A stretch of 64,000 bases of DNA. Origin: Streptomyces sp. NBC_01142 (GTDB lineage Bacteria > Actinomycetota > Actinomycetes > Streptomycetales > Streptomycetaceae). Below, in pieces: positions 1-64,000 of this stretch. Position numbers and translations under genes: made by a program. Every line of letters starts with the position of its first letter. Positions within the stretch are counted from its first letter, which is position 1. The DNA lies in the NCBI RefSeq assembly GCF_026341125.1, contig NZ_JAPEOR010000001.1, positions 2,046,001-2,110,000 of the forward strand, given 5' to 3'. The notes beneath the pieces were generated by a model. It ran no database searches. It was not told the origin of the DNA and worked only from the letters and a program-made list of their open reading frames with translations.

Positions 1-3000
1 CGCAGCGTGAGGATCTGGAAGGGCCGCAGCTTCAGCGCGAGCCCTTCCTCACCGGTCTCGGCATCCCGCAGGGGCCGCTCGAGCAGATCGGTGACCTGGG
101 CCCGTACGACGGGAAAGCCGACGCTCAGTACGGATTCGGCCCGGCCGCCGGCCGATTCGTAGAGCCGGACGATGACGTCTCCGCCGCGGTCGTCGGCCGG
201 CTTGACGGACTCGATGGTGATCGAGGGGTGCCGGACCTTCACCAGGGACGCGGCCGCCGGTGCGGCCGCGACCCGCAGGGGGAGGTTGAGCGCAAGGCCT
301 TCCTGCACGGCCTGAGTCGCAGTGCCGCCGGGCAGCAGGGCGTAGCCGAAGCGGTGGGTGCCCAGATCCGTCTGCGGATCGGGGCTGTGCGGGGCGCGCA
401 GCAGCGTCAGCCGTACGGTCGTGCCCAGCCCCTCGTCGTGCGGGGTGCGGGTCACGTCGTGTCCGTACGTCGAGTCATTGAGCACCGCGACTCCGTACCC
501 GGGCTCGGCGACCCGCAGCCAGCGGTGGGCGCAGATCTCGAAACGGGCCGCGTCCCAGCCGGTGTTGTCGTGCGTCGCCCGGTGCACATGCCCGAACTGG
601 ATCTCGGCGGTGGACCGTTCGGCGTGCACATCGAGGGGGAAGGCCGCCTTGAGGACCTTCTCCGGCTCCTGCCAGTCGACGTCGGTGACGACATCGACGC
701 GCGGGCAGCCCGAGGCGAGCCGGATCTCCTGGGTGATCCGGGAGCTGCCGAAGGTGCGGACGACGCGGACCGCCGTCCGCAGCGGGCCCTCCTCCACCAG
801 CTCGACCGACTCGGCGGCCGTCAGATCGGTGTGCTTGCGGCGGTAGTGCCGGTCGATGTCCCAGGCGTCCCACTGGTTGGGGTGGTCGGGGTGCAGCTGG
901 AGGAGGTTGCCGCGGCTGCCGGGGGCCAGGACCTCGCGGCCGGCCGACAGGTCGCGGACGGAGGCGAGGAGCCCGTCTCCGTCCACGACGACCCGCAGCA
1001 GCCCGTTGTCGAGTACGAAGCCGCCGTCGCGGTGTACGCCAGCGACCACCTCCGCCCCGGCCACCTCCGCCCCGGCCACCTCCGCCCCGGCCCCGGCCCC
1101 GGTCGCGGTCGCGGCCGCAGGTCCGATCGCGGCCGCAGGTCCGATCGGGGTGCAGCCCAGCGCCGGTACCTCCACCGCCACCGCCACGCGTCCCTCGCGC
1201 AGCGGCTGGGCGGCCGTCCCCGTGGGCAGGGCCGCGGCCGTCTCCGCGTCCAGTTCGACCACCTCGGTCCGGTCGTACGGCGAGGCGTTGAGCACCGCGG
1301 GGCGCGCGCCCGCCCCCAGCGCGGCCACCGCGCCCGCGATGACCGCCTCCAGCTCCTCCCGTACCGCCTCATAGGTGTCCGCGGCCTCCCGGTGCACCCA
1401 GGCGATCGACGAGCCGGGCAGGATGTCGTGGAACTGGTGCAGCAGCACCGTCTTCCAGATCCGGTCCAGCACGTCGTACGGAAAGGCGTACCCGGGCGCC
1501 CGCAGCATCGCCGTCGTCGCCCACAACTCCGCCTCCCGCAGCAGATGTTCACTGCGGCGGTTGCCCTGCTTGGTCTTGGCCTGCGTGGTGTACGTCGCCC
1601 GGTGCAGCTCCAGGTAGAGCTCGCCGGACCAGACGGGGGCCGCCGGGCCGTACTCCTCCTCGGCCGCCGCGAAGAAGGCCGCCGGGTTCTCGACCGTGAC
1701 CCGTGGCGAGCCCTCCAGATCCCGTAGCCTGCGCGCCTTCTCCATCATCTCCCGGGTCGGACCGCCGCCGCCGTCGCCCCAGCCGAAGGGGACCAGTGAG
1801 CGCGTTGCCCGCCCCTTGTCGGCGAAGTTCTTTTCCGCATGGGCCAACTCGGCGGCATGGAACTGTGCGTTGTACGTATCCACGGGCGGGAAGTGGGTGA
1901 AGACCCGCGTCCCGTCGATGCCCTCCCACCAGAAGGTGTGGTGCGGCATCCTGTTGGACTGGTTCCAGGACAGCTTCTGGCTCAGGAACCACTTCACCCC
2001 CGCCAGCTTCGCCAGCTGCGGGAAGGCCGCGGTGTAGCCGAAGGAGTCGGGCAGCCAGATCTCCGGTGTCTCCACCCCCAGTTCCTCGGTGAAGAACCGC
2101 TTGCCGTGCACGATCTGCCGGGCCAGCGCCTCACCGCCGGGCATGTTGGCGTCCGACTCCACCCACATCGAGCCGACCGGTGCCCAGTTCCCGTCCTCCA
2201 CCGCCTTCTTGATCCGTTCCCAGATGTGCGGCTGGTGCTCCTTCACCCACGCGTACTGCTGCGCCTGCGAGCAGGCGAAGACCAGCTCCGGGTAGTCGGC
2301 GGCGAGCGCCGTCACATTGGCGAAGGTCCGTGAGGCCTTGCGTACCGTCTCGCGCAGCGGCCACAGCCAGGCGGAGTCGATATGGGCGTGCCCGGCCGCC
2401 GAGATCCGGTGGGCGCTCGCCGACGCGGGACGGGCGAGCGCGTCGGCGAGTTCGGCGCGGGCCGCGGCCGCCGTGCCCGCCACCTCGTGCAGATCGAGCA
2501 CGTCGAGCATGTTCTCCAGGGCGCGCAGGATCTCGTGCCGCCGGGAGCGGTCGGCGGGCAGCTCGTGCATCAGCTCCGAGAGCACCTCGATGTCGAGGAC
2601 GAGATGCCAGACGTCCTCGTTCAGTACGGCGAGATCGGCGGACGCGAATCGGTAGATCGGGCGATGCCCTGCGGTCAGTACGTCTCCGAGGAGGGTGGGT
2701 GCGAAGTCATGGAGTACGGCCGGGTTCGCGGCGGCCTCCAGCAGCAGCCGGACCTCCTCCCCGCCGGCCGCGGGGGCCGAGACGGGGATGTGCCGGTTGC
2801 GCGGGTGAATGCCCTTGAGGGGGACGCCCGCCGCGTCGTACACCAGGCCCTCCGCCTGGAAGCCCGGGCCCTCGCCGGTGAATCCGGGGTCGATCACCGC
2901 CTCCACCCGCTGACCTGCCCACTCCTTCGGAACCGTGCCCTCGAGCCGGAACCAGCTGGTGGACCAGGGCGCCCCCCATTCGGTTCCGGTCGTGAACGGT

Positions 3001-3161
3001 TCGTAGGCGCCCCGCAGCGCCTCGGCAACGGGCACAGGTTCTCCCGGCACATGCCAGACGGCGAGGGAGAGCGGCGCCCGCGCCGCGTACTGCGCCGGGC
3101 GGACGAACTGGCGCAGCGCCCGCTCCAGGCGCCCTTCCACCAACGTGCGGTCGTCGTGCAT
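1..3161 (-). CDS. alpha-mannosidase, GH38 (partial, C-terminus beyond window)
   Basis: Glycoside hydrolase family 38 enzyme that cleaves alpha-mannosyl bonds, here of cytoplasmic type because no signal peptide is visible. The frame opens at an ATG at 3161 (MHDDRTLVEGRLERALRQF) and stays open to base 1, over 1,050 codons. The central part shows the GH38 pattern: HAHIDSAWLWP (metal-binding His/Asp), then WVESDANMPGGEAL and EIWLPDSFGY with the nucleophile Asp. The C-terminal beta-sandwich (FVLDNGLLRV...) follows. A low-complexity Gly-Ala-Glu-Val insertion, encoded by short in-frame DNA repeats at 1046-1146, sits at the start of that sandwich. The gene is divergent from the ATPase at 3295. Family assignment is firm; substrate (host glycan, fungal mannan or other) cannot be read from sequence. 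Confidence 0.93.
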   Translation of the reverse strand, partial: MHDDRTLVEGRLERALRQFVRPAQYAARAPLSLAVWHVPGEPVPVAEALRGAYEPFTTGTEWGAPWSTSWFRLEGTVPKEWAGQRVEAVIDPGFTGEGPGFQAEGLVYDAAGVPLKGIHPRNRHIPVSAPAAGGEEVRLLLEAAANPAVLHDFAPTLLGDVLTAGHRPIYRFASADLAVLNEDVWHLVLDIEVLSELMHELPADRSRRHEILRALENMLDVLDLHEVAGTAAAARAELADALARPASASAHRISAAGHAHIDSAWLWPLRETVRKASRTFANVTALAADYPELVFACSQAQQYAWVKEHQPHIWERIKKAVEDGNWAPVGSMWVESDANMPGGEALARQIVHGKRFFTEELGVETPEIWLPDSFGYTAAFPQLAKLAGVKWFLSQKLSWNQSNRMPHHTFWWEGIDGTRVFTHFPPVDTYNAQFHAAELAHAEKNFADKGRATRSLVPFGWGDGGGGPTREMMEKARRLRDLEGSPRVTVENPAAFFAAAEEEYGPAAPVWSGELYLELHRATYTTQAKTKQGNRRSEHLLREAELWATTAMLRAPGYAFPYDVLDRIWKTVLLHQFHDILPGSSIAWVHREAADTYEAVREELEAVIAGAVAALGAGARPAVLNASPYDRTEVVELDAETAAALPTGTAAQPLREGRVAVAVEVPALGCTPIGPAAAIGPAAATATGAGAGAEVAGAEVAGAEVVAGVHRDGGFVLDNGLLRVVVDGDGLLASVRDLSAGREVLAPGSRGNLLQLHPDHPNQWDAWDIDRHYRRKHTDLTAAESVELVEEGPLRTAVRVVRTFGSSRITQEIRLASGCPRVDVVTDVDWQEPEKVLKAAFPLDVHAERSTAEIQFGHVHRATHDNTGWDAARFEICAHRWLRVAEPGYGVAVLNDSTYGHDVTRTPHDEGLGTTVRLTLLRAPHSPDPQTDLGTHRFGYALLPGGTATQAVQEGLALNLPLRVAAAPAAASLVKVRHPSITIESVKPADDRGGDVIVRLYESAGGRAESVLSVGFPVVRAQVTDLLERPLRDAETGEEGLALKLRPFQILTL
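1046..1146 (+). repeat. in-frame tandem repeats inside the GH38 gene
   Basis: Three copies of a 15-bp unit (ccacctccgccccgg) at 1046-1090 are followed by two copies of an 18-bp unit (gcggccgcaggtccgatc) at 1111-1146. Both unit lengths are multiples of three, so the mannosidase frame is kept; they encode repeated AGAEV and GPAAAI blocks. This looks like replication-slippage expansion in a surface linker. Confidence 0.85.
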
Positions 3162-3294
3162 CGCGATTCCTCTCGCTGACTCTCGGTGGTTGACGATTGG
3201 ACATGAGTGGTGTTCCCCGCGTGGGGCATGCATCCCGTGAACGTGTTCGGCAGAACGGGTCGTTCCGAGAATCCGAAGGTGGGGTCGTTCCGAC

Positions 3295-3816
3295 GTGCGG
3301 GTGGGGATTATGACTGGGCGTCAGGGAGGGGCCGGGCCTGCCGCGAGCGGGCACGGCCGAATACCTGGGGCGGAGGGAGAACCGGAGGGCCGGCTGCGCC
3401 GCAGATTAGGCTGCGCGGATCTCACGGCAGTCTCGGAAGTGCGACGAGCGCTGCGGGACATGCTGCGGCACGGGGCGCACGGGGGGAACGCGGACATGGC
3501 GGACGTCGCGGAGCTGCTCGCGAGCGAGCTGGTGACCAATGCGCTGATCCACACCGACCACGGTGCGGTGGTCACAGCCACCGTCGCCGCCTCCACACTG
3601 CGCGTGGAGGTGCGGGATTTCGTGGCCGGACTGCCCGTGCCGCGCGTACCGGCCGCCGGCCTCGGTACGAACGGCCGGGGGCTGCTCCTCGTGGAGAGTC
3701 TCGCGGATGCCTGGGGCGTACGCGCCCAGGGCGTGGGCAAGGTGGTCTGGTTCGAGCTGCACGGACCGGAGAGGCGGCAGGGCGGCCGGGACCGGACGCA
3801 CGAAGGACCGGCCTGA
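3295..3816 (+). CDS. anti-sigma-like ATP-binding protein (HATPase_c_2, RsbW/SpoIIAB type)
   Basis: A stand-alone GHKL ATPase/kinase domain of the kind used in Streptomyces as anti-sigma factors or phospho-switch kinases. The N box is visible as ELLASELVTNALIHT and the G boxes as GLGTNGRGLLLVESLADAWGV, followed by the conserved KVVWFEL strand that closes the fold. The first about 50 residues are Gly/Arg/Glu-rich and probably disordered. A GTG at 3295 or an ATG at 3310 could start it; 3310 gives a more conventional length. No sigma factor or antagonist lies beside it, so its partner is unknown. Confidence 0.82.
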   Translation: MRVGIMTGRQGGAGPAASGHGRIPGAEGEPEGRLRRRLGCADLTAVSEVRRALRDMLRHGAHGGNADMADVAELLASELVTNALIHTDHGAVVTATVAASTLRVEVRDFVAGLPVPRVPAAGLGTNGRGLLLVESLADAWGVRAQGVGKVVWFELHGPERRQGGRDRTHEGPA

Positions 3817-3847
3817 CAGACGCAGACCGGCCCTTGGGTACGTGTGC

Positions 3848-4918
3848 TCACCCGAATTGCTGCTCGAGATCCTTGAGCTTGCGCTCCAGTGAGTCGAGAC
3901 GCGGCAGCGCCTGGGTGTCGTCCTCCGCGGTGAGGTCCACCGTGCGCGGCTCAGTGCCATGGCTTTCCTTCACGGCCTGAAGGGAGGGCCGGGAGCGAAG
4001 AGGCAGTTGTCCCGGATCTGTTATGGCAGGCTCCGCAGCGGATCCGACAGCCCCGACGGCCTGTGGCGAGCCCCCTGCGGAATTGAGAGTGGGAAGCTCC
4101 GCCCGACGGGTCCCATGACCGCGGCCCCAGGCCCGGTGCTGCCGGTTGAGTGCCCTTATCTGCGCCCGCTCCAGCTTCACCCGGTCCCGCCTGCGGAGGC
4201 GGTTCCGCTCCTTCTCGCGCCGGTCCTCGCGGACCTCGTCGACCGCCTCGTCCAGGGTGCGTACGCCCTCGAGCAGCATCAGCGACCAGGCGCCGAAGGT
4301 CTCCCGGGGAGCCCGCAGCCACCGTACGATCCGGATCTGCGGCAGCGGGCGGGGTACCAGTCCCTGCTCGCGCAGCGCCGCCCTGCGGGTCTGCTTCAGC
4401 GCCCGGTCGAACAGGACCGCGGCCGAGAGGGACATGCCGGCGAAGAACTGCGGGGCGCCCGCGTGGTCCAGCCCCCGCGGCGCATGGACCCAGTTGAACC
4501 AGGCGGCGGCGCCCGCGAAGGTCCACACCAGCAGCCGCGAGCCGAGGGCCGCGTCACCGTGGCTGGCCTCGCGCACCGCGAGCACCGAGCAGAACATGGC
4601 CGCGCCGTCGAGGCCGAAGGGGACCAGATACTCCCAGCCCCCGCTGAGATTGAGATTCTGCCGGCCGAAGCCGACGAGGCCGTGGAAGGAGAGCGCGGCG
4701 GCAACGGCGGCACAGCAGAAGAGGAGCAGGTAGGAGGCGGTGCCGTAGACCGCTTCCTTGCGCCTGCGGCGCTCCTCGCTGCGTTCCCAGGAGTCCTCTT
4801 TCGCGGCCTTGTCACCGGCGCGCTTGCCGCGGGCGAGCACCGCCACCGCCGTCACGGCCCCCACGAGCAGCACGCCACCCGGAAGCAGCCAGTCGAGCGA
4901 TATCTCGGTCAGTCTCAT
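3848..4918 (-). CDS. DUF2637 membrane protein (Spd-like)
   Basis: 356-residue protein with an N-terminal membrane helix (WLLPGGVLLVGAVTAVAVLA), a charged Lys/Arg/Glu linker, then three more hydrophobic helices (about residues 65-170) matching the DUF2637 family common in actinobacterial chromosomes and in plasmid spread (Spd) loci. A basic, helical C-terminal half (DEAVDEVREDRREKERNRLR) and a short terminal coiled coil (LDSLERKLKDLEQQFG) face the cytoplasm. The start is set at the ATG at 4918, preceded by an AAGGGA site; a longer frame to 5002 lacks a good ribosome site. No other transfer genes are nearby, so this is likely a chromosomal paralogue. Function not known. Confidence 0.75.
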   Translation of the reverse strand: MRLTEISLDWLLPGGVLLVGAVTAVAVLARGKRAGDKAAKEDSWERSEERRRRKEAVYGTASYLLLFCCAAVAAALSFHGLVGFGRQNLNLSGGWEYLVPFGLDGAAMFCSVLAVREASHGDAALGSRLLVWTFAGAAAWFNWVHAPRGLDHAGAPQFFAGMSLSAAVLFDRALKQTRRAALREQGLVPRPLPQIRIVRWLRAPRETFGAWSLMLLEGVRTLDEAVDEVREDRREKERNRLRRRDRVKLERAQIRALNRQHRAWGRGHGTRRAELPTLNSAGGSPQAVGAVGSAAEPAITDPGQLPLRSRPSLQAVKESHGTEPRTVDLTAEDDTQALPRLDSLERKLKDLEQQFG

Positions 4919-5138
4919 GTGCGGTGTCCCTTGCATCGCGTGAGGGCGTTTCGGCCGCCATAGTGACCGAAGTCCCAGTAACCCCAAGGGGTTTCGGTGC
5001 AAGAGAACGCCAACGGGGAGTCATGGCATACGGATAGGTGCGATCTGGTCGAACCACCGTGCGGGTGAAGGGAGTTGAGTTCGATTTATGCCACCCGGAC
5101 GGGTGGCGTGACATCGGGCCGTCGAGCGACCGGATGTG

Positions 5139-5984
5139 TCAGGCGGCCGGCTGCAGCCTGCCGACGCGGTCGGCGTCGCACGTGCGCGGGCAGGTGACGC
5201 AGGTGTCGTCGGGCCGCAGGGTGTAGAAGAGGCAGCAGCTCGCCCGGTCGCGGGTCGGCAGCTGCTCGCCGTCCGGCCCGGTCAGCTCGCGGAAGCCGGC
5301 GGTGCCGACGTACGGCTTCGTGGCGCCGGGCAGCAGCTGCTCCAGCTCCCTCACGGCCCGCTCTTCCTCGCCGAGCAGATGTGCGATGTACCACAGGCCC
5401 TCGACGATCTCGTCGGTCGCCATGCCCCACAGGGCGCGCTTGCCGCGCCGCATCCGCGGCCCGAATCCTTCCAGGACGGGCCCGATGTGCTCGGCGACGG
5501 CCGAGCGCACCTCGGCGCGCAGCGCCTCCTCGTCCGGTACGACACGGGCACCGGGCAGCTGTGCCGCGGGATCGCCGGGCAGGCAGGCGAACTCCCTCAC
5601 CCGAGCCGTCATGTGCCCCAGCGCGCGCTGGAAGGCGACACCCTCGACGGGCACCCGCGGCACACGGCGGTGCAGAAACCAGGGAACGGTGATCAGCAGG
5701 CAGGCCGGCCAGGCGTAGCGGTGCAGGCCGAAGCTCGCGATCACATCGGGGCGGGCCTGCTGTCCGTAGTCCCGGAGAACCTGGGCGTTGTCCCAGGCGA
5801 GAAAGGCATCGAGGGCGGAACCGCCGGCCGCGAGATCGCCCGCACCCACCCAGCCCCCGCCGGCCGGGGCCTGCTCGCCGTCCGCCAGCTCCCGTACGCG
5901 CAGCCCGGGGAAGACCTCGGCCAGGCGCGCGTACGCATCCGTGACGGGCGAGGTGAGACCGGGCAGCACGGCGGGAACGGTCAT
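5139..5984 (-). CDS. ferric iron reductase, FhuF-type (2Fe-2S)
   Basis: Cytosolic protein expected to reduce ferric siderophores and release Fe(II). The diagnostic C-terminal cluster motif of FhuF proteins, Cys-Cys-x10-Cys-x2-Cys, is present in CCLFYTLRPDDTCVTC about 13-28 residues before the end. The 281-residue length fits the family. The ATG at 5984 lies 30 bp from an iron box (6014-6032), so expression should rise when iron is scarce. No siderophore permease is adjacent; the reductase is probably shared among uptake systems encoded elsewhere, including the ferric importer at 34-38 kb. Confidence 0.85.
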   Translation of the reverse strand: MTVPAVLPGLTSPVTDAYARLAEVFPGLRVRELADGEQAPAGGGWVGAGDLAAGGSALDAFLAWDNAQVLRDYGQQARPDVIASFGLHRYAWPACLLITVPWFLHRRVPRVPVEGVAFQRALGHMTARVREFACLPGDPAAQLPGARVVPDEEALRAEVRSAVAEHIGPVLEGFGPRMRRGKRALWGMATDEIVEGLWYIAHLLGEEERAVRELEQLLPGATKPYVGTAGFRELTGPDGEQLPTRDRASCCLFYTLRPDDTCVTCPRTCDADRVGRLQPAA

Positions 5985-6013
5985 GTGGAGGGACCACCGA
6001 ATCGCGATCGTTG

Positions 6014-6032
6014 GCAGGTTAGCCTTACCTTA
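6014..6032 (-). promoter_or_regulatory. iron box (DmdR1/IdeR-type operator) upstream of the FhuF gene
   Basis: On the minus strand the 19-mer TAAGGTAAGGCTAACCTGC agrees at 15 of 19 positions with the actinobacterial iron box TTAGGTTAGGCTAACCTAA. It sits 30 bp before the reductase start, where it would cover the promoter and allow Fe(II)-dependent repression. Confidence 0.8.
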
Positions 6033-6135
6033 CCCGACGCAATCGATGTTTGAACTGTGACCCCGTCCGCTTATCGTGCACAGGGAGCCCCGCGTACGCG
6101 AGCCGGGCCCGCCAGGCAGCCGGAGGAGGACTCGA

Positions 6136-6918
6136 GTGGAGCAGGCCCGAGCGCGCGACGCCGCGACGCCGCATCCGTACGTGTCCGCGCCTGTCCCCGA
6201 ACAGGCGGCACCGTCCGCTCGGCCGCGCATACCGGAACAGGCCCGTGGTGAGCACACCCACAGCGAACCGCCCGCGCCCGGCGCCGCCCCCCGCACGGTC
6301 CAGCGTCACTCCGTCCGCGGCCAGATCCTCCAAGCCCTGCGGGTCGCCCTCGTCGACGGCGAGCTGATTCCCGGCGAGGTCTACTCCGCCCCCGTGCTCG
6401 GCGAGCGCTTCGGCGTCTCGGCGACACCCGTACGCGAGGCGATGCAGCAGCTGGCGATCGAGGGCGCGGTCGAGGTCGTCCCGAACCGCGGCTTCCGCGT
6501 CGTCGAACGCACGCCCCGCGAGCTCGCCGAACTGGCGGAGGTCCGCGCCCTGATCGAGATCCCGGTCATGCTGCGCCTGGCCCGCGCGGTCCCCGCCGCC
6601 CGCTGGGCGGCGCTGCGCCCCCTGGCGGAGGCGACCGCCGCGGCGGCAGCGGTCGGCGACCGCGCTCACTACCTCGAGACGGACCGCGCCTTCCACCGCG
6701 CGGTTCTGGCTCTCGCCGGCAACCAGCAACTGCTGATGATCGCGGACGACCTGCACCGCCGCTCCCAGTGGCCCCTGACGAGCGCCCCGGCCACCCGCAG
6801 GGCCGACCTGGTGGCGGACGCCGCGGAACACATGGCGCTGCTGGAGGCACTGACCGCCCAGGACCTGCCGGTGGTGCAGTCGCTGGTGCGGGAGCACTTC
6901 ACGGGCGCGGAGGCCTGA
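6136..6918 (+). CDS. GntR-family regulator with FCD ligand domain
   Basis: Winged-helix repressor/activator. After an unstructured Pro/Ala-rich stretch the GntR wing-helix is seen at SVRGQILQALRVALVDGEL through FGVSATPVREAMQQLAIEG and VVPNRGFRVV, followed by an all-helical FCD domain (ELAELAEVRALIEIPVMLRL, DRAFHRAVLALAGNQ, DAAEHMALLEAL...REHF) whose His/Asp residues usually hold a metal and a carboxylic-acid ligand. The GTG at 6136 is chosen because GGAGGA lies 9 bp before it; the frame extends to 6076 without a ribosome site. It is divergent from the FhuF gene. Ligand and targets are not evident. Confidence 0.83.
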   Translation: MEQARARDAATPHPYVSAPVPEQAAPSARPRIPEQARGEHTHSEPPAPGAAPRTVQRHSVRGQILQALRVALVDGELIPGEVYSAPVLGERFGVSATPVREAMQQLAIEGAVEVVPNRGFRVVERTPRELAELAEVRALIEIPVMLRLARAVPAARWAALRPLAEATAAAAAVGDRAHYLETDRAFHRAVLALAGNQQLLMIADDLHRRSQWPLTSAPATRRADLVADAAEHMALLEALTAQDLPVVQSLVREHFTGAEA

Positions 6919-7156
6919 CGGTCGAGGCAGTGGTACGCCACGCACGGCCGTGACGTCGCCCGGGCCGACCGGTGTGCGAGCGCCTCACCCCCGGGGGCGC
7001 CTCGCGGCGATCCGGGCTGCGGCCACCCAGCGGAAGGGCGGCACCCACCCGAAGGGCAGTACCCGCCCGAGGCCGGTCCCGGCCGACGATGTACAGGCCC
7101 TTGAGCAACACGACGTACGCGCCCTCGAGTAGCTCGGCGCATTCGGCCGCGGTTGG

Positions 7157-7648
7157 GAACTCGTGGGTGCCGCCGCCGGAGTCGGTGCGGATCAGGGTCT
7201 GCCGTCCGCGCCGGTGCCGCTTCGGCAACTGGGCCGAGGCCAGGCGGGCGGTTTCGATGTGGTCGGCGGCGGTGTTGCTGCCCGCGTTCCCGGGCGGCAG
7301 CAGGCCCGTGACCGGTTCTTCAGAACCCTTGCAGCCGTGGTCGACGAACGCCGGCAGCGGGTGATGCCCGAAGGTCTCCTCCAGGTGGCGGCCGCGTCCT
7401 GCTTCTCGGAGTGCGCCAGGACCAGCACCCCGTCGATGTAGACGAGCACCTCGCCGCTCGCATCCGGGGCTGCCTCGCCGGCCAAGCGCCAGACGTGTTC
7501 GCGGACTTCGGCCCGAGCCCGCCGGATCGCCGCGAGCGCGTGTGGCCCGGCGACGGCGAGGGTGAGCGATGAACCGTTCGTCGTCCAGGAACGCATCGAT
7601 CCTGGCCAGCTCTGTGGGCAGCTGTCGCGCCTGCTCCGGCAGCACCAC
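7157..7648 (-). pseudogene. broken transposase remnants (IS1380-like, joined to a second transposase fragment)
   Basis: On the minus strand two reading frames together give the middle of an IS1380-type DDE transposase: ALAAIRRARAEVREHVWRLA and VLVYIDGVLVLAHSEKQDAA in one frame, then FGHHPLPAFVDHG, GLLPPGNAGSNTAADHIETA and LIRTDSGGGTHEF in another, with a frameshift near 7380. Homology stops abruptly at 7157. At 7562-7648 a different fragment (RQLPTELARIDAFLDDERFI) resembles the N-terminus of another transposase family. Neither element has an intact gene or recognisable ends, so both are decayed. Confidence 0.72.
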
Positions 7649-7804
7649 TCACCACATGTCCGGCACTCCCGCGACACGCAAAATCGCCACCACCCCCGGC
7701 TGCCGATGACCCGCGTGACTGTCCCGGCTCATTGGACGGCCCATCGGTCGATCGGGGTGACCCCGACCGCCTTCGTGCGGGCCGAACGCGTGAGTAGCAC
7801 GAAA

Positions 7805-7835
7805 AATCCCCGCCAGGGGTTACCTGGCGGGGATT
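7805..7835. terminator. strong hairpin, probable terminator
   Basis: Perfect 13-bp arms AATCCCCGCCAGG / CCTGGCGGGGATT separated by 5 nt. It lies between the transposase remnants and the end of the immunity-like gene and could act in both directions. Confidence 0.75.
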
Positions 7836-7871
7836 CGACATAGACGGGTCGGGTTTGTCCGGGGGAAACGC

Positions 7872-7908
7872 CGGCCGCGGGCACCCCTGGGAGGGGCGCC
7901 CGCGGCCG
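7872..7908. terminator. GC-rich hairpin downstream of the immunity-like gene
   Basis: Arms CGGCCGCGGGCACCCC and GGGGCGCCCGCGGCCG pair almost completely across a short loop, 24 bp after the stop of the 437-residue gene read from the right. Likely its transcription terminator. Apart from this and the 7805 hairpin I see nothing in 7649-7931. Confidence 0.65.
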
Positions 7909-7931
7909 TCGGTATCGCGACCGAACGGTAG

Positions 7932-9245
7932 TCAGGCGCGACGAATCAGGTCTTCAGCCTGAAAGACGTGGTACTCGCCGTAGCCGAATCGTGCACCGAT
8001 GGTCTCGTACCGCGTGTACTGCTCCCCGGTCAACGGTACGGACAGCACCATCAACACTCGCAGGAACAGCCGGAATCCGAGGTCAGGGTCGACCCGAGTG
8101 ATGACCTGTTCCAGGGAGGCAAGAACCGTCGTGGCGGGAATTGGATGCCAGTCGGGACTGACCACCTTGTCCGCGCACAACCTCACCACCTCCCGGAGCT
8201 CGCGCAGAACCTCCTCCGTCATGTCGGTCCGGGGCGTTGGGACAACGGGGGTATACGACGGGGCAACTTCACGCAGGCGTCCCTCACATACCTCCGCGAT
8301 CTGTCGCAGCCAGTCCCTACCGTCGATGGCGAACTGGTCGATGTTGAAGCCCCGGCCCGTCGCTGCCAGCCACAAGGTGGTGACCGTCTCGGTGGACAGA
8401 TCGGACTCCAACAGTCTCAGCGTGTCCTCCAGCAGGATGGCCGCCTCGGACCCGGGGGTCCGCTCAGGGCCGTCGCCAGCGGCGGCGTTCCGCACGGTTT
8501 CCCGTGCGCCTCGGGTGTCCCACCCCGCTACGAACAGTGCGGTGAGCCCTGAGAGGCCGAAGTCCCACATGGCCTCACGCCGGGTCGTGTCGACTGGCGG
8601 CCAGATCACGCTCAAGCCGTCGTGCACTACCGCAGCCGGCCAGCCGAAGCGCTCACCCAGCCCGAGGAGTCTGTCGTACCTCTCCTTCTCGATCCGGATG
8701 GAGTAGACCTTCAACGCTCGGAGGAAGAGGCGGAAGCCGAGATCGGCGTCGGCCCGCGTGACGACTTGTTCCAAGCAGTCGACGAGATCCGACGGTGCGT
8801 CGGCACGGTCCAGTGCCGGGGCGAGGTTCCCGATCTCCGCTGCAACCGCCCGGCGCAGTTCCTCGTCCCGTACCGGCTGCACCGGGGGCGGCACATAGGA
8901 TCTCTTGTCGCGCCGAAGCCGGTCGGTGGACAGCTCCGAGATCTTCTCCAGCCAGACACGGCTGCTCATGCCGTGGTCGGCCGGGTTGAAGCACTGGCCG
9001 ACGGCAGCCATCCACACCGTGTGCAGAATCGCGTCGGGGAGCGAGGACGCCAGCAGGCGGCGGGCGTCCTCCCCCAGCTCCACGGCTTCCTCACCGTCGG
9101 ACTCATCCGCCAGCTGTGCCACGGCATCGAGGGCACCCGTCCGATCGGAACGGCGGCCCAGGGAGCACATTCTCTCCGTCAAGCCGGTGAACCCGAAGTC
9201 TTCGGAGTGGCCGAGTTCGACGTACACGGAGCGCTTCTTTGTCAC
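7932..9245 (-). CDS. unrecognised protein with internal duplication; candidate immunity protein
   Basis: 437-residue soluble protein built from two copies of one unit of about 190 residues. Copy 1 contains WLEKISELSTDRLR, CLEQVVTRADADLGFRLFLR and RYDRLLGLGERFGW; copy 2 contains WLRQIAEVCEGRLR, SLEQVITRVDPDLGFRLFLR and RYETIGARFGY in the same order. No signal peptide or membrane helix. The GTG start at 9245 is 10 bp after the stop of a toxin-like domain and its GGGGA ribosome site overlaps that stop, the usual toxin-then-immunity order of polymorphic toxin loci. I infer that it neutralises the upstream domain; I do not recognise the family. A tandem-duplicated immunity protein might bind two toxins or have arisen by unequal exchange. 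Confidence 0.6.
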   Translation of the reverse strand: MTKKRSVYVELGHSEDFGFTGLTERMCSLGRRSDRTGALDAVAQLADESDGEEAVELGEDARRLLASSLPDAILHTVWMAAVGQCFNPADHGMSSRVWLEKISELSTDRLRRDKRSYVPPPVQPVRDEELRRAVAAEIGNLAPALDRADAPSDLVDCLEQVVTRADADLGFRLFLRALKVYSIRIEKERYDRLLGLGERFGWPAAVVHDGLSVIWPPVDTTRREAMWDFGLSGLTALFVAGWDTRGARETVRNAAAGDGPERTPGSEAAILLEDTLRLLESDLSTETVTTLWLAATGRGFNIDQFAIDGRDWLRQIAEVCEGRLREVAPSYTPVVPTPRTDMTEEVLRELREVVRLCADKVVSPDWHPIPATTVLASLEQVITRVDPDLGFRLFLRVLMVLSVPLTGEQYTRYETIGARFGYGEYHVFQAEDLIRRA

Positions 9246-9255
9246 GGATCATCCC

Positions 9256-9690
9256 CTACCGCGGATAGGCGGTCTTGACGACGTATCCGCCACCGCCACG
9301 CCTGTGGCCCTTGACCCTCATCAAGATCACCACGACGTCATTTCCGACGGCCTTCACCGTCGTTCCGTCGGGATAGTACGCCTTGCCCAGAGATGGATAC
9401 TTGTCCCACTGGCCGGTGATGGTCACTGGGTACTGCTCCCCGTCCCTGGCCTTGCTCAGCCACTTCTCGAAGGCATCCCACTTCTTCTTGTCCAGTACCT
9501 TCTGGCCCTGGCTGTTGGTGACGTGGAAGAAGTCTGACACCGCCCGGTCCACGGCCTGCTGCGCGATCTCCTGACTGGTCCAGATCGTGTTGGGCTTCCC
9601 CGTCTCCGCGGCGATCTCAAAGGCCCTCGCCGTATCGGGGTTGACGTGCTTCCTTCCAGGCAGGGGAGGGGACTGGACGACTCGTCCGGC
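9256..9690 (-). pseudogene. orphan polymorphic-toxin C-terminal domain (RNase A-like BECR fold, tentative)
   Basis: Open frame of 144 codons with no ATG or GTG until codon 47, so the N-terminal delivery part is missing. The visible sequence runs from KHVNPDTARAFEIAAETG through TIWTSQEIAQQAVDRAVSDF and WDAFEKWLSKARDG to VVVILMRVKGHRRGGGGYVV and KTAYPR at the end. The order HV, then a Thr/Ser-x-A helix, a Trp-Leu helix, a VVVILMR strand and a closing T-A-Y-P is that of the CdiA-CT RNase A-like domain. It directly precedes a candidate immunity gene. It may be an unexpressed cassette kept as a recombination donor, or the tail of a gene broken by the stop at 9691. Family call is by pattern only. 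Confidence 0.5.
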
Positions 9691-9795
9691 TCAGCCGGGC
9701 TGGCAAAGCAGCCATCACCAACAGCGAGCAGCCGCCCAGACGCGAGAATCGCGATCTACAGCTGGAGTACTGAGCTCATCGCCTGAGGTCCGGAC

Positions 9796-10035
9796 TCAGG
9801 CACGGGCGGTGTGGGCGATGAACGCGGTCCAAGCCGTGGGGGAGAGGGCGAGTTGGGGGCCGGCGGTGTCCTTGGAGTCGCGGATGTGGATGGTGGTGGG
9901 GCAGGTGGCGATCTCGACGCAGTCGCCGCCGCTGCTGTAGCTCGACTTGTGCCAGGAGAGGGCGACTTCGACGCAGTCGTCGCCGGAACCGCTGCTGTAG
10001 CTGCTCTTGAACCAGGACAGTTCGGTGGTGTTCAC
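9796..10035 (-). CDS. DUF397 protein with duplicated N-terminal motif
   Basis: 79-residue protein of the DUF397 family, which in Streptomyces nearly always follows an XRE-type regulator and acts with it in developmental or antibiotic control (WhiJ/AbaA-like loci). The family's opening motif occurs twice: LSWFKSSYSSGSGDDCVEVA, then LSWHKSSYSSGGDCVEIA, followed by the usual IHIRDSKDTAGPQLALSPTAWTAFI. The GTG start overlaps the regulator's TGA (GTGA, 10032-10035), so translation is coupled. The extra motif lengthens the protein by about 17 residues relative to the usual 60-70. Confidence 0.9.
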   Translation of the reverse strand: MNTTELSWFKSSYSSGSGDDCVEVALSWHKSSYSSGGDCVEIATCPTTIHIRDSKDTAGPQLALSPTAWTAFIAHTARA

Positions 10036-10856
10036 AGCGCTCCTCGCAGTCGCTCCAGCAGGCCCACGGAGTCCTCGGGGGTGAGGGCCTGCGAGCGCAG
10101 TTTCGCATACCGCATCTGGAGCACGCTGATCACTTTCGGGTCGGAGACGAACTGGCCGCTTTCCTGGCCCTCGCAGTAGCCGAACCACTGGTTCTCCGGG
10201 GTCTCCAGCAGCCGCAAGGGGCCACCCAAACCGGCGTGCACCTCTCGTACCAGGGGCATCAGCTGGATCTCGACGTTCCGCAGCCCGCCGAGAGCGAGGA
10301 CATGGTCCAGGAGCTCGCGGGTGACGTCGATCCCGCCGGTGCGGCGCAGGAAGAGATGCTCGTCGAGGACGAAGCTGAACGCGGTGTTCGGCCTCTCTCT
10401 GAGCAGGCGCTGACGCTCCTGGCGTGCCTCCAGTTGCGCCTCGACCTGGTCGTCGGACAGCATCGGCACCTGGTTCTCGAACAGCGTCCGCGCATACGCC
10501 TCCGTCTGCAACAGGCCGGGAACCAACCGGCATTCGTACGTGTCGAGGCTGATCGCCAACGCCTCCAGCCCCGCCCACTGGCGGAACCACGACGCCAGCC
10601 CCGGATTGCGCGACAGATGCCGGGCCATCGCCCGCAGCACACCGAACGCCTCCAGTTCGGCCTCGGCCCGGTCGATCAGCGGCTTCGGAGGGAAGCGTCT
10701 GCCCTGCTCGATCGAGCCGAGGAAACTCGGCGAGTACCGCACCTTGGGGGCCAGTGACTCCTGCGTGTATCCCGCGTGCTTGCGGAAGGTCTTGAACGCA
10801 GCGCCGAACGCCCTCAGGCTGTCGGACGGTTCGGGTTCGGTGTGGTCGGCCGTCAT
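10032..10856 (-). CDS. XRE-family regulator with DUF5753 domain (WhiJ-like)
   Basis: 274 residues: helix-turn-helix near the N-terminus (LRAFGAAFKTFRKHAGYTQ, ESLAPKVRYSPSFLGSIEQG) and a DUF5753 domain (WFRQWAGLEALAISLDTYE...LVPGLLQTEAYARTLF...FVLDEHLFLRRTGG) of the Streptomyces regulators that pair with DUF397 proteins. The ATG at 10856 follows a G-rich site; a frame upstream to 11018 is probably untranslated. With the DUF397 gene behind it and the divergent ATPase at 11017 it forms the complete HTH-DUF397-ATPase triad seen in whiJ/abaA-type loci. By analogy it binds the divergent promoter region. Confidence 0.9.
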   Translation of the reverse strand: MTADHTEPEPSDSLRAFGAAFKTFRKHAGYTQESLAPKVRYSPSFLGSIEQGRRFPPKPLIDRAEAELEAFGVLRAMARHLSRNPGLASWFRQWAGLEALAISLDTYECRLVPGLLQTEAYARTLFENQVPMLSDDQVEAQLEARQERQRLLRERPNTAFSFVLDEHLFLRRTGGIDVTRELLDHVLALGGLRNVEIQLMPLVREVHAGLGGPLRLLETPENQWFGYCEGQESGQFVSDPKVISVLQMRYAKLRSQALTPEDSVGLLERLRGAL

Positions 10857-11016
10857 GTGGGACACCCCCGGAGGTCTGATACGAAACCAAACACCGCCAA
10901 GTTCCCCATGGTCACGGTCAGTTATCCGCCCGGTCCACCCGGCGTACTCGTACGCTGACTCAGCGTACGAGTGGCGTTGCTGGTCATCGCGGGTGCGAGC
11001 CCGCCACCTTGAGGCC

Positions 11017-11466
11017 ATGCCTGCTCAGACGAAGCCTCAGAACCCTCAAACCCCCGTCACCGTACGTATGTTCACACAACGGTTCAGCTCCACGCGCCTC
11101 GGTGCTCGTCTCGCCCGGCATCTGGCCGTGCAGCAGCTCGACGGCTGGGGGATTCCGTACGGCACCGACCTCTCCGACGCCGCCGCCCTCATCGTTGCCG
11201 AGCTCGCCGCGAACGCCGTGACCCACGGGCGCGTTCCCGGGCGGGACTTCGAGTTGAGGCTGACGCTGACGGACGACACCCTGAGGATCGAGGTCTCCGA
11301 CGCGCGCGCCGAGAAGCGTCCGCGGGAGGTGACACCCGACGGGGAGTCGGGGCGCGGGCTCCTCCTGGTTGCCGCGTTCGCCGACCGGTGGAGCGTGCTC
11401 GATCGGGTGCCCGTCGGCAAGACCGTACGTGCGGAGATCGCACTGCCGCGCCGAGCTCACCGCTAA
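11017..11466 (+). CDS. anti-sigma-like ATP-binding protein of the HTH-DUF397 triad
   Basis: 149-residue GHKL ATPase. N box DAAALIVAELAANAVTHGR, G1 IEVSDARAEK, G2 GESGRGLLLVAAFADRW and final strand GKTVRAEIALP are all present, so the nucleotide site looks intact. Opens divergently from the XRE regulator 160 bp away. In known triads this protein and the regulator act on the same pathway; the direct partner is not shown here. Confidence 0.88.
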   Translation: MPAQTKPQNPQTPVTVRMFTQRFSSTRLGARLARHLAVQQLDGWGIPYGTDLSDAAALIVAELAANAVTHGRVPGRDFELRLTLTDDTLRIEVSDARAEKRPREVTPDGESGRGLLLVAAFADRWSVLDRVPVGKTVRAEIALPRRAHR

Positions 11467-11508
11467 CCTTTGGCCAGAGCCGAATTGCCAAGGAAACGGG
11501 GGCTGTTG

Positions 11509-11871
11509 ATGACCGGGGAGTTGCCGGAGTCGTCCATACCTGACGAGGCGTGGGAGGAGTTCCAGCGCGAGAGCGAAGGACCCGCACGTCTGGCCGCGCC
11601 GAAGGAGCCGTCCGCGCGGGCGCGGATGGTGGCCGAGCGGCTGCGGCGCGAGGACGAGAAGGCCGCCCGTCGGCAGGGCAGGGGGCGGAGGTGGGGCAGG
11701 AAGAGGAGGGCCGAGGTGCGGGCCGAGCCGGACGGCTGGCGCGCCTGGCCCACCCATCAGCAGACGAGGGCACCGCGGCGCAGGGGCCGGGGTATCTTCT
11801 GGGTGCTCGTGGCGATCGGAGTCGTCATGCTCGTCATGAACCCGGAGAAGGTGCTTTCCTGGCTGTCCTGA
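11509..11871 (+). CDS. small tail-anchored membrane protein, unknown
   Basis: 120 residues. The ATG at 11509 is chosen because a purine-rich site (gaaacggggg) precedes it. The first 85 residues are charged (EEFQRESEGPARL, RMVAERLRREDEKAARRQG); one membrane helix near the end (GIFWVLVAIGVVMLVM) leaves only a short tail, so the protein is probably inserted C-terminally with the body in the cytoplasm. Its TGA and the stop of the convergent phosphatase gene share the hexamer TGATCA, with no gap. No family recognised. Confidence 0.7.
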   Translation: MTGELPESSIPDEAWEEFQRESEGPARLAAPKEPSARARMVAERLRREDEKAARRQGRGRRWGRKRRAEVRAEPDGWRAWPTHQQTRAPRRRGRGIFWVLVAIGVVMLVMNPEKVLSWLS

Positions 11872-12384
11872 TCAGGGGGGCGGCTCCAGGCCGGTCAGCA
11901 GCGAGGCGACGTCCAGTCCCGTCGTGAGGTACTGCTCGAAGGCGGGATTGCGCAGCGCCCACGGGGAACGTCGCAGTCTGACCCGGTCGATCGCCCCCGA
12001 GCTGTCGTGGCCCAGCTCGATCAGCGTTTGCGCGGCCACCAGACCGGACCGGTTGTAGCCGGAGTAGCAGCGCACCAGAACGGTGCGCCTGGCGCGTACG
12101 GCATCGGCGGCGACCACGGCCAGCCGGCGCACGCGGTCGATCTCCTCCGCGGTCAGCCAGTCGTCGGGGATGCGGGCGATGTGGTGCTCCACGCCCTCGG
12201 GAGGGCCGTGGCCCTCCCTGGTGTACAGGCTGATCACCACATCGAACTCGCGGTCCACGACGACGTCCTGGTGACCCTGCTCGGCGTCCGCCCAGACGTG
12301 TCCGCCCATCCAGAGGCCCGTCGTGATCTCGTCCCAGCGCGACCGCGGCTCCGGTACGTTGCCCTCTTTGCGGCGTGTTCTCAC
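11872..12384 (-). CDS. dual-specificity/tyrosine-type protein phosphatase
   Basis: 170-residue single-domain phosphatase. The CX5R signature is CYSGYNR, with Cys106 as nucleophile and Arg112 as phosphate binder, followed by Ser113; an upstream IPDDW supplies the general-acid Asp. The fold is that of DSPc proteins (FDVVISLYT, VLVRCYSGYNRSGLVAAQTL). GTG start at 12384 behind GGGAGAG. No kinase is adjacent, so the substrate is open: phosphotyrosine, phosphoserine or a phosphorylated small molecule. Confidence 0.85.
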   Translation of the reverse strand: MRTRRKEGNVPEPRSRWDEITTGLWMGGHVWADAEQGHQDVVVDREFDVVISLYTREGHGPPEGVEHHIARIPDDWLTAEEIDRVRRLAVVAADAVRARRTVLVRCYSGYNRSGLVAAQTLIELGHDSSGAIDRVRLRRSPWALRNPAFEQYLTTGLDVASLLTGLEPPP

Positions 12385-12420
12385 GTGCTCTCTCTCCCTG
12401 GAGGCGGTCGTCGCACGTTG

Positions 12421-13266
12421 TCAGGCCGCAGGCTCGGGCTGGGCCGGCTCGGCCTGGACCGGGCCCCGGTCTTGGCTCCGGCCCTGGCCCCCGTTTTGGA
12501 CCGGCTGGGACAACTCCCTGGTCAGCCAGACCGGTACGCCACCCAGCAGGCGGAACAGCCGGTCCGCCTCGACCCGCAGTCTGCTCGCCTCCGGCTCGGG
12601 CTCACAATCGGCGAGCGCGGCCAGCGCGGGTGCTGTGCCGATGAGGTAGCCGAGCTCCTCGCGGATCCGCAGCGACTCGGAGAAGCCGTGCCGCGCCTCC
12701 TTCAACTCCCCGTCGCGCAGGGCGAGTCCGGCCTGGTGGAGCCAGGTGAAGGAGAGCAGCAGGGTGTCGCCCTGCGCGGCGGCTCCGGTGTGCGCGCGGA
12801 GGTAGGCGGCGCGGGCGGCCTGCGGGGCGTCGGCGATGTGCTCGGCGACCAGACCGCGCCGGAAGTCCAGCAGCGGGCGGCCGGGTGAGGTGGGGGCGAG
12901 CAGCGCCGCCGCCCTGCCGAGCGCGGAGCGGGCCTCGTCGGCCCGGTCACGTACGCCGAGGAGGGTCGCCGCGTACGCGAGCCGGCCGCGCTCGCAGGCC
13001 GCGCCGCCGCGTTCCTCGTCGTCCCGGGCCACGGCCTCCGCGGTACGCAGCGCGTCCTCCGCCTCGGCCCAGCCTTCGCCGGTGAACAGACAGCGCTCCA
13101 CAAGCAGTCCGGCCCGCTCCAGCGCCGCGGCGGGAACCGCCGCGTGGGGTACGAGCAGAGCCGCTGCGTCGGTCCAACAGCCGCGCGAACGCAGCCGCCA
13201 TACCGCGGTCTGGAGTGGATCGTCACCTGCAGTGGTTCCGGAACCAGACATGGCGGTATGCGCCAC
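12421..13266 (-). CDS. TPR-like protein, unknown
   Basis: 281 residues of paired amphipathic helices rich in Ala, Leu, Arg and Glu (ALERAGLLVERCLFTGEGWA, EDALRTAEAVARDDEERGG, WLHQAGLALRDGELKEARHG), typical of tetratricopeptide-like scaffolds. The C-terminal 30 residues are low-complexity Gln/Pro/Ala. The GTG at 13266 has GGGGAGG six bases ahead; an ATG at 13251 is an alternative. It lies 37 bp upstream of the phosphatase on the same strand, so the two may be one transcript. No catalytic motif. Confidence 0.65.
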   Translation of the reverse strand: MAHTAMSGSGTTAGDDPLQTAVWRLRSRGCWTDAAALLVPHAAVPAAALERAGLLVERCLFTGEGWAEAEDALRTAEAVARDDEERGGAACERGRLAYAATLLGVRDRADEARSALGRAAALLAPTSPGRPLLDFRRGLVAEHIADAPQAARAAYLRAHTGAAAQGDTLLLSFTWLHQAGLALRDGELKEARHGFSESLRIREELGYLIGTAPALAALADCEPEPEASRLRVEADRLFRLLGGVPVWLTRELSQPVQNGGQGRSQDRGPVQAEPAQPEPAA

Positions 13267-13329
13267 ATTGCCCTCCCCGAGCACGCCATTGAGCTGTTGA
13301 GTCAGTCGCATCTCAGCATGGATAGGCAT

Positions 13330-13991
13330 GCCTGGCCAAGAGGTCAGGTGAATTGATTCACAATCACTCGGCGGCGGATGGGGGTGCGGTGGGTGCGGGT
13401 TGGCGGGGGAGATCGGGGTGAGATGGCCGCGTTGTCGGCGTCAATGAGGGGGTCTCGCCGTGACCGTCACGGGTGACGGCGAGGAGGGGCGGGGTTGTTC
13501 CCCCACCCCGCCCCTTCCCGAACTGGGGGCTGCGCCCCCAGGCCCCGAGGGGGAGGGTTGCGTGGGGGCTGACGCCCCCACGCCCCCACGCCCCCATCGC
13601 TCCGGTGGCTCCGCCGCGGAGCCGAGCATCGGGCCCGCGCGCCCCGCGGACCTCCGCAACTGGCCGCCTTCGCGGGGCGTCACCCGCGCCCCGCGCCCCG
13701 CGGACCTCCGCAACTGGCGCCCGCGCCGGGGTGAGAACCCGCACCCCGGGCCCCGCCCACAGGCACCCGCGCCCCGCGGGCCTCCGGGGCGCCCGCCCCC
13801 TAGTTCTGTACGCGAGTAGTGACGTCGTTTTGACATGGCATTGGGAGTCGCACGCTCGCGCGAATAGGCGATGTTCGCGAGAACGGGAGGCACCCCGGTG
13901 GAGGTTCGGGGGTGGTGACGAAATGCTCCAGACAGGTCGGTGGACCGGCTGCCGGAACTAGTGCCGCCCAGCCGGCCCCTTCAGCGCCCCG
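13330..13991. other. 662-bp gene-free stretch with GC-rich hairpins and short repeats
   Basis: No convincing gene on either strand; the open frames are Pro/Arg/Gly-rich artefacts of very high GC. The stretch holds a hairpin (ctgggggctgcgcccccag, 13523-13541), a run of cgccccca units (13571-13600), and a 20-bp direct repeat (ccgcggacctccgcaactgg) at about 13645 and 13697. These are typical of Streptomyces intergenic repeat clutter at convergent or operon ends. Confidence 0.6.
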
Positions 13992-14585
13992 CTACCGGGC
14001 CAGGGTGAGCAGGACCCTCTCCAGCATCTGTCGCAGGGCAGCCCGGTCGGTGGTGTCCGGGCCGGGTCGTGTCACCCCGTCGTACGTGAGTCCCTCGGCG
14101 AAGGCGACCACGATCCGCCCGCCCTCTTCCGGATCCGGGCTGCCGAGCGCCGCTGCCAGCATCCGCGCCTGGCCGACGAAGCTCTCGCGCGCGCGGAGAA
14201 GTTCGATGCCCAGATCCCCTTCCGGGTGGCGCGCCGTCAGGAGGATGATCTCCAGGCGAGCGCGGGTGCGGTCGCGTCGGGGGCCGAGCCAGTGGGCCAG
14301 GACGCCCGCGAAACGGTCGGCGATCTGGCGTACCGGCGGCGCCTCGGCCAGCTCTTCGGAGACGGTCGCCGCTTCGATGTCCGCCACTTCCTGCTCGGCG
14401 ATGAACGCGACCACGCCGGCGAGCAGTGCCTGCCGGGTACGGAAGTAGTAGCTGGTCGACCCCGCCGGCACCGCCGCCCGTCCGTCGACCGCCCGGTGGG
14501 TGAGCCCACGCAGGCCCTCCTCGGCGATGACCGCCACGGCCGCGGTGAGCAGCGCCTGTACGCGGGGGCTCCTGGCGCTGCTCAT
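13992..14585 (-). CDS. TetR-family transcriptional regulator
   Basis: 197 residues. The N-terminal helix-turn-helix is clear: RVQALLTAAVAVIAEEGLRG, LTHRAVDGRAAVPAGSTSYY, FRTRQALLAGVV. The remaining helices form the ligand domain (RLEIILLTARHPEGDLGIEL). Its ATG overlaps the stop of the upstream SRPBCC gene by four bases (ATGA, 14582-14585), so the two are translated together. An 18-bp palindrome just before the operon (15159-15176) is its likely operator, implying autorepression relieved by a small molecule. Confidence 0.9.
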   Translation of the reverse strand: MSSARSPRVQALLTAAVAVIAEEGLRGLTHRAVDGRAAVPAGSTSYYFRTRQALLAGVVAFIAEQEVADIEAATVSEELAEAPPVRQIADRFAGVLAHWLGPRRDRTRARLEIILLTARHPEGDLGIELLRARESFVGQARMLAAALGSPDPEEGGRIVVAFAEGLTYDGVTRPGPDTTDRAALRQMLERVLLTLAR

Positions 14586-15151
14586 GCGACGGCCCGCTTG
14601 CTGAGCCTGCGGAGCATCATCCGGCGGACGAGACCGCTGAACGGCTCGACGAGCCGCCAGTACCGCCGCATGGCCCGATGAGCCGCCTCGTCGAGGCACA
14701 TGACCCGGGTCTCGGTGACGACCCGCGTGCCGTCCGTGGCGGTATCCGTGGCGAATCGCATGCTGAACGTCGCCTTCGCGTAACCCGGTTCGTCGAAGGC
14801 CAGAAACTCGCTCGGCCCCTTGACGTCCGGCCGCCCGTCGGCCGCTCCCATGGTCCACCACTGCCCTACGATCCCCCGGACCGTCTCCCGCGGCGCGTCC
14901 TCGGCCAGCAGCAGGAAGCTGTCCCGCAGGTCCTTCTCCGGGACCGGCACCCCACCGCCCCCGCGCTTCACGCGCCCGAGCTGCCGCCGTACGGCGAACA
15001 GCGCCCGGACGACGGGCCCCCACCCCTCGCCGCCGGCCTGCTCCATCTCCTGCCAGGCAGCCCACACCTCCTCGACCGGAGCTGGGATGACCGTCTGGTG
15101 CCGGGAGGCGAAGTCCGGGCGGGGAACGAACGTGCCTGCGAGTCCACTCAT
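14582..15151 (-). CDS. SRPBCC-family protein (polyketide cyclase/START-like)
   Basis: 189 residues with the helix-grip pattern: an opening strand and cap (PDFASRHQTVIPAPVEEVWA), a long middle (GPVVRALFAVRRQLGRVKRG), beta strands (YAKATFSMRFATDTATDGTR, VVTETRVMCLDEAAHRAM) and the long C-terminal helix (YWRLVEPFSGLVRRMMLRRL). The fold makes a hydrophobic pocket; the activity is not predictable. ATG at 15151 chosen over an upstream one because it sits just after the operator/promoter palindrome. First gene of the operon with the TetR regulator, so it may bind or alter that regulator's ligand. Confidence 0.75.
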   Translation of the reverse strand: MSGLAGTFVPRPDFASRHQTVIPAPVEEVWAAWQEMEQAGGEGWGPVVRALFAVRRQLGRVKRGGGGVPVPEKDLRDSFLLLAEDAPRETVRGIVGQWWTMGAADGRPDVKGPSEFLAFDEPGYAKATFSMRFATDTATDGTRVVTETRVMCLDEAAHRAMRRYWRLVEPFSGLVRRMMLRRLSKRAVA

Positions 15152-15594
15152 ACCCCGTACTCTACATTTGTAGAGTGAGTGGGGTCGGGCATTCGGCAAC
15201 GTCAGCGCGGTTCCGCCTGGATCAGGGAATGGAGTGGTGACGAAATGGGCCGTCCAGAGTGGCGAAAGTGACTCCCGAACTCATGGACATTGATCACGTG
15301 GCAGGGCACGAAGTGGCTCCCGAAGTCGTTGACAAACGACTCCCGTTCTCGGGTTCTGGCTCAACTTCTGTGGAGCGGTAACGCTGAGTGCTGTCTCTTG
15401 ACCCTGCTACAGAAGTCGGACGAGTTCTTGCGGCATGCGAGGTACGGCCGTGATTCAGGCGGAGTCGTCGGCGCAGGGCTCCCATTCGGCTGCGGATGGC
15501 TCGCGCGTTTTGCCGGACCGCGGTGTTGTTGACACAGATGCGTGCCGACGTCCGGCGCACGGGCGCGTCGCGCGCAGTCGTGGAAGGACAAGAC
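15152..15594. other. 443-bp intergenic region between divergent SRPBCC and S33 peptidase genes
   Basis: Contains the TetR-type palindrome at its left end and the peptidase ribosome site (GGAAGGA, 15582-15588) at its right end. A 14-bp word gtggtgacgaaatg at 15234-15247 is repeated exactly at 13912-13925, on the other side of the SRPBCC/TetR operon. No gene is supported in between. Confidence 0.5.
15159..15176. promoter_or_regulatory. palindromic operator for the SRPBCC/TetR operon
   Basis: ACTCTACATTTGTAGAGT: 8-bp arms ACTCTACA/TGTAGAGT around TT, 8 bp before the SRPBCC start. AT-rich against its surroundings and of the size bound by TetR dimers; it probably overlaps the -10 region or is close to the transcript start. 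Confidence 0.78.
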
Positions 15595-17352
15595 ATGCAC
15601 ATATCTGCACCGATAGCAGGCCGTCGGAGTTGCGCCGCGGTCGTTGCCGCGGTGGTGGCCTGCTCGACGGTGTTCATCGGGCCGAACCCCGCCGTCGCCG
15701 GCGGTACTCCGACACCTTCGGTGCCCGCCCCGAAGCTGGACTGGAGACCCTGCCTTCAGGGCAGCCCGTTCGACTGCGCGACCGCGAAGGTGCCGCTGGA
15801 CTACCGCACCCCCCGCGGCCGCACCATCGAACTGGCAGTCGTCAAACGGAAGGCAACCGGCCCCGGACGGCGCATTGGCACCCTGTTCTTCAACCCCGGC
15901 GGCCCCGGCGGGCCCGGAACAGTGCAGATGCCGCAGAACTACGAGTCTTTCCCGCGGGAGGTGCGGGAGCGGTTCGACATCGTCAGCTGGGACCCCCGCG
16001 GGATCGGCAACAGCACCGCGGTGAACTGCTTCGCGAGTCCCGAGGAAGCCGCCGCCTGGAATGCGAGCAAACCGGCAGGCTTCCCGGTGGGCGAACAGGA
16101 GCGGAAGACCTACATCGCTGCGTACAAGGATCTGGGCCGGCGCTGTCAGCAGCGTGACCCCGAGCTCCTGCGCCATGTGTCGACCGCCGACACCGCTCGC
16201 GACCTCGACCAGCTCCGGCAGGCAGTGGGTGACCCACAGCTCACCTACTACGGGATCTCCTACGGCACCTTCCTGGGCGCTACCTACGCCAACCTCTTCC
16301 CCGGCAACGTCCGCGCCATGGTCCTCGACAGCGACTGGGATCCGCAGGCCTGGACGAACCATGGGTCCAACGAGGCCCCCCGGTCCACGGCAATGCTGCG
16401 CCTGGGTTCGGACCGCGCCGCGGCAGAAACCCTGGACCAGTTCCTCACCCTGTGCGGGTCCACTACCACCGCCCGCTGCGCCTTCTCCGCCGGCAGCCCG
16501 AAAGCGACCCGGGACAAGTACCACCAGCTGATGAAGCGCCTCCGGGAGCATCCCGTGGGCGAGTGGACCTATGCCCGTACGGTCAGTGACATGGTGAGCG
16601 GCTTCTACGTCGTCCACCCCCGATGGACGGACGTCGCCGGCGGACTGCAGAGCCTGTGGCAGGGCCGCGCCCCGGAGCCGTCCCCGCTCCCACCCGCCCC
16701 AGCGGTCCCGGATCCGAGTCCGTACCTGGGCGAAGAACAGGCCGGTGCGGTGTTCTGCGGCGACAGCCCCAACCCGCGTGACCCCGCTGCCTACCACGTC
16801 CTGGAGGAGGCCAGCGCCGCCCGTGCGGGCGACACCGGACGCCACTGGGCCTGGGCTGCCGTGGTGTGTGCCGACTGGCCGGGAGTCGCCGCCAACCCCT
16901 ATCGCGGACCGTGGAACAAGCCGACAGCGCATCCCATCCTGGTGGTCGGCACCATCTACGACCCCTCCACTCCCTACTCGGGCGCGAAGGCCATGACCCG
17001 AGAACTGGCCGACGCCCGCCTGCTCACCAACAGCGGGCACGGGCACACGGCACTGCTCAACCCCAGCAGCTGCATCCAGGCCCACGAGAGCCGCTACCTC
17101 ATCGACGGCACCCTCCCGCCGGCCGGAACGACGTGCCGACAGGACATGCCGCCCTTCCCCGCACCCAAGCCGCGCGGCGGCGTCACCACAGGCGGGGGCG
17201 GGATGGCCGACATCATCCAGGGCCGCCGACAACTCGCAGCCTTGGGCACGCGCTGGCTCGACACGAGCTTCGTCGCTGATCATTTTCAGGCAACTTCCCG
17301 AGACCGTTGCGGGCGTGAGCCGTCACTCAACGTGTCAGTTTCACGGAAGTAG
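15595..17352 (+). CDS. secreted alpha/beta hydrolase, S33 tripeptidyl-aminopeptidase type (TAP-like C-terminus)
   Basis: 585 residues. A signal peptide is visible (basic RRS, then CAAVVAAVVACSTVF and AVAGG), so the protein is exported. It has the oxyanion-hole loop FFNPGGPGGPG, the nucleophile elbow GISYGTF with Ser222, and a C-terminal TAP-like domain with the acid and base residues in IYDPSTPYSGA and LLTNSGHGHTALL. This architecture is that of Streptomyces tripeptidyl/prolyl aminopeptidases that trim secreted proteins or feed on peptides. The ATG at 15595 is preceded by GGAAGGA at 7-bp spacing; an earlier frame start at 15496 would bury the signal peptide. Confidence 0.9.
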   Translation: MHISAPIAGRRSCAAVVAAVVACSTVFIGPNPAVAGGTPTPSVPAPKLDWRPCLQGSPFDCATAKVPLDYRTPRGRTIELAVVKRKATGPGRRIGTLFFNPGGPGGPGTVQMPQNYESFPREVRERFDIVSWDPRGIGNSTAVNCFASPEEAAAWNASKPAGFPVGEQERKTYIAAYKDLGRRCQQRDPELLRHVSTADTARDLDQLRQAVGDPQLTYYGISYGTFLGATYANLFPGNVRAMVLDSDWDPQAWTNHGSNEAPRSTAMLRLGSDRAAAETLDQFLTLCGSTTTARCAFSAGSPKATRDKYHQLMKRLREHPVGEWTYARTVSDMVSGFYVVHPRWTDVAGGLQSLWQGRAPEPSPLPPAPAVPDPSPYLGEEQAGAVFCGDSPNPRDPAAYHVLEEASAARAGDTGRHWAWAAVVCADWPGVAANPYRGPWNKPTAHPILVVGTIYDPSTPYSGAKAMTRELADARLLTNSGHGHTALLNPSSCIQAHESRYLIDGTLPPAGTTCRQDMPPFPAPKPRGGVTTGGGGMADIIQGRRQLAALGTRWLDTSFVADHFQATSRDRCGREPSLNVSVSRK

Positions 17353-17412
17353 AGCCAGAACCCGTTCTCGCGTACACAGCCAGCCCCCGGGGCGCCCGTG
17401 CTCGATGTTGCG

Positions 17413-19158
17413 TCAGCTCATCCGCAGGGCCAGGAAGAAGTCCAGCTTGTCCTCCAGGCGCGACAGGTCACGGCCCGTCAGTTGCTCGATCCTGCCCACC
17501 CGGTAGCGCAGGGTGTTCACATGCAGATGCAGCCGCGTCGCGCAGCGCGTCCACGAACCGTCGCAGTCCAGGAACGCCTCCAGCGTCGGGATCAGCTCCG
17601 CGCGGTGCCGGCGGTCGTAGTCCCGCAGCGGGTCCAGCAGCCGCGCCGTGAACGCGCGTCGTACGTCGTCCGGGACGAACGGCAGCAACAGGACGTGCGA
17701 CGCCAGCTCATGGTGGCCCGCCGCGCAGACCCGGCCCGGGCGGGCCGCCGCCACCCGGCGGGCGTGCCGGGCCTCTTCCAGGGCGCCGCGCAGGCCCTCC
17801 GCCGAGTGCACCGCCGCGCTGACACCCAGCGTGAGCCGGCCGTCGTCCGCGAGACCGGCCGAGAGCGGGTCGCGTACAGAGGACAGCAGCGCATCGGCGT
17901 GCAGCCCGGCCTCTATGGCCTTTTCCTCGGGGGCGTCCGGGTCGGCGCTCACCGCCGGCAGCGCGACCAGGGCGATCGCCTCGTCGCCGGTGTGGGCGAC
18001 CGCGATCCGCTCGGTGGAGTCGGGGCCGGCCGCCGCAGGGTCGACCAGGATCTCCTCCAGCAGCGACTGGGCCACCGGGCCGGACTCGATGGCCGTACCG
18101 GGCGCGCCCGCCCCCACGGCTGCCACGCCGGTGCCCGTGGTCGCCGCCGCGGCCCCGTCCTGGCCCCAGTCCACGCGCGCCACCACGACCTGCCAGTGCG
18201 GCGCGGTCCCGAGGCCGGGCAGCAGCACGGGCGCGGCCACCCGCAGCCTGGCCGCGATCTCGGCGGGCGGGGCACCCGACTGGACCAGCTCCAGGACTTC
18301 CTGGGCGAGCCTTCGGCGTACCGTACGGGCCGCCTCGCGCCGGTCCCGCTCGACCGCGATCAGCTGGGTGACGCCCTGAAGCAGGTCGAGCCGGGCGGCC
18401 GGCCAGTCGCTCGCGTCCGCCTCGACCGCCAGCAGCCAGTCCGACAGGACGGTCTCGCGCACATCCCGTGCGGCGGAGGCGGCACCGCGGACGGGATTAC
18501 GGATCGGGAAGAGGGCGTACGTCGTCCCGTGCACCGTTGCCCGGTGCGGTCCGCGGCGCCCGGTGCGGGTGGCGGCCAGGTGTTCCCCGGCCAGCGTGGC
18601 GCTCACGTCGGCGGGCAGCGGGTCGCCCGCCCCCGCGATCTGGCGCCCCGTGGGGGAGAGCACCCAGGCCCGAAGGTCCAGGTCGGAGCCGAGGAGGTCC
18701 AGGACCACCTCCGGTCCGCCGCCCGCCGGGCCGGAGGTCATCAGCCTTCTGTGTCTGTCGACGACTGCCGCAAGATCCCCGGCCCTCTCCCCGGAAACCT
18801 GGCGTACGACGTACTCCGTGATCGTCGCAAACGCAACGGATTCGTTCACTGCGAACAGCGGCAGTCGATGGCGCAAACACGCCTCGACGAGATCGTGGGG
18901 GATGTCCCCGAGTTCGGCCTCACCGGCCGCCAGTCCGGCCACCCCGGCGGTCGCGAGGATCCGTACGAAAGGCTCGGAATCGGCGGCGGTACGCCGCCAG
19001 GCGAGCCCCGTGAGCACCAGTTCGCCGCCCGAGAGATAGCGGCTCGGGTCGCGCAGGTCGGTCGTCATCACGCCGCGTACGCCGCGGTCGAGTTCGTCCT
19101 CGCCGCCGAGCAGCCGCAGCCCCAGCGCATCGGTTTCCAGCAGTGCGCGCAGCCGCAT
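17413..19158 (-). CDS. PucR-family regulator of purine catabolism
   Basis: 581 residues in the PucR order: N-terminal PucR domain (RALLETDALGLRLLGGEDEL...RYLSGGELVLTGLAWRR), a GGDEF-like/CdaR middle, and the C-terminal PucR helix-turn-helix (LIPTLEAFLDCDGSWTRCAT, RLHLHVNTLRYRVGRIEQLT, GRDLSRLEDKLDFFLAL). ATG at 19158 begins MRLRALLETD, the usual family start. It is divergent from the xanthine dehydrogenase operon, 276 bp away, and is the obvious regulator of it. The ligand is probably a purine breakdown product such as allantoin or xanthine (family knowledge, not shown here). Confidence 0.9.
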   Translation of the reverse strand: MRLRALLETDALGLRLLGGEDELDRGVRGVMTTDLRDPSRYLSGGELVLTGLAWRRTAADSEPFVRILATAGVAGLAAGEAELGDIPHDLVEACLRHRLPLFAVNESVAFATITEYVVRQVSGERAGDLAAVVDRHRRLMTSGPAGGGPEVVLDLLGSDLDLRAWVLSPTGRQIAGAGDPLPADVSATLAGEHLAATRTGRRGPHRATVHGTTYALFPIRNPVRGAASAARDVRETVLSDWLLAVEADASDWPAARLDLLQGVTQLIAVERDRREAARTVRRRLAQEVLELVQSGAPPAEIAARLRVAAPVLLPGLGTAPHWQVVVARVDWGQDGAAAATTGTGVAAVGAGAPGTAIESGPVAQSLLEEILVDPAAAGPDSTERIAVAHTGDEAIALVALPAVSADPDAPEEKAIEAGLHADALLSSVRDPLSAGLADDGRLTLGVSAAVHSAEGLRGALEEARHARRVAAARPGRVCAAGHHELASHVLLLPFVPDDVRRAFTARLLDPLRDYDRRHRAELIPTLEAFLDCDGSWTRCATRLHLHVNTLRYRVGRIEQLTGRDLSRLEDKLDFFLALRMS

Positions 19159-19173
19159 CTCGTTGCCGCCGAT

Positions 19174-19272
19174 CTGTCTCGTTGTTGCCGGTGACCTGTG
19201 GCCACGGTTTCCATGGGAAAACGGTGAGGTTACTGAGCCTCGTCTTTCGTTCGAATCTACAAGACGAGACAG
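19174..19272. promoter_or_regulatory. spaced inverted repeat between pucR-like gene and xdh operon
   Basis: CTGTCTCGT at 19174-19182 and its exact complement ACGAGACAG at 19264-19272 lie in the divergent promoter region about 90 bp apart. Half-sites placed next to each start would suit a regulator controlling both directions. This is inference; no binding motif for this PucR is known to me. Confidence 0.4.
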
Positions 19273-19434
19273 GCGGCCAGCCAACTCCTTCATGGTTTCG
19301 GTGACTGCACCGGGCCGTAGCACGGCTTGTGTACTGAGGCCACACCGCGTTAACAGCACATGAATAACCAGTCGAGGGCCGACCGTCCCGGGCCCGATTG
19401 CGACGATCGACCCCGATTAAGAAGAGAGCCACTC

Positions 19435-20343
19435 ATGGACTTCCTTCGCCCCGCCAGCTGGGAGGAGGCGCTCGCCGCCAAGGCCGAGCACCCCACAGCC
19501 GTACCCATCGCGGGTGGCACCGACATCATGGTGGAGATCAACTTCGACCACCGTCGGCCGGAGTACCTCCTGGACCTGAACCGCATCGGCGAGCTGCGCG
19601 AGTGGGAGGTCAGCCAGGACGGAGGAGACACGGTCCGGCTGGGCGCCTCCGTTCCGTACACGCAGATCATGGACCACCTGCGGGCCGAGCTGCCCGGTCT
19701 GGCGCTGGCCTCGCACACCGTCGCCTCCCCGCAGATCCGCAACCGCGGCGGAGTCGGCGGCAACCTCGGCACCGCCTCACCGGCCGGTGACGCCCACCCG
19801 GCGCTGCTCGCCGCGGGCGCCGAGGTCGAGGTCGAGTCGGTGCGAGGCAGCCGCCTCATCCCGATCGACGAGTTCTACACCGGCGTCAAGCGCAACGCGC
19901 TGGCCGCGGACGAGCTGATCCGCGCCGTCCACATCAAGAAGGCCGACGGGCCGCAGCAGTTCTCCAAGGTCGGCACCCGCAACGCGATGGTGATCGCGGT
20001 CTGCGCCTTCGGCCTGGCGCTGCACCCGCAGACCCGCACCGTGCGCACCGGCATCGGCTCCGCCGCCCCGACCCCGGTCCGGGCGAAGGCGGCCGAGGAG
20101 TTCTTGAACGCCGCGCTCGAAGAGGGCGGCTTCTGGGACAGCAAGAAGATCATCACGCCGTCCATCGCCAAGCAGTTCGCCGTGCTCGCCTCCGGTGGCT
20201 GCAGCCCGATCGACGACGTGCGCGGCACGGCGAGCTACCGCCGCCACGCGGTCGGCATCATGGCCCGCCGGACCCTCGGCTGGACCTGGGAGGCATACCG
20301 GGGCAATGCCCACGGCACACAGGGAGGCGCACAGTGCGCGTGA
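19435..20343 (+). CDS. xanthine dehydrogenase, FAD-binding subunit
   Basis: 302-residue FAD subunit of a molybdenum hydroxylase oxidising hypoxanthine/xanthine toward urate. FAD-binding features: VPIAGGTDIMVEINFD near the start, then TVASPQIRNRGGVGGNLGTA and the adjoining SPAGDAHPALLAAGA. The CO dehydrogenase flavoprotein C-terminal domain covers about residues 175-280. The ATG at 19435 follows gaagagag. First gene of a six-gene run (FAD subunit, 2Fe-2S subunit, Mo subunit, permease, XdhC). It overlaps the next gene by 10 bp. Confidence 0.93.
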   Translation: MDFLRPASWEEALAAKAEHPTAVPIAGGTDIMVEINFDHRRPEYLLDLNRIGELREWEVSQDGGDTVRLGASVPYTQIMDHLRAELPGLALASHTVASPQIRNRGGVGGNLGTASPAGDAHPALLAAGAEVEVESVRGSRLIPIDEFYTGVKRNALAADELIRAVHIKKADGPQQFSKVGTRNAMVIAVCAFGLALHPQTRTVRTGIGSAAPTPVRAKAAEEFLNAALEEGGFWDSKKIITPSIAKQFAVLASGGCSPIDDVRGTASYRRHAVGIMARRTLGWTWEAYRGNAHGTQGGAQCA

Positions 20344-20927
20344 ACTTCACGGTCAACGGTCGTCAGCAGGAAGCGGACGACGTGTGGGAGGGCGAGAGCC
20401 TTCTCTACGTACTGCGCGAGCGCATGGGCCTGCCGGGCTCGAAGAACGCGTGTGAGCAGGGCGAATGCGGCTCCTGTACGGTCCGCCTGGACGGTGTCCC
20501 GGTCTGTTCCTGCCTCGTCGCCGCAGGTCAGGTCGAGGGCCGCGAGGTCGTCACCGTCGAGGGCCTGGCCGACTACGCCAAGCACCGCACCGACCAGCAC
20601 GCGGGCAGTGGCTGCGCCTCCGGCGCCTGCGGCACCACCCTCGACAGCGCCAAGCGCTGGGAGGCCAAGCCCTCCGACGGGCGGACTGGTGAGCAGAGCG
20701 AGCTCTCCCCGATCCAGCAGGCGTTCATCGACGCCGGCGCCGTGCAGTGCGGTTTCTGCACCCCCGGTCTGCTGGTCGCCGCGGACGAGCTGCTCGAGCG
20801 CAACGCCGAGCCGTCCGACGCCGACATCCGTGAGGCGCTCTCCGGCAACCTGTGCCGCTGCACCGGTTACGAGAAGATCCTCGACGCGGTCCGCCTCGCG
20901 GCCGCCCGTCAGGAAGAGGCGGTCTGA
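20334..20927 (+). CDS. xanthine dehydrogenase, 2Fe-2S subunit
   Basis: 197-residue iron-sulfur subunit. The plant-type cluster is carried by CEQGECGSCTVRLDGVPVCSC and the alpha-helical second cluster by CGFCTPG and LSGNLCRCTGYEKILDAV, so both 2Fe-2S centres are complete. About 25 extra residues (about residues 80-120, SGCASGACGTTLDSAKRWEA) lie between the two domains. GTG start at 20334 inside the preceding gene; only 3 bp separate it from the Mo subunit. Confidence 0.94.
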   Translation: MRVNFTVNGRQQEADDVWEGESLLYVLRERMGLPGSKNACEQGECGSCTVRLDGVPVCSCLVAAGQVEGREVVTVEGLADYAKHRTDQHAGSGCASGACGTTLDSAKRWEAKPSDGRTGEQSELSPIQQAFIDAGAVQCGFCTPGLLVAADELLERNAEPSDADIREALSGNLCRCTGYEKILDAVRLAAARQEEAV

Positions 20928-20930
20928 CCC

Positions 20931-23330
20931 ATGGCTCAGAACACGCGCACCGTTCCGGCGGGTACGCCCACCAACGTCACGCAGAAGCACAACAAGGGCG
21001 GCATCGGCGAGTCCACCCTCCGGCCGGACGGCACCCTCAAAGTCACCGGCGAGTTCGCGTACTCCTCGGACATGTGGCACGAGGACATGCTCTGGGGCCA
21101 CACGCTCCGCAGCACCGTCGCGCACGCCGAGATCAAGTCGATCGACATCTCGGAAGCACTCGCGATGCCCGGCGTCTACTCCGTACTGACCTACGACGAC
21201 CTGCCCACGGAGGTGAAGAACTACGGCCTGGAGATCCAGGACACCCCGGTTCTCGCCCACGGCAAGGTACGTCACCACGGTGAGCCGGTGGCCCTGGTCG
21301 CCGCGGACCACCCGGAGACCGCGCGGCGCGCCGCCGCCAAGATCAAGATCGAGTACGTCGAACTGCCTCTCATCACCGACGAGGCCTCGGCGACCGCACC
21401 CGACGCGATCCTGGTCCACGAGGGCCGCGACGACCACCACATCGGTCATGTCCCGCACCCGAACATCGTGCACCGCCAGCCGATCATCCGCGGCAACGCC
21501 GACGAGGCCGCCAAGCGCGCCGACGTGATCGTCAAGGGCGAGTACACCTTCGGCATGCAGGACCAGGCGTTCCTCGGCCCGGAGTCCGGCCTCGCCGTCC
21601 CCTCCGAGGACGGTGGTGTCGAGCTCTACGTCGCCACCCAGTGGCTGCACTCGGACCTCCGGCAGATCGCCCCCGTCCTCGGCCTGCCCGAGGAGAAGGT
21701 CCGTATGACGCTCTCCGGCGTCGGCGGTGCCTTCGGCGGCCGCGAGGACCTGTCGATGCAGATCCACGCCTGCCTCCTGGCGCTGCGCACCGGCAAGCCG
21801 GTCAAGATCGTCTACAACCGGTTCGAGTCCTTCTTCGGACACGTCCACCGGCACCCGGCGAAGCTCTACTACGAGCACGGTGCCACCAAGGACGGCAAGC
21901 TCACGCACATGAAGTGCAAGATCGTCCTGGACGGCGGCGCCTACGCCTCCGCCTCCCCGGCGGTCGTCGGCAACGCCTCCTCCCTCTCCGTCGGCCCGTA
22001 CGTCGTCGAAGACGTCGACATCGAGGCGATCGCCCTCTACAGCAACAACCCGCCCTGCGGCGCCATGCGCGGCTTCGGCGCGGTCCAGGCGTGCTTCGCC
22101 TACGAGGCACAGATGGACAAGCTCGCGGCGAAGCTGGGCATCGACCCGGTGGAGTTCCGCCAGATGAACGCCATGGAGCAGGGCACGCTGCTGCCGACCG
22201 GGCAGCCGTGCGACTCCCCGGCCCCCGTCGCCGAGCTGCTTCGCCGCGTCAAGGCCAGGCCGCTGCCGCCCGAGAAGCAGTGGCTCGCGGCCGGCGAGCA
22301 GGCGGACGTCCGTGCCCTGCCGGGCGGTCTGTCCAACACCACGCACGGCGAGGGCGTCGTCCGCGGTGTCGGCTACGCGGTCGGCATCAAGAACGTCGGC
22401 TTCTCCGAGGGCTTCGACGACTACTCCACCGCGCGGGTGCGTATGGAGGTCATCAACGGCGAGCCGGTCGCGACCGTGCACACCGCGATGGCGGAGGTCG
22501 GCCAGGGCGGTGTCACCGTCCACGCCCAGATCGCCCGGACCGAGCTCGGCGTCACCCAGGTGACGATCCATCCGGCCGACACCCAGGTCGGCTCGGCCGG
22601 TTCCACCTCCGCCTCCCGTCAGACGTACGTCACGGGCGGCGCGGTCAAGAACGCCTGCGAGAACGTCCGCGAGAAGGTCCTGGAGATCGGGCGGGCCAAG
22701 TTCGGCTCGTACCACCCCGCCTGGGCCACCGCCGAGCTGCTGCTCGAAGGCGGCAAGGTCGTCACCGACGCCGGCGAGGTCCTCGCCGACCTGGTGGACG
22801 TACTCGAGGGCGAGGCGGTCGACCTGGAGCTCGAGTGGCGCCACCGCCCCACCGAGGCCTTCGACCTGGTCACCGGCCAGGGCAACGGCCACGTCCAGTA
22901 CTCCTTCGCCGCACACCGCGCGGTGGTGGAGGTGGACACGGAGCTCGGCCTGGTGAAGGTCATCGAGCTGGCCTGTGCGCAGGACGTCGGCAAGGCGCTC
23001 AACCCGCTGTCCGTCGTCGGCCAGATCCAGGGTGGCACCACCCAGGGCCTGGGCGTCGCGGTCATGGAGGAGATCATCGTCGACCCGAAGACCGCGAAGG
23101 TGCGCAACCCCTCCTTCACGGACTACCTGATCCCCACGATTCTCGACACGCCGACCATCCCCGTCGACGTACTCGAGCTCGCCGACGACCACGCGCCGTA
23201 CGGACTGCGCGGTATCGGCGAAGCCCCGACCCTCTCGTCCACCCCGGCCGTCCTCGCGGCGATCCGGAACGCGACGGGTCTGGAGCTCAACAGGACCCCG
23301 GTGCGCCCCGAGCACCTCACGGGTACCTGA
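20931..23330 (+). CDS. xanthine dehydrogenase, molybdopterin-binding subunit
   Basis: 799-residue catalytic subunit. N-terminal a/b hammerhead domain (GEFAYSSDMWHEDMLWGHTL), then the Mo-cofactor domain with GVGGAFGGREDLSMQIHA, the NNPPCGAMRGFGAVQACFAY segment whose Arg contacts purine substrates in this family, and the late GEAPTLSSTPAVLAAI with the catalytic Glu of Mo hydroxylases. These match xanthine dehydrogenase better than carbon monoxide dehydrogenase, which has a VAYRC active-site loop that is absent here. The cofactor's sulfuration presumably needs the XdhC encoded two genes downstream. Confidence 0.94.
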   Translation: MAQNTRTVPAGTPTNVTQKHNKGGIGESTLRPDGTLKVTGEFAYSSDMWHEDMLWGHTLRSTVAHAEIKSIDISEALAMPGVYSVLTYDDLPTEVKNYGLEIQDTPVLAHGKVRHHGEPVALVAADHPETARRAAAKIKIEYVELPLITDEASATAPDAILVHEGRDDHHIGHVPHPNIVHRQPIIRGNADEAAKRADVIVKGEYTFGMQDQAFLGPESGLAVPSEDGGVELYVATQWLHSDLRQIAPVLGLPEEKVRMTLSGVGGAFGGREDLSMQIHACLLALRTGKPVKIVYNRFESFFGHVHRHPAKLYYEHGATKDGKLTHMKCKIVLDGGAYASASPAVVGNASSLSVGPYVVEDVDIEAIALYSNNPPCGAMRGFGAVQACFAYEAQMDKLAAKLGIDPVEFRQMNAMEQGTLLPTGQPCDSPAPVAELLRRVKARPLPPEKQWLAAGEQADVRALPGGLSNTTHGEGVVRGVGYAVGIKNVGFSEGFDDYSTARVRMEVINGEPVATVHTAMAEVGQGGVTVHAQIARTELGVTQVTIHPADTQVGSAGSTSASRQTYVTGGAVKNACENVREKVLEIGRAKFGSYHPAWATAELLLEGGKVVTDAGEVLADLVDVLEGEAVDLELEWRHRPTEAFDLVTGQGNGHVQYSFAAHRAVVEVDTELGLVKVIELACAQDVGKALNPLSVVGQIQGGTTQGLGVAVMEEIIVDPKTAKVRNPSFTDYLIPTILDTPTIPVDVLELADDHAPYGLRGIGEAPTLSSTPAVLAAIRNATGLELNRTPVRPEHLTGT

Positions 23331-23583
23331 CCCCCCCGCCTCTCCGGGCGGTGCGCCGCGCTTTTGCGGAACGTCACACTTCCCGCCCGTCGCACCGCCC
23401 GGAGAACCCCAGGACCGCACCGCTCGTGGTTCTGGGAACCCAGCACCACCCATCCCCGCAGTACTCGGCATCACCCAGTTCGTCTCGGGCCGTCCCCCGG
23501 GTCGTGCAGCCAGCGCACCATCCCAAATCCCGCAGCTTCCAGTCTTTATGCGGGTGCCCCTGTGAACCTTGGGAGTAGGCACC

Positions 23584-25065
23584 ATGACCCAGCAGTCCCT
23601 TGAGCCCAAGACCACGGCGGAGGACGCCGGCGCGGGAACGCGCCAGCCCGCCGGACGGTCTTGGCTCGACCGGTATTTCCACATAACCCAGCGCGGGTCG
23701 ACCCTCGGACGGGAGGTGCGTGGCGGCATCACCACCTTCATGGCGATGGCGTACATCATCCTTCTCAACCCGGTGATTCTGTCGGTGCCCGATGCGGCCG
23801 GACAGCGGCTCGACGGTGACCAGCTCACCACCGCGACCGTCTTCGCCGCCGCTGCCACCACCATCGTGATGGGCTTCATCGGCAATGTGCCGCTGGCCCT
23901 CGCCGCGGGACTCAGCGTCTCCGCCGTCATGGCTTTCCAGGTCGCTCCGGAGATGACCTGGGAAAACGCGATGGGCATGTGCGTCATCTACGGCCTCGTG
24001 ATCATCCTGCTCGTCGTCACCGGCCTGCGTGAACTGATCATGAACGCCATCCCCCTGGCACTGAAGCACGCGATCACCATGGGGATCGGTCTGTTCGTCT
24101 GCCTCATCGGCCTGGTCCAGGCCGGCTTCGTCACCTCCATGCCCGGAGACGGCGGTATCGCGGGCGCCAAGCCCATCCAGCTCGGCACCAGCGACATGCT
24201 CACCGGCTGGCCGGTGCTCTGCTTCGCGGTCACCGTGCTGCTGATCTTCCTGCTGCAGGTCCGCAAGGTCCCCGGCGCGATCCTCATCGGCATCGTCGGC
24301 GGTACGGTCTTCGCCGCGGTGGTCCACCAGTTCGCCGGCCTCGACAAGGGGGCCTGGGGCGGTCTGAACGCCCCTGAGATCACCGGCTCCATCGTCAGCA
24401 CGCCGGACTTCGGTCTCTTCGGCAAGGTCTCCTTCAGCGGCATGGGAGACGTCGGTGGCATCACCGTCGGCGTCATCGTCTTCACCCTGGTGCTGGCCGG
24501 CTTCTTCGACGCCATGGGCACCATCATCGGCATCGGCCAGCAGGCCAACCTCGCCGACGACAAGGGCAAGATGCCCGGCCTCAACAAGGCCCTGGCCATC
24601 GACGGTGCGGGCGGCGCGATCGGAGGCATCGCCGGTGCCTCCGGCCAGACCGTGTTCGTCGAGTCCACCGCGGGCGTCGGCGACGGTGCGCGCACCGGCT
24701 TCGCCAGTGTCATCACCGGCCTCGCCTTCACGCTCTGCCTGTTCTTCACCCCGCTTGCCCAGGTCATCCCCACCCAGGTGGCCGCCGCTGCGCTCGTCGT
24801 CATCGGATCGATGATGCTGACCAACGCCAAGCACATCGACTGGAACGACCAGGCGACCGCCATCCCGGTCTTCCTGACCACCGTCCTCATGCCCTTCACG
24901 TACTCCATCACCGCGGGCATCGCCGCCGGAGTCATCGCCCACGTCCTGATCAAGGCCGTACAGGGCAAGGTCCGCGACATCGGCTGGCTGATGTGGGTGC
25001 TGGCCGTCGTCTTCCTGGCCTACTTCGCCCTTCACCCGATCGAGGGCTGGCTGGGAGTCAAGTAG
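23584..25065 (+). CDS. NCS2/AzgA-type purine permease
   Basis: 493-residue transporter with about 12-14 membrane helices, expected to import hypoxanthine, guanine, adenine or xanthine with protons. AzgA-branch features: LGREVRGGITTFMAMAYII at the start, IGNVPLALAAGLSVSAVMAF, and the ASGQTVFVESTAGVGDGART signature. ATG at 23584 with GGGAG in front. It lies 253 bp after the Mo subunit; that gap shows a run of C/A-rich sequence but no riboswitch-like structure. Uptake next to dehydrogenase and maturation genes makes a complete purine-salvage or catabolic module. Confidence 0.9.
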   Translation: MTQQSLEPKTTAEDAGAGTRQPAGRSWLDRYFHITQRGSTLGREVRGGITTFMAMAYIILLNPVILSVPDAAGQRLDGDQLTTATVFAAAATTIVMGFIGNVPLALAAGLSVSAVMAFQVAPEMTWENAMGMCVIYGLVIILLVVTGLRELIMNAIPLALKHAITMGIGLFVCLIGLVQAGFVTSMPGDGGIAGAKPIQLGTSDMLTGWPVLCFAVTVLLIFLLQVRKVPGAILIGIVGGTVFAAVVHQFAGLDKGAWGGLNAPEITGSIVSTPDFGLFGKVSFSGMGDVGGITVGVIVFTLVLAGFFDAMGTIIGIGQQANLADDKGKMPGLNKALAIDGAGGAIGGIAGASGQTVFVESTAGVGDGARTGFASVITGLAFTLCLFFTPLAQVIPTQVAAAALVVIGSMMLTNAKHIDWNDQATAIPVFLTTVLMPFTYSITAGIAAGVIAHVLIKAVQGKVRDIGWLMWVLAVVFLAYFALHPIEGWLGVK

Positions 25066-25100
25066 TTCCCCTCCCCTACACACACCCTGAGGAGACCGAC

Positions 25101-26252
25101 ATGCTGGACATCGCCGAAGAGCTGAACCGGTGGGTCGAGCAGGGCCGCGAATTCGCCGTCGCCACCGTGGTGGCCGTCGGCGGCAGCGCGCCCCGGCAGC
25201 CGGGAGCCGCACTCGCGGTGGACAGCGAGGGCACGGCGATCGGGTCGGTCTCCGGAGGGTGTGTGGAAGGGGCGGTGTACGAGCTGTGCCAACAGTCGCT
25301 GGAGGACGGCGAGACCGTCCTCGAGCGCTTCGGCTACAGCGATGACGACGCCTTCGCCGTGGGCCTGACCTGCGGCGGCATCATCGACATCCTGGTGACT
25401 CCGGTACGTGCCGACGCCCCCTCCCGGGAGGTTTTCGCGGCCGCGCTGTCCGCCGCCGCCACCGGCGGGGCGGCCGCGGTCGCCCGGATCACCGACGGAC
25501 CGGCCGAGGTGCGGGGCCGCGCGATCCTGGTCCGGGCCGACGGAGCGTACGAAGGCTCCCTGGGCGGCCACCCGGAGCTGGACCGGACCGCGGCGGGCGA
25601 GGCCCGCGCCCTGCTGGACGCCGGCCGCACCGGCACGGTCGTCATCGGCGAGGACGGCAGCCGCTGCGCACAGCCGCTGACCCTGCTCGTCGAATCGAGC
25701 GTCCCGGCCCCCCGCATGATCGTCTTCGGTGCCATCGACTTCGCCTCGGCGCTGGTACGCGTCGGCAAGTTCCTCGGCTACCACGTCACGGTCTGCGACG
25801 CCCGCCCGGTCTTCGCGACGAAGGCCCGCTTCCCCGAGGCGGACGAGATCGTCGTCGACTGGCCGCACCGCTATCTGGAGTCGACGGAGGTGGACGGCCG
25901 TACGGTCCTCTGCGTCCTCACCCACGACGCCAAGTTCGATGTCCCCCTGCTCGAAGTGGCCCTCGGACTCCCCGTCGCCTACGTCGGCGCGATGGGGTCC
26001 CGCCGCACCCACGAGGACCGCAACAAGCGGCTGCGCGAGGTCGGCGTCACCGAACTGGAACTGGCCCGCCTGCGCTCCCCGATCGGCCTCGACCTGGGGG
26101 CGCGTACGCCGGAGGAGACAGCGCTGTCGATCGGCGCCGAGATCGTCGCCAACCGGCGCGGCGGCAGCGGAGTCTCCCTGACGGGAGCGCACACCCCGAT
26201 CCACCACGACGTCCGGCAGGCCCCGGTGGACCGGATCGCCTCCGTCGCCTGA
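25101..26252 (+). CDS. XdhC-type molybdenum cofactor insertion/sulfuration protein
   Basis: 383 residues: an N-terminal XdhC/CoxI domain (FAVATVVAVGGSAPRQPGAA, IGSVSGGCVEGAVYELCQQ, LTCGGIIDILV) and a C-terminal Rossmann XdhC_C domain (MIVFGAIDFASALVRVGKFL, VAYVGAMGSRRTHEDR, IGLDLGARTPEETALSIGAE). In known systems XdhC holds Moco, aids its sulfuration and hands it to the Mo subunit. ATG at 25101 with GAGGAG upstream, 35 bp after the permease stop. The last 17 coding bases plus stop are nearly duplicated just downstream (26253-26278), a minor slippage event. Confidence 0.92.
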   Translation: MLDIAEELNRWVEQGREFAVATVVAVGGSAPRQPGAALAVDSEGTAIGSVSGGCVEGAVYELCQQSLEDGETVLERFGYSDDDAFAVGLTCGGIIDILVTPVRADAPSREVFAAALSAAATGGAAAVARITDGPAEVRGRAILVRADGAYEGSLGGHPELDRTAAGEARALLDAGRTGTVVIGEDGSRCAQPLTLLVESSVPAPRMIVFGAIDFASALVRVGKFLGYHVTVCDARPVFATKARFPEADEIVVDWPHRYLESTEVDGRTVLCVLTHDAKFDVPLLEVALGLPVAYVGAMGSRRTHEDRNKRLREVGVTELELARLRSPIGLDLGARTPEETALSIGAEIVANRRGGSGVSLTGAHTPIHHDVRQAPVDRIASVA

Positions 26253-26307
26253 CCGCCTCCGCCTCCGTCGCCTGACCGGCCCCGGGCCGGCGCCGGGCCG
26301 GCGCCGG

Positions 26308-27428
<1,121 letters not shown>

Positions 27429-27438
27429 AACGGGACTT

Positions 27439-27481
27439 CACGTACGCCGGCGGCCGCTGGTCCGGGCGCCGGCGGTACGTG
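27439..27481. terminator. bidirectional hairpin terminator
   Basis: Arms CACGTACGCCGGCG and CGCCGGCGGTACGTG pair with one bulge across a 14-nt loop, between the convergent DUF6299 and methyltransferase genes. Confidence 0.75.
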
Positions 27482-27511
27482 TCGATGTCCCGGCCCCAGA
27501 CGGCCACCGGG

Positions 27512-28258
27512 TCAGAGAACGTCCTGGCTGATGCGCCGCGCCACCACCAGCCGGCAGCGAGGGCTGCCGTCGGGCAGCCGGCCCAGCTCCCGCAGCGGCT
27601 GGAGCTCCACCGCGAACCCTGCCCCCGACAGTTCGGCCACCACATCCGGCAGCCGGAACGTGCGGTAGTACATGACGAAGCGCGGGTGCCACAGCAGATT
27701 GCGTACGCGCATCACCGCGTCGAAGCCCCACATCGTCCAGTAGGCCCGCGAGCCGACCCGGGGCGGAGCCGGAACGGGAAAGACGAACCGGCCGCCGGGC
27801 CGCAGTGCTCTGTGCACCTGCGCGAACAGCGCGGGCCGCTCGCCGGGCAGGAAATGACCGAAAGCCCCGAAACTCACGGCCAGATCGAAGACCGGTGCGA
27901 AGGGAAGAGCGCGTGCGTCGGCCCGTACCCAGTCCACCGCCGGTGCGCCCGGGGCATCCGGCAGAGAGGATCTGGCGGCGGTCAGCATGCCCGCGCTGAA
28001 GTCGACGCCGGTGATCCGCTCCGCGCACAACTGCCGCAGCACTCCCGTTCCGGCTCCGGTGCCGCAGCAGATGTCGAGCCCTGCCCGGAACGGCCCGAGC
28101 GGCCGGACGGCGCGCACCACCGCGTCCAGCAGGTGATCCGGCGTACGGAACGGAGTCTGGTCGAACTTCGGTGCCAGCAGGTCGTATCCGTGCTCGATGG
28201 AGGAGAGTGCCTGCACGGTGAGTTCGCGAAAGGTGGGGCCCAGAGGTGTGAACATCAC
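27512..28258 (-). CDS. class I SAM-dependent methyltransferase
   Basis: 248 residues. Motif I is LDICCGTGAGTGVL, motif II ITGVDFSAGML, and motif III/post follow as DLAVSFGAFGHFL and ALRPGGRFVFPVP, the standard Methyltransf_11/25 layout. Substrate not predictable; the protein has no signal or membrane helix, and no biosynthetic neighbours suggest a pathway. Divergent from the SpoIIE-type phosphatase gene. Confidence 0.85.
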   Translation of the reverse strand: MMFTPLGPTFRELTVQALSSIEHGYDLLAPKFDQTPFRTPDHLLDAVVRAVRPLGPFRAGLDICCGTGAGTGVLRQLCAERITGVDFSAGMLTAARSSLPDAPGAPAVDWVRADARALPFAPVFDLAVSFGAFGHFLPGERPALFAQVHRALRPGGRFVFPVPAPPRVGSRAYWTMWGFDAVMRVRNLLWHPRFVMYYRTFRLPDVVAELSGAGFAVELQPLRELGRLPDGSPRCRLVVARRISQDVL

Positions 28259-28448
28259 TGTTCAGAGTAGCCACATGGCCACCGCAGACATCGTGTGAGG
28301 CGGTACCGCCTTTCGTATGTTGCAACGAGGATCTTTTCCGCAGCCCCCAGTGGGGCTTAAATGTGACCCTGACCGGCTTCGCCCGACGGTCACTGCGCTC
28401 CGTCCCGTGCGGTTCGCCCAGCGTATGCGGGAGGTGTACAAAGAGGAC

Positions 28449-31169
28449 ATGGCCGGACACTACGGCCGCCCGCGCTCGGTTCTGAGGATGCGAACTGTCG
28501 CAGGTCAGGTCTTTCTCCTGCAGGTGGCGATCGTGGTGTTGCTGGTCGCTGCCGCCATGGCGGCGCTCGTGCTGCAGTCCCGGGCCGACAGCGAGCGCGA
28601 GGCGACCAACCGGTCGGTCGCCGTCGCCGAGACCTTCGCCAATTCGCCCGGCATCGAGGCGGCGTTGAAGAGCCCCGATCCCACGGCGCTGCTGCAGCCG
28701 CGGGCCGAAGCGGCCCGGAAGCTGTCCGGGGTCGACTTCATCGTCGTGCTGGGTACCGACGGAATCCGCTACACCCACCCGCTGCCCGACCGGATCGGCA
28801 AGCAGTTCGTCGGCAATCTGGAGCCCGCGCTGAACGGCGCCGTGGTCACGGAGAAGATCACCGGGACCATCGGACCCCTCGTGCAGGCCGTCGTCCCCGT
28901 CACCGGCCGCGACGGCACGGTCGTCGGTCTGGTGTCCGCCGGGATCACCATCGACCGGGTCAGCGGGGTCGTCGAAGATCAGTTCCCCCTTCTGTTCGGG
29001 GCCGCCGGAGGGGTGCTTCTCGTCACCACGGGCGGGACGGCGCTGGTGAGCAGTCGTCTGCGCCGCCAGACCCATGGCCTCGGCCCGGCAGAGATGACGC
29101 GGATGTACGAGCACCACGACGCGGTGCTGCATGCCGTGCGGGAAGGGGTGCTCATCGTCGGCGGGGACGGCCGGCTGCTGCTCGCCAACGACGAGGCGCG
29201 CCGGCTCCTCGGTCTCCCGGCCGACGTGGAAGGAGTCCCGGTCGCCGACCTGGGGCTCGCCCCGTTCACCGCCCGGCTGCTGGCCTCGGGGAGGATGGCG
29301 ACCGACGAGCTGCATCCGGTCGGCGACCGGCTGCTTGCCGTCAACCAGCGCTCGACGGACCAGGACGGCGGCCCGCCCGGCAGTGTCACCACGCTGCGGG
29401 ACACCACCGAGCTGCGGGCGCTCACCGGCAAGGCCGATGTGGCGCGCGGGCGCCTGAAGCTGCTGTACGACGCCGGTACGGAGATCGGCACCACCCTTGA
29501 TGTGGTGCGCACCTGCGAGGAACTGGCGGAGTTCGCCGCGGCCCGCTTCGCCGACTTCGCCACCGTCGACCTGGTGGAGGCCGTGCTGCGGGGCGAGGAG
29601 CCGACCGCCACGGGCGCGGGCACCGAGATGCGCCGTACGGCCTTCAGCGGTGCCCGCGAGGACACCGCCCTCTACCCCCTCGGCAAGCTGATCCGCTTTG
29701 TGCCGTCCACACAGCTGGGCTCCGGCATCCGAAGGGGCGAGGCGGTCCTCGAGGCGGATCTGACCGCCTTCTCCGGCTGGCAGGAGCAGGATCCGGTACG
29801 GGCCCGGAAGCTCGTCGCGCACGGAATCCACTCGATGATCGCGGTTCCGCTGCGCGCCCGCGGTGTCGTTCTGGGTGTGGCCATGTTCTGGCGCTCGACG
29901 AAGCCCGAGTCGTTCGAGGAAGAGGATCTGTCCGTCGCCGAGGAGCTGGTCGCCCGCGCCGCGGTGAGCGTCGACAACGCCCGGCGGTACACCCGAGAGC
30001 ACACCATGGCGGTGACGCTGCAGCGCAGCCTGCTGCCGCGCGGCCTTCCGGAGCAGAACGCCGTCGACGTCGCCTACCGGTATCTGCCCGCCCAGGCCGG
30101 CCTCGGTGGACTCGGCGGAGTCGGCGGCGACTGGTTCGACATCATTCCGCTGCCCGGCGCCCGCGTGGCGCTCGTGGTCGGCGACGTGGTGGGTCACGGA
30201 CTGCACGCGGCCGCCACCATGGGGCGGCTGCGCACGGCCGTGCACAACTTCTCGACCCTGGACCTGCCGCCCGACGAACTGCTGTGGCACCTCGACGAAC
30301 TGGTCGCCCGTATCGACCAGGACGAAGCCGCCGACGGCGTCGACGCGGCAGTCACCGGAGCCACCTGTCTCTACGCGATCTACGATCCGGTGACCGGGCA
30401 CTGCACCATGGCACGGGCCGGCCACCTCCAGCCGGTGATCCTCCAGCAGGACGGCACGGCAGCGTTCGCCGAGGTGCCCGGCGGCCCGCCGCTCGGGCTC
30501 GGCGGACTGCCCTTCGAGACGCTGGAGTTGCATCTGCCGAAGGACAGCCGCCTGGTGCTCTACACCGACGGGCTCGTCGAGGACCGTGACCGGGACCTCG
30601 ACGAGGGGCTGACGCTGCTGCGCCGCACACTGGCCGACCACGCCGACCGGACGCCGGAGGACACCTGCGAGGCCGTGCTCCAGGCGCTGTTGCCCGAGCA
30701 GCAGCGCGACGACATCGCGCTGCTCGTCAGCCGTACCCGTGTCCTGGACTCCGGCCGGGTGGCCGACTGGGACGTGCCGCCCGACCCTTCCGCCGTGGGG
30801 CGGGTACGGGCCGCCGTGGCCCGCAAGCTGGCCGAATGGGGCCTGGAGGAGGAGGCGTTCACCACCGAGCTGATCCTCAGCGAGCTGGTCACCAACGCCA
30901 TTCGCTACGCCTCCGGCCCGATCCGCGTACGGCTGATCCGCGACCGCAACCTGATCTGCGAGGTCTCCGACCACAGCAGCACCTCCCCCCATCTGCGGCA
31001 GGCGGCGATCACGGACGAGGGAGGCCGCGGTCTCTTCCTCGTCGCGCAGTTCGCCGAGCGCTGGGGGACGCGTTACACCGCGGACGGCAAGGTCATTTGG
31101 ACGGAACAGCCCCTGTCGGCCAACCGCCCGGCGGACAGCGCACACGGGGTGGCCGAGGACAGGGTGTGA
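28449..31169 (+). CDS. multidomain SpoIIE-type Ser/Thr phosphatase with sensor, PAS, GAF and ATPase domains
   Basis: 906 residues that join a whole partner-switching signal path in one chain. An N-terminal membrane helix (VFLLQVAIVVLLVAAAMAAL) leads into a periplasmic DcuS/CitA-like sensor (AETFANSPGIEAAL...YTHPLPDRIGKQFVGN...VPVTGRDGTVVGLVSAG). A second helix follows, then PAS (HDAVLHAVREGVLIVGGDGR), GAF (about 380-540), a PP2C/SpoIIE phosphatase (GGVGGDWFDIIPL, GDVVGHGLHAAATMG, YTDGLVEDRDRDLDEG, RDDIALLV) and a C-terminal GHKL ATPase (LILSELVTNAIRYASGPIRV, GGRGLFLVAQFAERWG). The start at 28449 has aaagagg before it. Expected role: dephosphorylate an anti-anti-sigma factor in response to an extracellular ligand, with its own kinase/anti-sigma domain attached. 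No STAS gene is adjacent. Confidence 0.92.
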   Translation: MAGHYGRPRSVLRMRTVAGQVFLLQVAIVVLLVAAAMAALVLQSRADSEREATNRSVAVAETFANSPGIEAALKSPDPTALLQPRAEAARKLSGVDFIVVLGTDGIRYTHPLPDRIGKQFVGNLEPALNGAVVTEKITGTIGPLVQAVVPVTGRDGTVVGLVSAGITIDRVSGVVEDQFPLLFGAAGGVLLVTTGGTALVSSRLRRQTHGLGPAEMTRMYEHHDAVLHAVREGVLIVGGDGRLLLANDEARRLLGLPADVEGVPVADLGLAPFTARLLASGRMATDELHPVGDRLLAVNQRSTDQDGGPPGSVTTLRDTTELRALTGKADVARGRLKLLYDAGTEIGTTLDVVRTCEELAEFAAARFADFATVDLVEAVLRGEEPTATGAGTEMRRTAFSGAREDTALYPLGKLIRFVPSTQLGSGIRRGEAVLEADLTAFSGWQEQDPVRARKLVAHGIHSMIAVPLRARGVVLGVAMFWRSTKPESFEEEDLSVAEELVARAAVSVDNARRYTREHTMAVTLQRSLLPRGLPEQNAVDVAYRYLPAQAGLGGLGGVGGDWFDIIPLPGARVALVVGDVVGHGLHAAATMGRLRTAVHNFSTLDLPPDELLWHLDELVARIDQDEAADGVDAAVTGATCLYAIYDPVTGHCTMARAGHLQPVILQQDGTAAFAEVPGGPPLGLGGLPFETLELHLPKDSRLVLYTDGLVEDRDRDLDEGLTLLRRTLADHADRTPEDTCEAVLQALLPEQQRDDIALLVSRTRVLDSGRVADWDVPPDPSAVGRVRAAVARKLAEWGLEEEAFTTELILSELVTNAIRYASGPIRVRLIRDRNLICEVSDHSSTSPHLRQAAITDEGGRGLFLVAQFAERWGTRYTADGKVIWTEQPLSANRPADSAHGVAEDRV

Positions 31170-31269
31170 CCCCGTTCCCGGGACCGGGCGGCCGTGGTCG
31201 CACGCCGCGAGGCTGATCGGGAAACGGGAGTCATGTGAGTCGCAGAAGCCGACCACCAGCGGAGATGAC

Positions 31270-31285
31270 CGAACGTTACCGTTCG
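31270..31285. promoter_or_regulatory. small inverted repeat upstream of the DUF6381 gene
   Basis: CGAACG-TTAC-CGTTCG, 68 bp before the start at 31353. Could be an operator for the DUF6381 gene; no regulator assigned. Confidence 0.35.
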
Positions 31286-31352
31286 AAGTGCGAGGGTGAC
31301 GAGGCACTGGTTCGCTGAAGGGAACCGCTCTCCCTACCTTCAAGGAGCGACG

Positions 31353-31538
31353 ATGAGCGTTGCAGGCGAATCCCGAGGCCGTGCGCAGCAGATGCGCGAG
31401 AAGGCCCAGCAGCTGTCCGAGGCCGCGGAGCGCGCGAGCGACCCGCAGGAGCGTCAGAAGCTCCAGGAGAAGGCGCGACGGCTGGAGGAGCAGAGCAAGC
31501 AGGAAGGCATGGGCGAGCAGGGCCGGCTCCCTGAGTGA
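31353..31538 (+). CDS. DUF6381 small helical protein
   Basis: 61 residues, one long charged amphipathic helix with heptad character (RGRAQQMREKAQQLSEAAER, DPQERQKLQEKARRLEEQSK), typical of the Streptomyces DUF6381 family. ATG at 31353 after aaggagcga. No known function; abundance of Gln/Glu/Arg and lack of Cys or hydrophobic core suggest a coiled-coil or intrinsically flexible stress-type protein. Confidence 0.8.
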   Translation: MSVAGESRGRAQQMREKAQQLSEAAERASDPQERQKLQEKARRLEEQSKQEGMGEQGRLPE

Positions 31539-31636
31539 CGCACCTGCTTTTCGCGAGCCGATGGCCTCCGGTCCTCCTCAGGATCGGAGGCCATCGGCCC
31601 CTCTGCTCACAGCAGGCTGCTCACACCGCCGACGTC

Positions 31637-34192
31637 TCACGCAGCCGGCTGCGCCTGCCGTCGGCGTCGCGCGGAAGGACGCCACCGCATCAACCTGGTG
31701 GCCACGGCGGCGTATGCGATGCCGACAAGAAGTGAGGCGGCCAGCGCCACCACCGCGAACTGGTCGTCGAGGCGCGGGAAGACCTGCCAGTGCGTCACAT
31801 AGATGTACAGCGAACTGCTTGCCAGTACGCCCGCAACGCGGTTGACGGAGGCCAGACTCGGCAGGTTCCGTACCCACACCAGCAGCGCCAGACCGCCTAT
31901 GATGACCGCCTCCCTGGCCGGCTGCCCGAAGAAGCCCGGCACCGTGGCCAGCGCGGCCGCTGTCACCAGCAGCCGCTGCCGCACCGTGGTTGCTCTCGCG
32001 GCCGCCCAGCCGATCGCGAACAGCCAGAAGACGGTGATCGCCAGCGGAATGTGCCCCCGGGCATCGAGGCCGAGCAGGTCGTAGCGCCCCACCAGCCCCA
32101 GGGTCATCAGGGCGGTGGGGAGGGCGAAGGGGAACCGTCTCTCCACGCGGTCCACTGCCGGAACGCTCAGTACGGCGGTCATGGCGACCAGCATGTAGAC
32201 GAGTGCCTCGATGAACCAGAAGCCGTCGTGTTGGCCGAGGAGGCTGGTGAGCAGCAGAGCACTGGTGAGCCGGTAGTCGTCGGTGACGAGCAGCATCAGG
32301 GCGAGCCAGGCCATGCTCGGAACGGCGATCCGCGCGATGCTCCGCCAGGCCGTCCGGATACGTTCGCGGCGCTCCGCCGAAGTGAGGTGGAAGCGGGCGA
32401 AGTTGTACCCCGCCACCCCCAGCAGCACATGCGCGCCGCCCTTGACCGTGAAGAGGTGGATGTGCGAGCCGACGATCGCGACGATGGCGACGGCCCGCAG
32501 CGCGACACTCGTCTCCAGGGTCCGGCGGCGGGTGGCGGCCTTCCGCACGGGCTGCTCGAGCTCGCGGATCGACAGCGTGTGCCAGTTGTCCGGGAGTTGT
32601 CCGAGCGCCTCTTCCAGGTTCAGCGACATCTCGACGTACGACAGCGAGTCGCCGCCCAGGCTCACAAAACTGCTGTCCTCGGTGACGTCGTCCCTGTCGA
32701 GGATCTCGGCGTAGAGCCGACGCAGATCCGCAGGGCCCGGGTCCTTGGAGTCCGTGTCCTTGGAGTCCGTGTCCTTGGACCTGGAGTCCGTGTCCCCGGA
32801 GCGCGTCAGTTCCCGTACGGCCCGGTAGTCGGGTTTGCCCGTGGTGAGCCGGGGCAGTTCGGCCAGGACGCGGACCCGGACCGCCCTGGCCGGCAGGCCG
32901 CACTCACGCGTCACCAGCCGCCGGACGTGCCCAGGGTCCGCGGCGCCGACCACGGCCACGGTGAGTTCGTCGTCCCCGCCGATGCAGCACGAGGTGAGGG
33001 CGTGCTGCTCGAGCAGGGCCTCGACCCGTTGGGGGTCGATCCGCAGGCCGAGGATCTTCGCGAATCGGCTGCGCCTGCCCACCAGTTCGTACAGGCCGTC
33101 AGGTGTGCGCCGGGCGATGTCCCCGGTGTGCAGCTCGTCGACGGTCCGGCCCAGACCCAGATCGTCCGGGCCGTCCGCGTAGCCGAGCATGACGTTCGGC
33201 CCCGAGTACACCAGCTCGCCGGCGTCCGGCTCGGGCGGGTCCGGGATCGGCTGGAGCCGGAAGGATCCGCCCGGCACCGGGACACCGATGGACTGAGGGC
33301 GGGTCGGTGCGAGATCCGGCGGCAGGTAGGCCATGCGTGCCGTCGCCTCGGTCTGGCCGTACATGACGAACAGGTCCCAGCCGTTCTGCTGTCCCAGGGC
33401 GGCGAATCGGGCCACGCGCTCGGGCGCCAGCCGTCCCCCGGCCTGAGTGACGTACCGCAGATGGGGCAGCCGCATGTCGGCGAAACCGACCCGGTCCAGC
33501 AGCTCGAAGGTGTACGGCACGCCGGCGAACGTGGAGCCGTGGCTGTCGCGGAACAGCTCCCAGAAGCAGGAGTCGGCCACCGAGAGGTCGGTGAGGATCA
33601 GCCTCGCGCCACGGACCAGATGGCTGTGGATGACGGACAGGCCGTAGCAGTAGTGCATGGGCAGCGTCGTGGCGGCGCGGTCGCTGTCGCGGATGCCCAG
33701 GTACTGGGCGATGGACTCCGCGTTGGCCTGCAGGTTCTCGTGCGAAAGGCGGACGAGCTTCGGCGAGCCCGTGGAGCCGGAGGTGCTCAGCAGCAGCGCG
33801 AGGTCCGGGTGCAGGTCATGTGCGGATATCGCGCGCCGCTCCTCCAGTACCCACTCGCCGTCCTTGGGGCGCACCACGACGTCCGGGTCGTAGGCGGCGA
33901 CCAGCGACCGTACGGCTTCGGTGTTGTCACCGGGCACGAGCAGGACGGGGTGACCGGCGGACAGTGCGGCGAGGTGGACGACCAGGGCGTCGACGGTGTG
34001 GGAGCCGACGAGCATCACCAGCCGCCGTTCCCGGCCCAGTCGCAGGGCGGCCGCCCCCACGCGTGCGGCGAGCTCTCGGTAGGAGACGGTGCCGTCGGGA
34101 GTGATGAGGGCGGTGCGGCTGCCGTGGGACGCCAGGTCACCGGCGAAGGCCACGGTCCGGCCGCCGGGGAGCAGGTCAGCGGGGACTGTCAC
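31637..34192 (-). CDS. adenylation/carrier/membrane-acyltransferase fusion, iron-box controlled
   Basis: 851-residue fusion. Residues 1-465 are an ANL adenylation domain: LLLSTSGSTGSPKLVRLS (P-loop), VMYGQTEATARMAYLP, ELVGRRSRFAKILGLRIDPQ and catalytic Lys453 in LTTGKPDYRAV. A repeat linker (KDTDS units, 467-485) leads to an acyl/peptidyl-carrier domain with phosphopantetheine Ser516 in SLGGDSLSYVEMSL. Residues 560-851 are hydrophobic with about ten helices and the start of an acyltransferase-3 domain (TSVALRAVAIVAIVGSHIHL). Inference: an acid is activated, loaded on the carrier and transferred by the membrane domain to a lipid, glycan or secreted small molecule. GTG start at 34192, 10 bp from an iron box; no condensation domain. 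Substrate not identified. Confidence 0.85.
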   Translation of the reverse strand: MTVPADLLPGGRTVAFAGDLASHGSRTALITPDGTVSYRELAARVGAAALRLGRERRLVMLVGSHTVDALVVHLAALSAGHPVLLVPGDNTEAVRSLVAAYDPDVVVRPKDGEWVLEERRAISAHDLHPDLALLLSTSGSTGSPKLVRLSHENLQANAESIAQYLGIRDSDRAATTLPMHYCYGLSVIHSHLVRGARLILTDLSVADSCFWELFRDSHGSTFAGVPYTFELLDRVGFADMRLPHLRYVTQAGGRLAPERVARFAALGQQNGWDLFVMYGQTEATARMAYLPPDLAPTRPQSIGVPVPGGSFRLQPIPDPPEPDAGELVYSGPNVMLGYADGPDDLGLGRTVDELHTGDIARRTPDGLYELVGRRSRFAKILGLRIDPQRVEALLEQHALTSCCIGGDDELTVAVVGAADPGHVRRLVTRECGLPARAVRVRVLAELPRLTTGKPDYRAVRELTRSGDTDSRSKDTDSKDTDSKDPGPADLRRLYAEILDRDDVTEDSSFVSLGGDSLSYVEMSLNLEEALGQLPDNWHTLSIRELEQPVRKAATRRRTLETSVALRAVAIVAIVGSHIHLFTVKGGAHVLLGVAGYNFARFHLTSAERRERIRTAWRSIARIAVPSMAWLALMLLVTDDYRLTSALLLTSLLGQHDGFWFIEALVYMLVAMTAVLSVPAVDRVERRFPFALPTALMTLGLVGRYDLLGLDARGHIPLAITVFWLFAIGWAAARATTVRQRLLVTAAALATVPGFFGQPAREAVIIGGLALLVWVRNLPSLASVNRVAGVLASSSLYIYVTHWQVFPRLDDQFAVVALAASLLVGIAYAAVATRLMRWRPSARRRRQAQPAA
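32741..32791 (+). repeat. 15-bp tandem repeat in the adenylation-carrier linker
   Basis: gtccttggagtccgt twice (32741-32755, 32756-32770) and a diverged third copy with a 6-bp insertion to 32791. Encodes the KDTDS linker on the minus strand; copy number changes would alter linker length in frame. Confidence 0.8.
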
Positions 34193-34201
34193 GGGCGCAT
34201 C

Positions 34202-34220
34202 TTAGGAAAGGCTTACTTTA
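34202..34220 (-). promoter_or_regulatory. iron box upstream of the adenylation/acyltransferase fusion
   Basis: TTAGGAAAGGCTTACTTTA matches 14 of 19 positions of the iron-box consensus TTAGGTTAGGCTAACCTAA. It begins 10 bp before the GTG start, so binding would block the promoter or early elongation. Confidence 0.68.
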
Positions 34221-34340
34221 TTGGATAGTCACGGAGAGGTCACGGATGATCCACAGTGAGTTCATGGCGCATTGACGGGTAGGGTCGGCTCCGCCGTCCG
34301 CCGAGTGCTGCCAAAACGTTGCGTACGTCACTCTTGACGA

Positions 34341-34359
34341 TTAGGTAAGCTTTACCTTA
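34341..34359 (+). promoter_or_regulatory. iron box upstream of the ferric iron ABC importer
   Basis: TTAGGTAAGCTTTACCTTA matches 14 of 19 positions of the same consensus and is itself a near-palindrome (AGGTAA/TTACCT). It lies about 100 bp before the lipoprotein start at 34462, in the divergent interval shared with the fusion gene. Confidence 0.78.
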
Positions 34360-34461
34360 TTCATGGGGCGTTCAAGGTTCCTCCGCGGCACCGCTTCGCC
34401 GCTCGCTCCCGACGACGCGACGTGCGGCGACGGCGGCGAGCCACGCAGGAAGGCAGTCCCC

Positions 34462-35478
34462 ATGCGACGCCCGTCGGCTCGTCGTCTCACCGCGCTCGTC
34501 GCGGCAGCCATGCTCCTCCCGGCCCTCGCGGGCTGCGGCAGCGACGAGAAGGCCGGACTCGTGATCTACTCCGGCCGCAACGAGAAGCTGGTCAAGCCGC
34601 TCCTGGATGAGCTGGAGAAGGCCGTCGGCACCACGGTCGAGGTCCGCTACGGCGACAGCGCCGAGCTGGCGGCCCAGATTCTCGAAGAGGGCGACAAGAC
34701 CACGGCGGGGCTGTTCTTCTCCCAGGACGCCGGAGCCCTCGGGGCCCTCTCCACCGAAGGCCGGCTGAAGAAGCTGCCCCAGGCGTCGCTGGACAAGGTC
34801 GGTGCGCAGTTCCGTGGCGGTGCGGGCGACTGGGTCGGTACCTCCGGGCGGGTGCGCGTTCTCGCGTACGACCCCGACACGGTGACCAAGGCGCCGGACA
34901 GCGTCCACGACCTGACGAAGCCGGAGTGGAGGGGCAAGATCGGGTACGTACCGACGAACGCCTCCTTCCAGGCCTTCGTCACCGGCATGCGCGTGCTCGA
35001 GGGCGACGACGCCACCCGCACCTGGCTCAAGGGCCTCAAGGCCAACGACCCGAAGGTGTACGAGAACAACCTCAAGGTGCTGGACGCAGTCGGTGAGGGC
35101 GAGGTCTCCCTCGGCCTGATCAACCACTACTACTGGTACGAGAAGGTTGCCGAGGACGGCGCCGACAAGGTCGGAGCCAAGATCCACTTCCTGCCGGGCG
35201 GCGACCCGGGTGCGCTGGTCAACGTGGCCGGAGCAGGCATTCTCAAGGGCAGCACCCAGGCCCCGGTGGCGCAGAAGGCCGTCGACTTCCTGCTCTCGAA
35301 GCGGGCGCAGACCTACTTCGCCGACGACACCAAGGAGTACCCGCTGGCCGCCGGTGTCACCAGCTCGGTGAAGGACCTGCCGCCGCTCGACTCCCTCGAC
35401 GCCCCCAAGATCGACCTCGGCAAGCTCGATTCGCTTCAGGAGACCCTGAAGATGCTGCAGGACGTCGGGATGGTCTGA
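34462..35478 (+). CDS. ferric iron ABC transporter, substrate-binding lipoprotein (FbpA type)
   Basis: 338 residues. A lipoprotein signal (LVAAAMLLPALAGCGSD, lipobox Leu-Ala-Gly-Cys) is followed by an Fe(III)-binding domain of the FbpA/FutA family: LVIYSGRNEKLVKPLLDELE, GLFFSQDAGALGALS and NHYYWYEKVAEDG, whose paired Tyr ligate iron in homologues. ATG at 34462 with aggaaggcag ahead. First gene of an iron-box-controlled operon with permease and ATPase; such systems take free or weakly chelated Fe(III) rather than specific siderophores. Confidence 0.9.
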   Translation: MRRPSARRLTALVAAAMLLPALAGCGSDEKAGLVIYSGRNEKLVKPLLDELEKAVGTTVEVRYGDSAELAAQILEEGDKTTAGLFFSQDAGALGALSTEGRLKKLPQASLDKVGAQFRGGAGDWVGTSGRVRVLAYDPDTVTKAPDSVHDLTKPEWRGKIGYVPTNASFQAFVTGMRVLEGDDATRTWLKGLKANDPKVYENNLKVLDAVGEGEVSLGLINHYYWYEKVAEDGADKVGAKIHFLPGGDPGALVNVAGAGILKGSTQAPVAQKAVDFLLSKRAQTYFADDTKEYPLAAGVTSSVKDLPPLDSLDAPKIDLGKLDSLQETLKMLQDVGMV

Positions 35479-35484
35479 GCCGTC

Positions 35485-37074
35485 ATGCACACCGAGGAAC
35501 CCGTCGCGCGGACGGGTCCCCAGACAGGCCCGGCCGGTGCTTCCGAGCCGGCCGGGTACCGGCGCGCCGGGCGCAGACCGCCCGCCGTCCTGCTCGTCCC
35601 CGCCACCGTCGCCGCGGTCCTCGCCCTGCTGCCACTTGGCTACCTCGCGGTGCGCTCCCTGGAACGCGGCCCCGGCTTCGCCTGGGACATCGTCGCCAAC
35701 GAACGTACCGCCCAACTGCTCGGCCGCAGCCTGGGACTTGCCGGCGTCGTCGTCGCGGCCAGCCTGGTGCTGGGCGTGTCGCTGGCCTGGCTGACCGTAC
35801 GCACCGCGCTGCCCGGCGCCCGCGCCTGGTCGGTGCTGGTGACCCTGCCACTCGCCGTGCCAAGCTATGTCGCGGCCTTCGCCTGGCTGTCCGCCTTCCC
35901 GCAGCTCGCGGGCTTCACCGGGGCCGCAGTGGCTCTGACCCTGGTCAGCTTCCCGTACGTCTACCTGCCGGTCACCGCCGCCCTGCGCGGCACCGATCCC
36001 GCCCAGGAGGAGGTGTCCCGCTCGCTCGGACTCGGACCGGTGCGGACCTTCTGGCGCGTCACCCTCCCGCAGGTGCGCCCCGCAGCGGCCGGGGGAGGAG
36101 TGCTGGTGGCGCTGTATGTGTTCTCCGACTTCGGCGCGGTGTCCCTGATGCGGTACGACACCTTCACCCGGGGCATCTACACGTCCTACCGGGCCAGTTT
36201 CGACCGCACGCCCGCCGCCGCGCTCAGTGTGGTGCTGGTGGTCGTGACGGTGCTTCTGGTCGCCGCCGAGGCACGCACGCGCGGCCGAGCCGGGCATGCC
36301 CGGACCGGCGGCGGCACCGCCCGACGCGCCGTTCCCGCTCCGCTGGGACGGATGAAGGGCCCCGCACTGACCTGGTGCGGGGCGGTCGCCGCCGTCGCTG
36401 TCGCCTTCCCGCTGGGCACGCTCGGGTACTGGCTGGCCGTCGGCAACTCCGCGACCTGGGAGCCCGGCAGGCTGCTGGACACCGCGGGCACCACCCTGGG
36501 CGTCGCCGCGGCCGGCGCCGCGCTCACCACGCTCCTCGCCCTGCCCGTCGGTGTGATCGCCGCACGCCACCGGGGGCGGGCCGCGCATCTGTTGGAGCAG
36601 AGTGCCTATGCCGGGCACGCACTGCCCGGCATCACGGTCGCTCTCGCCCTGGTTTTCTTCGCGGTCCGCTACGCCCATCCGCTGTACCAGGAACTGCCGT
36701 TGCTGGTCTGCGCCTACGCGGTGCTGTTCCTGCCGGTCGCGGTGGCGGCCACGCGCGCCGCCGTCCTCCAGGCCCCGCCCGTGCTGGAGGACGTCGCCCG
36801 CGCGCTGGGCCGCAGCCCGCTGCGCGTACTGCGCGACGTCACCGTGCCCCTGGCCGCGCCCGGCTTCGCGGCCGGGGCCGCCCTGACGTTCGTGGTGTGC
36901 ATGAAGGAACTGCCGGCCACCCTGCTGCTGCGCCCCACCGGCATGGACACCCTGGCCACCCGTCTGTGGACGGAGACCGGCGTCGGATCGTTCGCCGCCG
37001 CCGCCCCGTACGCCGTCACCCTGATCCTGCTGGCCGCCGTCCCCTCGTACCTCCTTGGGAGGCATCGCACATGA
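35485..37074 (+). CDS. ferric iron ABC transporter, permease (FbpB type)
   Basis: 529 residues, a fused double permease with about 12 helices. The two ATPase-contact loops are ALRGTDPAQEEVSRSLGLGP in the first half and APPVLEDVARALGRSPLRVL in the second, each of the EAA type. A basic spacer (RTRGRAGHARTGGGTARRA) joins the halves. Six bp after the lipoprotein stop; its TGA overlaps the ATPase ATG (37071-37074). Confidence 0.92.
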   Translation: MHTEEPVARTGPQTGPAGASEPAGYRRAGRRPPAVLLVPATVAAVLALLPLGYLAVRSLERGPGFAWDIVANERTAQLLGRSLGLAGVVVAASLVLGVSLAWLTVRTALPGARAWSVLVTLPLAVPSYVAAFAWLSAFPQLAGFTGAAVALTLVSFPYVYLPVTAALRGTDPAQEEVSRSLGLGPVRTFWRVTLPQVRPAAAGGGVLVALYVFSDFGAVSLMRYDTFTRGIYTSYRASFDRTPAAALSVVLVVVTVLLVAAEARTRGRAGHARTGGGTARRAVPAPLGRMKGPALTWCGAVAAVAVAFPLGTLGYWLAVGNSATWEPGRLLDTAGTTLGVAAAGAALTTLLALPVGVIAARHRGRAAHLLEQSAYAGHALPGITVALALVFFAVRYAHPLYQELPLLVCAYAVLFLPVAVAATRAAVLQAPPVLEDVARALGRSPLRVLRDVTVPLAAPGFAAGAALTFVVCMKELPATLLLRPTGMDTLATRLWTETGVGSFAAAAPYAVTLILLAAVPSYLLGRHRT

Positions 37075-38126
37075 CCGAGTTGCAGATCAAGGGCGTGTCC
37101 AAGGCGTACGGCCCGGACGCGGCCGTCCTGGAAGCGCTCGACCTCACCGTCCCCAGCGGTGCGCTCGCCGCCGTACTCGGCCCTTCCGGCTGTGGCAAGA
37201 CCACCCTGCTCCGCATCATCGCCGGCTTCCTGCGCGCCGACGCGGGCACCGTCACGGTCGGCGGACGCACCCTGACCGCGCCGGGAGTGCACCTGCCCCC
37301 GGAGAGCCGCCGCATCGGGATCGTCCCTCAGGAGGGCGCGCTCTTCCCGCACTTGAGCGTGGCACGCAACGTCGCCTTCGGACTGACCGGCCTCGACCGC
37401 GGCGCCCGGCGCAGACGCACGGAAGAGATGCTGGACCTGGTCGGCCTCGGCGGGTACGGCGACCGGATGCCCCACGAGCTCTCCGGCGGCCAGCAGCAGC
37501 GCATCTCCCTGGCCCGTGCCCTGGCACCGGAGCCCGCTCTGGTGCTGCTCGACGAGCCGTTCAACGCCCTCGACAGCGCCCTGCGCGCCGGAGTCCGCGC
37601 GGATGTCCGTACGGCCCTGCGCTCCATCGGCGCCACCGCCCTTCTCGTCACCCACGACCAGCAGGAAGCCCTCTCGACGGCCGACCTCGTCGCGGTGGTA
37701 CGGAACGGGACCATCGCCCAGTGCGGCACCCCTCAGGAGGTCTACCGGCACCCCGCCGACCCGTGGGTGGCCGGCTTCGTCGGCGACGCCGTACTGCTCC
37801 CGGGCACCGCGGAGAACGGCACCGCCGCCACCGCACTGGGCCGGCTGCCGCTCGGCCCCTCGGCCGGGAACGGCAGCGCCGCCGAAGGACCGCGCGGCGG
37901 GACCGTTCTGCTGCGGCCCGAGCAGCTGCAGCTCACCGAAGCCGCGCCCGCCGGAGCACGCGGCGTCGTGACCGACGTCAGCTTCTACGGCCATGACGCC
38001 ATGGTCACCGTCGACGTCGAAGGGCTGGAGAACCCGGTGGAGGTCCGGGTCGCCGGACCGGTCACCGTCCGTCCCGGCCAGCACACCGGCATCCGCGTCA
38101 CGGGCGAGGCGACCCTGCACTCCTGA
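37071..38126 (+). CDS. ferric iron ABC transporter, ATPase (FbpC type)
   Basis: 351 residues. Walker A GPSGCGKTTLL, Q loop in GIVPQEGALFPHL, signature LSGGQQQRISLARAL, Walker B LVLLDEPFNALD and H loop THDQQEAL. A C-terminal TOBE/regulatory domain (TVLLRPEQLQLTEAA, GVVTDVSFYGHDAMVTVDV, VRVAGPVTVRPGQHTGIRVT) covers about 280-350, as in the CUT1/Fe subfamily, interrupted by an Ala/Gly-rich insert (AENGTAATALG...GSAAEGPRGG). Powers the permease at 35485. Confidence 0.94.
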   Translation: MTELQIKGVSKAYGPDAAVLEALDLTVPSGALAAVLGPSGCGKTTLLRIIAGFLRADAGTVTVGGRTLTAPGVHLPPESRRIGIVPQEGALFPHLSVARNVAFGLTGLDRGARRRRTEEMLDLVGLGGYGDRMPHELSGGQQQRISLARALAPEPALVLLDEPFNALDSALRAGVRADVRTALRSIGATALLVTHDQQEALSTADLVAVVRNGTIAQCGTPQEVYRHPADPWVAGFVGDAVLLPGTAENGTAATALGRLPLGPSAGNGSAAEGPRGGTVLLRPEQLQLTEAAPAGARGVVTDVSFYGHDAMVTVDVEGLENPVEVRVAGPVTVRPGQHTGIRVTGEATLHS

Positions 38127-38259
38127 CCGGGCGCCGGCGACGCGGCCGTCAGCCTGGACGCGACACTGAACCGGGCAGGCTGCAACGGGCAGGCAGCAAC
38201 GGGACACAGGCGCCGCTGGGTACGACGGAATCAGCTGCCCAGGACGAGTCGGACCGGCC
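38127..38259. other. gap after the iron importer with a short direct repeat
   Basis: Holds cgggcaggctgcaa/cgggcaggcagcaa side by side near 38170-38200 and no gene. The importer and antiporter genes converge here; a clean terminator hairpin is not obvious. Confidence 0.45.
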
Positions 38260-40035
38260 TCACGGGCCCGGCGGCGTGGGGCCGAGGAGTACGACGGTGT
38301 CACCGGGGCGCGGCGTGACCGCGTGAGCCTCGGTGACCGGGTCCAGCCGGCCGTCGGCCCGCACCACGAACAGCGTGCTGTGGCCGGAGGGGAGCGCATC
38401 CGAGACGGATTCCACCACGAAGCGGGCCCCTTGCTCGTAGCGGGCTGCCAGGGTGTGCCGGACCAGGGCCCGGCCGAACAGGATGTCGCCACCGGCGTAG
38501 GGGGCGATGACGCCATGACTGTCGTGCGGGGGGCCGGCGCGGTAGACCGGGCCCTCGACGCTGTCCCGCACCATGACCGACGCGAGCGCGTTGAAGTCGT
38601 CGTCGCCGGTGAGCAGGAACACCGCGGTGATCCCTTCGAGCCGCGCCTCGGGGTCGGTGGCCGTGGCCAGCAACTCGCCCGGTGCCAGCTCGATTCCGGC
38701 CTCTTCGATCTGTTCCCGCTGCCGCTCGACTCCTGCCCACATGAGCACGTCGAGTCCCGCGGACTTGAGGGACCGCCCGAGACCGATCACCCACGGATCA
38801 CCTCCGACCAGCAGGGGTCTGGTACGCGCGGATTGGACGACTCCCAGCCGCGCGGCCACGGGCGCCGCGGTCAGCGCGTACAACAGGACCGTCCCCACGA
38901 TCACCAGGAAGGTGACCGGCAGGATCTTGTCGGCGCCGTCCAGGCCCTCGTCGACGAGGGTGGCGGAGAAGGCCGACGCGGTGGATGCCGCCACGATGCC
39001 GCGGGGGGCCATCCACCCGATGAAGGCCCGTTCCCCGCCGGTCAGGCCCATGCGGTGGGTGGAGGCGTAGGCGACGAGCGGTCTCACCAGCAGGACGAGG
39101 ACGGCGATGAGGCCGAGGGAGGGGAGGAGTACCGGGGTGACGGATGCGGGGGTGACGGTGGCCGAGATGGAGATGAACAGCAGCCCGATGATCAGCTGGA
39201 CCAGCGTCTCGAAGAAGGGCCGGCGGGCGGGCAGGTCGAAACCCGGGAGGTTCGCGACGGCCAGTCCGGTGACGATCGCGGCGATCAGCCCCGTGTCGTC
39301 GCGCACGATGTCGCATCCCGCCGACACGGCGATCACTGTGGCGAGTTGAGCCAGCGTGCCGAGCGTCTCGCCGAGCCGGAGGGTGCGCAGCGCCAGCCAC
39401 AGCAACGCGGTTCCTGCCGCGCCGCCCGCCAGCCCCACGGCAATGCTCAGGAGGAACCCACCGAAGTGGAATCCCTTTCCCGCCACGAAGCCGCCGGCGA
39501 GGATGGAGTGGAAGGCAACGGCCCCGAGGATGCCGCCGACCGGGTCGATCAGCGATCCTTCCCAGATCAGGATGCGCCGCACCTTGTCCGTCGGGCGGAC
39601 GTGGTCGAGTAGCGGACCGACGACCGTCGGCCCCGACACGACGAGGATCACGCCCAGCATCACGGCCACCGCGATCGGCACAGCGAAGAGCATCGGGGCG
39701 AGACCGGTGGTGGCCGCCCAGGTGAGCACCACGCCGAGCACCAGCAGCCTGGCCACGACGCCCCGGGTACGGCCGGTGAGGTGACGCAATTCCAGTCCGA
39801 GACCGGCGTCGTAGAGAATCACCGCCACGGACAGCGACACCAGGGCGGAGAAATCCGGCCCCACCAGCCGGTCGGGATGGATGACGTCGGTCATGGCTCC
39901 CGCGGCGAAGCCGACCGGCAGCAGCACGACCAGCGCGGGGACGCGCAGACGGCTCGCCAGCAGCTGGGAGCCGACGGCGAGTACCACGGTCAGGCCGATA
40001 CCAAGAAGGATCTGGTCGTCAGTCAGGGCGCTCAC
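38260..40035 (-). CDS. cation/proton antiporter (CPA1-like) with C-terminal TrkA-like domains
   Basis: 591 residues: about 12 helices of a Na+(K+)/H+ exchanger (ASRLRVPALVVLLPVGFAAG, SLSVAVILYDAGLGLELRHL, VVSGPTVVGPLLDHVRPTDK, IWEGSLIDPVGGILGAVAFH with ion-site Asp, WMAPRGIVAASTASAF), then a cytosolic TrkA-N-like part (about 420-520) and a TrkA-C-like end (VVRADGRLDPVTEAHAVTPR, GDTVVLLG). The N part of the nucleotide domain lacks a clear GxGxxG, so ligand control is uncertain. GTG start at 40035 lies within 14-bp tandem repeats, just after the CLC stop, giving a two-gene operon. Confidence 0.88.
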   Translation of the reverse strand: MSALTDDQILLGIGLTVVLAVGSQLLASRLRVPALVVLLPVGFAAGAMTDVIHPDRLVGPDFSALVSLSVAVILYDAGLGLELRHLTGRTRGVVARLLVLGVVLTWAATTGLAPMLFAVPIAVAVMLGVILVVSGPTVVGPLLDHVRPTDKVRRILIWEGSLIDPVGGILGAVAFHSILAGGFVAGKGFHFGGFLLSIAVGLAGGAAGTALLWLALRTLRLGETLGTLAQLATVIAVSAGCDIVRDDTGLIAAIVTGLAVANLPGFDLPARRPFFETLVQLIIGLLFISISATVTPASVTPVLLPSLGLIAVLVLLVRPLVAYASTHRMGLTGGERAFIGWMAPRGIVAASTASAFSATLVDEGLDGADKILPVTFLVIVGTVLLYALTAAPVAARLGVVQSARTRPLLVGGDPWVIGLGRSLKSAGLDVLMWAGVERQREQIEEAGIELAPGELLATATDPEARLEGITAVFLLTGDDDFNALASVMVRDSVEGPVYRAGPPHDSHGVIAPYAGGDILFGRALVRHTLAARYEQGARFVVESVSDALPSGHSTLFVVRADGRLDPVTEAHAVTPRPGDTVVLLGPTPPGP

Positions 40036-40071
40036 GTCAGGGTGCTCACGTCAGGGTGCTCACGTCAGGGC
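40030..40071. repeat. 14-bp tandem repeat spanning the CLC stop and antiporter start
   Basis: Three adjacent copies of gctcacgtcagggt, the last with one change, at 40030-40043, 40044-40057 and 40058-40071. On the coding strand each reads CCTGACGTGAGC, so the CLC stop and three possible GTG starts fall inside; since 14 is not a multiple of three only one GTG is in the antiporter frame. Confidence 0.85.
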
Positions 40072-41453
40072 GCCCCGGCCGTGGTTGCGCTCCCGGAAGT
40101 CCCCGGCCCGGCCGGCTTCTCCGACGGCATCGCAGGTCCGGGAGGCAGCAACTCGGTGGTGACGAAGGCGACCACGGCCGCCAGGATCACGACGGGGATC
40201 ATGGCGGAGGATCCGAGCAGCAGGACCACGAGCACCACACTGCTGACCGGCAGCCGCAGAGCGCTGGTCGTCGCGGCCGCCATCCCCGCCGCCATCCCCG
40301 CCACGACACCCAGGCCGGGCAGGGGCGCGAACAGCACGCCCATCGCCCCTCCCAGGAAGAGCGAGGGAAACACGGGGCCGCCGCGCAGACTGCCGAGGCA
40401 GAACGCGTAGGCGGCGCCTTTGAACAGCAGGACGGCGATCAGGGCACCGATACCCCAGGCGTGCGGATCGGCGGCCATCTGGCTCAGTGTGGCCTGGCCG
40501 GACGAGGCGACTTCCTGGGGTGTCCGACCGGTGATCAGCGCGTACAGAGCGGCGCACGCCGCGGCGCCCAGCGCGCACACGACCGTCCGGGTGAGGGTGC
40601 GCACCGTGACGAACGCCGCGGCCAGCCGGCCTCCGGCCAGCACCAGATGCATGAACACCCCGATGACCACGGCCATGAGCAGCGACCAGACAATGTCTCC
40701 CGTGTCCAGGTGCGGGAACGGCTCGGGCAGTTTCAGGGTCAGGCTGCCCGTCTGCAGTCCGGTCCAGCGTCCGAAGCCCGTGAACACCAGGGCTCCTACC
40801 CCGCTGGACAGCAGGGCGGGGAGCATGATCGCGAACAGCTGCGGCCCTCCCACCCCCGCCACCTCGATGAGGAGCACCGCGGCGATCAGCGGGTTGCCGA
40901 AGATCGCCGCGATGGCCGCCGCGGCTCCGGCCGCGCCCAGGAGGGCATTGCTCTGCGGGGTCGCGGGAGCCCGCGCGAGATCCCTGAACAGCAGGGCGAG
41001 GCCCCCGCCGAGCGCGATCAACGGCGCCTCGGGTCCCAGAACCGCGCCGAACGGCAGGCTCGCCGCCGCCGCGAGCACCACACCTGGCAGCGCAGCAGAC
41101 GAGGCGCTGACCGGGTGCAAGCCGGACGCGGGGATATGGCCGCCCGCACCTGGCAGATGCGTGACGACCAGGCCGACGACGACTCCGGCGATCAGGAGGA
41201 GGGGCAACGGCCACCACCACGGTGGGGTGTCCCAGCCCAGGGCGTGGGGGAGGTCCGCCCACAGCACGTGCTCCAGTTCGTGCAGCCCGACGAGGAACCA
41301 GAACGCGGCAAAAGACACCGGGATACCGATGAGAGCGCAGAAGACGAGCGTCTTCAGATAGCCGGGCGCACGCACCACGTCGCGCATCCGGTCCGACTCC
41401 TTCGGCCGCGTCCCGCCGTCGGATGCGGCTGATCGAGGATTCGGCTCCGTCAT
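40065..41453 (-). CDS. CLC-family chloride channel/transporter
   Basis: 462 residues with the CLC pattern: a GSGIP-equivalent loop GAGGHIPAS (102-110), GPEAP with gating Glu142, and SLRGGPVFPSLFLGGAMG near the chloride site. No CBS domains follow. Whether it is an H+/Cl- exchanger or a channel turns on the internal proton Glu, which I cannot assign with certainty. Upstream of and co-directional with the antiporter at 38260, suggesting joint control of pH or charge balance. ATG at 41453. Confidence 0.9.
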   Translation of the reverse strand: MTEPNPRSAASDGGTRPKESDRMRDVVRAPGYLKTLVFCALIGIPVSFAAFWFLVGLHELEHVLWADLPHALGWDTPPWWWPLPLLLIAGVVVGLVVTHLPGAGGHIPASGLHPVSASSAALPGVVLAAAASLPFGAVLGPEAPLIALGGGLALLFRDLARAPATPQSNALLGAAGAAAAIAAIFGNPLIAAVLLIEVAGVGGPQLFAIMLPALLSSGVGALVFTGFGRWTGLQTGSLTLKLPEPFPHLDTGDIVWSLLMAVVIGVFMHLVLAGGRLAAAFVTVRTLTRTVVCALGAAACAALYALITGRTPQEVASSGQATLSQMAADPHAWGIGALIAVLLFKGAAYAFCLGSLRGGPVFPSLFLGGAMGVLFAPLPGLGVVAGMAAGMAAATTSALRLPVSSVVLVVLLLGSSAMIPVVILAAVVAFVTTELLPPGPAMPSEKPAGPGTSGSATTAGAP

Positions 41454-41630
41454 GGGGTCTCTTCCTTCCCGGACCGACGCGTTTGTCTCGATGGTCCACC
41501 GGACTGTCGCCCCTCGCCGCCGGAGAGAGTGCTCGGCGGCGCGGCACGACTCGCCCGCTGGTGCGATCCTGAAGGGGGCGGGAGGCCGGCAGCCCGAGCT
41601 GTCCGGCTCACAGCAGCGAGGAGAAGCGAC

Positions 41631-41912
41631 ATGCCAGGTCTTCTTCGAGGAGTAGCGCGCACCGCAGTGGTGGCCGGGACGGCGACCGCGGTGTCCAACC
41701 GGGTCTCGCGGCGCCAGGCGGGCCGATGGGCCGACCAGAACGAAGGGACGGCCCAGCAGTCTGCCCCCGCCCCCGCCCCCGCACCCGTCGCGCCGGTCGA
41801 CGAGATGAGCAGCAAGATCGCTCAGCTCAAGGAACTCGGCGATCTGAAGGAGCAGGGGGTACTGACCGACGAGGAGTTCGCGGCTCAGAAGAGTAAACTT
41901 CTCAACTTGTGA
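41631..41912 (+). CDS. SHOCT-domain small protein
   Basis: 93 residues. Short N-terminal segment (RGVARTAVVAGTATAVSNRV), a Pro-Ala linker (APAPAPAPVAPVDE) and a C-terminal SHOCT domain (QLKELGDLKEQGVLTDEEFA, AQKSKLL). SHOCT modules are short oligomerising or tethering units common in bacterial membrane and phage-related proteins. ATG at 41631 with GAGGAG before it. Role unknown. Confidence 0.88.
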   Translation: MPGLLRGVARTAVVAGTATAVSNRVSRRQAGRWADQNEGTAQQSAPAPAPAPVAPVDEMSSKIAQLKELGDLKEQGVLTDEEFAAQKSKLLNL

Positions 41913-41930
41913 CGGTCCGGATGACGGCCC

Positions 41931-41950
41931 TCCGGCGGGATCCCGCCGGA
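41931..41950. terminator. perfect 20-bp palindrome, bidirectional terminator
   Basis: TCCGGCGGGATCCCGCCGGA between the convergent SHOCT and potassium channel genes; 19 bp after one stop and 5 bp before the other. Confidence 0.72.
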
Positions 41951-41954
41951 CGGG

Positions 41955-42515
41955 TCAGAGCTGGTCCTCCGGGGGTTCCGGGACATCCCCCCGTCGCCGC
42001 AGCCCGATCCGGACCGCGCTGAAGAGGACCTTGGCGATGATTCCCACCAGGATCAGGTCGGCGAGCATCTGCACGGTGGTCAGTACGCGGGTGCCCCCGG
42101 TGGTGGGCGTGATGTCCCCGAAGCCCACGGTCGCGAACACCGTGACCGTGAAGTACAACGCGTCCGTACGGTTCAGTGGCTCCGAGAACGACTCCGGCCG
42201 GTTCATGGAGATCAGGAAGTACGCCGCGGAGAACATCAGCAGGAACAGCGGCACGGCAGTGGACAGAGCCTCGATTGCACGCAGCCGGGGATGCTCCGCA
42301 CGGGTGATGGCGACGGTCTGCCAGGCGACGAGGCAGCCGAACAGTGCCAGCCCCAGCGCCAGCGCCGCGGCGGTGGCGCCGACCCCGCGGTTCAGGGGAC
42401 ACAGATAGAACAGCGCCGTCAGCAGGACCACCGAGGCTCCCGAGCGGAGCAGCGGTCCCACAAGCTGACGGCGGCGCTCGCGGGCGCTGAGGCCGGCGCG
42501 TTCCTCTTCGGTCAT
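41955..42515 (-). CDS. two-pore-domain-like potassium channel (Ion_trans_2)
   Basis: 186 residues with four hydrophobic segments and one pore loop carrying the K+ selectivity filter TVGFGD (129-134) in LYFTVTVFATVGFGDITPTT. Charged residues at the N-terminus (TEEERAGLSARERRRQL) and C-terminus stay in the cytoplasm. No RCK/TrkA domain, so gating is not by a nucleotide-binding partner on the same chain. Sits among antiporters and anion transporters. Confidence 0.9.
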   Translation of the reverse strand: MTEEERAGLSARERRRQLVGPLLRSGASVVLLTALFYLCPLNRGVGATAAALALGLALFGCLVAWQTVAITRAEHPRLRAIEALSTAVPLFLLMFSAAYFLISMNRPESFSEPLNRTDALYFTVTVFATVGFGDITPTTGGTRVLTTVQMLADLILVGIIAKVLFSAVRIGLRRRGDVPEPPEDQL

Positions 42516-42590
42516 GGCCGCATCGGATCGGGCTCGGGTGCATGGCGTGCCATGAGCGCCTCCAGCGTTGGTCCCTGCTGTGGCCCCGGC

Positions 42591-43067
42591 TCAGGCTCGG
42601 GCGCCGCCCGAGGGGGGCCCGTCGCCGGCCGTGGTCTCCACCGTGTCGAGTGAGGCCAGCAGGGCCTGGACGGGAATCCGTCCGCCTGCCACGAGTTGCG
42701 CACCGCTGCGTCGCAGGGCCCGGGCGAACGGGGCGGCCCAGAGGTTCTCGTACACCAGGATCCCGGCCGCGTTGCCCGGCTCCAGGGCCATCCCTGCCTC
42801 GTCGATGTCGTCCTGGCCCAGCAGCCCGGACGAGACGCCGTCGAACACGGACAGGTCGAGTTCACCGTCCCCGTTCAGATCCGTCAATTCCAGGCCGACA
42901 ACACTCCCGTCGATGTCCTTCCGTACGAAGAGGAGGTCGAGGATACGGATGATGCCTCGGTCGACCAGGTCGACAAGAAGAGGAAAACCCTCGCCCGTCA
43001 TGCGGTTGCCCGGGAACTCGACGACCAGATAGTCGACCGGTCCCATGTCTTCGAAATCGTCGCTCAT
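42591..43067 (-). CDS. DUF6325 family protein (DUF1269-like)
   Basis: 158 residues. The opening MGPVDYLVVEFPGNRMTGEG and PLLVDLVDRGIIRILDLLFV are characteristic of this actinobacterial family; the end (NLWAAPFARALRRSGAQLVA, GRIPVQALLASLD) is helical. A Asp/Gly-rich loop (LTDLNGDGELDLSVFDG) resembles a Ca-type loop but no function is established. ATG at 43067 with GAGGAG 5 nt upstream. Confidence 0.8.
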   Translation of the reverse strand: MSDDFEDMGPVDYLVVEFPGNRMTGEGFPLLVDLVDRGIIRILDLLFVRKDIDGSVVGLELTDLNGDGELDLSVFDGVSSGLLGQDDIDEAGMALEPGNAAGILVYENLWAAPFARALRRSGAQLVAGGRIPVQALLASLDTVETTAGDGPPSGGARA

Positions 43068-43200
43068 GCCCACTCCTCACACGCGGCTCGGCGGTCCTGA
43101 CCGCGCCCGGCCTTTCCCGCCGGCATTTCCCGCGAAGGCATGGTCGGACGGAGTCCTGCAGCCATTGCAACATTCGCGGGAATGCCTCGCACCTTCGAAT

Positions 43201-43920
43201 TCAACTCGTCAGCTGATAGAGGCTCTTGCCGGTCAGCCACAGTCCGAGGAGAAGGCATAGGACGACAATGGCCCGCTCCTGGTGTGCGGACAGCCAGGAG
43301 CGCAGGTTCGTCAGTGCACGCTGTGCCTTCTCCGGCGCGAACACCATGTACAGCTCCATGGCCAGGAGGCTGGCGGTGGCGAGGATGCAGAAGCCCATGA
43401 GGGCCAGATACGACTCGGCATGGGAAAGGTCGGCGTCCACGACCGTGGCAGCCCCGGCACAGACCATTCCCCAGGGCTGCAGGAGCAGGGCGAGTGCGGC
43501 TGCCGACCACGCGGAGGCCTGGTCCATCCGTGATGTCAGCGAAGGCCGGGAGGAAGAAGGCCGGGAGGAAGAGGCCAGGGTGGAAGGGGCTCGCGAAGAA
43601 GGAGCTCGGGAGGCCGCTGAGGACTTGGCGGGAGTACGGCGCCGGCGACGCCTGTGTTCGCTGTACAGGACCAGCGCGACACCGATGGCCAGCTTGGCCG
43701 CCAGTACGGCCGTGGAAGGCGGTGACTTGGGCGCCGGCGGCTCTCCGCCGGTGACCGCAAGGACCACGGCGATCACGGCAACGAGACAGGCGAGCCAGGC
43801 GAGGACGAATGCCAGCCCCTTCCACACGCCCCTGGGCGCGGTCAGCACCAGCACGAAGGCCATGATCGGAAGCGGATAGAGCGTGATGGCCAGACCGATG
43901 AGAAACAGGTCAAGCGCCAT
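43201..43920 (-). CDS. GAP-family membrane protein (Sap/sulfolipid-1-addressing type)
   Basis: 239 residues, six hydrophobic segments (FLIGLAITLYPLPIMAFVLV, AFVLAWLACLVAVIAVVLAV, ...AIVVLCLLLGLWLTGKSLY), matching the GAP/Sap family related to LysE-type exporters. A cytosolic linker of about 35 residues rich in Ser/Arg/Pro (ASRAPSSRAPSTLASSSRPS) comes from purine-rich DNA repeats at about 43540-43600. Mycobacterial homologues help export lipids; the cargo here is unknown. Confidence 0.78.
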   Translation of the reverse strand: MALDLFLIGLAITLYPLPIMAFVLVLTAPRGVWKGLAFVLAWLACLVAVIAVVLAVTGGEPPAPKSPPSTAVLAAKLAIGVALVLYSEHRRRRRRTPAKSSAASRAPSSRAPSTLASSSRPSSSRPSLTSRMDQASAWSAAALALLLQPWGMVCAGAATVVDADLSHAESYLALMGFCILATASLLAMELYMVFAPEKAQRALTNLRSWLSAHQERAIVVLCLLLGLWLTGKSLYQLTS

Positions 43921-44128
43921 GACCACGTACTCCGGACCGGGGCCCTGGCCGCTCGTCCGGCCGGAGGAGCGGCCACGGCCCCGCAGGCGTCGCTCTCACG
44001 ATCGAGTGGCTCATGCGCACATCGTCGCCTAGCGTCAAGAAAGGGTGCAAAAGATAAGAAAGGGGCGACCAGTTGCCGGTGAGCGTGAGTGAGGGTTCAC
44101 CGCGCCCGGGTGACGTACGGGTCGCCTA

Positions 44129-45070
44129 GTGCACCCCGGCGGACCCGAGGACCCCCGGGTGAAGCCCGCGGGCGACGGCCGCCGGGCCGTCTTCCGCCCC
44201 GCGTGGTGGCGGGCACGGCGCCATGCCCTGACGGTCACGGCTCGGCACACACTCACCCGCGCCGAACACCGCTTCCCCGTCATCACGCATCTGACGGCCC
44301 GCATGCTCTCGGTGAACGTCCTGGACGCGGCGACGCGTCTGGCCGCACAGTGCTTCCTGACCGCAGTGCCGCTGCTCTTCGTCGTGGGCTCCTTCGCCCC
44401 GCAGGGCGTCCGGAACCAGCTCATCACTTCGGTACGTGCAGTCTTCGGGCTCACCGGGGCAGCCGGAAAACAGCTGCAGGATGTCTTCCAGTCCGACTCC
44501 GGATCCCTGCGCGAGGCCACCGGCACGGTCGGTGCGCTGATGGTGCTGCTGTCCGCCACGGCCTGCAGTCGGGCGATGCAGCGGCTGTGCAAGCGCGCCT
44601 GGCAGCTCCCGAAGCAGGGGATCAAGATCGCTGCTTGGCGTTGGCTGGCGTGGATCGGCGTCTGGCTGAGTGTTCTGGTGGTGCAGGGGCCGGTACGCGA
44701 CGGCTTCGGCGTCGGGCTGTGGCTGGGTGTTCCCCTCACCGTGGTGTCCCAGACGTTCCTGTGGTGGTGGACCCAGCATCTGCTGCTGGGCGGCTACATC
44801 CGCTGGCTGCCGCTTCTGCCCGGAGCCGTCCTCACCGCCTCCGCCGTGACCGCTCTGTCGGTCGGGGCGCGCTTCTACATGCCCCGGGCGCTCAACCGGA
44901 CCCTGGCCGAGTACGGGTCGATGGGCTCGGTCCTCACCCTGCTCTCCTGGCTGATCGTGATCTGCGCCGCGGTCGCCGTCGGCATCACTGCGGGTGCCGT
45001 TCTGGCGCAGGAACCACAGCTGGCCCGTCATCTGGGCAGCTCCGCACCCCGCGCTCCGGCGGACCGGTGA
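44129..45070 (+). CDS. YihY/BrkB-family inner-membrane protein
   Basis: 313 residues, six helices, with the family core FPVITHLTARMLSVNVLDAA, ARLA-type start of helix one, and the later LPLLPGAVLTASAVTALSVG, YMPRALNRTLAEYGSMGSVL and LLSWLIVICAAVAVGITAG. Often miscalled ribonuclease BN in older databases; it is a membrane protein of unknown activity. The GTG at 44129 gives the first Lys/Arg-rich cytosolic segment. Confidence 0.85.
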   Translation: MHPGGPEDPRVKPAGDGRRAVFRPAWWRARRHALTVTARHTLTRAEHRFPVITHLTARMLSVNVLDAATRLAAQCFLTAVPLLFVVGSFAPQGVRNQLITSVRAVFGLTGAAGKQLQDVFQSDSGSLREATGTVGALMVLLSATACSRAMQRLCKRAWQLPKQGIKIAAWRWLAWIGVWLSVLVVQGPVRDGFGVGLWLGVPLTVVSQTFLWWWTQHLLLGGYIRWLPLLPGAVLTASAVTALSVGARFYMPRALNRTLAEYGSMGSVLTLLSWLIVICAAVAVGITAGAVLAQEPQLARHLGSSAPRAPADR

Positions 45071-45297
45071 CACGGGGCCCGCTGCCGGAGCGGTCGGTGT
45101 CCGCGACGTCTGGAGGCGATGCTGCGGGCCAGGCCAGGTACATGATGCTGTTCCGTGTCCGCCCGCGAGGCCGGCTGCGCCGCAGCATGCGGGGCAGGTT
45201 GCGGGCGAACCCGACAGCCCCCGAGGTGGACGGCCAGGGCGGCGAGCAGCAGCACGGTGTCCCGGCTGGTGATCGCCTCCCAGGCGTCTTCGCTCAC
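45028..45297 (-). pseudogene. small membrane-protein gene coupled to the KhtU-like antiporter, probably frameshifted
   Basis: A GTG at 45297 overlaps the antiporter TGA (GTGA, 45294-45297). The first 27 residues look real: VSEDAWEAITSRDTVLLLAA, LAVHLGG, one membrane helix. At a run of five G near 45232 the frame turns into low-complexity sequence, whereas the -1/+1 alternative continues sensibly as AVGFARNLPRMLRRSRPRGR, NSIMYLAWPAASPPDVADT. A one-base indel is likely, either real or a sequencing error. Full-length product would be a small one-helix protein of about 65-85 residues. Confidence 0.45.
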
Positions 45298-46550
45298 GGG
45301 CGGCCGGCTGGATCCTGGTCCTGAACCGTCTCCGGGGCCTTCTCCGGGGCGGGCACGGTGGCCGGTACGGGCGGCACATCGGCCGCGCGGCGTACGGCGA
45401 TCCAGGCGGCCACGGGTTCGGTGTAGCGGGCAGTGAGCGGCCCGATCACCACAAGGATCAGTACGTAGGCGGTGGCCAGCGGGCCCATGGCCGGTTCGAT
45501 GCCGGACGTGACAGCGAGGCCGGCGATGACGATGGAGAACTCGCCGCGGGCGACAAGGGTGCCGCCCGCGCGCCAGCGGCCCTTGACCCCGACCCCGGCC
45601 CGCTTCGCGGCCCAGTGGCCCGTGGCGATCTTCGTGCCCGTGGTGACGACGGCCAGCGCGAGCGCGGGCAGCAGCACGGGTGGGATGCTGGCGGGATCGG
45701 TGTGCAGGCCGAAGAAGACAAAGAACACCGCGGCGAACAGGTCCCGCAACGGGCTGAGCAGCGTGTGCGTTCCCTCGGCAACTTCACCGGAGAGCGCGAT
45801 GCCGACCAAGAACGCGCCGACCGCGGCGGAGACTTGGAGCTGCTGGGCGATGCCGGCGACCAGCAACGTCAGTCCGAGGACGACCAGGAGGAGTTTCTCG
45901 GGATCGTCGCTGGAGACGAAGCGGGATATCACCCGCCCGTATCGGACCGCGACGAACAACACCGCTCCGGCAACGCCGAGGGCGATGGCCAGGGTTGCGC
46001 TGCCCGCGGCGAGGCTCACGCCGGCGAGGAGGGCGGTGATGATCGGCAAGTAGACGGCCATGGCGAGGTCTTCGAGGACCAGGATGCTGAGGATGACCGG
46101 TGTCTCGCGGTTGCCGAGCCGGCCGAGGTCGCCCATGACCTTGGCGATGACGCCGGAGGATGAGATCCAGGTGACGCCGGCCAACACCACTGCGGCGACG
46201 GCGCCCCAGCCCATGAGCAGCGCGGCGGCCGCGCCGGGCAGGGCGTTGAGGGTGAAGTCGACCAGTCCGGCGGGGTACTGGGTCTTGAGGTTGGAGACCA
46301 GATCGCTGGCGGTGTACTCCAGGCCGAGCATCAGCAGCAGGAGTATGACGCCGATCTCGGCGCCGATGGCCACGAACTCCTCGCTCGCGCCGAGCGGGAG
46401 GAGACCGCCGGTGCCGAAGGCGAGGCCGGCGAGCAGGTAGAGGGGGATCGGGGAGAAGTGGAAGCGGCCGGCGAGTCTGCCCAGCAGGCCGAGGCCGAGG
46501 ATGATCGCGCCGAACTCGATCAGGAAGACTGCGGAGTGCACAGGCGTCAC
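45294..46550 (-). CDS. cation/proton antiporter, CPA2 (KefB/KhtU-like)
   Basis: 418 residues, about 12-13 helices. Features: RFHFSPIPLYLLAGLAFGTG, GVILLLLMLGLEYTASDL, WISSSGVIAKVMGDLGRLGN, ILSILVLEDLAMAVYLPIIT with the ion-binding Asp, and VSAAVGAFLVGIALSGEVAE. A short Pro/Ala/Glu tail ends it. Encoded right after a KhtT-type regulatory protein with a 4-bp overlap, matching Bacillus KhtTU, a K+/H+ antiporter gated by pH and c-di-AMP (family knowledge). Confidence 0.92.
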   Translation of the reverse strand: MTPVHSAVFLIEFGAIILGLGLLGRLAGRFHFSPIPLYLLAGLAFGTGGLLPLGASEEFVAIGAEIGVILLLLMLGLEYTASDLVSNLKTQYPAGLVDFTLNALPGAAAALLMGWGAVAAVVLAGVTWISSSGVIAKVMGDLGRLGNRETPVILSILVLEDLAMAVYLPIITALLAGVSLAAGSATLAIALGVAGAVLFVAVRYGRVISRFVSSDDPEKLLLVVLGLTLLVAGIAQQLQVSAAVGAFLVGIALSGEVAEGTHTLLSPLRDLFAAVFFVFFGLHTDPASIPPVLLPALALAVVTTGTKIATGHWAAKRAGVGVKGRWRAGGTLVARGEFSIVIAGLAVTSGIEPAMGPLATAYVLILVVIGPLTARYTEPVAAWIAVRRAADVPPVPATVPAPEKAPETVQDQDPAGRP

Positions 46551-47017
46551 TCCCGTCCGAGTATCGCGGCGGCGGCCTCGACGCCCTCGCGGGTGCCGAT
46601 CACGATGAGAGTGTCTCCCCCGGCCAGGCGGAAATCGGGTGCGGGGGACGGGCGGGCTTCCGCGCGGCGCAGTACCGCCACGATCGACACCCCCGTCTCG
46701 GTGCGCATCCGGGTCTCGCCCAGCAGCCGGCCGTTCCAGTACGAGTGCCCGGACAGCTCGATCCGTTCGGCGACCAGGCCCAGGTCGGTGGTGTGCAGCA
46801 CGTTCGGGCTGTGGTGGGCGGGCATGAGCGCGTCGATGAGGGAGGCCGTCTCCGGGCCCGTCAGGTGCAGGGACTGCGCGCAGGCGTCGGGGTCGTCGGC
46901 GCGGTAGACGTTCACTGTCCGGGTGCTGTCCCGATGCGCGATCACCGACAGATGGCGGTGCTCGCGCGTGGTGAGGTCGTACTGGACACCGATGCCGGGC
47001 AGCGGTGTGGTGCTCAT
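46547..47017 (-). CDS. antiporter regulatory subunit, KhtT-like with TrkA-C domain
   Basis: 156 residues. The N-terminal half is the KhtT-N type (PLPGIGVQYDLTTREHRHLS, VIAHRDSTRTVNVYRADDPD), the C-terminal half a TrkA-C/RCK_C domain (LSGHSYWNGRLLGETRMRTE, TGVSIVAVLRRAEARPSPAP, DFRLAGGDTLIVIGTREGVE). In KhtTU this domain binds c-di-AMP. ATG at 47017; its stop overlaps the antiporter start (46547-46550). Divergent from the histidine kinase gene. Confidence 0.9.
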   Translation of the reverse strand: MSTTPLPGIGVQYDLTTREHRHLSVIAHRDSTRTVNVYRADDPDACAQSLHLTGPETASLIDALMPAHHSPNVLHTTDLGLVAERIELSGHSYWNGRLLGETRMRTETGVSIVAVLRRAEARPSPAPDFRLAGGDTLIVIGTREGVEAAAAILGRE

Positions 47018-47298
47018 CCGTGGAGCAGGCACAGCTCTGTCCCCCTTGCCTGTGCTCGACTGTGGTGCGGCGCCGGCCTGATGCGAGGCAGGATCCCGGT
47101 CCGGCGTGGGTTCATGGTGCCACCTCACAGCAGGGGTGGGATATGGGTGTCGGCACGGATGGACAAGGCTCCCGGCAGACGACAGGCTGAGGCGGGGACA
47201 CGGGTCCCGCCGCAGGTCACAGCGGGTGCAGGGCAGCGGTGGCGGGGATAGTGGAGGTGAGTGCCCGGCTCGGGTGCGGAACGAGGGGAGAGACGATC

Positions 47299-48267
47299 GT
47301 GTCGCTGTACTGGCGGATCTTCTTGCTCAACGCAGCCGTCCTCGTCGTCGCCGTACTCCTGCTGCTCGGCCCGGTCACCGTCTCCACCCCGGTCCTTTTC
47401 GGCGAAGCCGTCGTCCTGCTCGCCGGACTGGCAGCCATGCTGATCGCCAACGCCGTCCTGCTCCGCATCGGCCTCGCACCCCTGGGCCGGCTGACCCGCG
47501 CGATGACCGCGGTCGATCTGCTCCGCCCCGGCGGTCGGGCCCGCGTGGAGGGCCCCGGCGAGATGGCCGAGCTGACCATCACCTTCAACGCCATGCTCGG
47601 CCGGCTCGAGGCCGAGCGCGCCACCAGCAGCGCCCTCGCCCTGTCCGCCCAGGAAGCCGAACGCCGCCGCATCGCCCAGGAACTCCACGACGAGGTCGGC
47701 CAGACCCTCACCGCCGTCCTCCTCCAGCTCAAGCACGCCGCCGGCCAGGCCCCGGCCGCCCTGCGCGAGGACCTCCACCAGGTCCAGGAGACCACCCGCA
47801 CCAGCCTGGACGAGATCCGCCGCATCGCCCGCCGGCTGCGCCCGGGAGTGCTGGAAGAGCTCGGGCTGCACAGCGCCCTGCGTGCCCTGACGGCAGAGTT
47901 CACCACCGGGTCGCTGGCCGTGCGCCATTTCATCGCCCCCGGACTGCCCGTCCTGGACGAGGCCGCCGAACTCGTCCTGTACCGGGTGGCCCAGGAGGCG
48001 TTGACGAACGCCGCGCGCCACGCGGGCGGGACCGACGTTGAGGTGCATCTGTCCATCCGGTCGGCCGGTGTGGTGCGGCTGCTCGTGCGGGACAACGGCA
48101 GGGGGATCGGCCAGGCGGCCGAGGGTGCCGGGATCCAGGGGATGCGCGAGCGCGCGCTGCTGGTCGGCGCCGACCTCGCGATCGGGCCGGGCCCGCACGG
48201 TGGGACCGACGTTCGACTGGACGTACCCGCCGGCGGCACGGTCGGCGGGCTCAGGAAGGGGCACTGA
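47299..48267 (+). CDS. sensor histidine kinase, NarX/LiaS type (HisKA_3)
   Basis: 322 residues: two membrane helices close to the N-terminus (LLNAAVLVVAVLLLLGPV, EAVVLLAGLAAMLIANAVLL) with almost no extracellular loop, a HAMP-like segment, then HisKA_3 with phospho-acceptor His130 in RRRIAQELHDEVGQTLTAVL and a HATPase domain (LYRVAQEALTNAARHAGG, VRDNGRGIG, GIQGMRERALLVGADLAIG). The tiny sensor region suggests membrane-derived or intramembrane signals. GTG at 47299 after gaggggaga; overlaps the response regulator by one base. Confidence 0.92.
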   Translation: MSLYWRIFLLNAAVLVVAVLLLLGPVTVSTPVLFGEAVVLLAGLAAMLIANAVLLRIGLAPLGRLTRAMTAVDLLRPGGRARVEGPGEMAELTITFNAMLGRLEAERATSSALALSAQEAERRRIAQELHDEVGQTLTAVLLQLKHAAGQAPAALREDLHQVQETTRTSLDEIRRIARRLRPGVLEELGLHSALRALTAEFTTGSLAVRHFIAPGLPVLDEAAELVLYRVAQEALTNAARHAGGTDVEVHLSIRSAGVVRLLVRDNGRGIGQAAEGAGIQGMRERALLVGADLAIGPGPHGGTDVRLDVPAGGTVGGLRKGH

Positions 48268-48932
48268 TGACCACACCGGGACGGGCGCCGATCCGGGTCC
48301 TGCTGGCCGACGACCATGCCCTCGTGCGGCGGGGAGTCAAGCTCATCCTGGACGCCGAACCGGACCTCACGGTCGTCGCCGAGGCCGGAGACGGAGCGGA
48401 GGCGGTCGCCCTGGCCCGGACGCAGGGCATCGACCTGGCTGTTCTGGATGTTGCGATGCCGCGCATGACCGGCTTGCAGGCGGCCCGGGAGCTCTCACGC
48501 CTGCGGCCGGAGCTTCGGATCCTCATCCTGACCATGTACGACAACGAGCAGTACTTCTTCGAGGCGCTCAGGGCCGGAGCAGCCGGCTACGTCCCCAAGT
48601 CCGTCGCCGACCGCGACCTTGTCGAGGCGTGCCGTGCCGCGATCCGGGACGAGCCGTTCATCTACCCCGGCGCCGAGACCACCCTCATTCGCAACTACCT
48701 CGACCGTGTTCGCCACGGAGACCCGCTGCCGGCCAGGGCGATAACCGTGCGCGAGGAGGAGATTCTCAAGCTCGTCGCCGAGGGCCATTCGTCCAAGGAG
48801 ATCGGCGACCTCCTCGTGATCAGTGCCAAGACGGTGGAGCGCCACCGGGCGAACCTGCTGCAGAAACTGGGAATGCGCGACCGCCTGGAACTGACCCGCT
48901 ACGCGATCCGCGTCGGTCTGATCGAGCCGTAG
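48267..48932 (+). CDS. response regulator, NarL/LuxR type
   Basis: 221 residues. Receiver domain with acidic pair D15-D16, phospho-acceptor Asp61 (IDLAVLDVAMPRMTGLQAAR) and Lys near KSVADRDL; then a LuxR-type helix-turn-helix (ITVREEEILKLVAEGHSSKE, IGDLLVISAKTVERHRANLL). A loop of about 15 residues between the domains (GAETTLIRNYLDRVRHGDPL) is longer than usual. Translationally joined to the kinase (start at 48267 = kinase stop end). Possible targets include the divergent KhtT/U genes. Confidence 0.93.
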   Translation: MTTPGRAPIRVLLADDHALVRRGVKLILDAEPDLTVVAEAGDGAEAVALARTQGIDLAVLDVAMPRMTGLQAARELSRLRPELRILILTMYDNEQYFFEALRAGAAGYVPKSVADRDLVEACRAAIRDEPFIYPGAETTLIRNYLDRVRHGDPLPARAITVREEEILKLVAEGHSSKEIGDLLVISAKTVERHRANLLQKLGMRDRLELTRYAIRVGLIEP

Positions 48933-49375
48933 AAGAGCGCCGGCGGACGATCGTCACCTCACCGAACTGCCGCACGCGTCATCGCCGGTGCGCGTACGGT
49001 ACTGACGCGCGTGACCGAACAGGCGGGCAGCTGGCTTGCGTTCGAATGACTTCCCGATCTGCGCGTCGACGAAAACTGAGGCACTCAGTCATCCCGGATC
49101 ACTCCGCGGCATTCTCGACCGGGTGCCTGGCCCGGGCTGCCGGCCGACACTCATGGACTCCGAGCTTGGGAATGAACCGGCAATTGGACCTCAACATGCC
49201 GCCTGATCTGTGGGAACAGGCGGATGCGTCCCTGACCCGAGTCTCGTTTCGCGCCTGTGTTGACCGCCCGCCGAGCGGGCCGAAGGCTGGAGCGCGGGCG
49301 CAGCCAGAGCCGGATGTCTTGACGGGGTAGGGAAGGTTGCACCGCACTGGGATCGAGCACTTCCCGCTGCGGCCA
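48933..49375. other. 443-bp convergent gap without a gene
   Basis: Between the response regulator and the cyclo-ligase-like gene. No supported gene on either strand. It includes GAGCTTGGGAAT at 49162-49173, within a 16-bp stretch that matches with one change the tRNA-Gly fragment at 55379-55394. Otherwise only degenerate GC-rich sequence. Confidence 0.5.
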
Positions 49376-50101
49376 TCAAGCAATGTGCCGTGCTGCCAGT
49401 GCCGGGATCGCGGCGATCTTCTCCGCTGTGAGGTCGGACCAGTGCACGCCGGTAGGCCGGCGGGGGTTCGGGCACACGATGCTTTCGTCGGGTGTGACGA
49501 TCAGGTCGACGCTGACGTCGTGCTCTGTGGTGGGAATCGGGGTCTCGGTCACCTGAAGTGCGTGGACGGTGGTCACGACCATAGTTTCCGGCGTCACCAG
49601 ACCGGCCTCGGTGAGCAGGGCGAACTCGATGTCCGAGTAGCCGGCGCCCTTGCCGATGCGCGCGCCGTCGCGGTTGACGGCGACGCTGCCGAGGATTATC
49701 AGGTCCAGGGGGCGGAGGGCGTCTACCTCAACGGTGGGGGCGATGGCGGCAGCGGTGCGGCTGGCGGCAGCCTCGGCGGGCGGGATGGTGAGGGTGGCGG
49801 GGTCGAGGAGGTAGAAGGGCTTGAGGGTGGCCAACTTCGGGACCGCCATGTAGACGGTCTTGCCCTCCTCCAAAGCCCGTGCCCGGACCGGGAGCTGGGC
49901 TTTGTCCGGAACGGCTTTGACGACACCCGCACGCTGCCAGGCCGGGAGCCCCGCCAGCCGGGCCGCAGCTTCCTCGGCGCCCTTGAAGTTGGGGATGCGG
50001 CCGTGTACGGAGGCGTCGTGGACGGCGTCTGCGGCGGTCAAGGCATCCCAGACGTGCGTGCGTACCGCCTGCTTGGCTTGATCCAGCGAGCTGGCTGCCA
50101 C
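49376..50101 (-). CDS. 5-formyltetrahydrofolate cyclo-ligase-like protein
   Basis: 241 residues of the 5-FCL/MTHFS family: SLDQAKQAVRTHVWDALTAA, VYMAVPKLATLKPFYLLDPA, then LDLIILGSVAVNRDGARIGK and GAGYSDIEFALLTEAGLVTP, the family's substrate/ATP loops (usual GxGxGYYD has become GKGAGYSD). The enzyme makes 5,10-methenyl-THF from 5-formyl-THF with ATP; the altered loop and long sequence suggest a divergent member whose substrate may differ. Start set at the GTG at 50101 (AAGGAG, 6-nt spacing) rather than the GTG at 50116. Follows the XRE-TPR regulator by 19 bp as one operon. Confidence 0.8.
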   Translation of the reverse strand: MAASSLDQAKQAVRTHVWDALTAADAVHDASVHGRIPNFKGAEEAAARLAGLPAWQRAGVVKAVPDKAQLPVRARALEEGKTVYMAVPKLATLKPFYLLDPATLTIPPAEAAASRTAAAIAPTVEVDALRPLDLIILGSVAVNRDGARIGKGAGYSDIEFALLTEAGLVTPETMVVTTVHALQVTETPIPTTEHDVSVDLIVTPDESIVCPNPRRPTGVHWSDLTAEKIAAIPALAARHIA

Positions 50102-50120
50102 CGGTGTCTCCTTCACTCTT

Positions 50121-51287
50121 CTACGCTGCCGTCATCAAGCCGAGCAGTCTGTCGTGGACCTCGGCGACGAGGTGTTCCTGTCGCCAGGGGCGCAGTTCGC
50201 GGGCGGCTTCGAAGACGATGTTCATGCCTCCGCCCCCGCGTGTGGTCTCCAGTTCGGCGATGGCTTCGGTGAGGCTGGCCACCGCGGCTTCGACGTCGCG
50301 TTGGCGGATACGGGCGAGCGTAAGGTTTCCCAGCACGATCGCGCGTGACTTTCGCCTGTCCCGCAGCTTCTCCGCCGTGCTGGTCAGCAGGGTTTCGGCT
50401 CGTTGGTGGTCTCCGAGGGAGAGGTAGCAGGAGCCTGCGAGGCGGCCGAACTGGGTTGGCGACACAAGGTCGGCGGCGGCGTCGCTGCCGTCCGCGTAGT
50501 CGAGTTGGTGTTCTGCGCTGGAAAGAGCGCGTTCACAGTCTGAGGCCGACCGCAGCATGGCGTATGCCTCGGCGACGTGTAGGAGCGCCAGCCCGGACAT
50601 GGCCGGGCTCGTACGCTCGGCGGTTTCGGCTGCTTGCTCCGCGAGAGCGAGCCCGGCCTGCGCGTTACGTGCGCCGTACAGCGCGACGTAGCAGGTGCGC
50701 AGTAAGGCGTGTGCTTCGAGCGTGGGGTCCCGTAGGTGGCGGGCGAGGTCGGCGCTTCGCTCGTAGTACGTCTTCGCGGTGGTGTGGTCGCGGCGTTGCG
50801 AGGCGTCCCAGACCAACTGGCCCATGAGCGTACAGGCGTCGGCGTGCAGGGCATGGAGTTCCCTCTGCACGCGTCCGCGGGCGGATCCGGCGGCGAGCTG
50901 GTCGATGCGGTTGAGCTGCGCTGCTGCTTCTGCGATGAGGCCGGCCGAAGGCACACGGTCGTAACGAGCGGCGCAGTCGTCGAAGTGCGTGCGAAGTGTG
51001 GCCACGGCGGACAGATCGACGCGGCCCGGGTGAAGCACCGCGTAGTCGAGGGCGTCCTGCCCCTGCGTGCCACCTGGCGACCGCGCGGTGAGTAGGTCAC
51101 TGAGGCCCTCGGCATTGACGCGGAGAAGGCGGGCCAACCGTGGACGCATCCATGGCTGCGGTGCGGTGCGGCCTGATTCCCAGCGGGCGACAGTGGAGCG
51201 GTCTACCTGCATCTGCTCGGCGAGAGCCTCTTGGGTGAGCCCCACGGTTCGGCGGCGCGCTGCGAGACCGTTGCGGTGGTGCGCCAT
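50121..51287 (-). CDS. XRE-family regulator with TPR domain
   Basis: 388 residues. N-terminal helix-turn-helix (LAARRRTVGLTQEALAEQMQ, VDRSTVARWESGRTAPQPWM) and a long TPR-like helical part (LDYAVLHPGRVDLSAVATLR, ...ALLHVAEAYAMLRSASDCER, ...GRLAGSCYLSLGDHQRAETL). This layout is that of Streptomyces regulators that sense small peptides or gamma-butyrolactone-like signals, though the ligand is unknown here. ATG at 51287 preceded by GGGAG. Divergent from an anti-sigma-like ATPase at 51465 and thus a likely switch for the peptide operon that follows. Confidence 0.87.
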   Translation of the reverse strand: MAHHRNGLAARRRTVGLTQEALAEQMQVDRSTVARWESGRTAPQPWMRPRLARLLRVNAEGLSDLLTARSPGGTQGQDALDYAVLHPGRVDLSAVATLRTHFDDCAARYDRVPSAGLIAEAAAQLNRIDQLAAGSARGRVQRELHALHADACTLMGQLVWDASQRRDHTTAKTYYERSADLARHLRDPTLEAHALLRTCYVALYGARNAQAGLALAEQAAETAERTSPAMSGLALLHVAEAYAMLRSASDCERALSSAEHQLDYADGSDAAADLVSPTQFGRLAGSCYLSLGDHQRAETLLTSTAEKLRDRRKSRAIVLGNLTLARIRQRDVEAAVASLTEAIAELETTRGGGGMNIVFEAARELRPWRQEHLVAEVHDRLLGLMTAA

Positions 51288-51464
51288 GACGTTGTCTCCC
51301 CGTTTCGCATGCCCTGCCAGGGACTTGCGGCTGCGCGACTCCCAGGTGAGGCGTGAGTGTGACGCACGGATGCCGCATTGGTGCGTCCATTGTGCTCTGG
51401 GCGTCGTCGGCTGTGGGCGGTTGTGTGGAACTCCGACGTACCCAGCCAGGAAGGTTCGCCCTCC

Positions 51465-52004
51465 ATGCCGTTCCGAACACCCGCCCCGAAGTCCTCGTCC
51501 CTGCGTGTCCCGTCCGACGTCGGCGCCGTGCCTTCCGCTCGTCGCAGGGTTGTCGCGATCGTCCGTGACTGGGGCTTGCCGCTCGCGGACGACACGGTCG
51601 AGACGCTGGAGCTGCTGGCCGGTGAGGTGATCTCGAACGCAGTGGTGCACACGAGGGAGGGCTGCCAGGTCACGGTGAGCTGGGACGGGGCCCGCGTGCG
51701 GCTGGAGGCCGAGGACACGGAAGGTGGCCTCCTCCCGCAGTGGGCGTCGGCCGACCTGAACGAGGAGAGCGGGCGCGGACTGCAGTTGGTGGACGGTCTT
51801 GCCCAGGCGTGGGGCTCCCGGCCGACCACAGGCGGAAAAGCGGTCTGGTTCGAGGTCGCCAGTTGCTCACCCTCGCCCTACCGTCCGTCTCCCGCCGCAT
51901 GCAAAAGCGATTCCTCGTTCGGGGGCGCACAGCGGCCGCCGACGGTTGCCGAACCGGGATGCGTCGTGCCCAGCGGCTTTCGTGCGCATGTCACTGCCAC
52001 CTGA
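51465..52004 (+). CDS. anti-sigma-like ATP-binding protein with C-terminal extension
   Basis: 179 residues: GHKL ATPase with N box (TLELLAGEVISNAVVHTREG), G1 EAEDTEGG, G2 (NEESGRGLQLVDGLAQAWGS) and closing strand GGKAVWFEVASC. The last about 45 residues (PYRPSPAACKSDSSFGGAQR...) are unlike the family and may be unstructured. It stands between the XRE-TPR regulator and the 47-residue peptide gene, an arrangement parallel to the HTH-DUF397-ATPase triad at 10-11 kb but without DUF397. Confidence 0.84.
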   Translation: MPFRTPAPKSSSLRVPSDVGAVPSARRRVVAIVRDWGLPLADDTVETLELLAGEVISNAVVHTREGCQVTVSWDGARVRLEAEDTEGGLLPQWASADLNEESGRGLQLVDGLAQAWGSRPTTGGKAVWFEVASCSPSPYRPSPAACKSDSSFGGAQRPPTVAEPGCVVPSGFRAHVTAT

Positions 52005-52156
52005 CCACCTGACCACCTGACTCCGGACGCACGAGTCCCGAAGTCAGGTACAGGCGCCTTCGGTCGGGCCGCCACCACCAGTGGGGCTGCCGGAGACGCC
52101 TCAACCAGGGAGCGGGCAACCGGCTCGCTTCCGTCTACACCGAAGGAGATACAGCC
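52005..52156. other. leader region of the peptide operon
   Basis: Starts with three copies of ccacctga (52000-52022), ends with the GAAGGAG ribosome site at 52142-52148. Likely carries the operon promoter; no conserved box recognised. Confidence 0.4.
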
Positions 52157-52300
52157 ATGGCCGAGCAGAACGTGACCACGAACGGTGGTCAGGAGGGCGA
52201 CGGCCTGCTGGTCGCCCGTCGCCGGATCGCCGCCGCCCGTTCGCGGGCCGAGCAGCCCTCGGACGGCGGTTCCACCGGTCGTTCCGACGGCAACGACTGA
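52157..52300 (+). CDS. 47-residue peptide, candidate substrate (precursor) of the JmjC hydroxylase
   Basis: Too short for ordinary gene calling, but has a strong ribosome site (GAAGGAG, 8-nt spacing), an ATG and codon use like its neighbours. The product has an acidic/polar N-terminus (MAEQNVTTNGGQEGDG), a central LLVARRRIAAARSRAEQ with six Arg in 16 residues, and a Ser/Gly/Asp tail (PSDGGSTGRSDGND). No Cys, no transmembrane helix, no signal peptide. It ends 15 bp before the hydroxylase gene. Position and size are those of a ribosomally made precursor peptide; the Arg cluster suits the known Arg/His preference of ribosomal-oxygenase-type enzymes. It could instead be a small regulator or inhibitor of the operon. 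Confidence 0.68.
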   Translation: MAEQNVTTNGGQEGDGLLVARRRIAAARSRAEQPSDGGSTGRSDGND

Positions 52301-52315
52301 GAAGGGCCGTAACCG

Positions 52316-53500
52316 ATGACCACCGACGTACCTGCGGTGGTCGCGCACCTGGGCGAGGACTTCCTCGCCCAGGTGTACGGCCGCGCCTACCGCCACCTCC
52401 CCGGTGAGCCGGCCCGCTTCGGCGGCCTGCTCGGCTGGGACGACGTGAACGCACTGCTCACCCACCACCGGCTCGAACCGCCGCGCCTGCGCCTCGCGGT
52501 GGACGGCGAATCGCTGCCCCAGCACGCCTACACGGCGCCGGTCACTACCCGCCGCAGCACCGTGTGGCACCGGCTCAAGCCCGCCGATCTGCACCGCCAC
52601 CTTGCCGAGGGCGCCACCCTCGTCCTGGACGCGATCGACGAGTTGCACCCGGGTGTCGGCCACCTCGCCCAGGAGTTGGAACGACATCTGCGTACCGGCA
52701 TCCAGGTCAACGCCTACGCCTCCTGGACCTCCGAGGAGGGCTTCGGAGTCCACTGGGACGACCACGACGTGCTCGTCCTCCAGCTCGACGGCGCAAAACG
52801 ATGGCGCATCTACGGGCCCACGAGGCGGGCCCCGCTCCACCGGGACACGGAGGTCCCCGAACCGCCGCCGAACGAGCCGCTTGTCGAACTGGTCCTGAAC
52901 ACGGGGGACATGCTGTACCTGCCGCGAGGTTGGTGGCACGCGGTCGCCGCTTCCGAAGGCGTCCACTCTCTCCATCTCACGTGCGGCATGCAGACGACGA
53001 CCGGTGCGGACCTCCTCCAGTGGCTCTCCGAGGACCTGCGCCGCGAAGCGACCGTGCGCAGCGACCTGCCGTGCTTCGGGACCGAGGAGGAGAAGGCGGA
53101 CTTCGTGCGGTCGCTGGGCGACGTCGTTATGAAGGGATTCGAGGACGGAACGCTGCTCGACCGATTCCTCACCATGCGGGACGCGACCGACCGAGCCCGC
53201 CTCGTGCCCTCACTGCCGTACGTCGAGGGCGTACCGCCCGACCCCGCCGTCGCCGTGCGCCTTGTCACCGCTCGCGCCCGGTTGCACAGCGACACGGAGG
53301 GCAACGCGGTGCTGACGGCAGGGGGAGAGGAATGGACCTTTTCCTCCCAGGCCGCACCCCTGCTCTCTCTCCTCGTGGACGGAGGCCATCACCGCCTGGA
53401 CACACTCGCCCGAGCGGCCGGACTTCGCGTCGGGCAGGTCGCGCTGCTTGTAAGTGAGCTGGTGGACGGCGAGGTCGCGGCCGTGGGACGGGCCGGATGA
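52316..53500 (+). CDS. JmjC/cupin-4 2-oxoglutarate hydroxylase, ribosomal-oxygenase-like
   Basis: 394 residues. The double-stranded beta-helix carries the Fe(II) facial triad His146-x-Asp148 (GVHWDDHDVLVLQLDGAKRW) and His208 (RGWWHAVAASEGVHSLHLTC). The C-terminal 75 residues form a winged helix (LLSLLVDGGHHRLDTLARAA, GLRVGQVALLVSELVDGEVA), as in the YcfD/NO66/MINA53 family that hydroxylates Arg or His of ribosomal proteins. Here it sits next to a small peptide gene and far from ribosomal genes, so a peptide substrate is more likely. Overlaps the reductase start (53497-53500). Confidence 0.88.
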   Translation: MTTDVPAVVAHLGEDFLAQVYGRAYRHLPGEPARFGGLLGWDDVNALLTHHRLEPPRLRLAVDGESLPQHAYTAPVTTRRSTVWHRLKPADLHRHLAEGATLVLDAIDELHPGVGHLAQELERHLRTGIQVNAYASWTSEEGFGVHWDDHDVLVLQLDGAKRWRIYGPTRRAPLHRDTEVPEPPPNEPLVELVLNTGDMLYLPRGWWHAVAASEGVHSLHLTCGMQTTTGADLLQWLSEDLRREATVRSDLPCFGTEEEKADFVRSLGDVVMKGFEDGTLLDRFLTMRDATDRARLVPSLPYVEGVPPDPAVAVRLVTARARLHSDTEGNAVLTAGGEEWTFSSQAAPLLSLLVDGGHHRLDTLARAAGLRVGQVALLVSELVDGEVAAVGRAG

Positions 53501-54393
53501 GCGCCCAGCTCGCGGCCGGCACGTACCAGTGCTGCGACGTGTCCCAGTCGGTGACTGCGGCCGTGGACGCCGGGGTGACCTGGATCGACACGGCACCGAA
53601 TTACGCGTCCGGTACGGCCGAGGCAACTTTGCGGCCGGTACTCGACGCGTGCCCGCAGGTGCGCGTCTCGACCAAGGTCGGTTTCGTGCCCGACTCCGAC
53701 CGGCAGGCCGCTCGGGATGCCGGCGTGCTGCCGTACGACCGCGATCAAGGCCACTGCCTGGCACGTCCCTACATTGCCTGGCAGCTCGCTCGCAGCCGCG
53801 CCCGCCTCGGTTGCGTCCCGGACCTCGTCTTCGTCCACAATCCGGAACACGGTCGGATGAACCGGGCTGATGTGTCGTGGACGCTGAGCGAGGCATTCGA
53901 GGGACTGGAGAGCGCGGCGGACGACGGCAAGATCGGCGGCTACGGCGTCGCCACCTGGGCGGGCCTGTCGAGCGGCATGTTCACCATCCCCGAACTCACG
54001 GCACTGGCGGAGACAGTGGGTGGGCACCGTCACCACTTTCGGGCCGTGCAGTTCCCGGTGTCGCTCGTTCATCTCGCCGTGGTGGCGGACGCACTCGACG
54101 GACGCGGAGCGCTGGCAGAGGCGCGGGAAGCGGGGCTCGATGTCTTCGCATCGGCACCGCTCGGAGGAGGTGAACTCCTCGGCGCGATGACGGAGGAGTT
54201 GGTGCGCGTCATCGACGCCGCAGCCTCTCCGGCGCAGGCCGCACTCCTGCTCGCCCTGTCGGCCCCCGGAGTGTCGCGCGTCCTGCTGTCGGCGAGTACA
54301 CCGGCACACTGGGCCGATGCCCTGGGCGCTGCGGCCTGTGCGCCCTTGTCGCCTGATCGCCTGAGAGGGGTCATCGATGTCCTCGGAACCTGA
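53497..54393 (+). CDS. aldo/keto reductase
   Basis: 298 residues, TIM-barrel AKR. The catalytic tetrad is visible: Asp31 and Tyr36 (WIDTAPNY), Lys60 (STKVGF) and His114 (LVFVHNPEHG). The subgroup resembles D-threo-aldose/galactose dehydrogenase-like AKRs. In the operon it could reduce or oxidise a carbonyl made from a hydroxylated side chain, or act on an added sugar or small molecule. NADPH-binding C-terminal loop present (SPAQAALLLALSAPGVSRVL). Confidence 0.87.
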   Translation: MSAQLAAGTYQCCDVSQSVTAAVDAGVTWIDTAPNYASGTAEATLRPVLDACPQVRVSTKVGFVPDSDRQAARDAGVLPYDRDQGHCLARPYIAWQLARSRARLGCVPDLVFVHNPEHGRMNRADVSWTLSEAFEGLESAADDGKIGGYGVATWAGLSSGMFTIPELTALAETVGGHRHHFRAVQFPVSLVHLAVVADALDGRGALAEAREAGLDVFASAPLGGGELLGAMTEELVRVIDAAASPAQAALLLALSAPGVSRVLLSASTPAHWADALGAAACAPLSPDRLRGVIDVLGT

Positions 54394-55255
54394 CGACCCC
54401 GAGGTCGCCGCCCGCATGCGGAGGGCCCATACCGTGGCGTGCGGCTTCTTCGGGGCGGCCCGCGACGCTCGGGCGTCCGACGGAGGGCCGCAGGAGGTGT
54501 GGGGGTGGCGGGGACGCACGCTGGGCCGACCCGTCACCGGACCTTACGGACCGGGATGGCTGCGCGTTGCTCACAGCCCGGCCGACGAGGCCAGCGGCAA
54601 GCTGTGGACCGGTCCGGAGGACGCCGAACGCTTGGTGCCCCAGCAGATACCGCGCCCTTGTCTCCGTCTCGTACGGCAGTGGACGGAGAAAGAAGACGCG
54701 TACAGGGCAGAGCTGTACGACCACGTCACTGGCGGCCCCCTCTCGCCCACTCCGGTGCTTGCCGCCACGCCCCGCCTGATCACAGCCTGGTGGGACGACC
54801 TCCGTACGGCCCTCGACCGTCTCTCGGCGGTCCGTACCGACCGCACAGCAGTACGTCAGGCATACCTGGACCGTGCGATGCCGAAGTACCTCGCCTTCCT
54901 CGGCGGGTCTGTTCCTACGACTCCACCCGCGTGGTCCACCGCACATGGCGACCTGCACTGGGCGAACCTCGCCGGTCCTGAACTTGGCATCCTGGACTGG
55001 GAAGGCTGGGGCACCGCCCCGGCCGGCTACGACGCCGCCCTCCTGTACGCCTACAGCCTCACGATGCCGGAGACCGCCGAGCGCGTCCGCCGGGAACTTT
55101 CCACCGTTCTCGACAGTGACGCCGGGCGCTTCGCGGAGCTGGTGGTCATCACCGAGCTTCTCCAGAGCGCCGACCGCGGGGACAACCTCGAACTCCTCCC
55201 CGCGCTGCGGCAGCGGGCACGAGAGGTCTGGCACCAGATGACGGCCGACGGGTGA
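54377..55255 (+). CDS. phosphotransferase with aminoglycoside-phosphotransferase fold
   Basis: 292 residues. The kinase catalytic loop is HGDLHWANL (His190-Gly-Asp192) and the metal-binding DFG-equivalent is ILDWEGW (Asp207), followed by APAGYDAALLYAYSL, as in APH/choline kinase enzymes. The N-terminal lobe (GWGRGRTLGRPVTG, PGWLRVAH) is short and its ATP-binding Lys is not obvious, so nucleotide binding should be checked. Overlaps the reductase by 17 bp; last gene of the operon. May phosphorylate the modified peptide or a small molecule, or give self-protection. Confidence 0.8.
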   Translation: MSSEPDDPEVAARMRRAHTVACGFFGAARDARASDGGPQEVWGWRGRTLGRPVTGPYGPGWLRVAHSPADEASGKLWTGPEDAERLVPQQIPRPCLRLVRQWTEKEDAYRAELYDHVTGGPLSPTPVLAATPRLITAWWDDLRTALDRLSAVRTDRTAVRQAYLDRAMPKYLAFLGGSVPTTPPAWSTAHGDLHWANLAGPELGILDWEGWGTAPAGYDAALLYAYSLTMPETAERVRRELSTVLDSDAGRFAELVVITELLQSADRGDNLELLPALRQRAREVWHQMTADG

Positions 55256-55352
55256 TCAGCCACTGACCTACTCACCGCCGAGTCGGTGTGGACGTCGGAC
55301 GGCCCTGGGCAGGTGGCGTGGGCGGCACGGGTATCTCTGGGCGAATGGGTTC

Positions 55353-55394
55353 AGGGCCCGACGGGAATCGAACCCGCGCTCTGAGCTTGGGAAT
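55353..55394 (-). tRNA. tRNA-Gly(CCC) 3' fragment, possible att site remnant
   Basis: On the minus strand from the anticodon loop (TTCCCAA) through the T arm (GCGGGTTCGATTCCCGT) to an acceptor-like CGGGCCC. No 5' half (acceptor, D arm) exists to the right, so it cannot be a working tRNA. Integrases that use tRNA 3' ends leave such a fragment at one end of the element. The intact gene is not in the window. Confidence 0.55.
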
Positions 55395-55459
55395 CACGAG
55401 GGGTGGGGTGGCGTGTGTGCGGCGTGAGCTGATGGCGTCCCGCCACGTGGTGTAGTGGA

Positions 55460-55720
55460 TCAGCCTTCGGTGGGGCTGGGCAGGGCGGTCTTGTCGGTGG
55501 TGGGGCGGCTGGCGTAGACCGTGGCCATGCTCTCCTCAGAGAGCGGCGGGGGAAGGCGATCCGTTCGTCGTGGAGTTCGGCCAGGACGGCGGTGGCCAGT
55601 CGGAGGACCGCGTCGGGGTTGGGGAAGACCTGCACGACGTCGGTGCGGCGCTCGATCTCGCGGTTCAGCCGTTCCAGGGGATCGGTGGACCGGGCGGCCG
55701 GGGCCTGAGGACCGTCGCAG
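55460..55720 (-). pseudogene. IS256-family transposase, C-terminal remnant
   Basis: Minus-strand frames give [40 protein letters not shown] and [11 protein letters not shown], then after a frameshift [19 protein letters not shown] to a stop at 55460. This is the end of an IS256/mutator transposase. The N-terminal two-thirds and both ends are missing. Confidence 0.8.
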
Positions 55721-55779
55721 CTCCTGAGGCCGTCGAATAATTCCGTGCCGTGCCACCGGTCGACGTACAGACTCGCCCC

Positions 55780-56397
55780 ATGGCGGACATGAGGGCGTTC
55801 CAGGATGCGGTCACCAGCTGGGCGACGGGCGGTCCCGATGCGCCGGCGCGTGATCTGGCGGAAAGCCTGGGGGCGCGGACCGCGGTGCTCCTGGAAGGGC
55901 TGAGCGATCTCGCGGCCGTCGAGGCGCTGGCCGCCCGGCGTGGCCGGGACCTGGCCGCCGAGGGAGTGTGTGTCGTGCCGATGGGCGGGGCGATGAGCGT
56001 CGGCCGCTATGCCGGCCTCCTCGGGCCGCCCGGCCTCGGTCTGCGCCTGACAGGACTGTGCGACGAGGGCGAACAGGACTTCTACGAGCGCGGCCTGACA
56101 CGGGCACAGGCACCGCTCCAGGACATCTACGTATGCACCGCGGATCTGGAGGATGAACTCATCCGCGCGCTCGGCACGGCAGGAGTCGAGGAGATCCTCC
56201 GCGCAGAGGGCGAACTCCGCGCCTGGCAGACCTTCCAGCGCCAGCCCGCACAGCACGGCCGACCCCGGCATCAGCAGGTGCGGCGCTTCCTCGGCACGAA
56301 GAAGGGCCGCAAGATCCGCTACGGCCGTCTCCTTGTCGAGGCCCTCGCACCGGACCGGACACCGCCCCCGCTCGACGGCCTCCTCGCGAGCCTGTGA
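55780..56397 (+). CDS. TOPRIM-domain protein of the OLD-nuclease type
   Basis: 205 residues. TOPRIM features: [20 protein letters not shown] (catalytic Glu), [39 protein letters not shown] (Asp-x-Glu-like), then [40 protein letters not shown] and [20 protein letters not shown], matching the stand-alone OLD/TOPRIM proteins of Streptomyces. No ABC ATPase partner is fused or adjacent. ATG at 55780 chosen; 55789 is also possible, and neither has a strong ribosome site. Nucleolytic activity unproven. Confidence 0.75.
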
Positions 56398-56524
56398 GGT
56401 CGTGGACGGACTGCCGTTTCGAGCGTGCTGGACAGCGGACGAGCGCGGGTTAATCAGTTGACCGGGTGGCACCGGCTGGGCAGGCTCCAGCACGACCCGC
56501 CTGCCCCTACCGGAAGACCTACGG

Positions 56525-57247
56525 ATGACTTCTCACCTGCACGCGCTCTGCTTCGATGCGCACGACCCGCTCCGTCTCGCGCGCTTCTGGGCGGACTTTC
56601 TCTGCTGGGAGACGTCCAAGGACTCCTCCGACGGCATCACGCTGCTGCCCAGCGATGAGACCGGGTTCCGGCTCCGCTTCCTCCCGGCCCAGGAGCGGAA
56701 GACAGGCCAGAACCACATGCACTTCGATCTGACGAGCACGTCCCTCGACGACCAGAAGCAGGTGGTGGAGAGGGCGCTCGCACTCGGTGCCCGGCACATC
56801 GACATCGGTCAACGCCCGGAGGAGGGGCATGTGGTGCTCGCCGACCCCGAGGGCAATGAGTTCTGTGTCATCGAGCCGGGCAACAGCTTCCTCGCCGATT
56901 GCGGGTTCATCGGAGCGCTGGCGGGAGATGGTTCGCAGGAGGCCGGGTACTTCTGGAGCCGAGCCCTGGGCTGGCCGTTGGTCTGGGACCAGGACCAGGA
57001 GACCGCGATCCGCTCACCGCACGGCGGTCCGAAGGTCACGTGGGGTGGTCCACCCCTGATGCCGAAGACGGGGAAGGAACGGCTGCACTTCGACCTCGCT
57101 CCACCGGCCGGCAGTGACCAGCAGGCGGAGGTCGACCGGCTCGTCTCCCTCGGGGCAACGCGCATCGACATCGGCCAAGGGGACGTCGACTGGGTGGTGA
57201 TGGCCGACCCCGACGGTCACGAGTTCTGTGTACTGACCCCCCGATAA
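56525..57247 (+). CDS. VOC-superfamily protein, tandem glyoxalase-like domains
   Basis: 240 residues in two repeats: [20 protein letters not shown] ... [20 protein letters not shown] ... [17 protein letters not shown], then a second copy with [40 protein letters not shown] and [15 protein letters not shown]. Metal ligands His/Glu are present in both. Could be a dioxygenase, isomerase or a bleomycin-resistance-like binder; the DP(E/D)G(N/H)EFCV ends are typical of glyoxalase_6 proteins. Confidence 0.85.
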
Positions 57248-57890
57248 GCCCCGGAGCGGGGTGGGTGCAGGAGGACAGGGCCGGCCTCCGATGCAGAACG
57301 AGGGTTGTCGAAGCCAACTCGTGGGGCAGGAGACCCTGTTGAGGCAGTTGTACGCGGTTTCGACGGCGTCCCGCACCACGTGGCGTAGGGCATCGAGGTG
57401 AGATTGGCGGCGCGATGCGCCTGGTGCGTGCTCCCGCTGCCCCTGTCCGTTCCCCCTGAGCAAGGCAGGCGTTGCTTCTCAAGAGCAGGCATGGGTTCCG
57501 GAGACACCGTGCCACCCGGCGCCGCCGCAGCCGGACCTTCAGGGCCTCGATGCGTGGGCGGCCCGGCCGCTGCCTCCCTCGTGGCCGCGGGCCGGGCCGC
57601 CCCGCTCGTGGTACGGCCGTCGCACGGCGTGTTCCGGCTCCGGTCCAGGCCCCTGCCTCCGGACCGAGCGCGGTACCGGCGCTGATGGTCACGCGCCTTC
57701 CAGGCGCACACCACGGACGGCCGTCCGTTCCCCCACGGCGATCAGTCTCAGCCGGTTCCGAACACAGACCAACTCCCCTTACGCCTCCCTGACGTCCTGT
57801 CATCACTTCATGACACAGGCTTGACGCCGACTGTCGACGAGCTGTCAGAAGCCCGTAAATTCTCCTGGTCGACACGGAGATGGGTGATTC
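57248..57890. other. 643-bp stretch without a convincing gene
   Basis: Low-complexity GC-rich sequence with open frames on both strands that show no protein-like pattern. A piece of about 24 bp near 57367 (ggcgtcccgcaccacgtgg) resembles 55438 (ggcgtcccgccacgtggtg), suggesting both are mobile-element debris. Upstream of 57891 there is a hairpin-rich AT-poorer segment (gtcatcacttcatgacac, 57798-57815) that could hold the promoter of the next gene. Confidence 0.4.
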
Positions 57891-58610
57891 GTGGCGGCTA
57901 GATTCCCTTCCGCCGCTCAAGGCCGCGGACGTCAGTGGCATGACACGCGACCGGCGGCACAGGTATGCGGCGGACTCCCCGCCGTCGCGTCCGCAGTCCG
58001 CCTGGTCGGGCGCCGGGGCGTCCCGGCGCCCGACCAGGCGCACGTACCGCCGGTGACGCCGGAGCGGTCGCCGCCTTGTGCCGCCCAAGGGCAGAGCGTT
58101 GCCGAGATCGCCGACCGGCTGCATCTGGCCCAAGGGGGGTCGAGCAGCGTGTCCTTGATCGACACCTCCACCAACACCGTCATCACCCCCGTCACTTTGG
58201 GCACCAACCCCCGTGCCATCGCCGTCACCCCGGACGGCACGCGCGCCTACGTCACCAACTCCGGATCCGGCACGGTGTCAGTGATCGATACCGCCACGAA
58301 CACCGTGCTCACCGCGATCACCTTCGGAACCACACCACGCGGGCTGGCCATCACCCCGGACGGCAGCCGCCTCTACGTCGCCAACAACAGCTCGGGCACC
58401 GTCTCCGTGATCAGCACGGCCACCAATGCCGTCACCGGCACCATCACGGTCGGCACCACCCCTTACGGCGTCGGCATCACCCCCGACGGCACCCGCGCCT
58501 ACGTCGCCAACCAGGGATCGAACAGCGTGTCCGTGATCGACACCTCCACCAACAGCGTCCTCACCTCCGTCACCGCCGGCACCAGCCCATTCGCCCTCGC
58601 CGTCGCCTGA
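57891..58610 (+). CDS. YVTN beta-propeller fragment with LuxR-type helix-turn-helix remnant at its N-terminus
   Basis: 239 codons from a GTG. Residues about 85-239 are three full and one partial YVTN repeats (SVIDTATNTVLTAITFGTTP, ITPDGSRLYVANNSSGTVSV and variants), each about 42 residues, too few for a closed seven-bladed propeller unless it oligomerises. The preceding segment, PPCAAQGQSVAEIADRLHLA, QGGSSSVSLIDTS, reads like the first two helices of a LuxR/NarL DNA-binding domain cut at the recognition helix and joined in frame to the repeats. No signal peptide. May be a chimeric, possibly dead gene. Confidence 0.65.
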   Translation: MAARFPSAAQGRGRQWHDTRPAAQVCGGLPAVASAVRLVGRRGVPAPDQAHVPPVTPERSPPCAAQGQSVAEIADRLHLAQGGSSSVSLIDTSTNTVITPVTLGTNPRAIAVTPDGTRAYVTNSGSGTVSVIDTATNTVLTAITFGTTPRGLAITPDGSRLYVANNSSGTVSVISTATNAVTGTITVGTTPYGVGITPDGTRAYVANQGSNSVSVIDTSTNSVLTSVTAGTSPFALAVA

Positions 58611-58789
58611 CCGACGACACCGAGCCACGGGACACGCCATCGGCATGACCTCACAGGTTTGCTGGTGCGTCCGACCGCCCGCTCCCGCAAGAAGAAAGCC
58701 CGCCGCAGAACAAGGCGAACCACGGCCGCAGGGCCAGAGGGTGCTGAACCTGACCCCCGTGGGGGCGGATTGCCGAAGGGGCGGCGCGG

Positions 58790-60640
58790 TCAGGGCCGGT
58801 CACCGAGCCGGAAACGCAGCCGGCAGATGACCGCGTTCGTATCGCGGCGGACGGCCTGCGCCACAACGGCGCCGCGCTGGTTCTGCAGCACCCGCTGCCA
58901 CAGATGGGCCGGCTCGACCTCGGGAATGAGCACGGTGATCCGGGTGCCCGGTTCTGCGGCCTCGAGTTCCCGTACGTACGCGGCGACCGGACGGCCGACC
59001 GTGCGGCGGGCCGAGGCAACGCGGATCAGCGGGACGCCGGGGTTCCACAGCGCCCAGTCCCGTTCCAGGGCCTCGGTCAGCTCGCGGTCCTCAGGATCGG
59101 GGTAGCAGACGGTCACCGCCCGGACCTCGTCGCCGAGAGACACCGCCGCGGTGAGGGCCTCGCTGGTGAGCCGGGTCAGGGACGAGACGGGAACGAGAAC
59201 CAACGAGCGGTCGCGGTGCGGGGATTCGGGGATACGGCCGACCTCGAGGCGCTCGCCGATCTTCCCGTACGCACGGTGGACGCACTCGAACCCGGCGACC
59301 AGCAGGGGCAGCGCGACGACGATCAGCCAGGCGCCGTCGTGGAACTTGGTGGCGGTGACGACGACCGCACTGATGCCGGTGAGCAGCGCGCCGAGCCCGT
59401 TGAGGAACGCCTTGCCCGCCCAGCGCGGTCCGCGGACCCGACGCCAGTGCAGGACCATGCCGGTCTGGGCGATGGTGAAGCCGACGAAGACGCCGATGGC
59501 GAAGAGCGGAACGAGAGTGTTGGTGTCGCCGCCGGAGAAGAGCAGGAGTGCGGCGGAGACACCGGCAAGGGTCAGCACACCGTGCCGGTGGACCTGGCGG
59601 TCGGCCTTCAGCCCGAAGACATGCGGCAGGTAGTTGTCGCGGGCCAGCAGTTTGAGCAGGACCGGGAGACCGCCGAAGGAAGTGTTGGCGGACAGGGCCA
59701 GCAGCACCATGGTGGCGAACTGGATGACGTAGAAGCCGAGGTTGTGGCCCAGGGAGGCGTCGGCGAGCTGGGCGAGGACGGTCACGCCCTCGACCGGCTG
59801 CAGCCCGAAGCGGGAGATCAGTACGGAGAGGCCGATCAGCATCACGCCGAGCAGGGCGCCGAGGGCGATCTCGGCGTGCTGCGCGCGGCGGGCCGCCGGC
59901 GCACGGAAGGACGGGACGGCGTTGGCGATGGCCTCGACGCCGGTCAGTGCCGAGCAGCCGGATGCGAACGCCTTGAGCAGGAGCAGCGCGCCGACGGTGG
60001 TGGCGTTGTCGGCGAGGACGGAGGCGTGACCGGCGGCCGCCTCGGTGCTCGCCGGGGCGTCACGGAACAGGCCGACCGTGATGAGCACCAGGATCGAGCC
60101 GATGAAGACGGCCGTCGGCACGATGAACGCGCGGGCCGAGTCGACGATTCCGCGCAGGTTCACGGCCGTGATCAGCACCAGCACGCCGACGCACATCCAC
60201 AGCCGGTCGCCGTACAGCTCCGGGAAGGCCGAGGTCAGCGCGGCCACGCCCGCGGTCACGGCGACGGCCACATTGAGGACGTAGTCCAGCACCAGCGACG
60301 CGGCCGCGACCAGACTGGTGCGCCGGCCCAAGTGCGCCTTGGCGACCGCGTAGCTGCCGCCGCCGTCCGGGAACGCGGCGATCACCTGCCGGTACGAGGC
60401 AACGAGGACCGCCAGCAGGCCCGCGATGGCGAGGGTGACGGGGAGCGTGAAGCCGAGCCCGTAGCCGCCTGCCGCGGCGAGGACCAGGACGATCGCCTCG
60501 GGTCCGTACGCCACCGACGCCATCGCGTCGAGCGAGAGCGCGGCGAGGCCGGTGACGGCTGTGAGCTTGTGACGCGCGCCGGTATCCGGGGGTTCCTCTG
60601 CGCCGGGCGCAGTGACGGTCTTGGTGGACAGGACGGACAT
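58790..60640 (-). CDS. APC-superfamily permease (KimA-like potassium/amino acid uptake)
   Basis: 616 residues: 12 helices (about 25-470) then a cytosolic region of 150 residues. Signatures: LAALSLDAMASVAYGPEAIV, AFPDGGGSYAVAKAHLGRRT, LSANTSFGGLPVLLKLLARD NYLPHVF-type loop, typical of the KimA/YdaO branch of high-affinity K+ importers regulated by c-di-AMP. The C-terminal region (SLVLVPVSSLTRLTSEALTA, RITVLIPEVEPAHLWQRVLQ) resembles universal-stress-like control domains. ATG at 60640. The K+ versus amino acid choice is inferred from family; the pairing with a KhtTU antiporter at 46 kb fits K+. Confidence 0.85.
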   Translation of the reverse strand: MSVLSTKTVTAPGAEEPPDTGARHKLTAVTGLAALSLDAMASVAYGPEAIVLVLAAAGGYGLGFTLPVTLAIAGLLAVLVASYRQVIAAFPDGGGSYAVAKAHLGRRTSLVAAASLVLDYVLNVAVAVTAGVAALTSAFPELYGDRLWMCVGVLVLITAVNLRGIVDSARAFIVPTAVFIGSILVLITVGLFRDAPASTEAAAGHASVLADNATTVGALLLLKAFASGCSALTGVEAIANAVPSFRAPAARRAQHAEIALGALLGVMLIGLSVLISRFGLQPVEGVTVLAQLADASLGHNLGFYVIQFATMVLLALSANTSFGGLPVLLKLLARDNYLPHVFGLKADRQVHRHGVLTLAGVSAALLLFSGGDTNTLVPLFAIGVFVGFTIAQTGMVLHWRRVRGPRWAGKAFLNGLGALLTGISAVVVTATKFHDGAWLIVVALPLLVAGFECVHRAYGKIGERLEVGRIPESPHRDRSLVLVPVSSLTRLTSEALTAAVSLGDEVRAVTVCYPDPEDRELTEALERDWALWNPGVPLIRVASARRTVGRPVAAYVRELEAAEPGTRITVLIPEVEPAHLWQRVLQNQRGAVVAQAVRRDTNAVICRLRFRLGDRP

Positions 60641-60850
60641 GCGGATGGCTCCTTCGGTTCCAGGTCCGCTCAGGGTGTGCCCGGATCCGGCCGGTCCTGC
60701 CTGGCGCTGGCGCGTTCTTGGCGCGCAACGGCGATGTCTTCACGCGTTCTTGACGAGGCCCGTGAGCAGGGCGTCAAGGTTTGCCCGTGACGCATCAGCA
60801 GGTCATCAACGCAACGGCGGCGAGCCACTCGCGTTCCTACCGTCGGACGC
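60641..60850. other. upstream region of the KimA-like gene with inverted and direct repeats
   Basis: GCGTCA at 60771-60776 and TGACGC at 60788-60793 form an inverted repeat. The word cgcgttcttg occurs at 60711-60720 and cgcgttcttg again at 60743-60752. Candidate operator sites; I see no c-di-AMP riboswitch architecture here. Confidence 0.35.
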
Positions 60851-61411
60851 ATGGAGCAGCGTGAGACACGATGCGTTCCGGGCCGCGACGCGGGCCGCGC
60901 GGAGCCCCCCGGGAGCCCTTCAGCCGACCATGGCCGGTCCGGTGAACGACAGGCCGCGATCCGCTGCGCAGCCCTGCTGCTCGCGATGCTGCTGCTCATC
61001 GACGTGGGCTCCGGCGGCCTCACCACCGTGCGCGCCGTCCTGTGGACGGGGCTCGCTGTCCTGCTGTTCGTGGTGCTGCTGCCGCCGCGGGTGACCGCCG
61101 GAGAGGGATGGCTGGCCTCGCGCGGCCTGCTGCGCGAACGGACGGTTCGCACGGACCGGCTGGTGTCGGTGCGCTGGTCCGACGGCGTCGCGCAGCGGCT
61201 GGTCCTGCGTGACCTGGACGGCGGCCGCGTCGAGCTGGACCCGCGGGTTCTTGTCGCCAATCCCCGGTTGTGGCGCCTGCTGGACGCGGGCGCCCGGACC
61301 TCCCTGGGCCGGGGAACGCTGTTGTACGGGGCGGCTGCTCTGCGGCAGCTGTCGCGGAGGATCGACGGGGAGACGGTCCGGTCGGTCTTCACGGTCTCCG
61401 GCCTGGAGTAG
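60851..61411 (+). CDS. membrane protein with two helices, unknown
   Basis: 186 residues. After a basic 35-residue lead come two helices (AALLLAMLLLIDVGSGG, AVLWTGLAVLLFVVLLPP) and a cytosolic beta-rich domain (VRTDRLVSVRWSDGVAQRLV, LRDLDGGRVELDPRVLVANP) like small PH-type/DUF modules. It lies between two large permeases and is divergent from the KimA-like gene. No family assigned; the first ATG at 60851 lacks a strong site and a later start is possible. Confidence 0.65.
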   Translation: MEQRETRCVPGRDAGRAEPPGSPSADHGRSGERQAAIRCAALLLAMLLLIDVGSGGLTTVRAVLWTGLAVLLFVVLLPPRVTAGEGWLASRGLLRERTVRTDRLVSVRWSDGVAQRLVLRDLDGGRVELDPRVLVANPRLWRLLDAGARTSLGRGTLLYGAAALRQLSRRIDGETVRSVFTVSGLE

Positions 61412-61599
61412 ACGTCGTCCGATTCCGGTGACGACGAGCCGCGTCGGTCGACAGCACCCGATCCCGAAGAGGGCCCGCGCTCCCTTTGCGTGCACCGAAG
61501 GCCGCCCGTCCCCGAAGGCCGCCCCCGGCCAAAGGGTTAGGCGCGTGTGTGGTGGATACTCGCTCCTCGTTGCCCGACGATCAGCAGGGGAATCACCGC

Positions 61600-63579
61600 A
61601 TGACCGGCACGCAGGTCGAGACCACGCCGCCCGAAACCGAGGAGCGGGCTGGGGCCCGGCCCTGGCGTGCCTGGCTGCTGGAGGGCCTGAGCGAGCAGTC
61701 CGCACGGCATCCGGGTCCGCACGGCACGCCGCCGGCCGAGCACAAGGGCCACACGTGGTGGCGGGTGATGTGCCTGACCGGTGTGGACTACTTCTCCACC
61801 CTCGGCTACCAGCCCGGCATCGCCGCTCTGGCCGCCGGTCTGCTCTCGCCGCTGGCCACCCTCGTACTCGTTGCCCTCACCCTGCTGGGCGCGCTGCCGG
61901 TGTACCGGCGGGTCGCGAAGGAGAGCCCGCACGGCGAGGGCTCGATCCACATGCTGGAGCGGCTGCTGCCCTGGTGGGCGGGGAAGCTGTTCGTGCTGGT
62001 GCTGCTCGGCTTCGCGGCCACCGACTTCATGATCACCATCACTCTGTCGGCCGCGGACGCCTCGGCCCATGTGGTGGAGAATCCCTTTGCCCCGCACTGG
62101 ATGCACGACGGCAACGTCTGGATCACCCTGGTGCTCGTCGCGGGCCTCGGCGCGGTGTTCCTCAAGGGCTTCCGCGAGGCGATCCGCGTCGCCGTGGTGC
62201 TGGTCGCGCTCTACCTGGCACTCAATGTGGTCGTCCTGGCCACCGCCGTCTGGCACGTGACCACCCAGCCGGTCGTGGTCGACGACTGGTGGAGTGCCCT
62301 GACGGCCGAGCACGCCTCGCCCCTGGCGATGATCGGCGTGGCCCTGCTGGTCTTCCCCAAGCTCGCCCTCGGCATGTCCGGCTTCGAGACCGGCGTCGCC
62401 GTCATGCCACAGGTGCGCGGAGACGCCACCGACACGTACGAGAACCCGGCCGGACGCATCCGCGACACCCGCAAGCTGCTGACCACCGCCGCGCTGACCA
62501 TGAGCGGATTCCTGCTCATCAGCAGCCTCGCCACAACCATCCTGATCCCCGTCGAGCAGTTCGAGAAGGGCGGCGAGGCCAACGGGCGGGCCCTGGCCTA
62601 TCTCGCCCACGAGTACCTGGGTGAAGCCTTCGGCACGGCGTACGACGTGTCGACCATCGCCATCCTCTGGTTCGCCGGCGCCTCCGCCCTGGCCGGCCTG
62701 CTCAACCTCGTACCGCGCTATCTGCCGCGCTACGGCATGGCACCCGAGTGGGCCAGGGCGGTGCGCCCACTGGTGCTGCTGTTCATGGCGATCGCCGTCA
62801 CCGTCACCGTCCTGTTCAACGCCGATGTCGACGCACAGGGCGGTGCGTACGCCACCGGGGTGCTGGTACTGATGCTCTCGGCGTCCTTTGCGTCGACGAT
62901 CGCCGTCCACCACCGCGGCCACCGGGCCGCCACCATCGGCTTCGGCACCGTCACCGCGGTGTTCGCCTACACGCTGGTCGTCAATGTCGTCGAACGGCCG
63001 GACGGTTTGAAGATCGCCTCGCTGTTCATCGTCGGCATCCTGCTGACCTCCTTCGCCTCCCGCGTCCACCGTGCCTTCGAACTGCGCGCCGCCACCGTCA
63101 CGTTCGACGAGACCGCCGCCCGGCTGATCGACGAAACCGCCGCGCAAGGGCCGCTGCGGGTCATCGCCAACGAGCCGGACGAGCGCGACGAGCAGGAGTA
63201 CCGGGAGAAGGAGTACAGCCAGCGCGAGGAGACCCACATCCCCGACGGCCGACCGGTCCTCTTCCTCGAAGTCACCGTCCGGGACTCCTCCGACTTCACC
63301 GCCGACCTCAGCGTCCACGGCGAGGAGCGGTACGGCGCACGGATCCTGCGCGTCCAAGGCGCCGTAGTGCCCAACACCATCGCCGCAGTCCTGATGGAAC
63401 TGCGCGCCCGCACCGGCCAGGTCCCGCACGCCTACTTCAACTGGACCGAGGGCCACCCACTCGGGCATCTGCTGCGCTTCCTCGTCTTCGGCGACGGCGA
63501 AGTCGCCCCCGTCACCCGCGAGGTCCTGCGCCGCGCGGAACCCGACCTCACCCGCCGGCCCCGCATCCACGTCGGCTGA
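61600..63579 (+). CDS. APC-superfamily amino acid/potassium permease
   Basis: 659 residues. Characteristic opening of this actinobacterial branch: [39 protein letters not shown] and [20 protein letters not shown]; 11-12 helices to about residue 490, then a cytosolic C-terminal domain ([20 protein letters not shown] ... [20 protein letters not shown]). ATG at 61600 with caggggaa before it. Substrate is not defined; APC transporters with such C-terminal domains are often linked to K+ or amino acids. Confidence 0.86.
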
Positions 63580-63586
63580 CCCGGTC

Positions 63587-63618
63587 AGTACCGCCCGCCC
63601 GGCCCGGCGGGCGGTACT
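63587..63618. terminator. hairpin terminator after the permease
   Basis: Perfect 13-bp arms AGTACCGCCCGCC / GGCGGGCGGTACT around a 6-nt loop, 8 bp after the stop codon at 63579. Confidence 0.82.
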
Positions 63619-63791
63619 CACCGCACCCATGGGCCGTGCGGTCGGACACAAGGACCGACCTGCTCCATCAGCACACTGTGCCGGCCATTGCGCCATACGT
63701 ACGCACGGGCGCGGAACCCTAACGAGTACTCATGGCCCTCGCAGCATCGTGGCCGCGCTGCTGAACAGGCGCGGCGGCTTACTCTCGCGCC

Positions 63792-64000
63792 GTGTTCAAC
63801 GTGACGGGGATCCTCAAGCGGCTGGTCATCGGCCGCGCCAAGCGCAGCGAGGAACTGGGCGAGACGCTGCTGCCCAAGCGCCTCGCCCTGCCGATCTTCG
63901 CCTCCGACCCGCTGTCCTCGGTCGCGTACGCCACCCAGGAGATCCTGCTGGTGCTGACCCTGGGCGGCCTGGCCTACCTGCATTTCACGCCATGGATCGC
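63792..64000 (+). CDS. APC-superfamily permease, N-terminus only (runs off right edge)
   Basis: From a GTG at 63792 the frame is open to the window end, 69 codons: a short cytosolic lead (VFNVTGILKRLVIGRAKRSE, ELGETLLPKRLALPIFASDP) and the first helix (LSSVAYATQEILLVLTLGGL). LPIFASDPLSSVAYATQEIL is the usual first segment of KimA/YdaO-like APC permeases. Third such gene within 5.3 kb. Confidence 0.85.
   Translation, partial: MFNVTGILKRLVIGRAKRSEELGETLLPKRLALPIFASDPLSSVAYATQEILLVLTLGGLAYLHFTPWI

Follow-up and report, generated by a model that had tools for sequence, protein, structure and literature searches.

A conserved four-gene cassette of actinobacteria joins a small Asp-rich peptide to a JmjC oxygenase with an RRE-like domain and may define a RiPP family

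What is the role of a gene of 47 codons that stands at the head of a tight operon of three enzyme-like genes in Streptomyces sp. NBC_01142? The stretch of DNA analysed here, 64,000 nt long and called the window (C1:2046001-2110000 of a 10.1-Mb genome), had been described in an earlier note as carrying a peptide-modification operon, with the small peptide hydroxylated on Arg by a JmjC enzyme and then processed by a reductase and a kinase. The layout given there was confirmed: in the ORF list the four genes follow one another on the forward strand with a 15-bp gap and then overlaps of 4 and 17 bp, and a strong ribosome site, AAGGAG, lies 8 bp upstream of the start of the peptide gene (Table 1). 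The peptide contains neither Cys nor aromatic residues and has no Pfam or NCBIfam match at E<=1, and a single JmjC relative is present in the source genome at E<=1e-5.

Table 1. Features of the cassette and its upstream neighbours (positions within the window)
Feature	Position	Strand	Evidence and remarks
Divergent XRE-type regulator, weak TPR matches	50121..51650	-	HTH_31 6.7e-10, HTH_3 4e-9; longest ORF, true start probably internal
HATPase_c_2 protein	51465..52004	+	HATPase_c_2 1.5e-9; 152 bp 5' of peptide gene
Candidate precursor peptide gene	52157..52300	+	47 aa; ORF list, homologue searches, dN/dS
Predicted leader strand, peptide residues 18-23 (LVARRR)	52208..52225	+	fused peptide-JmjC model
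Putative core, peptide residues 35-47, SDGGSTGRSDGND	52259..52297	+	conserved across 85 relatives
JmjC Fe(II)/2OG oxygenase, C-terminal RRE-like winged helix	52316..53500	+	394 aa; JmjC_2 1.4e-30
RRE-like C-terminal domain, JmjC residues 300-394	53213..53497	+	model, Foldseek and VIA matches
Aldo/keto reductase (AKR)	53497..54393	+	298 aa; PF00248 Aldo_ket_red 9.7e-20
APH-fold kinase	54377..55255	+	292 aa; PF01636 APH 2.1e-6

We compared the loci of JmjC relatives, taking the best 78 of 86 confirmed matches. They belong to Streptomyces, Kitasatospora, Actinomadura/Spirillospora/Actinocorallia, Nocardiopsis/Marinitenerispora and one Brevundimonas MAG; a taxonomy look-up of three of these genera places Nocardiopsis and Actinomadura in Streptosporangiales and Kitasatospora in Kitasatosporales. 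By tblastn the peptide was matched in 74 of the 78 loci, the AKR in 70, the APH kinase in 71 and all four genes in 68, and in 67 loci the order peptide-JmjC-AKR-APH is kept on one strand with short gaps. Among the four loci without a tblastn match to the peptide, L077 carries a divergent peptide, the JmjC genes of L093 and L110 look disrupted, and the match in L111 starts at a contig end. The AKR is absent from L054, L077 and L124. A search of 295 genus genomes, our own included, found the peptide (E<=0.01) at 43 places in 39 genomes, and at 41 of these places a same-strand JmjC match starts at most 500 nt downstream. The two unpaired places are the weakest matches (E 0.0023 and 0.0091). The reverse count, made on the 43 JmjC rows of at least 46% identity (38 of the 295 genomes), again gave 41 rows paired with a peptide. 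One of the other two rows is the latter part of a split gene, the first part of which does have its peptide; the other (G173, L124) adjoins a core remnant, GKGDGND. This count excludes four partial JmjC pieces (at least 46% identity across 75-189 residues); no recognisable peptide was found near them, and one, L214, has an APH gene and lacks an AKR match. The four-gene cassette is real, the small gene is conserved beside the JmjC gene as the earlier note expected, and a precursor candidate kept together with adjoining modifying enzymes is the arrangement of a RiPP cluster.

Peptide-like proteins form 75 clusters at E<=1, the query's own included. Using the Nei-Gojobori method on 10 close sequences, we obtained a dN/dS of 0.044 over the last 32 codons, which comprise leader and core, and of 0.76 over codons 33-46 from the end, the N-terminal stretch; a count on six sequences with identical C-termini was set aside as biased. 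The value of 0.044 rules out a chance ORF, and these substitution patterns indicate that the peptide gene is under strong selection.

Which residues are kept was determined in an alignment of 85 distinct relatives (103 had a start found; L085 is without one; the window's own peptide is outside the set). D36, D44, N46 and D47 are invariant, S35 and G41 are each found in 84 of 85 sequences, and L17 in 84 of 84. Position 42 is R in 60, K in 17 and V in 8, and position 43 is S in 52, T in 27 and G in 6. The pattern SD...D.ND occurs in 178 of 179 peptide records, many of them alike, the exception being P0197 with GD for SD; L077, which is outside that set, has PD at this place. The earlier note had counted six Arg in 16 residues, when five lie in residues 21-30 and the sixth at 42, and its idea of a fixed Arg core did not hold, as Arg21-23 vary among the relatives, position 42 may be R, K or V, and it is Asp and Asn that are invariant in the core. 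The six loci with Val42 and long flanks retain all three enzymes. Because Arg28 (84/85) and Arg30 (81/85), both in the presumed leader, are nearly fixed, an Arg target keeps some standing. A link between residue 43 and the presence of the AKR was considered and dropped: Gly43 is shared by L054, L077 and L124, which lack the AKR, yet these form one clade, and Nocardiopsis loci combine Gly43 with an AKR.

The catalytic residues of the enzymes are equally well kept. Within ORFs of set lengths, the HxD...H iron ligands of the JmjC enzyme (H146, D148, H208) are present in 99 of 99 sequences, and the Asp-Tyr-Lys-His tetrad of the AKR family (D31, Y36, K60, H114) is present with each residue in 67 of 68. 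In the APH protein, the HxDxxxxN motif and metal-binding Asp of APH-fold kinases correspond to H190, D192 and D207 (69 of 69) and N197, with K75 kept like N197 in 68 of 69. Judging from these residues, all three enzymes look active. Solved relatives were sought by sequence, with none for APH at E<=0.1 or for AKR at E<=0.001.

The JmjC enzyme has the architecture of the ribosomal oxygenases, a JmjC domain followed by a C-terminal winged helix. A model of residues 300-394 (pLDDT 92.7) shows strands and then three helices, and in this prediction the beta-beta-beta then alpha-alpha-alpha order and the fold are those of a RiPP recognition element (RRE). A Foldseek search with the C-terminal domain placed ribosomal oxygenases first and then PqqD, PbtF, TbiB1, McbB and TruD, the isolated domain having no match at E 0.001 or better; taken together, the Foldseek and VIA matches (PqqD, TbiB1, PbtF RRE, McbB, TruD) fit an RRE-like domain. 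When peptide and enzyme were modelled as a fusion (pLDDT 84.3 for JmjC), peptide residues 18-23 were predicted as a strand, with 10-residue block means of 65-66 pLDDT. The tether in this fusion is short, and the leader strand is proposed with modest confidence. Since peptide and JmjC gene are paired at 41 of 43 places and the enzyme carries an RRE-like domain, the peptide is very probably the substrate of the JmjC enzyme.

More distant JmjC enzymes were also found beside small acidic proteins. Sixty remote loci were hand-picked, from the lower-ranking rows of the JmjC genome search and from four odd places. A remote JmjC with remote AKR and APH genes was seen in 23 of the 60, and 18 of these 23 have a small ORF of a second type, B (e.g. 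GLLVAVEELTAVHDRYDSLRSDNAGSSGDAPWPGGDGN; the cassette peptide is type A). Type C, with EGPADGGAAGTPGVHDGGADGG repeats, precedes the JmjC gene in 19 of the 60, and neither the AKR and APH set nor type C was found in the other 18. Two further JmjC families (9 and 11 loci, 20 together) gave a type B peptide in 8 of 9 loci of one, most of these peptides having SDSDGSDG, or something close to it, as a short core, and type D, FEVEVEDLAEVTSRDITAGGDSDGTDSSSDFI, in 11 of 11 loci of the other. Type D ORFs were found by likeness between loci. For types B and C the choice of ORFs was guided by motif and ribosome site, so that some may be missed and the picks lean toward the expected forms. NCBIfam gave one weak match, below cut-off, among six further small proteins (the L120 peptide).

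The leaders of types A and B matched in hhalign at 92.2%, against a maximum of 2.8% for 50 column shuffles and 7.5% for a reversed profile, and by this profile comparison the two types are shown to share a leader. The other pairs gave 75% (B-D), 8% (A-D) and 0.8% (A-C); the A-D match is not significant, and D joins through B only. In JmjC trees types B and C each fall on one branch (two trees), as does D in the tree that holds it. Type A was supported as one clade in the first tree (95/83) and was unsupported in the second, to which type D rows had been added and from which out-groups and A_L124 had been omitted. All 86 JmjC sequences of types A-D retain H146, D148 and H208. Asp, together with Gly, is common to all four core types.

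Taken together, these results make it rather probable that the cassette belongs to a RiPP family, one that we did not find described: its JmjC-RRE enzyme would oxidise a core rich in Asp, and the AKR and the APH kinase would then tailor this core. The leader (about residues 14-34) would dock on the C-terminal RRE-like domain through a strand formed by residues 18-23, and the Asp/Gly-rich tail SDGGSTGRSDGND would thereby reach the Fe(II)/2-oxoglutarate site of the JmjC enzyme. There the enzyme would most likely hydroxylate the beta carbon of an Asp (or Asn) of the core; we name Asp mainly because it is common to all four cores. Against this reading stand the frequency of Ser and Gly in the cores and a core more constant than is usual for RiPPs, besides the nearly fixed Arg28 and Arg30, the first place of ribosomal oxygenases in the fold search and the lack of a protease among the scanned neighbour clusters. 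AKR and APH kinase may subsequently tailor the oxidised core, for instance by carbonyl reduction and hydroxyl phosphorylation. The earlier proposal thus stands as to the kind of operon, a RiPP-type cassette, while Arg is probably not the modified residue, the invariant core being Asp and Asn. If this reading is true, a JmjC enzyme of ribosomal-oxygenase fold has a defined small substrate and carries an RRE-like domain, four types of actinobacterial small acidic protein are joined through one enzyme family, RiPP chemistry extends to the oxidation of Asp-rich cores by JmjC enzymes, and the case bears on how the ribosomal-oxygenase winged helix relates to RiPP recognition.

Could the JmjC enzyme instead be a ribosomal oxygenase, with an Arg or His in a ribosomal protein as its target and the small protein as a mere neighbour or helper? 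NO66, MINA53 and YcfD share its overall fold, including the winged helix, and head the fold search; their substrates are ribosomal proteins, and their genes are not known to be linked to a small gene. The pairing of nearly all JmjC rows with a peptide, the two exceptions being a split gene and a core remnant, and the strong selection on the peptide both speak against this view, and the patchy spread and the peptide link would be unexpected for a ribosomal substrate. We regard it as improbable. A regulatory or partner peptide that stays unmodified, sensed for example by the divergent XRE regulator, has an equally slim chance: an XRE gene adjoins many loci and the scanned neighbour clusters hold no protease, but the small protein is accompanied by three enzymes of modification type whose active sites are conserved, the JmjC enzyme bears a domain of predicted RRE-like fold, and in types C and D a JmjC gene and a small protein stay together in other surroundings.

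A modified Arg28 or Arg30, such as hydroxyarginine, is the form in which the earlier idea survives best. YcfD hydroxylates Arg, and both residues are almost always present. The JmjC enzyme BipG hydroxylates a peptidyl ornithine, though for Arg substrates no hydroxylation was detectable in the account of PMC12707348. Both Arg lie in the segment common to the type B leader, type C repeats are almost without Arg, and L077 lacks both residues; we therefore hold this target to be unlikely, if slightly less so than the two alternatives above.

How does the Asp-directed RiPP reading compare with known systems? BipG, from biphenomycin biosynthesis, is likewise a JmjC Fe/2OG enzyme and acts on a ribosomal precursor; as PMC12707348 describes it, it differs in needing ornithine and in its partners, an MNIO, a radical SAM enzyme and an Arg-to-Orn hydrolase. 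None of these, nor a HopA1 protein, was found among the window genes scanned, and the marks of the biphenomycin family (an aromatic-Arg-aromatic core, MNIO, radical SAM) do not fit the cassette, whose peptide has no aromatic residue and which, among the genes scanned, has the JmjC enzyme alone in common with it. RRE-like domains are reported on PF08007 JmjC proteins, with bacterial homologs of about 30% identity in RiPP-like contexts (PMC12710340), so that a link between the JmjC family and RiPPs is not wholly new; those fusions share with our enzyme a JmjC domain with an RRE-like fold, and the parts of that paper that concern them give neither a precursor nor a cassette nor a chemistry. Beta-hydroxylation of a precursor Asp, as proposed here, has been described for nitrilobacillin and for the graspetide enzyme SmaO (PMC13060819, PMC13097080); nitrilobacillin uses an MNIO, SmaO is termed an oxygenase or hydroxylase with its family unstated in the parts of these papers that concern it, and the other enzymes differ. 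PF01636 kinases of the APH family occur in thioviridamide-like and related lanthipeptide clusters, as the decRiPPter paper reports (PMC7794033), where a HopA1 protein for dehydration/cyclization stands beside the kinase; our cassette, whose RiPP status is proposed, shares the kinase and lacks both HopA1 and a Cys in its peptide. The main texts on decRiPPter and RRE-Finder contain neither "cupin" nor "JmjC", no description of the cassette or its precursors was found among the open-licence papers listed by the searches, and the core and repeat strings gave 0 matches in open-licence papers.

The surroundings of the cassette were characterized by clustering of neighbouring proteins. HTH_31 was found in 34 of 54 divergent upstream proteins (hand-chosen, the window's own and 53 from related loci). 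The HATPase_c_2 gene is not clearly a member of the cassette; a cluster like it, identified from one scanned representative, occurs in 15 of the 78 loci. Among the 21 clusters present in at least 5 type A loci (gene calling crude; ten scanned through one representative, five through members; clusters 2, 11 and 12, which overlap the cassette, left out), those scanned gave no protease and one transporter cluster, a MalK-type ABC ATPase in 5 of 78 loci. The idea that export or protease genes are kept with type A was dropped, this 5-locus ATPase being all that the scanned clusters give. Near remote JmjC genes, an AKR (17 of 32) and a Suc_Fer-like protein (7 of 32) accompany type B, and a Suc_Fer-like protein (14 of 18) type C. 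Type D goes with a gene resembling a prolyl oligopeptidase (11 of 11) and with one resembling FhuF (6 of 11). These identities come from one scanned representative per cluster, with FhuF_C the only FhuF model to pass cut-off. An iron-regulated siderophore was considered and rejected: measured against an iron-box consensus, the best upstream match has 7-8 mismatches, no better than shuffles.

These surroundings bear on a further thought, which we offer as rather unlikely: the family's products would be hydroxyaspartyl peptides with a role within the cell, as a signal, a cofactor or a ligand for metal, and not antibiotics. The near-constant type A core, the lack of an exporter seen to be kept with it, and the iron-sulfur proteins (Suc_Fer-like, FhuF_C) that often adjoin type C and D relatives are the observations concerned; peptide-derived cofactors such as PQQ have a similarly little-changed core. 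Type A cores of Nocardiopsis and Actinomadura hardly differ from those of Streptomyces.

Small proteins were found beside several remote JmjC genes. At L126, L128-L130, L153, L155-L157 and L159-L169, EGPADGGAAGTPGVHDGGADGG tandem-repeat small proteins (type C), which differ from one another in the number of repeats, are encoded 5' of the JmjC gene, and a Suc_Fer-like gene lies downstream in 14 of the 18 clustered loci carrying them. A 35-40 aa peptide (type D), FEVEVEDLAEVTSRD...SDGTDSSSDFI, occurs at L193-L201, L211 and L212; it is flanked by a prolyl-oligopeptidase-like gene and the JmjC gene in 11/11 loci, with a FhuF-like gene downstream in six of these 11.

At L120, a 53-aa peptide precedes the remote JmjC, and the downstream gene reads, by eye, like an arginase/agmatinase; with this putative identity, the arrangement is reminiscent of peptide-arginase RiPPs. 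L214 holds a C-terminal JmjC piece (residues 206-393, 46%) followed by APH, with neither AKR nor a recognisable peptide around the piece, and looks like a decayed cassette.

Divergent genes lie 5' of the peptide in Actinomadura-type loci (L079, L080, L082, L089-L091 and L112). One is RibD_C-like (cluster 8; domain from a scan of the representative L071), and a second (cluster 20), present in five of these loci, probably corresponds to the five SLOG matches among the scanned divergent upstream proteins.

Genes flanking the cassette in the window
Feature	Position	Strand	Remarks
5-formyltetrahydrofolate cyclo-ligase-like gene	49376-50116	-	PF01812; adjoins XRE regulator
Small protein, OLD-like TOPRIM domain match	55750-56397	+	PF20469, 1e-7; shortly 3' of cassette
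YncE/lactonase-like beta-propeller repeat protein	57891-58610	+	

Proteins like the cyclo-ligase-like one form one cluster, found at 8 of the 78 related loci.
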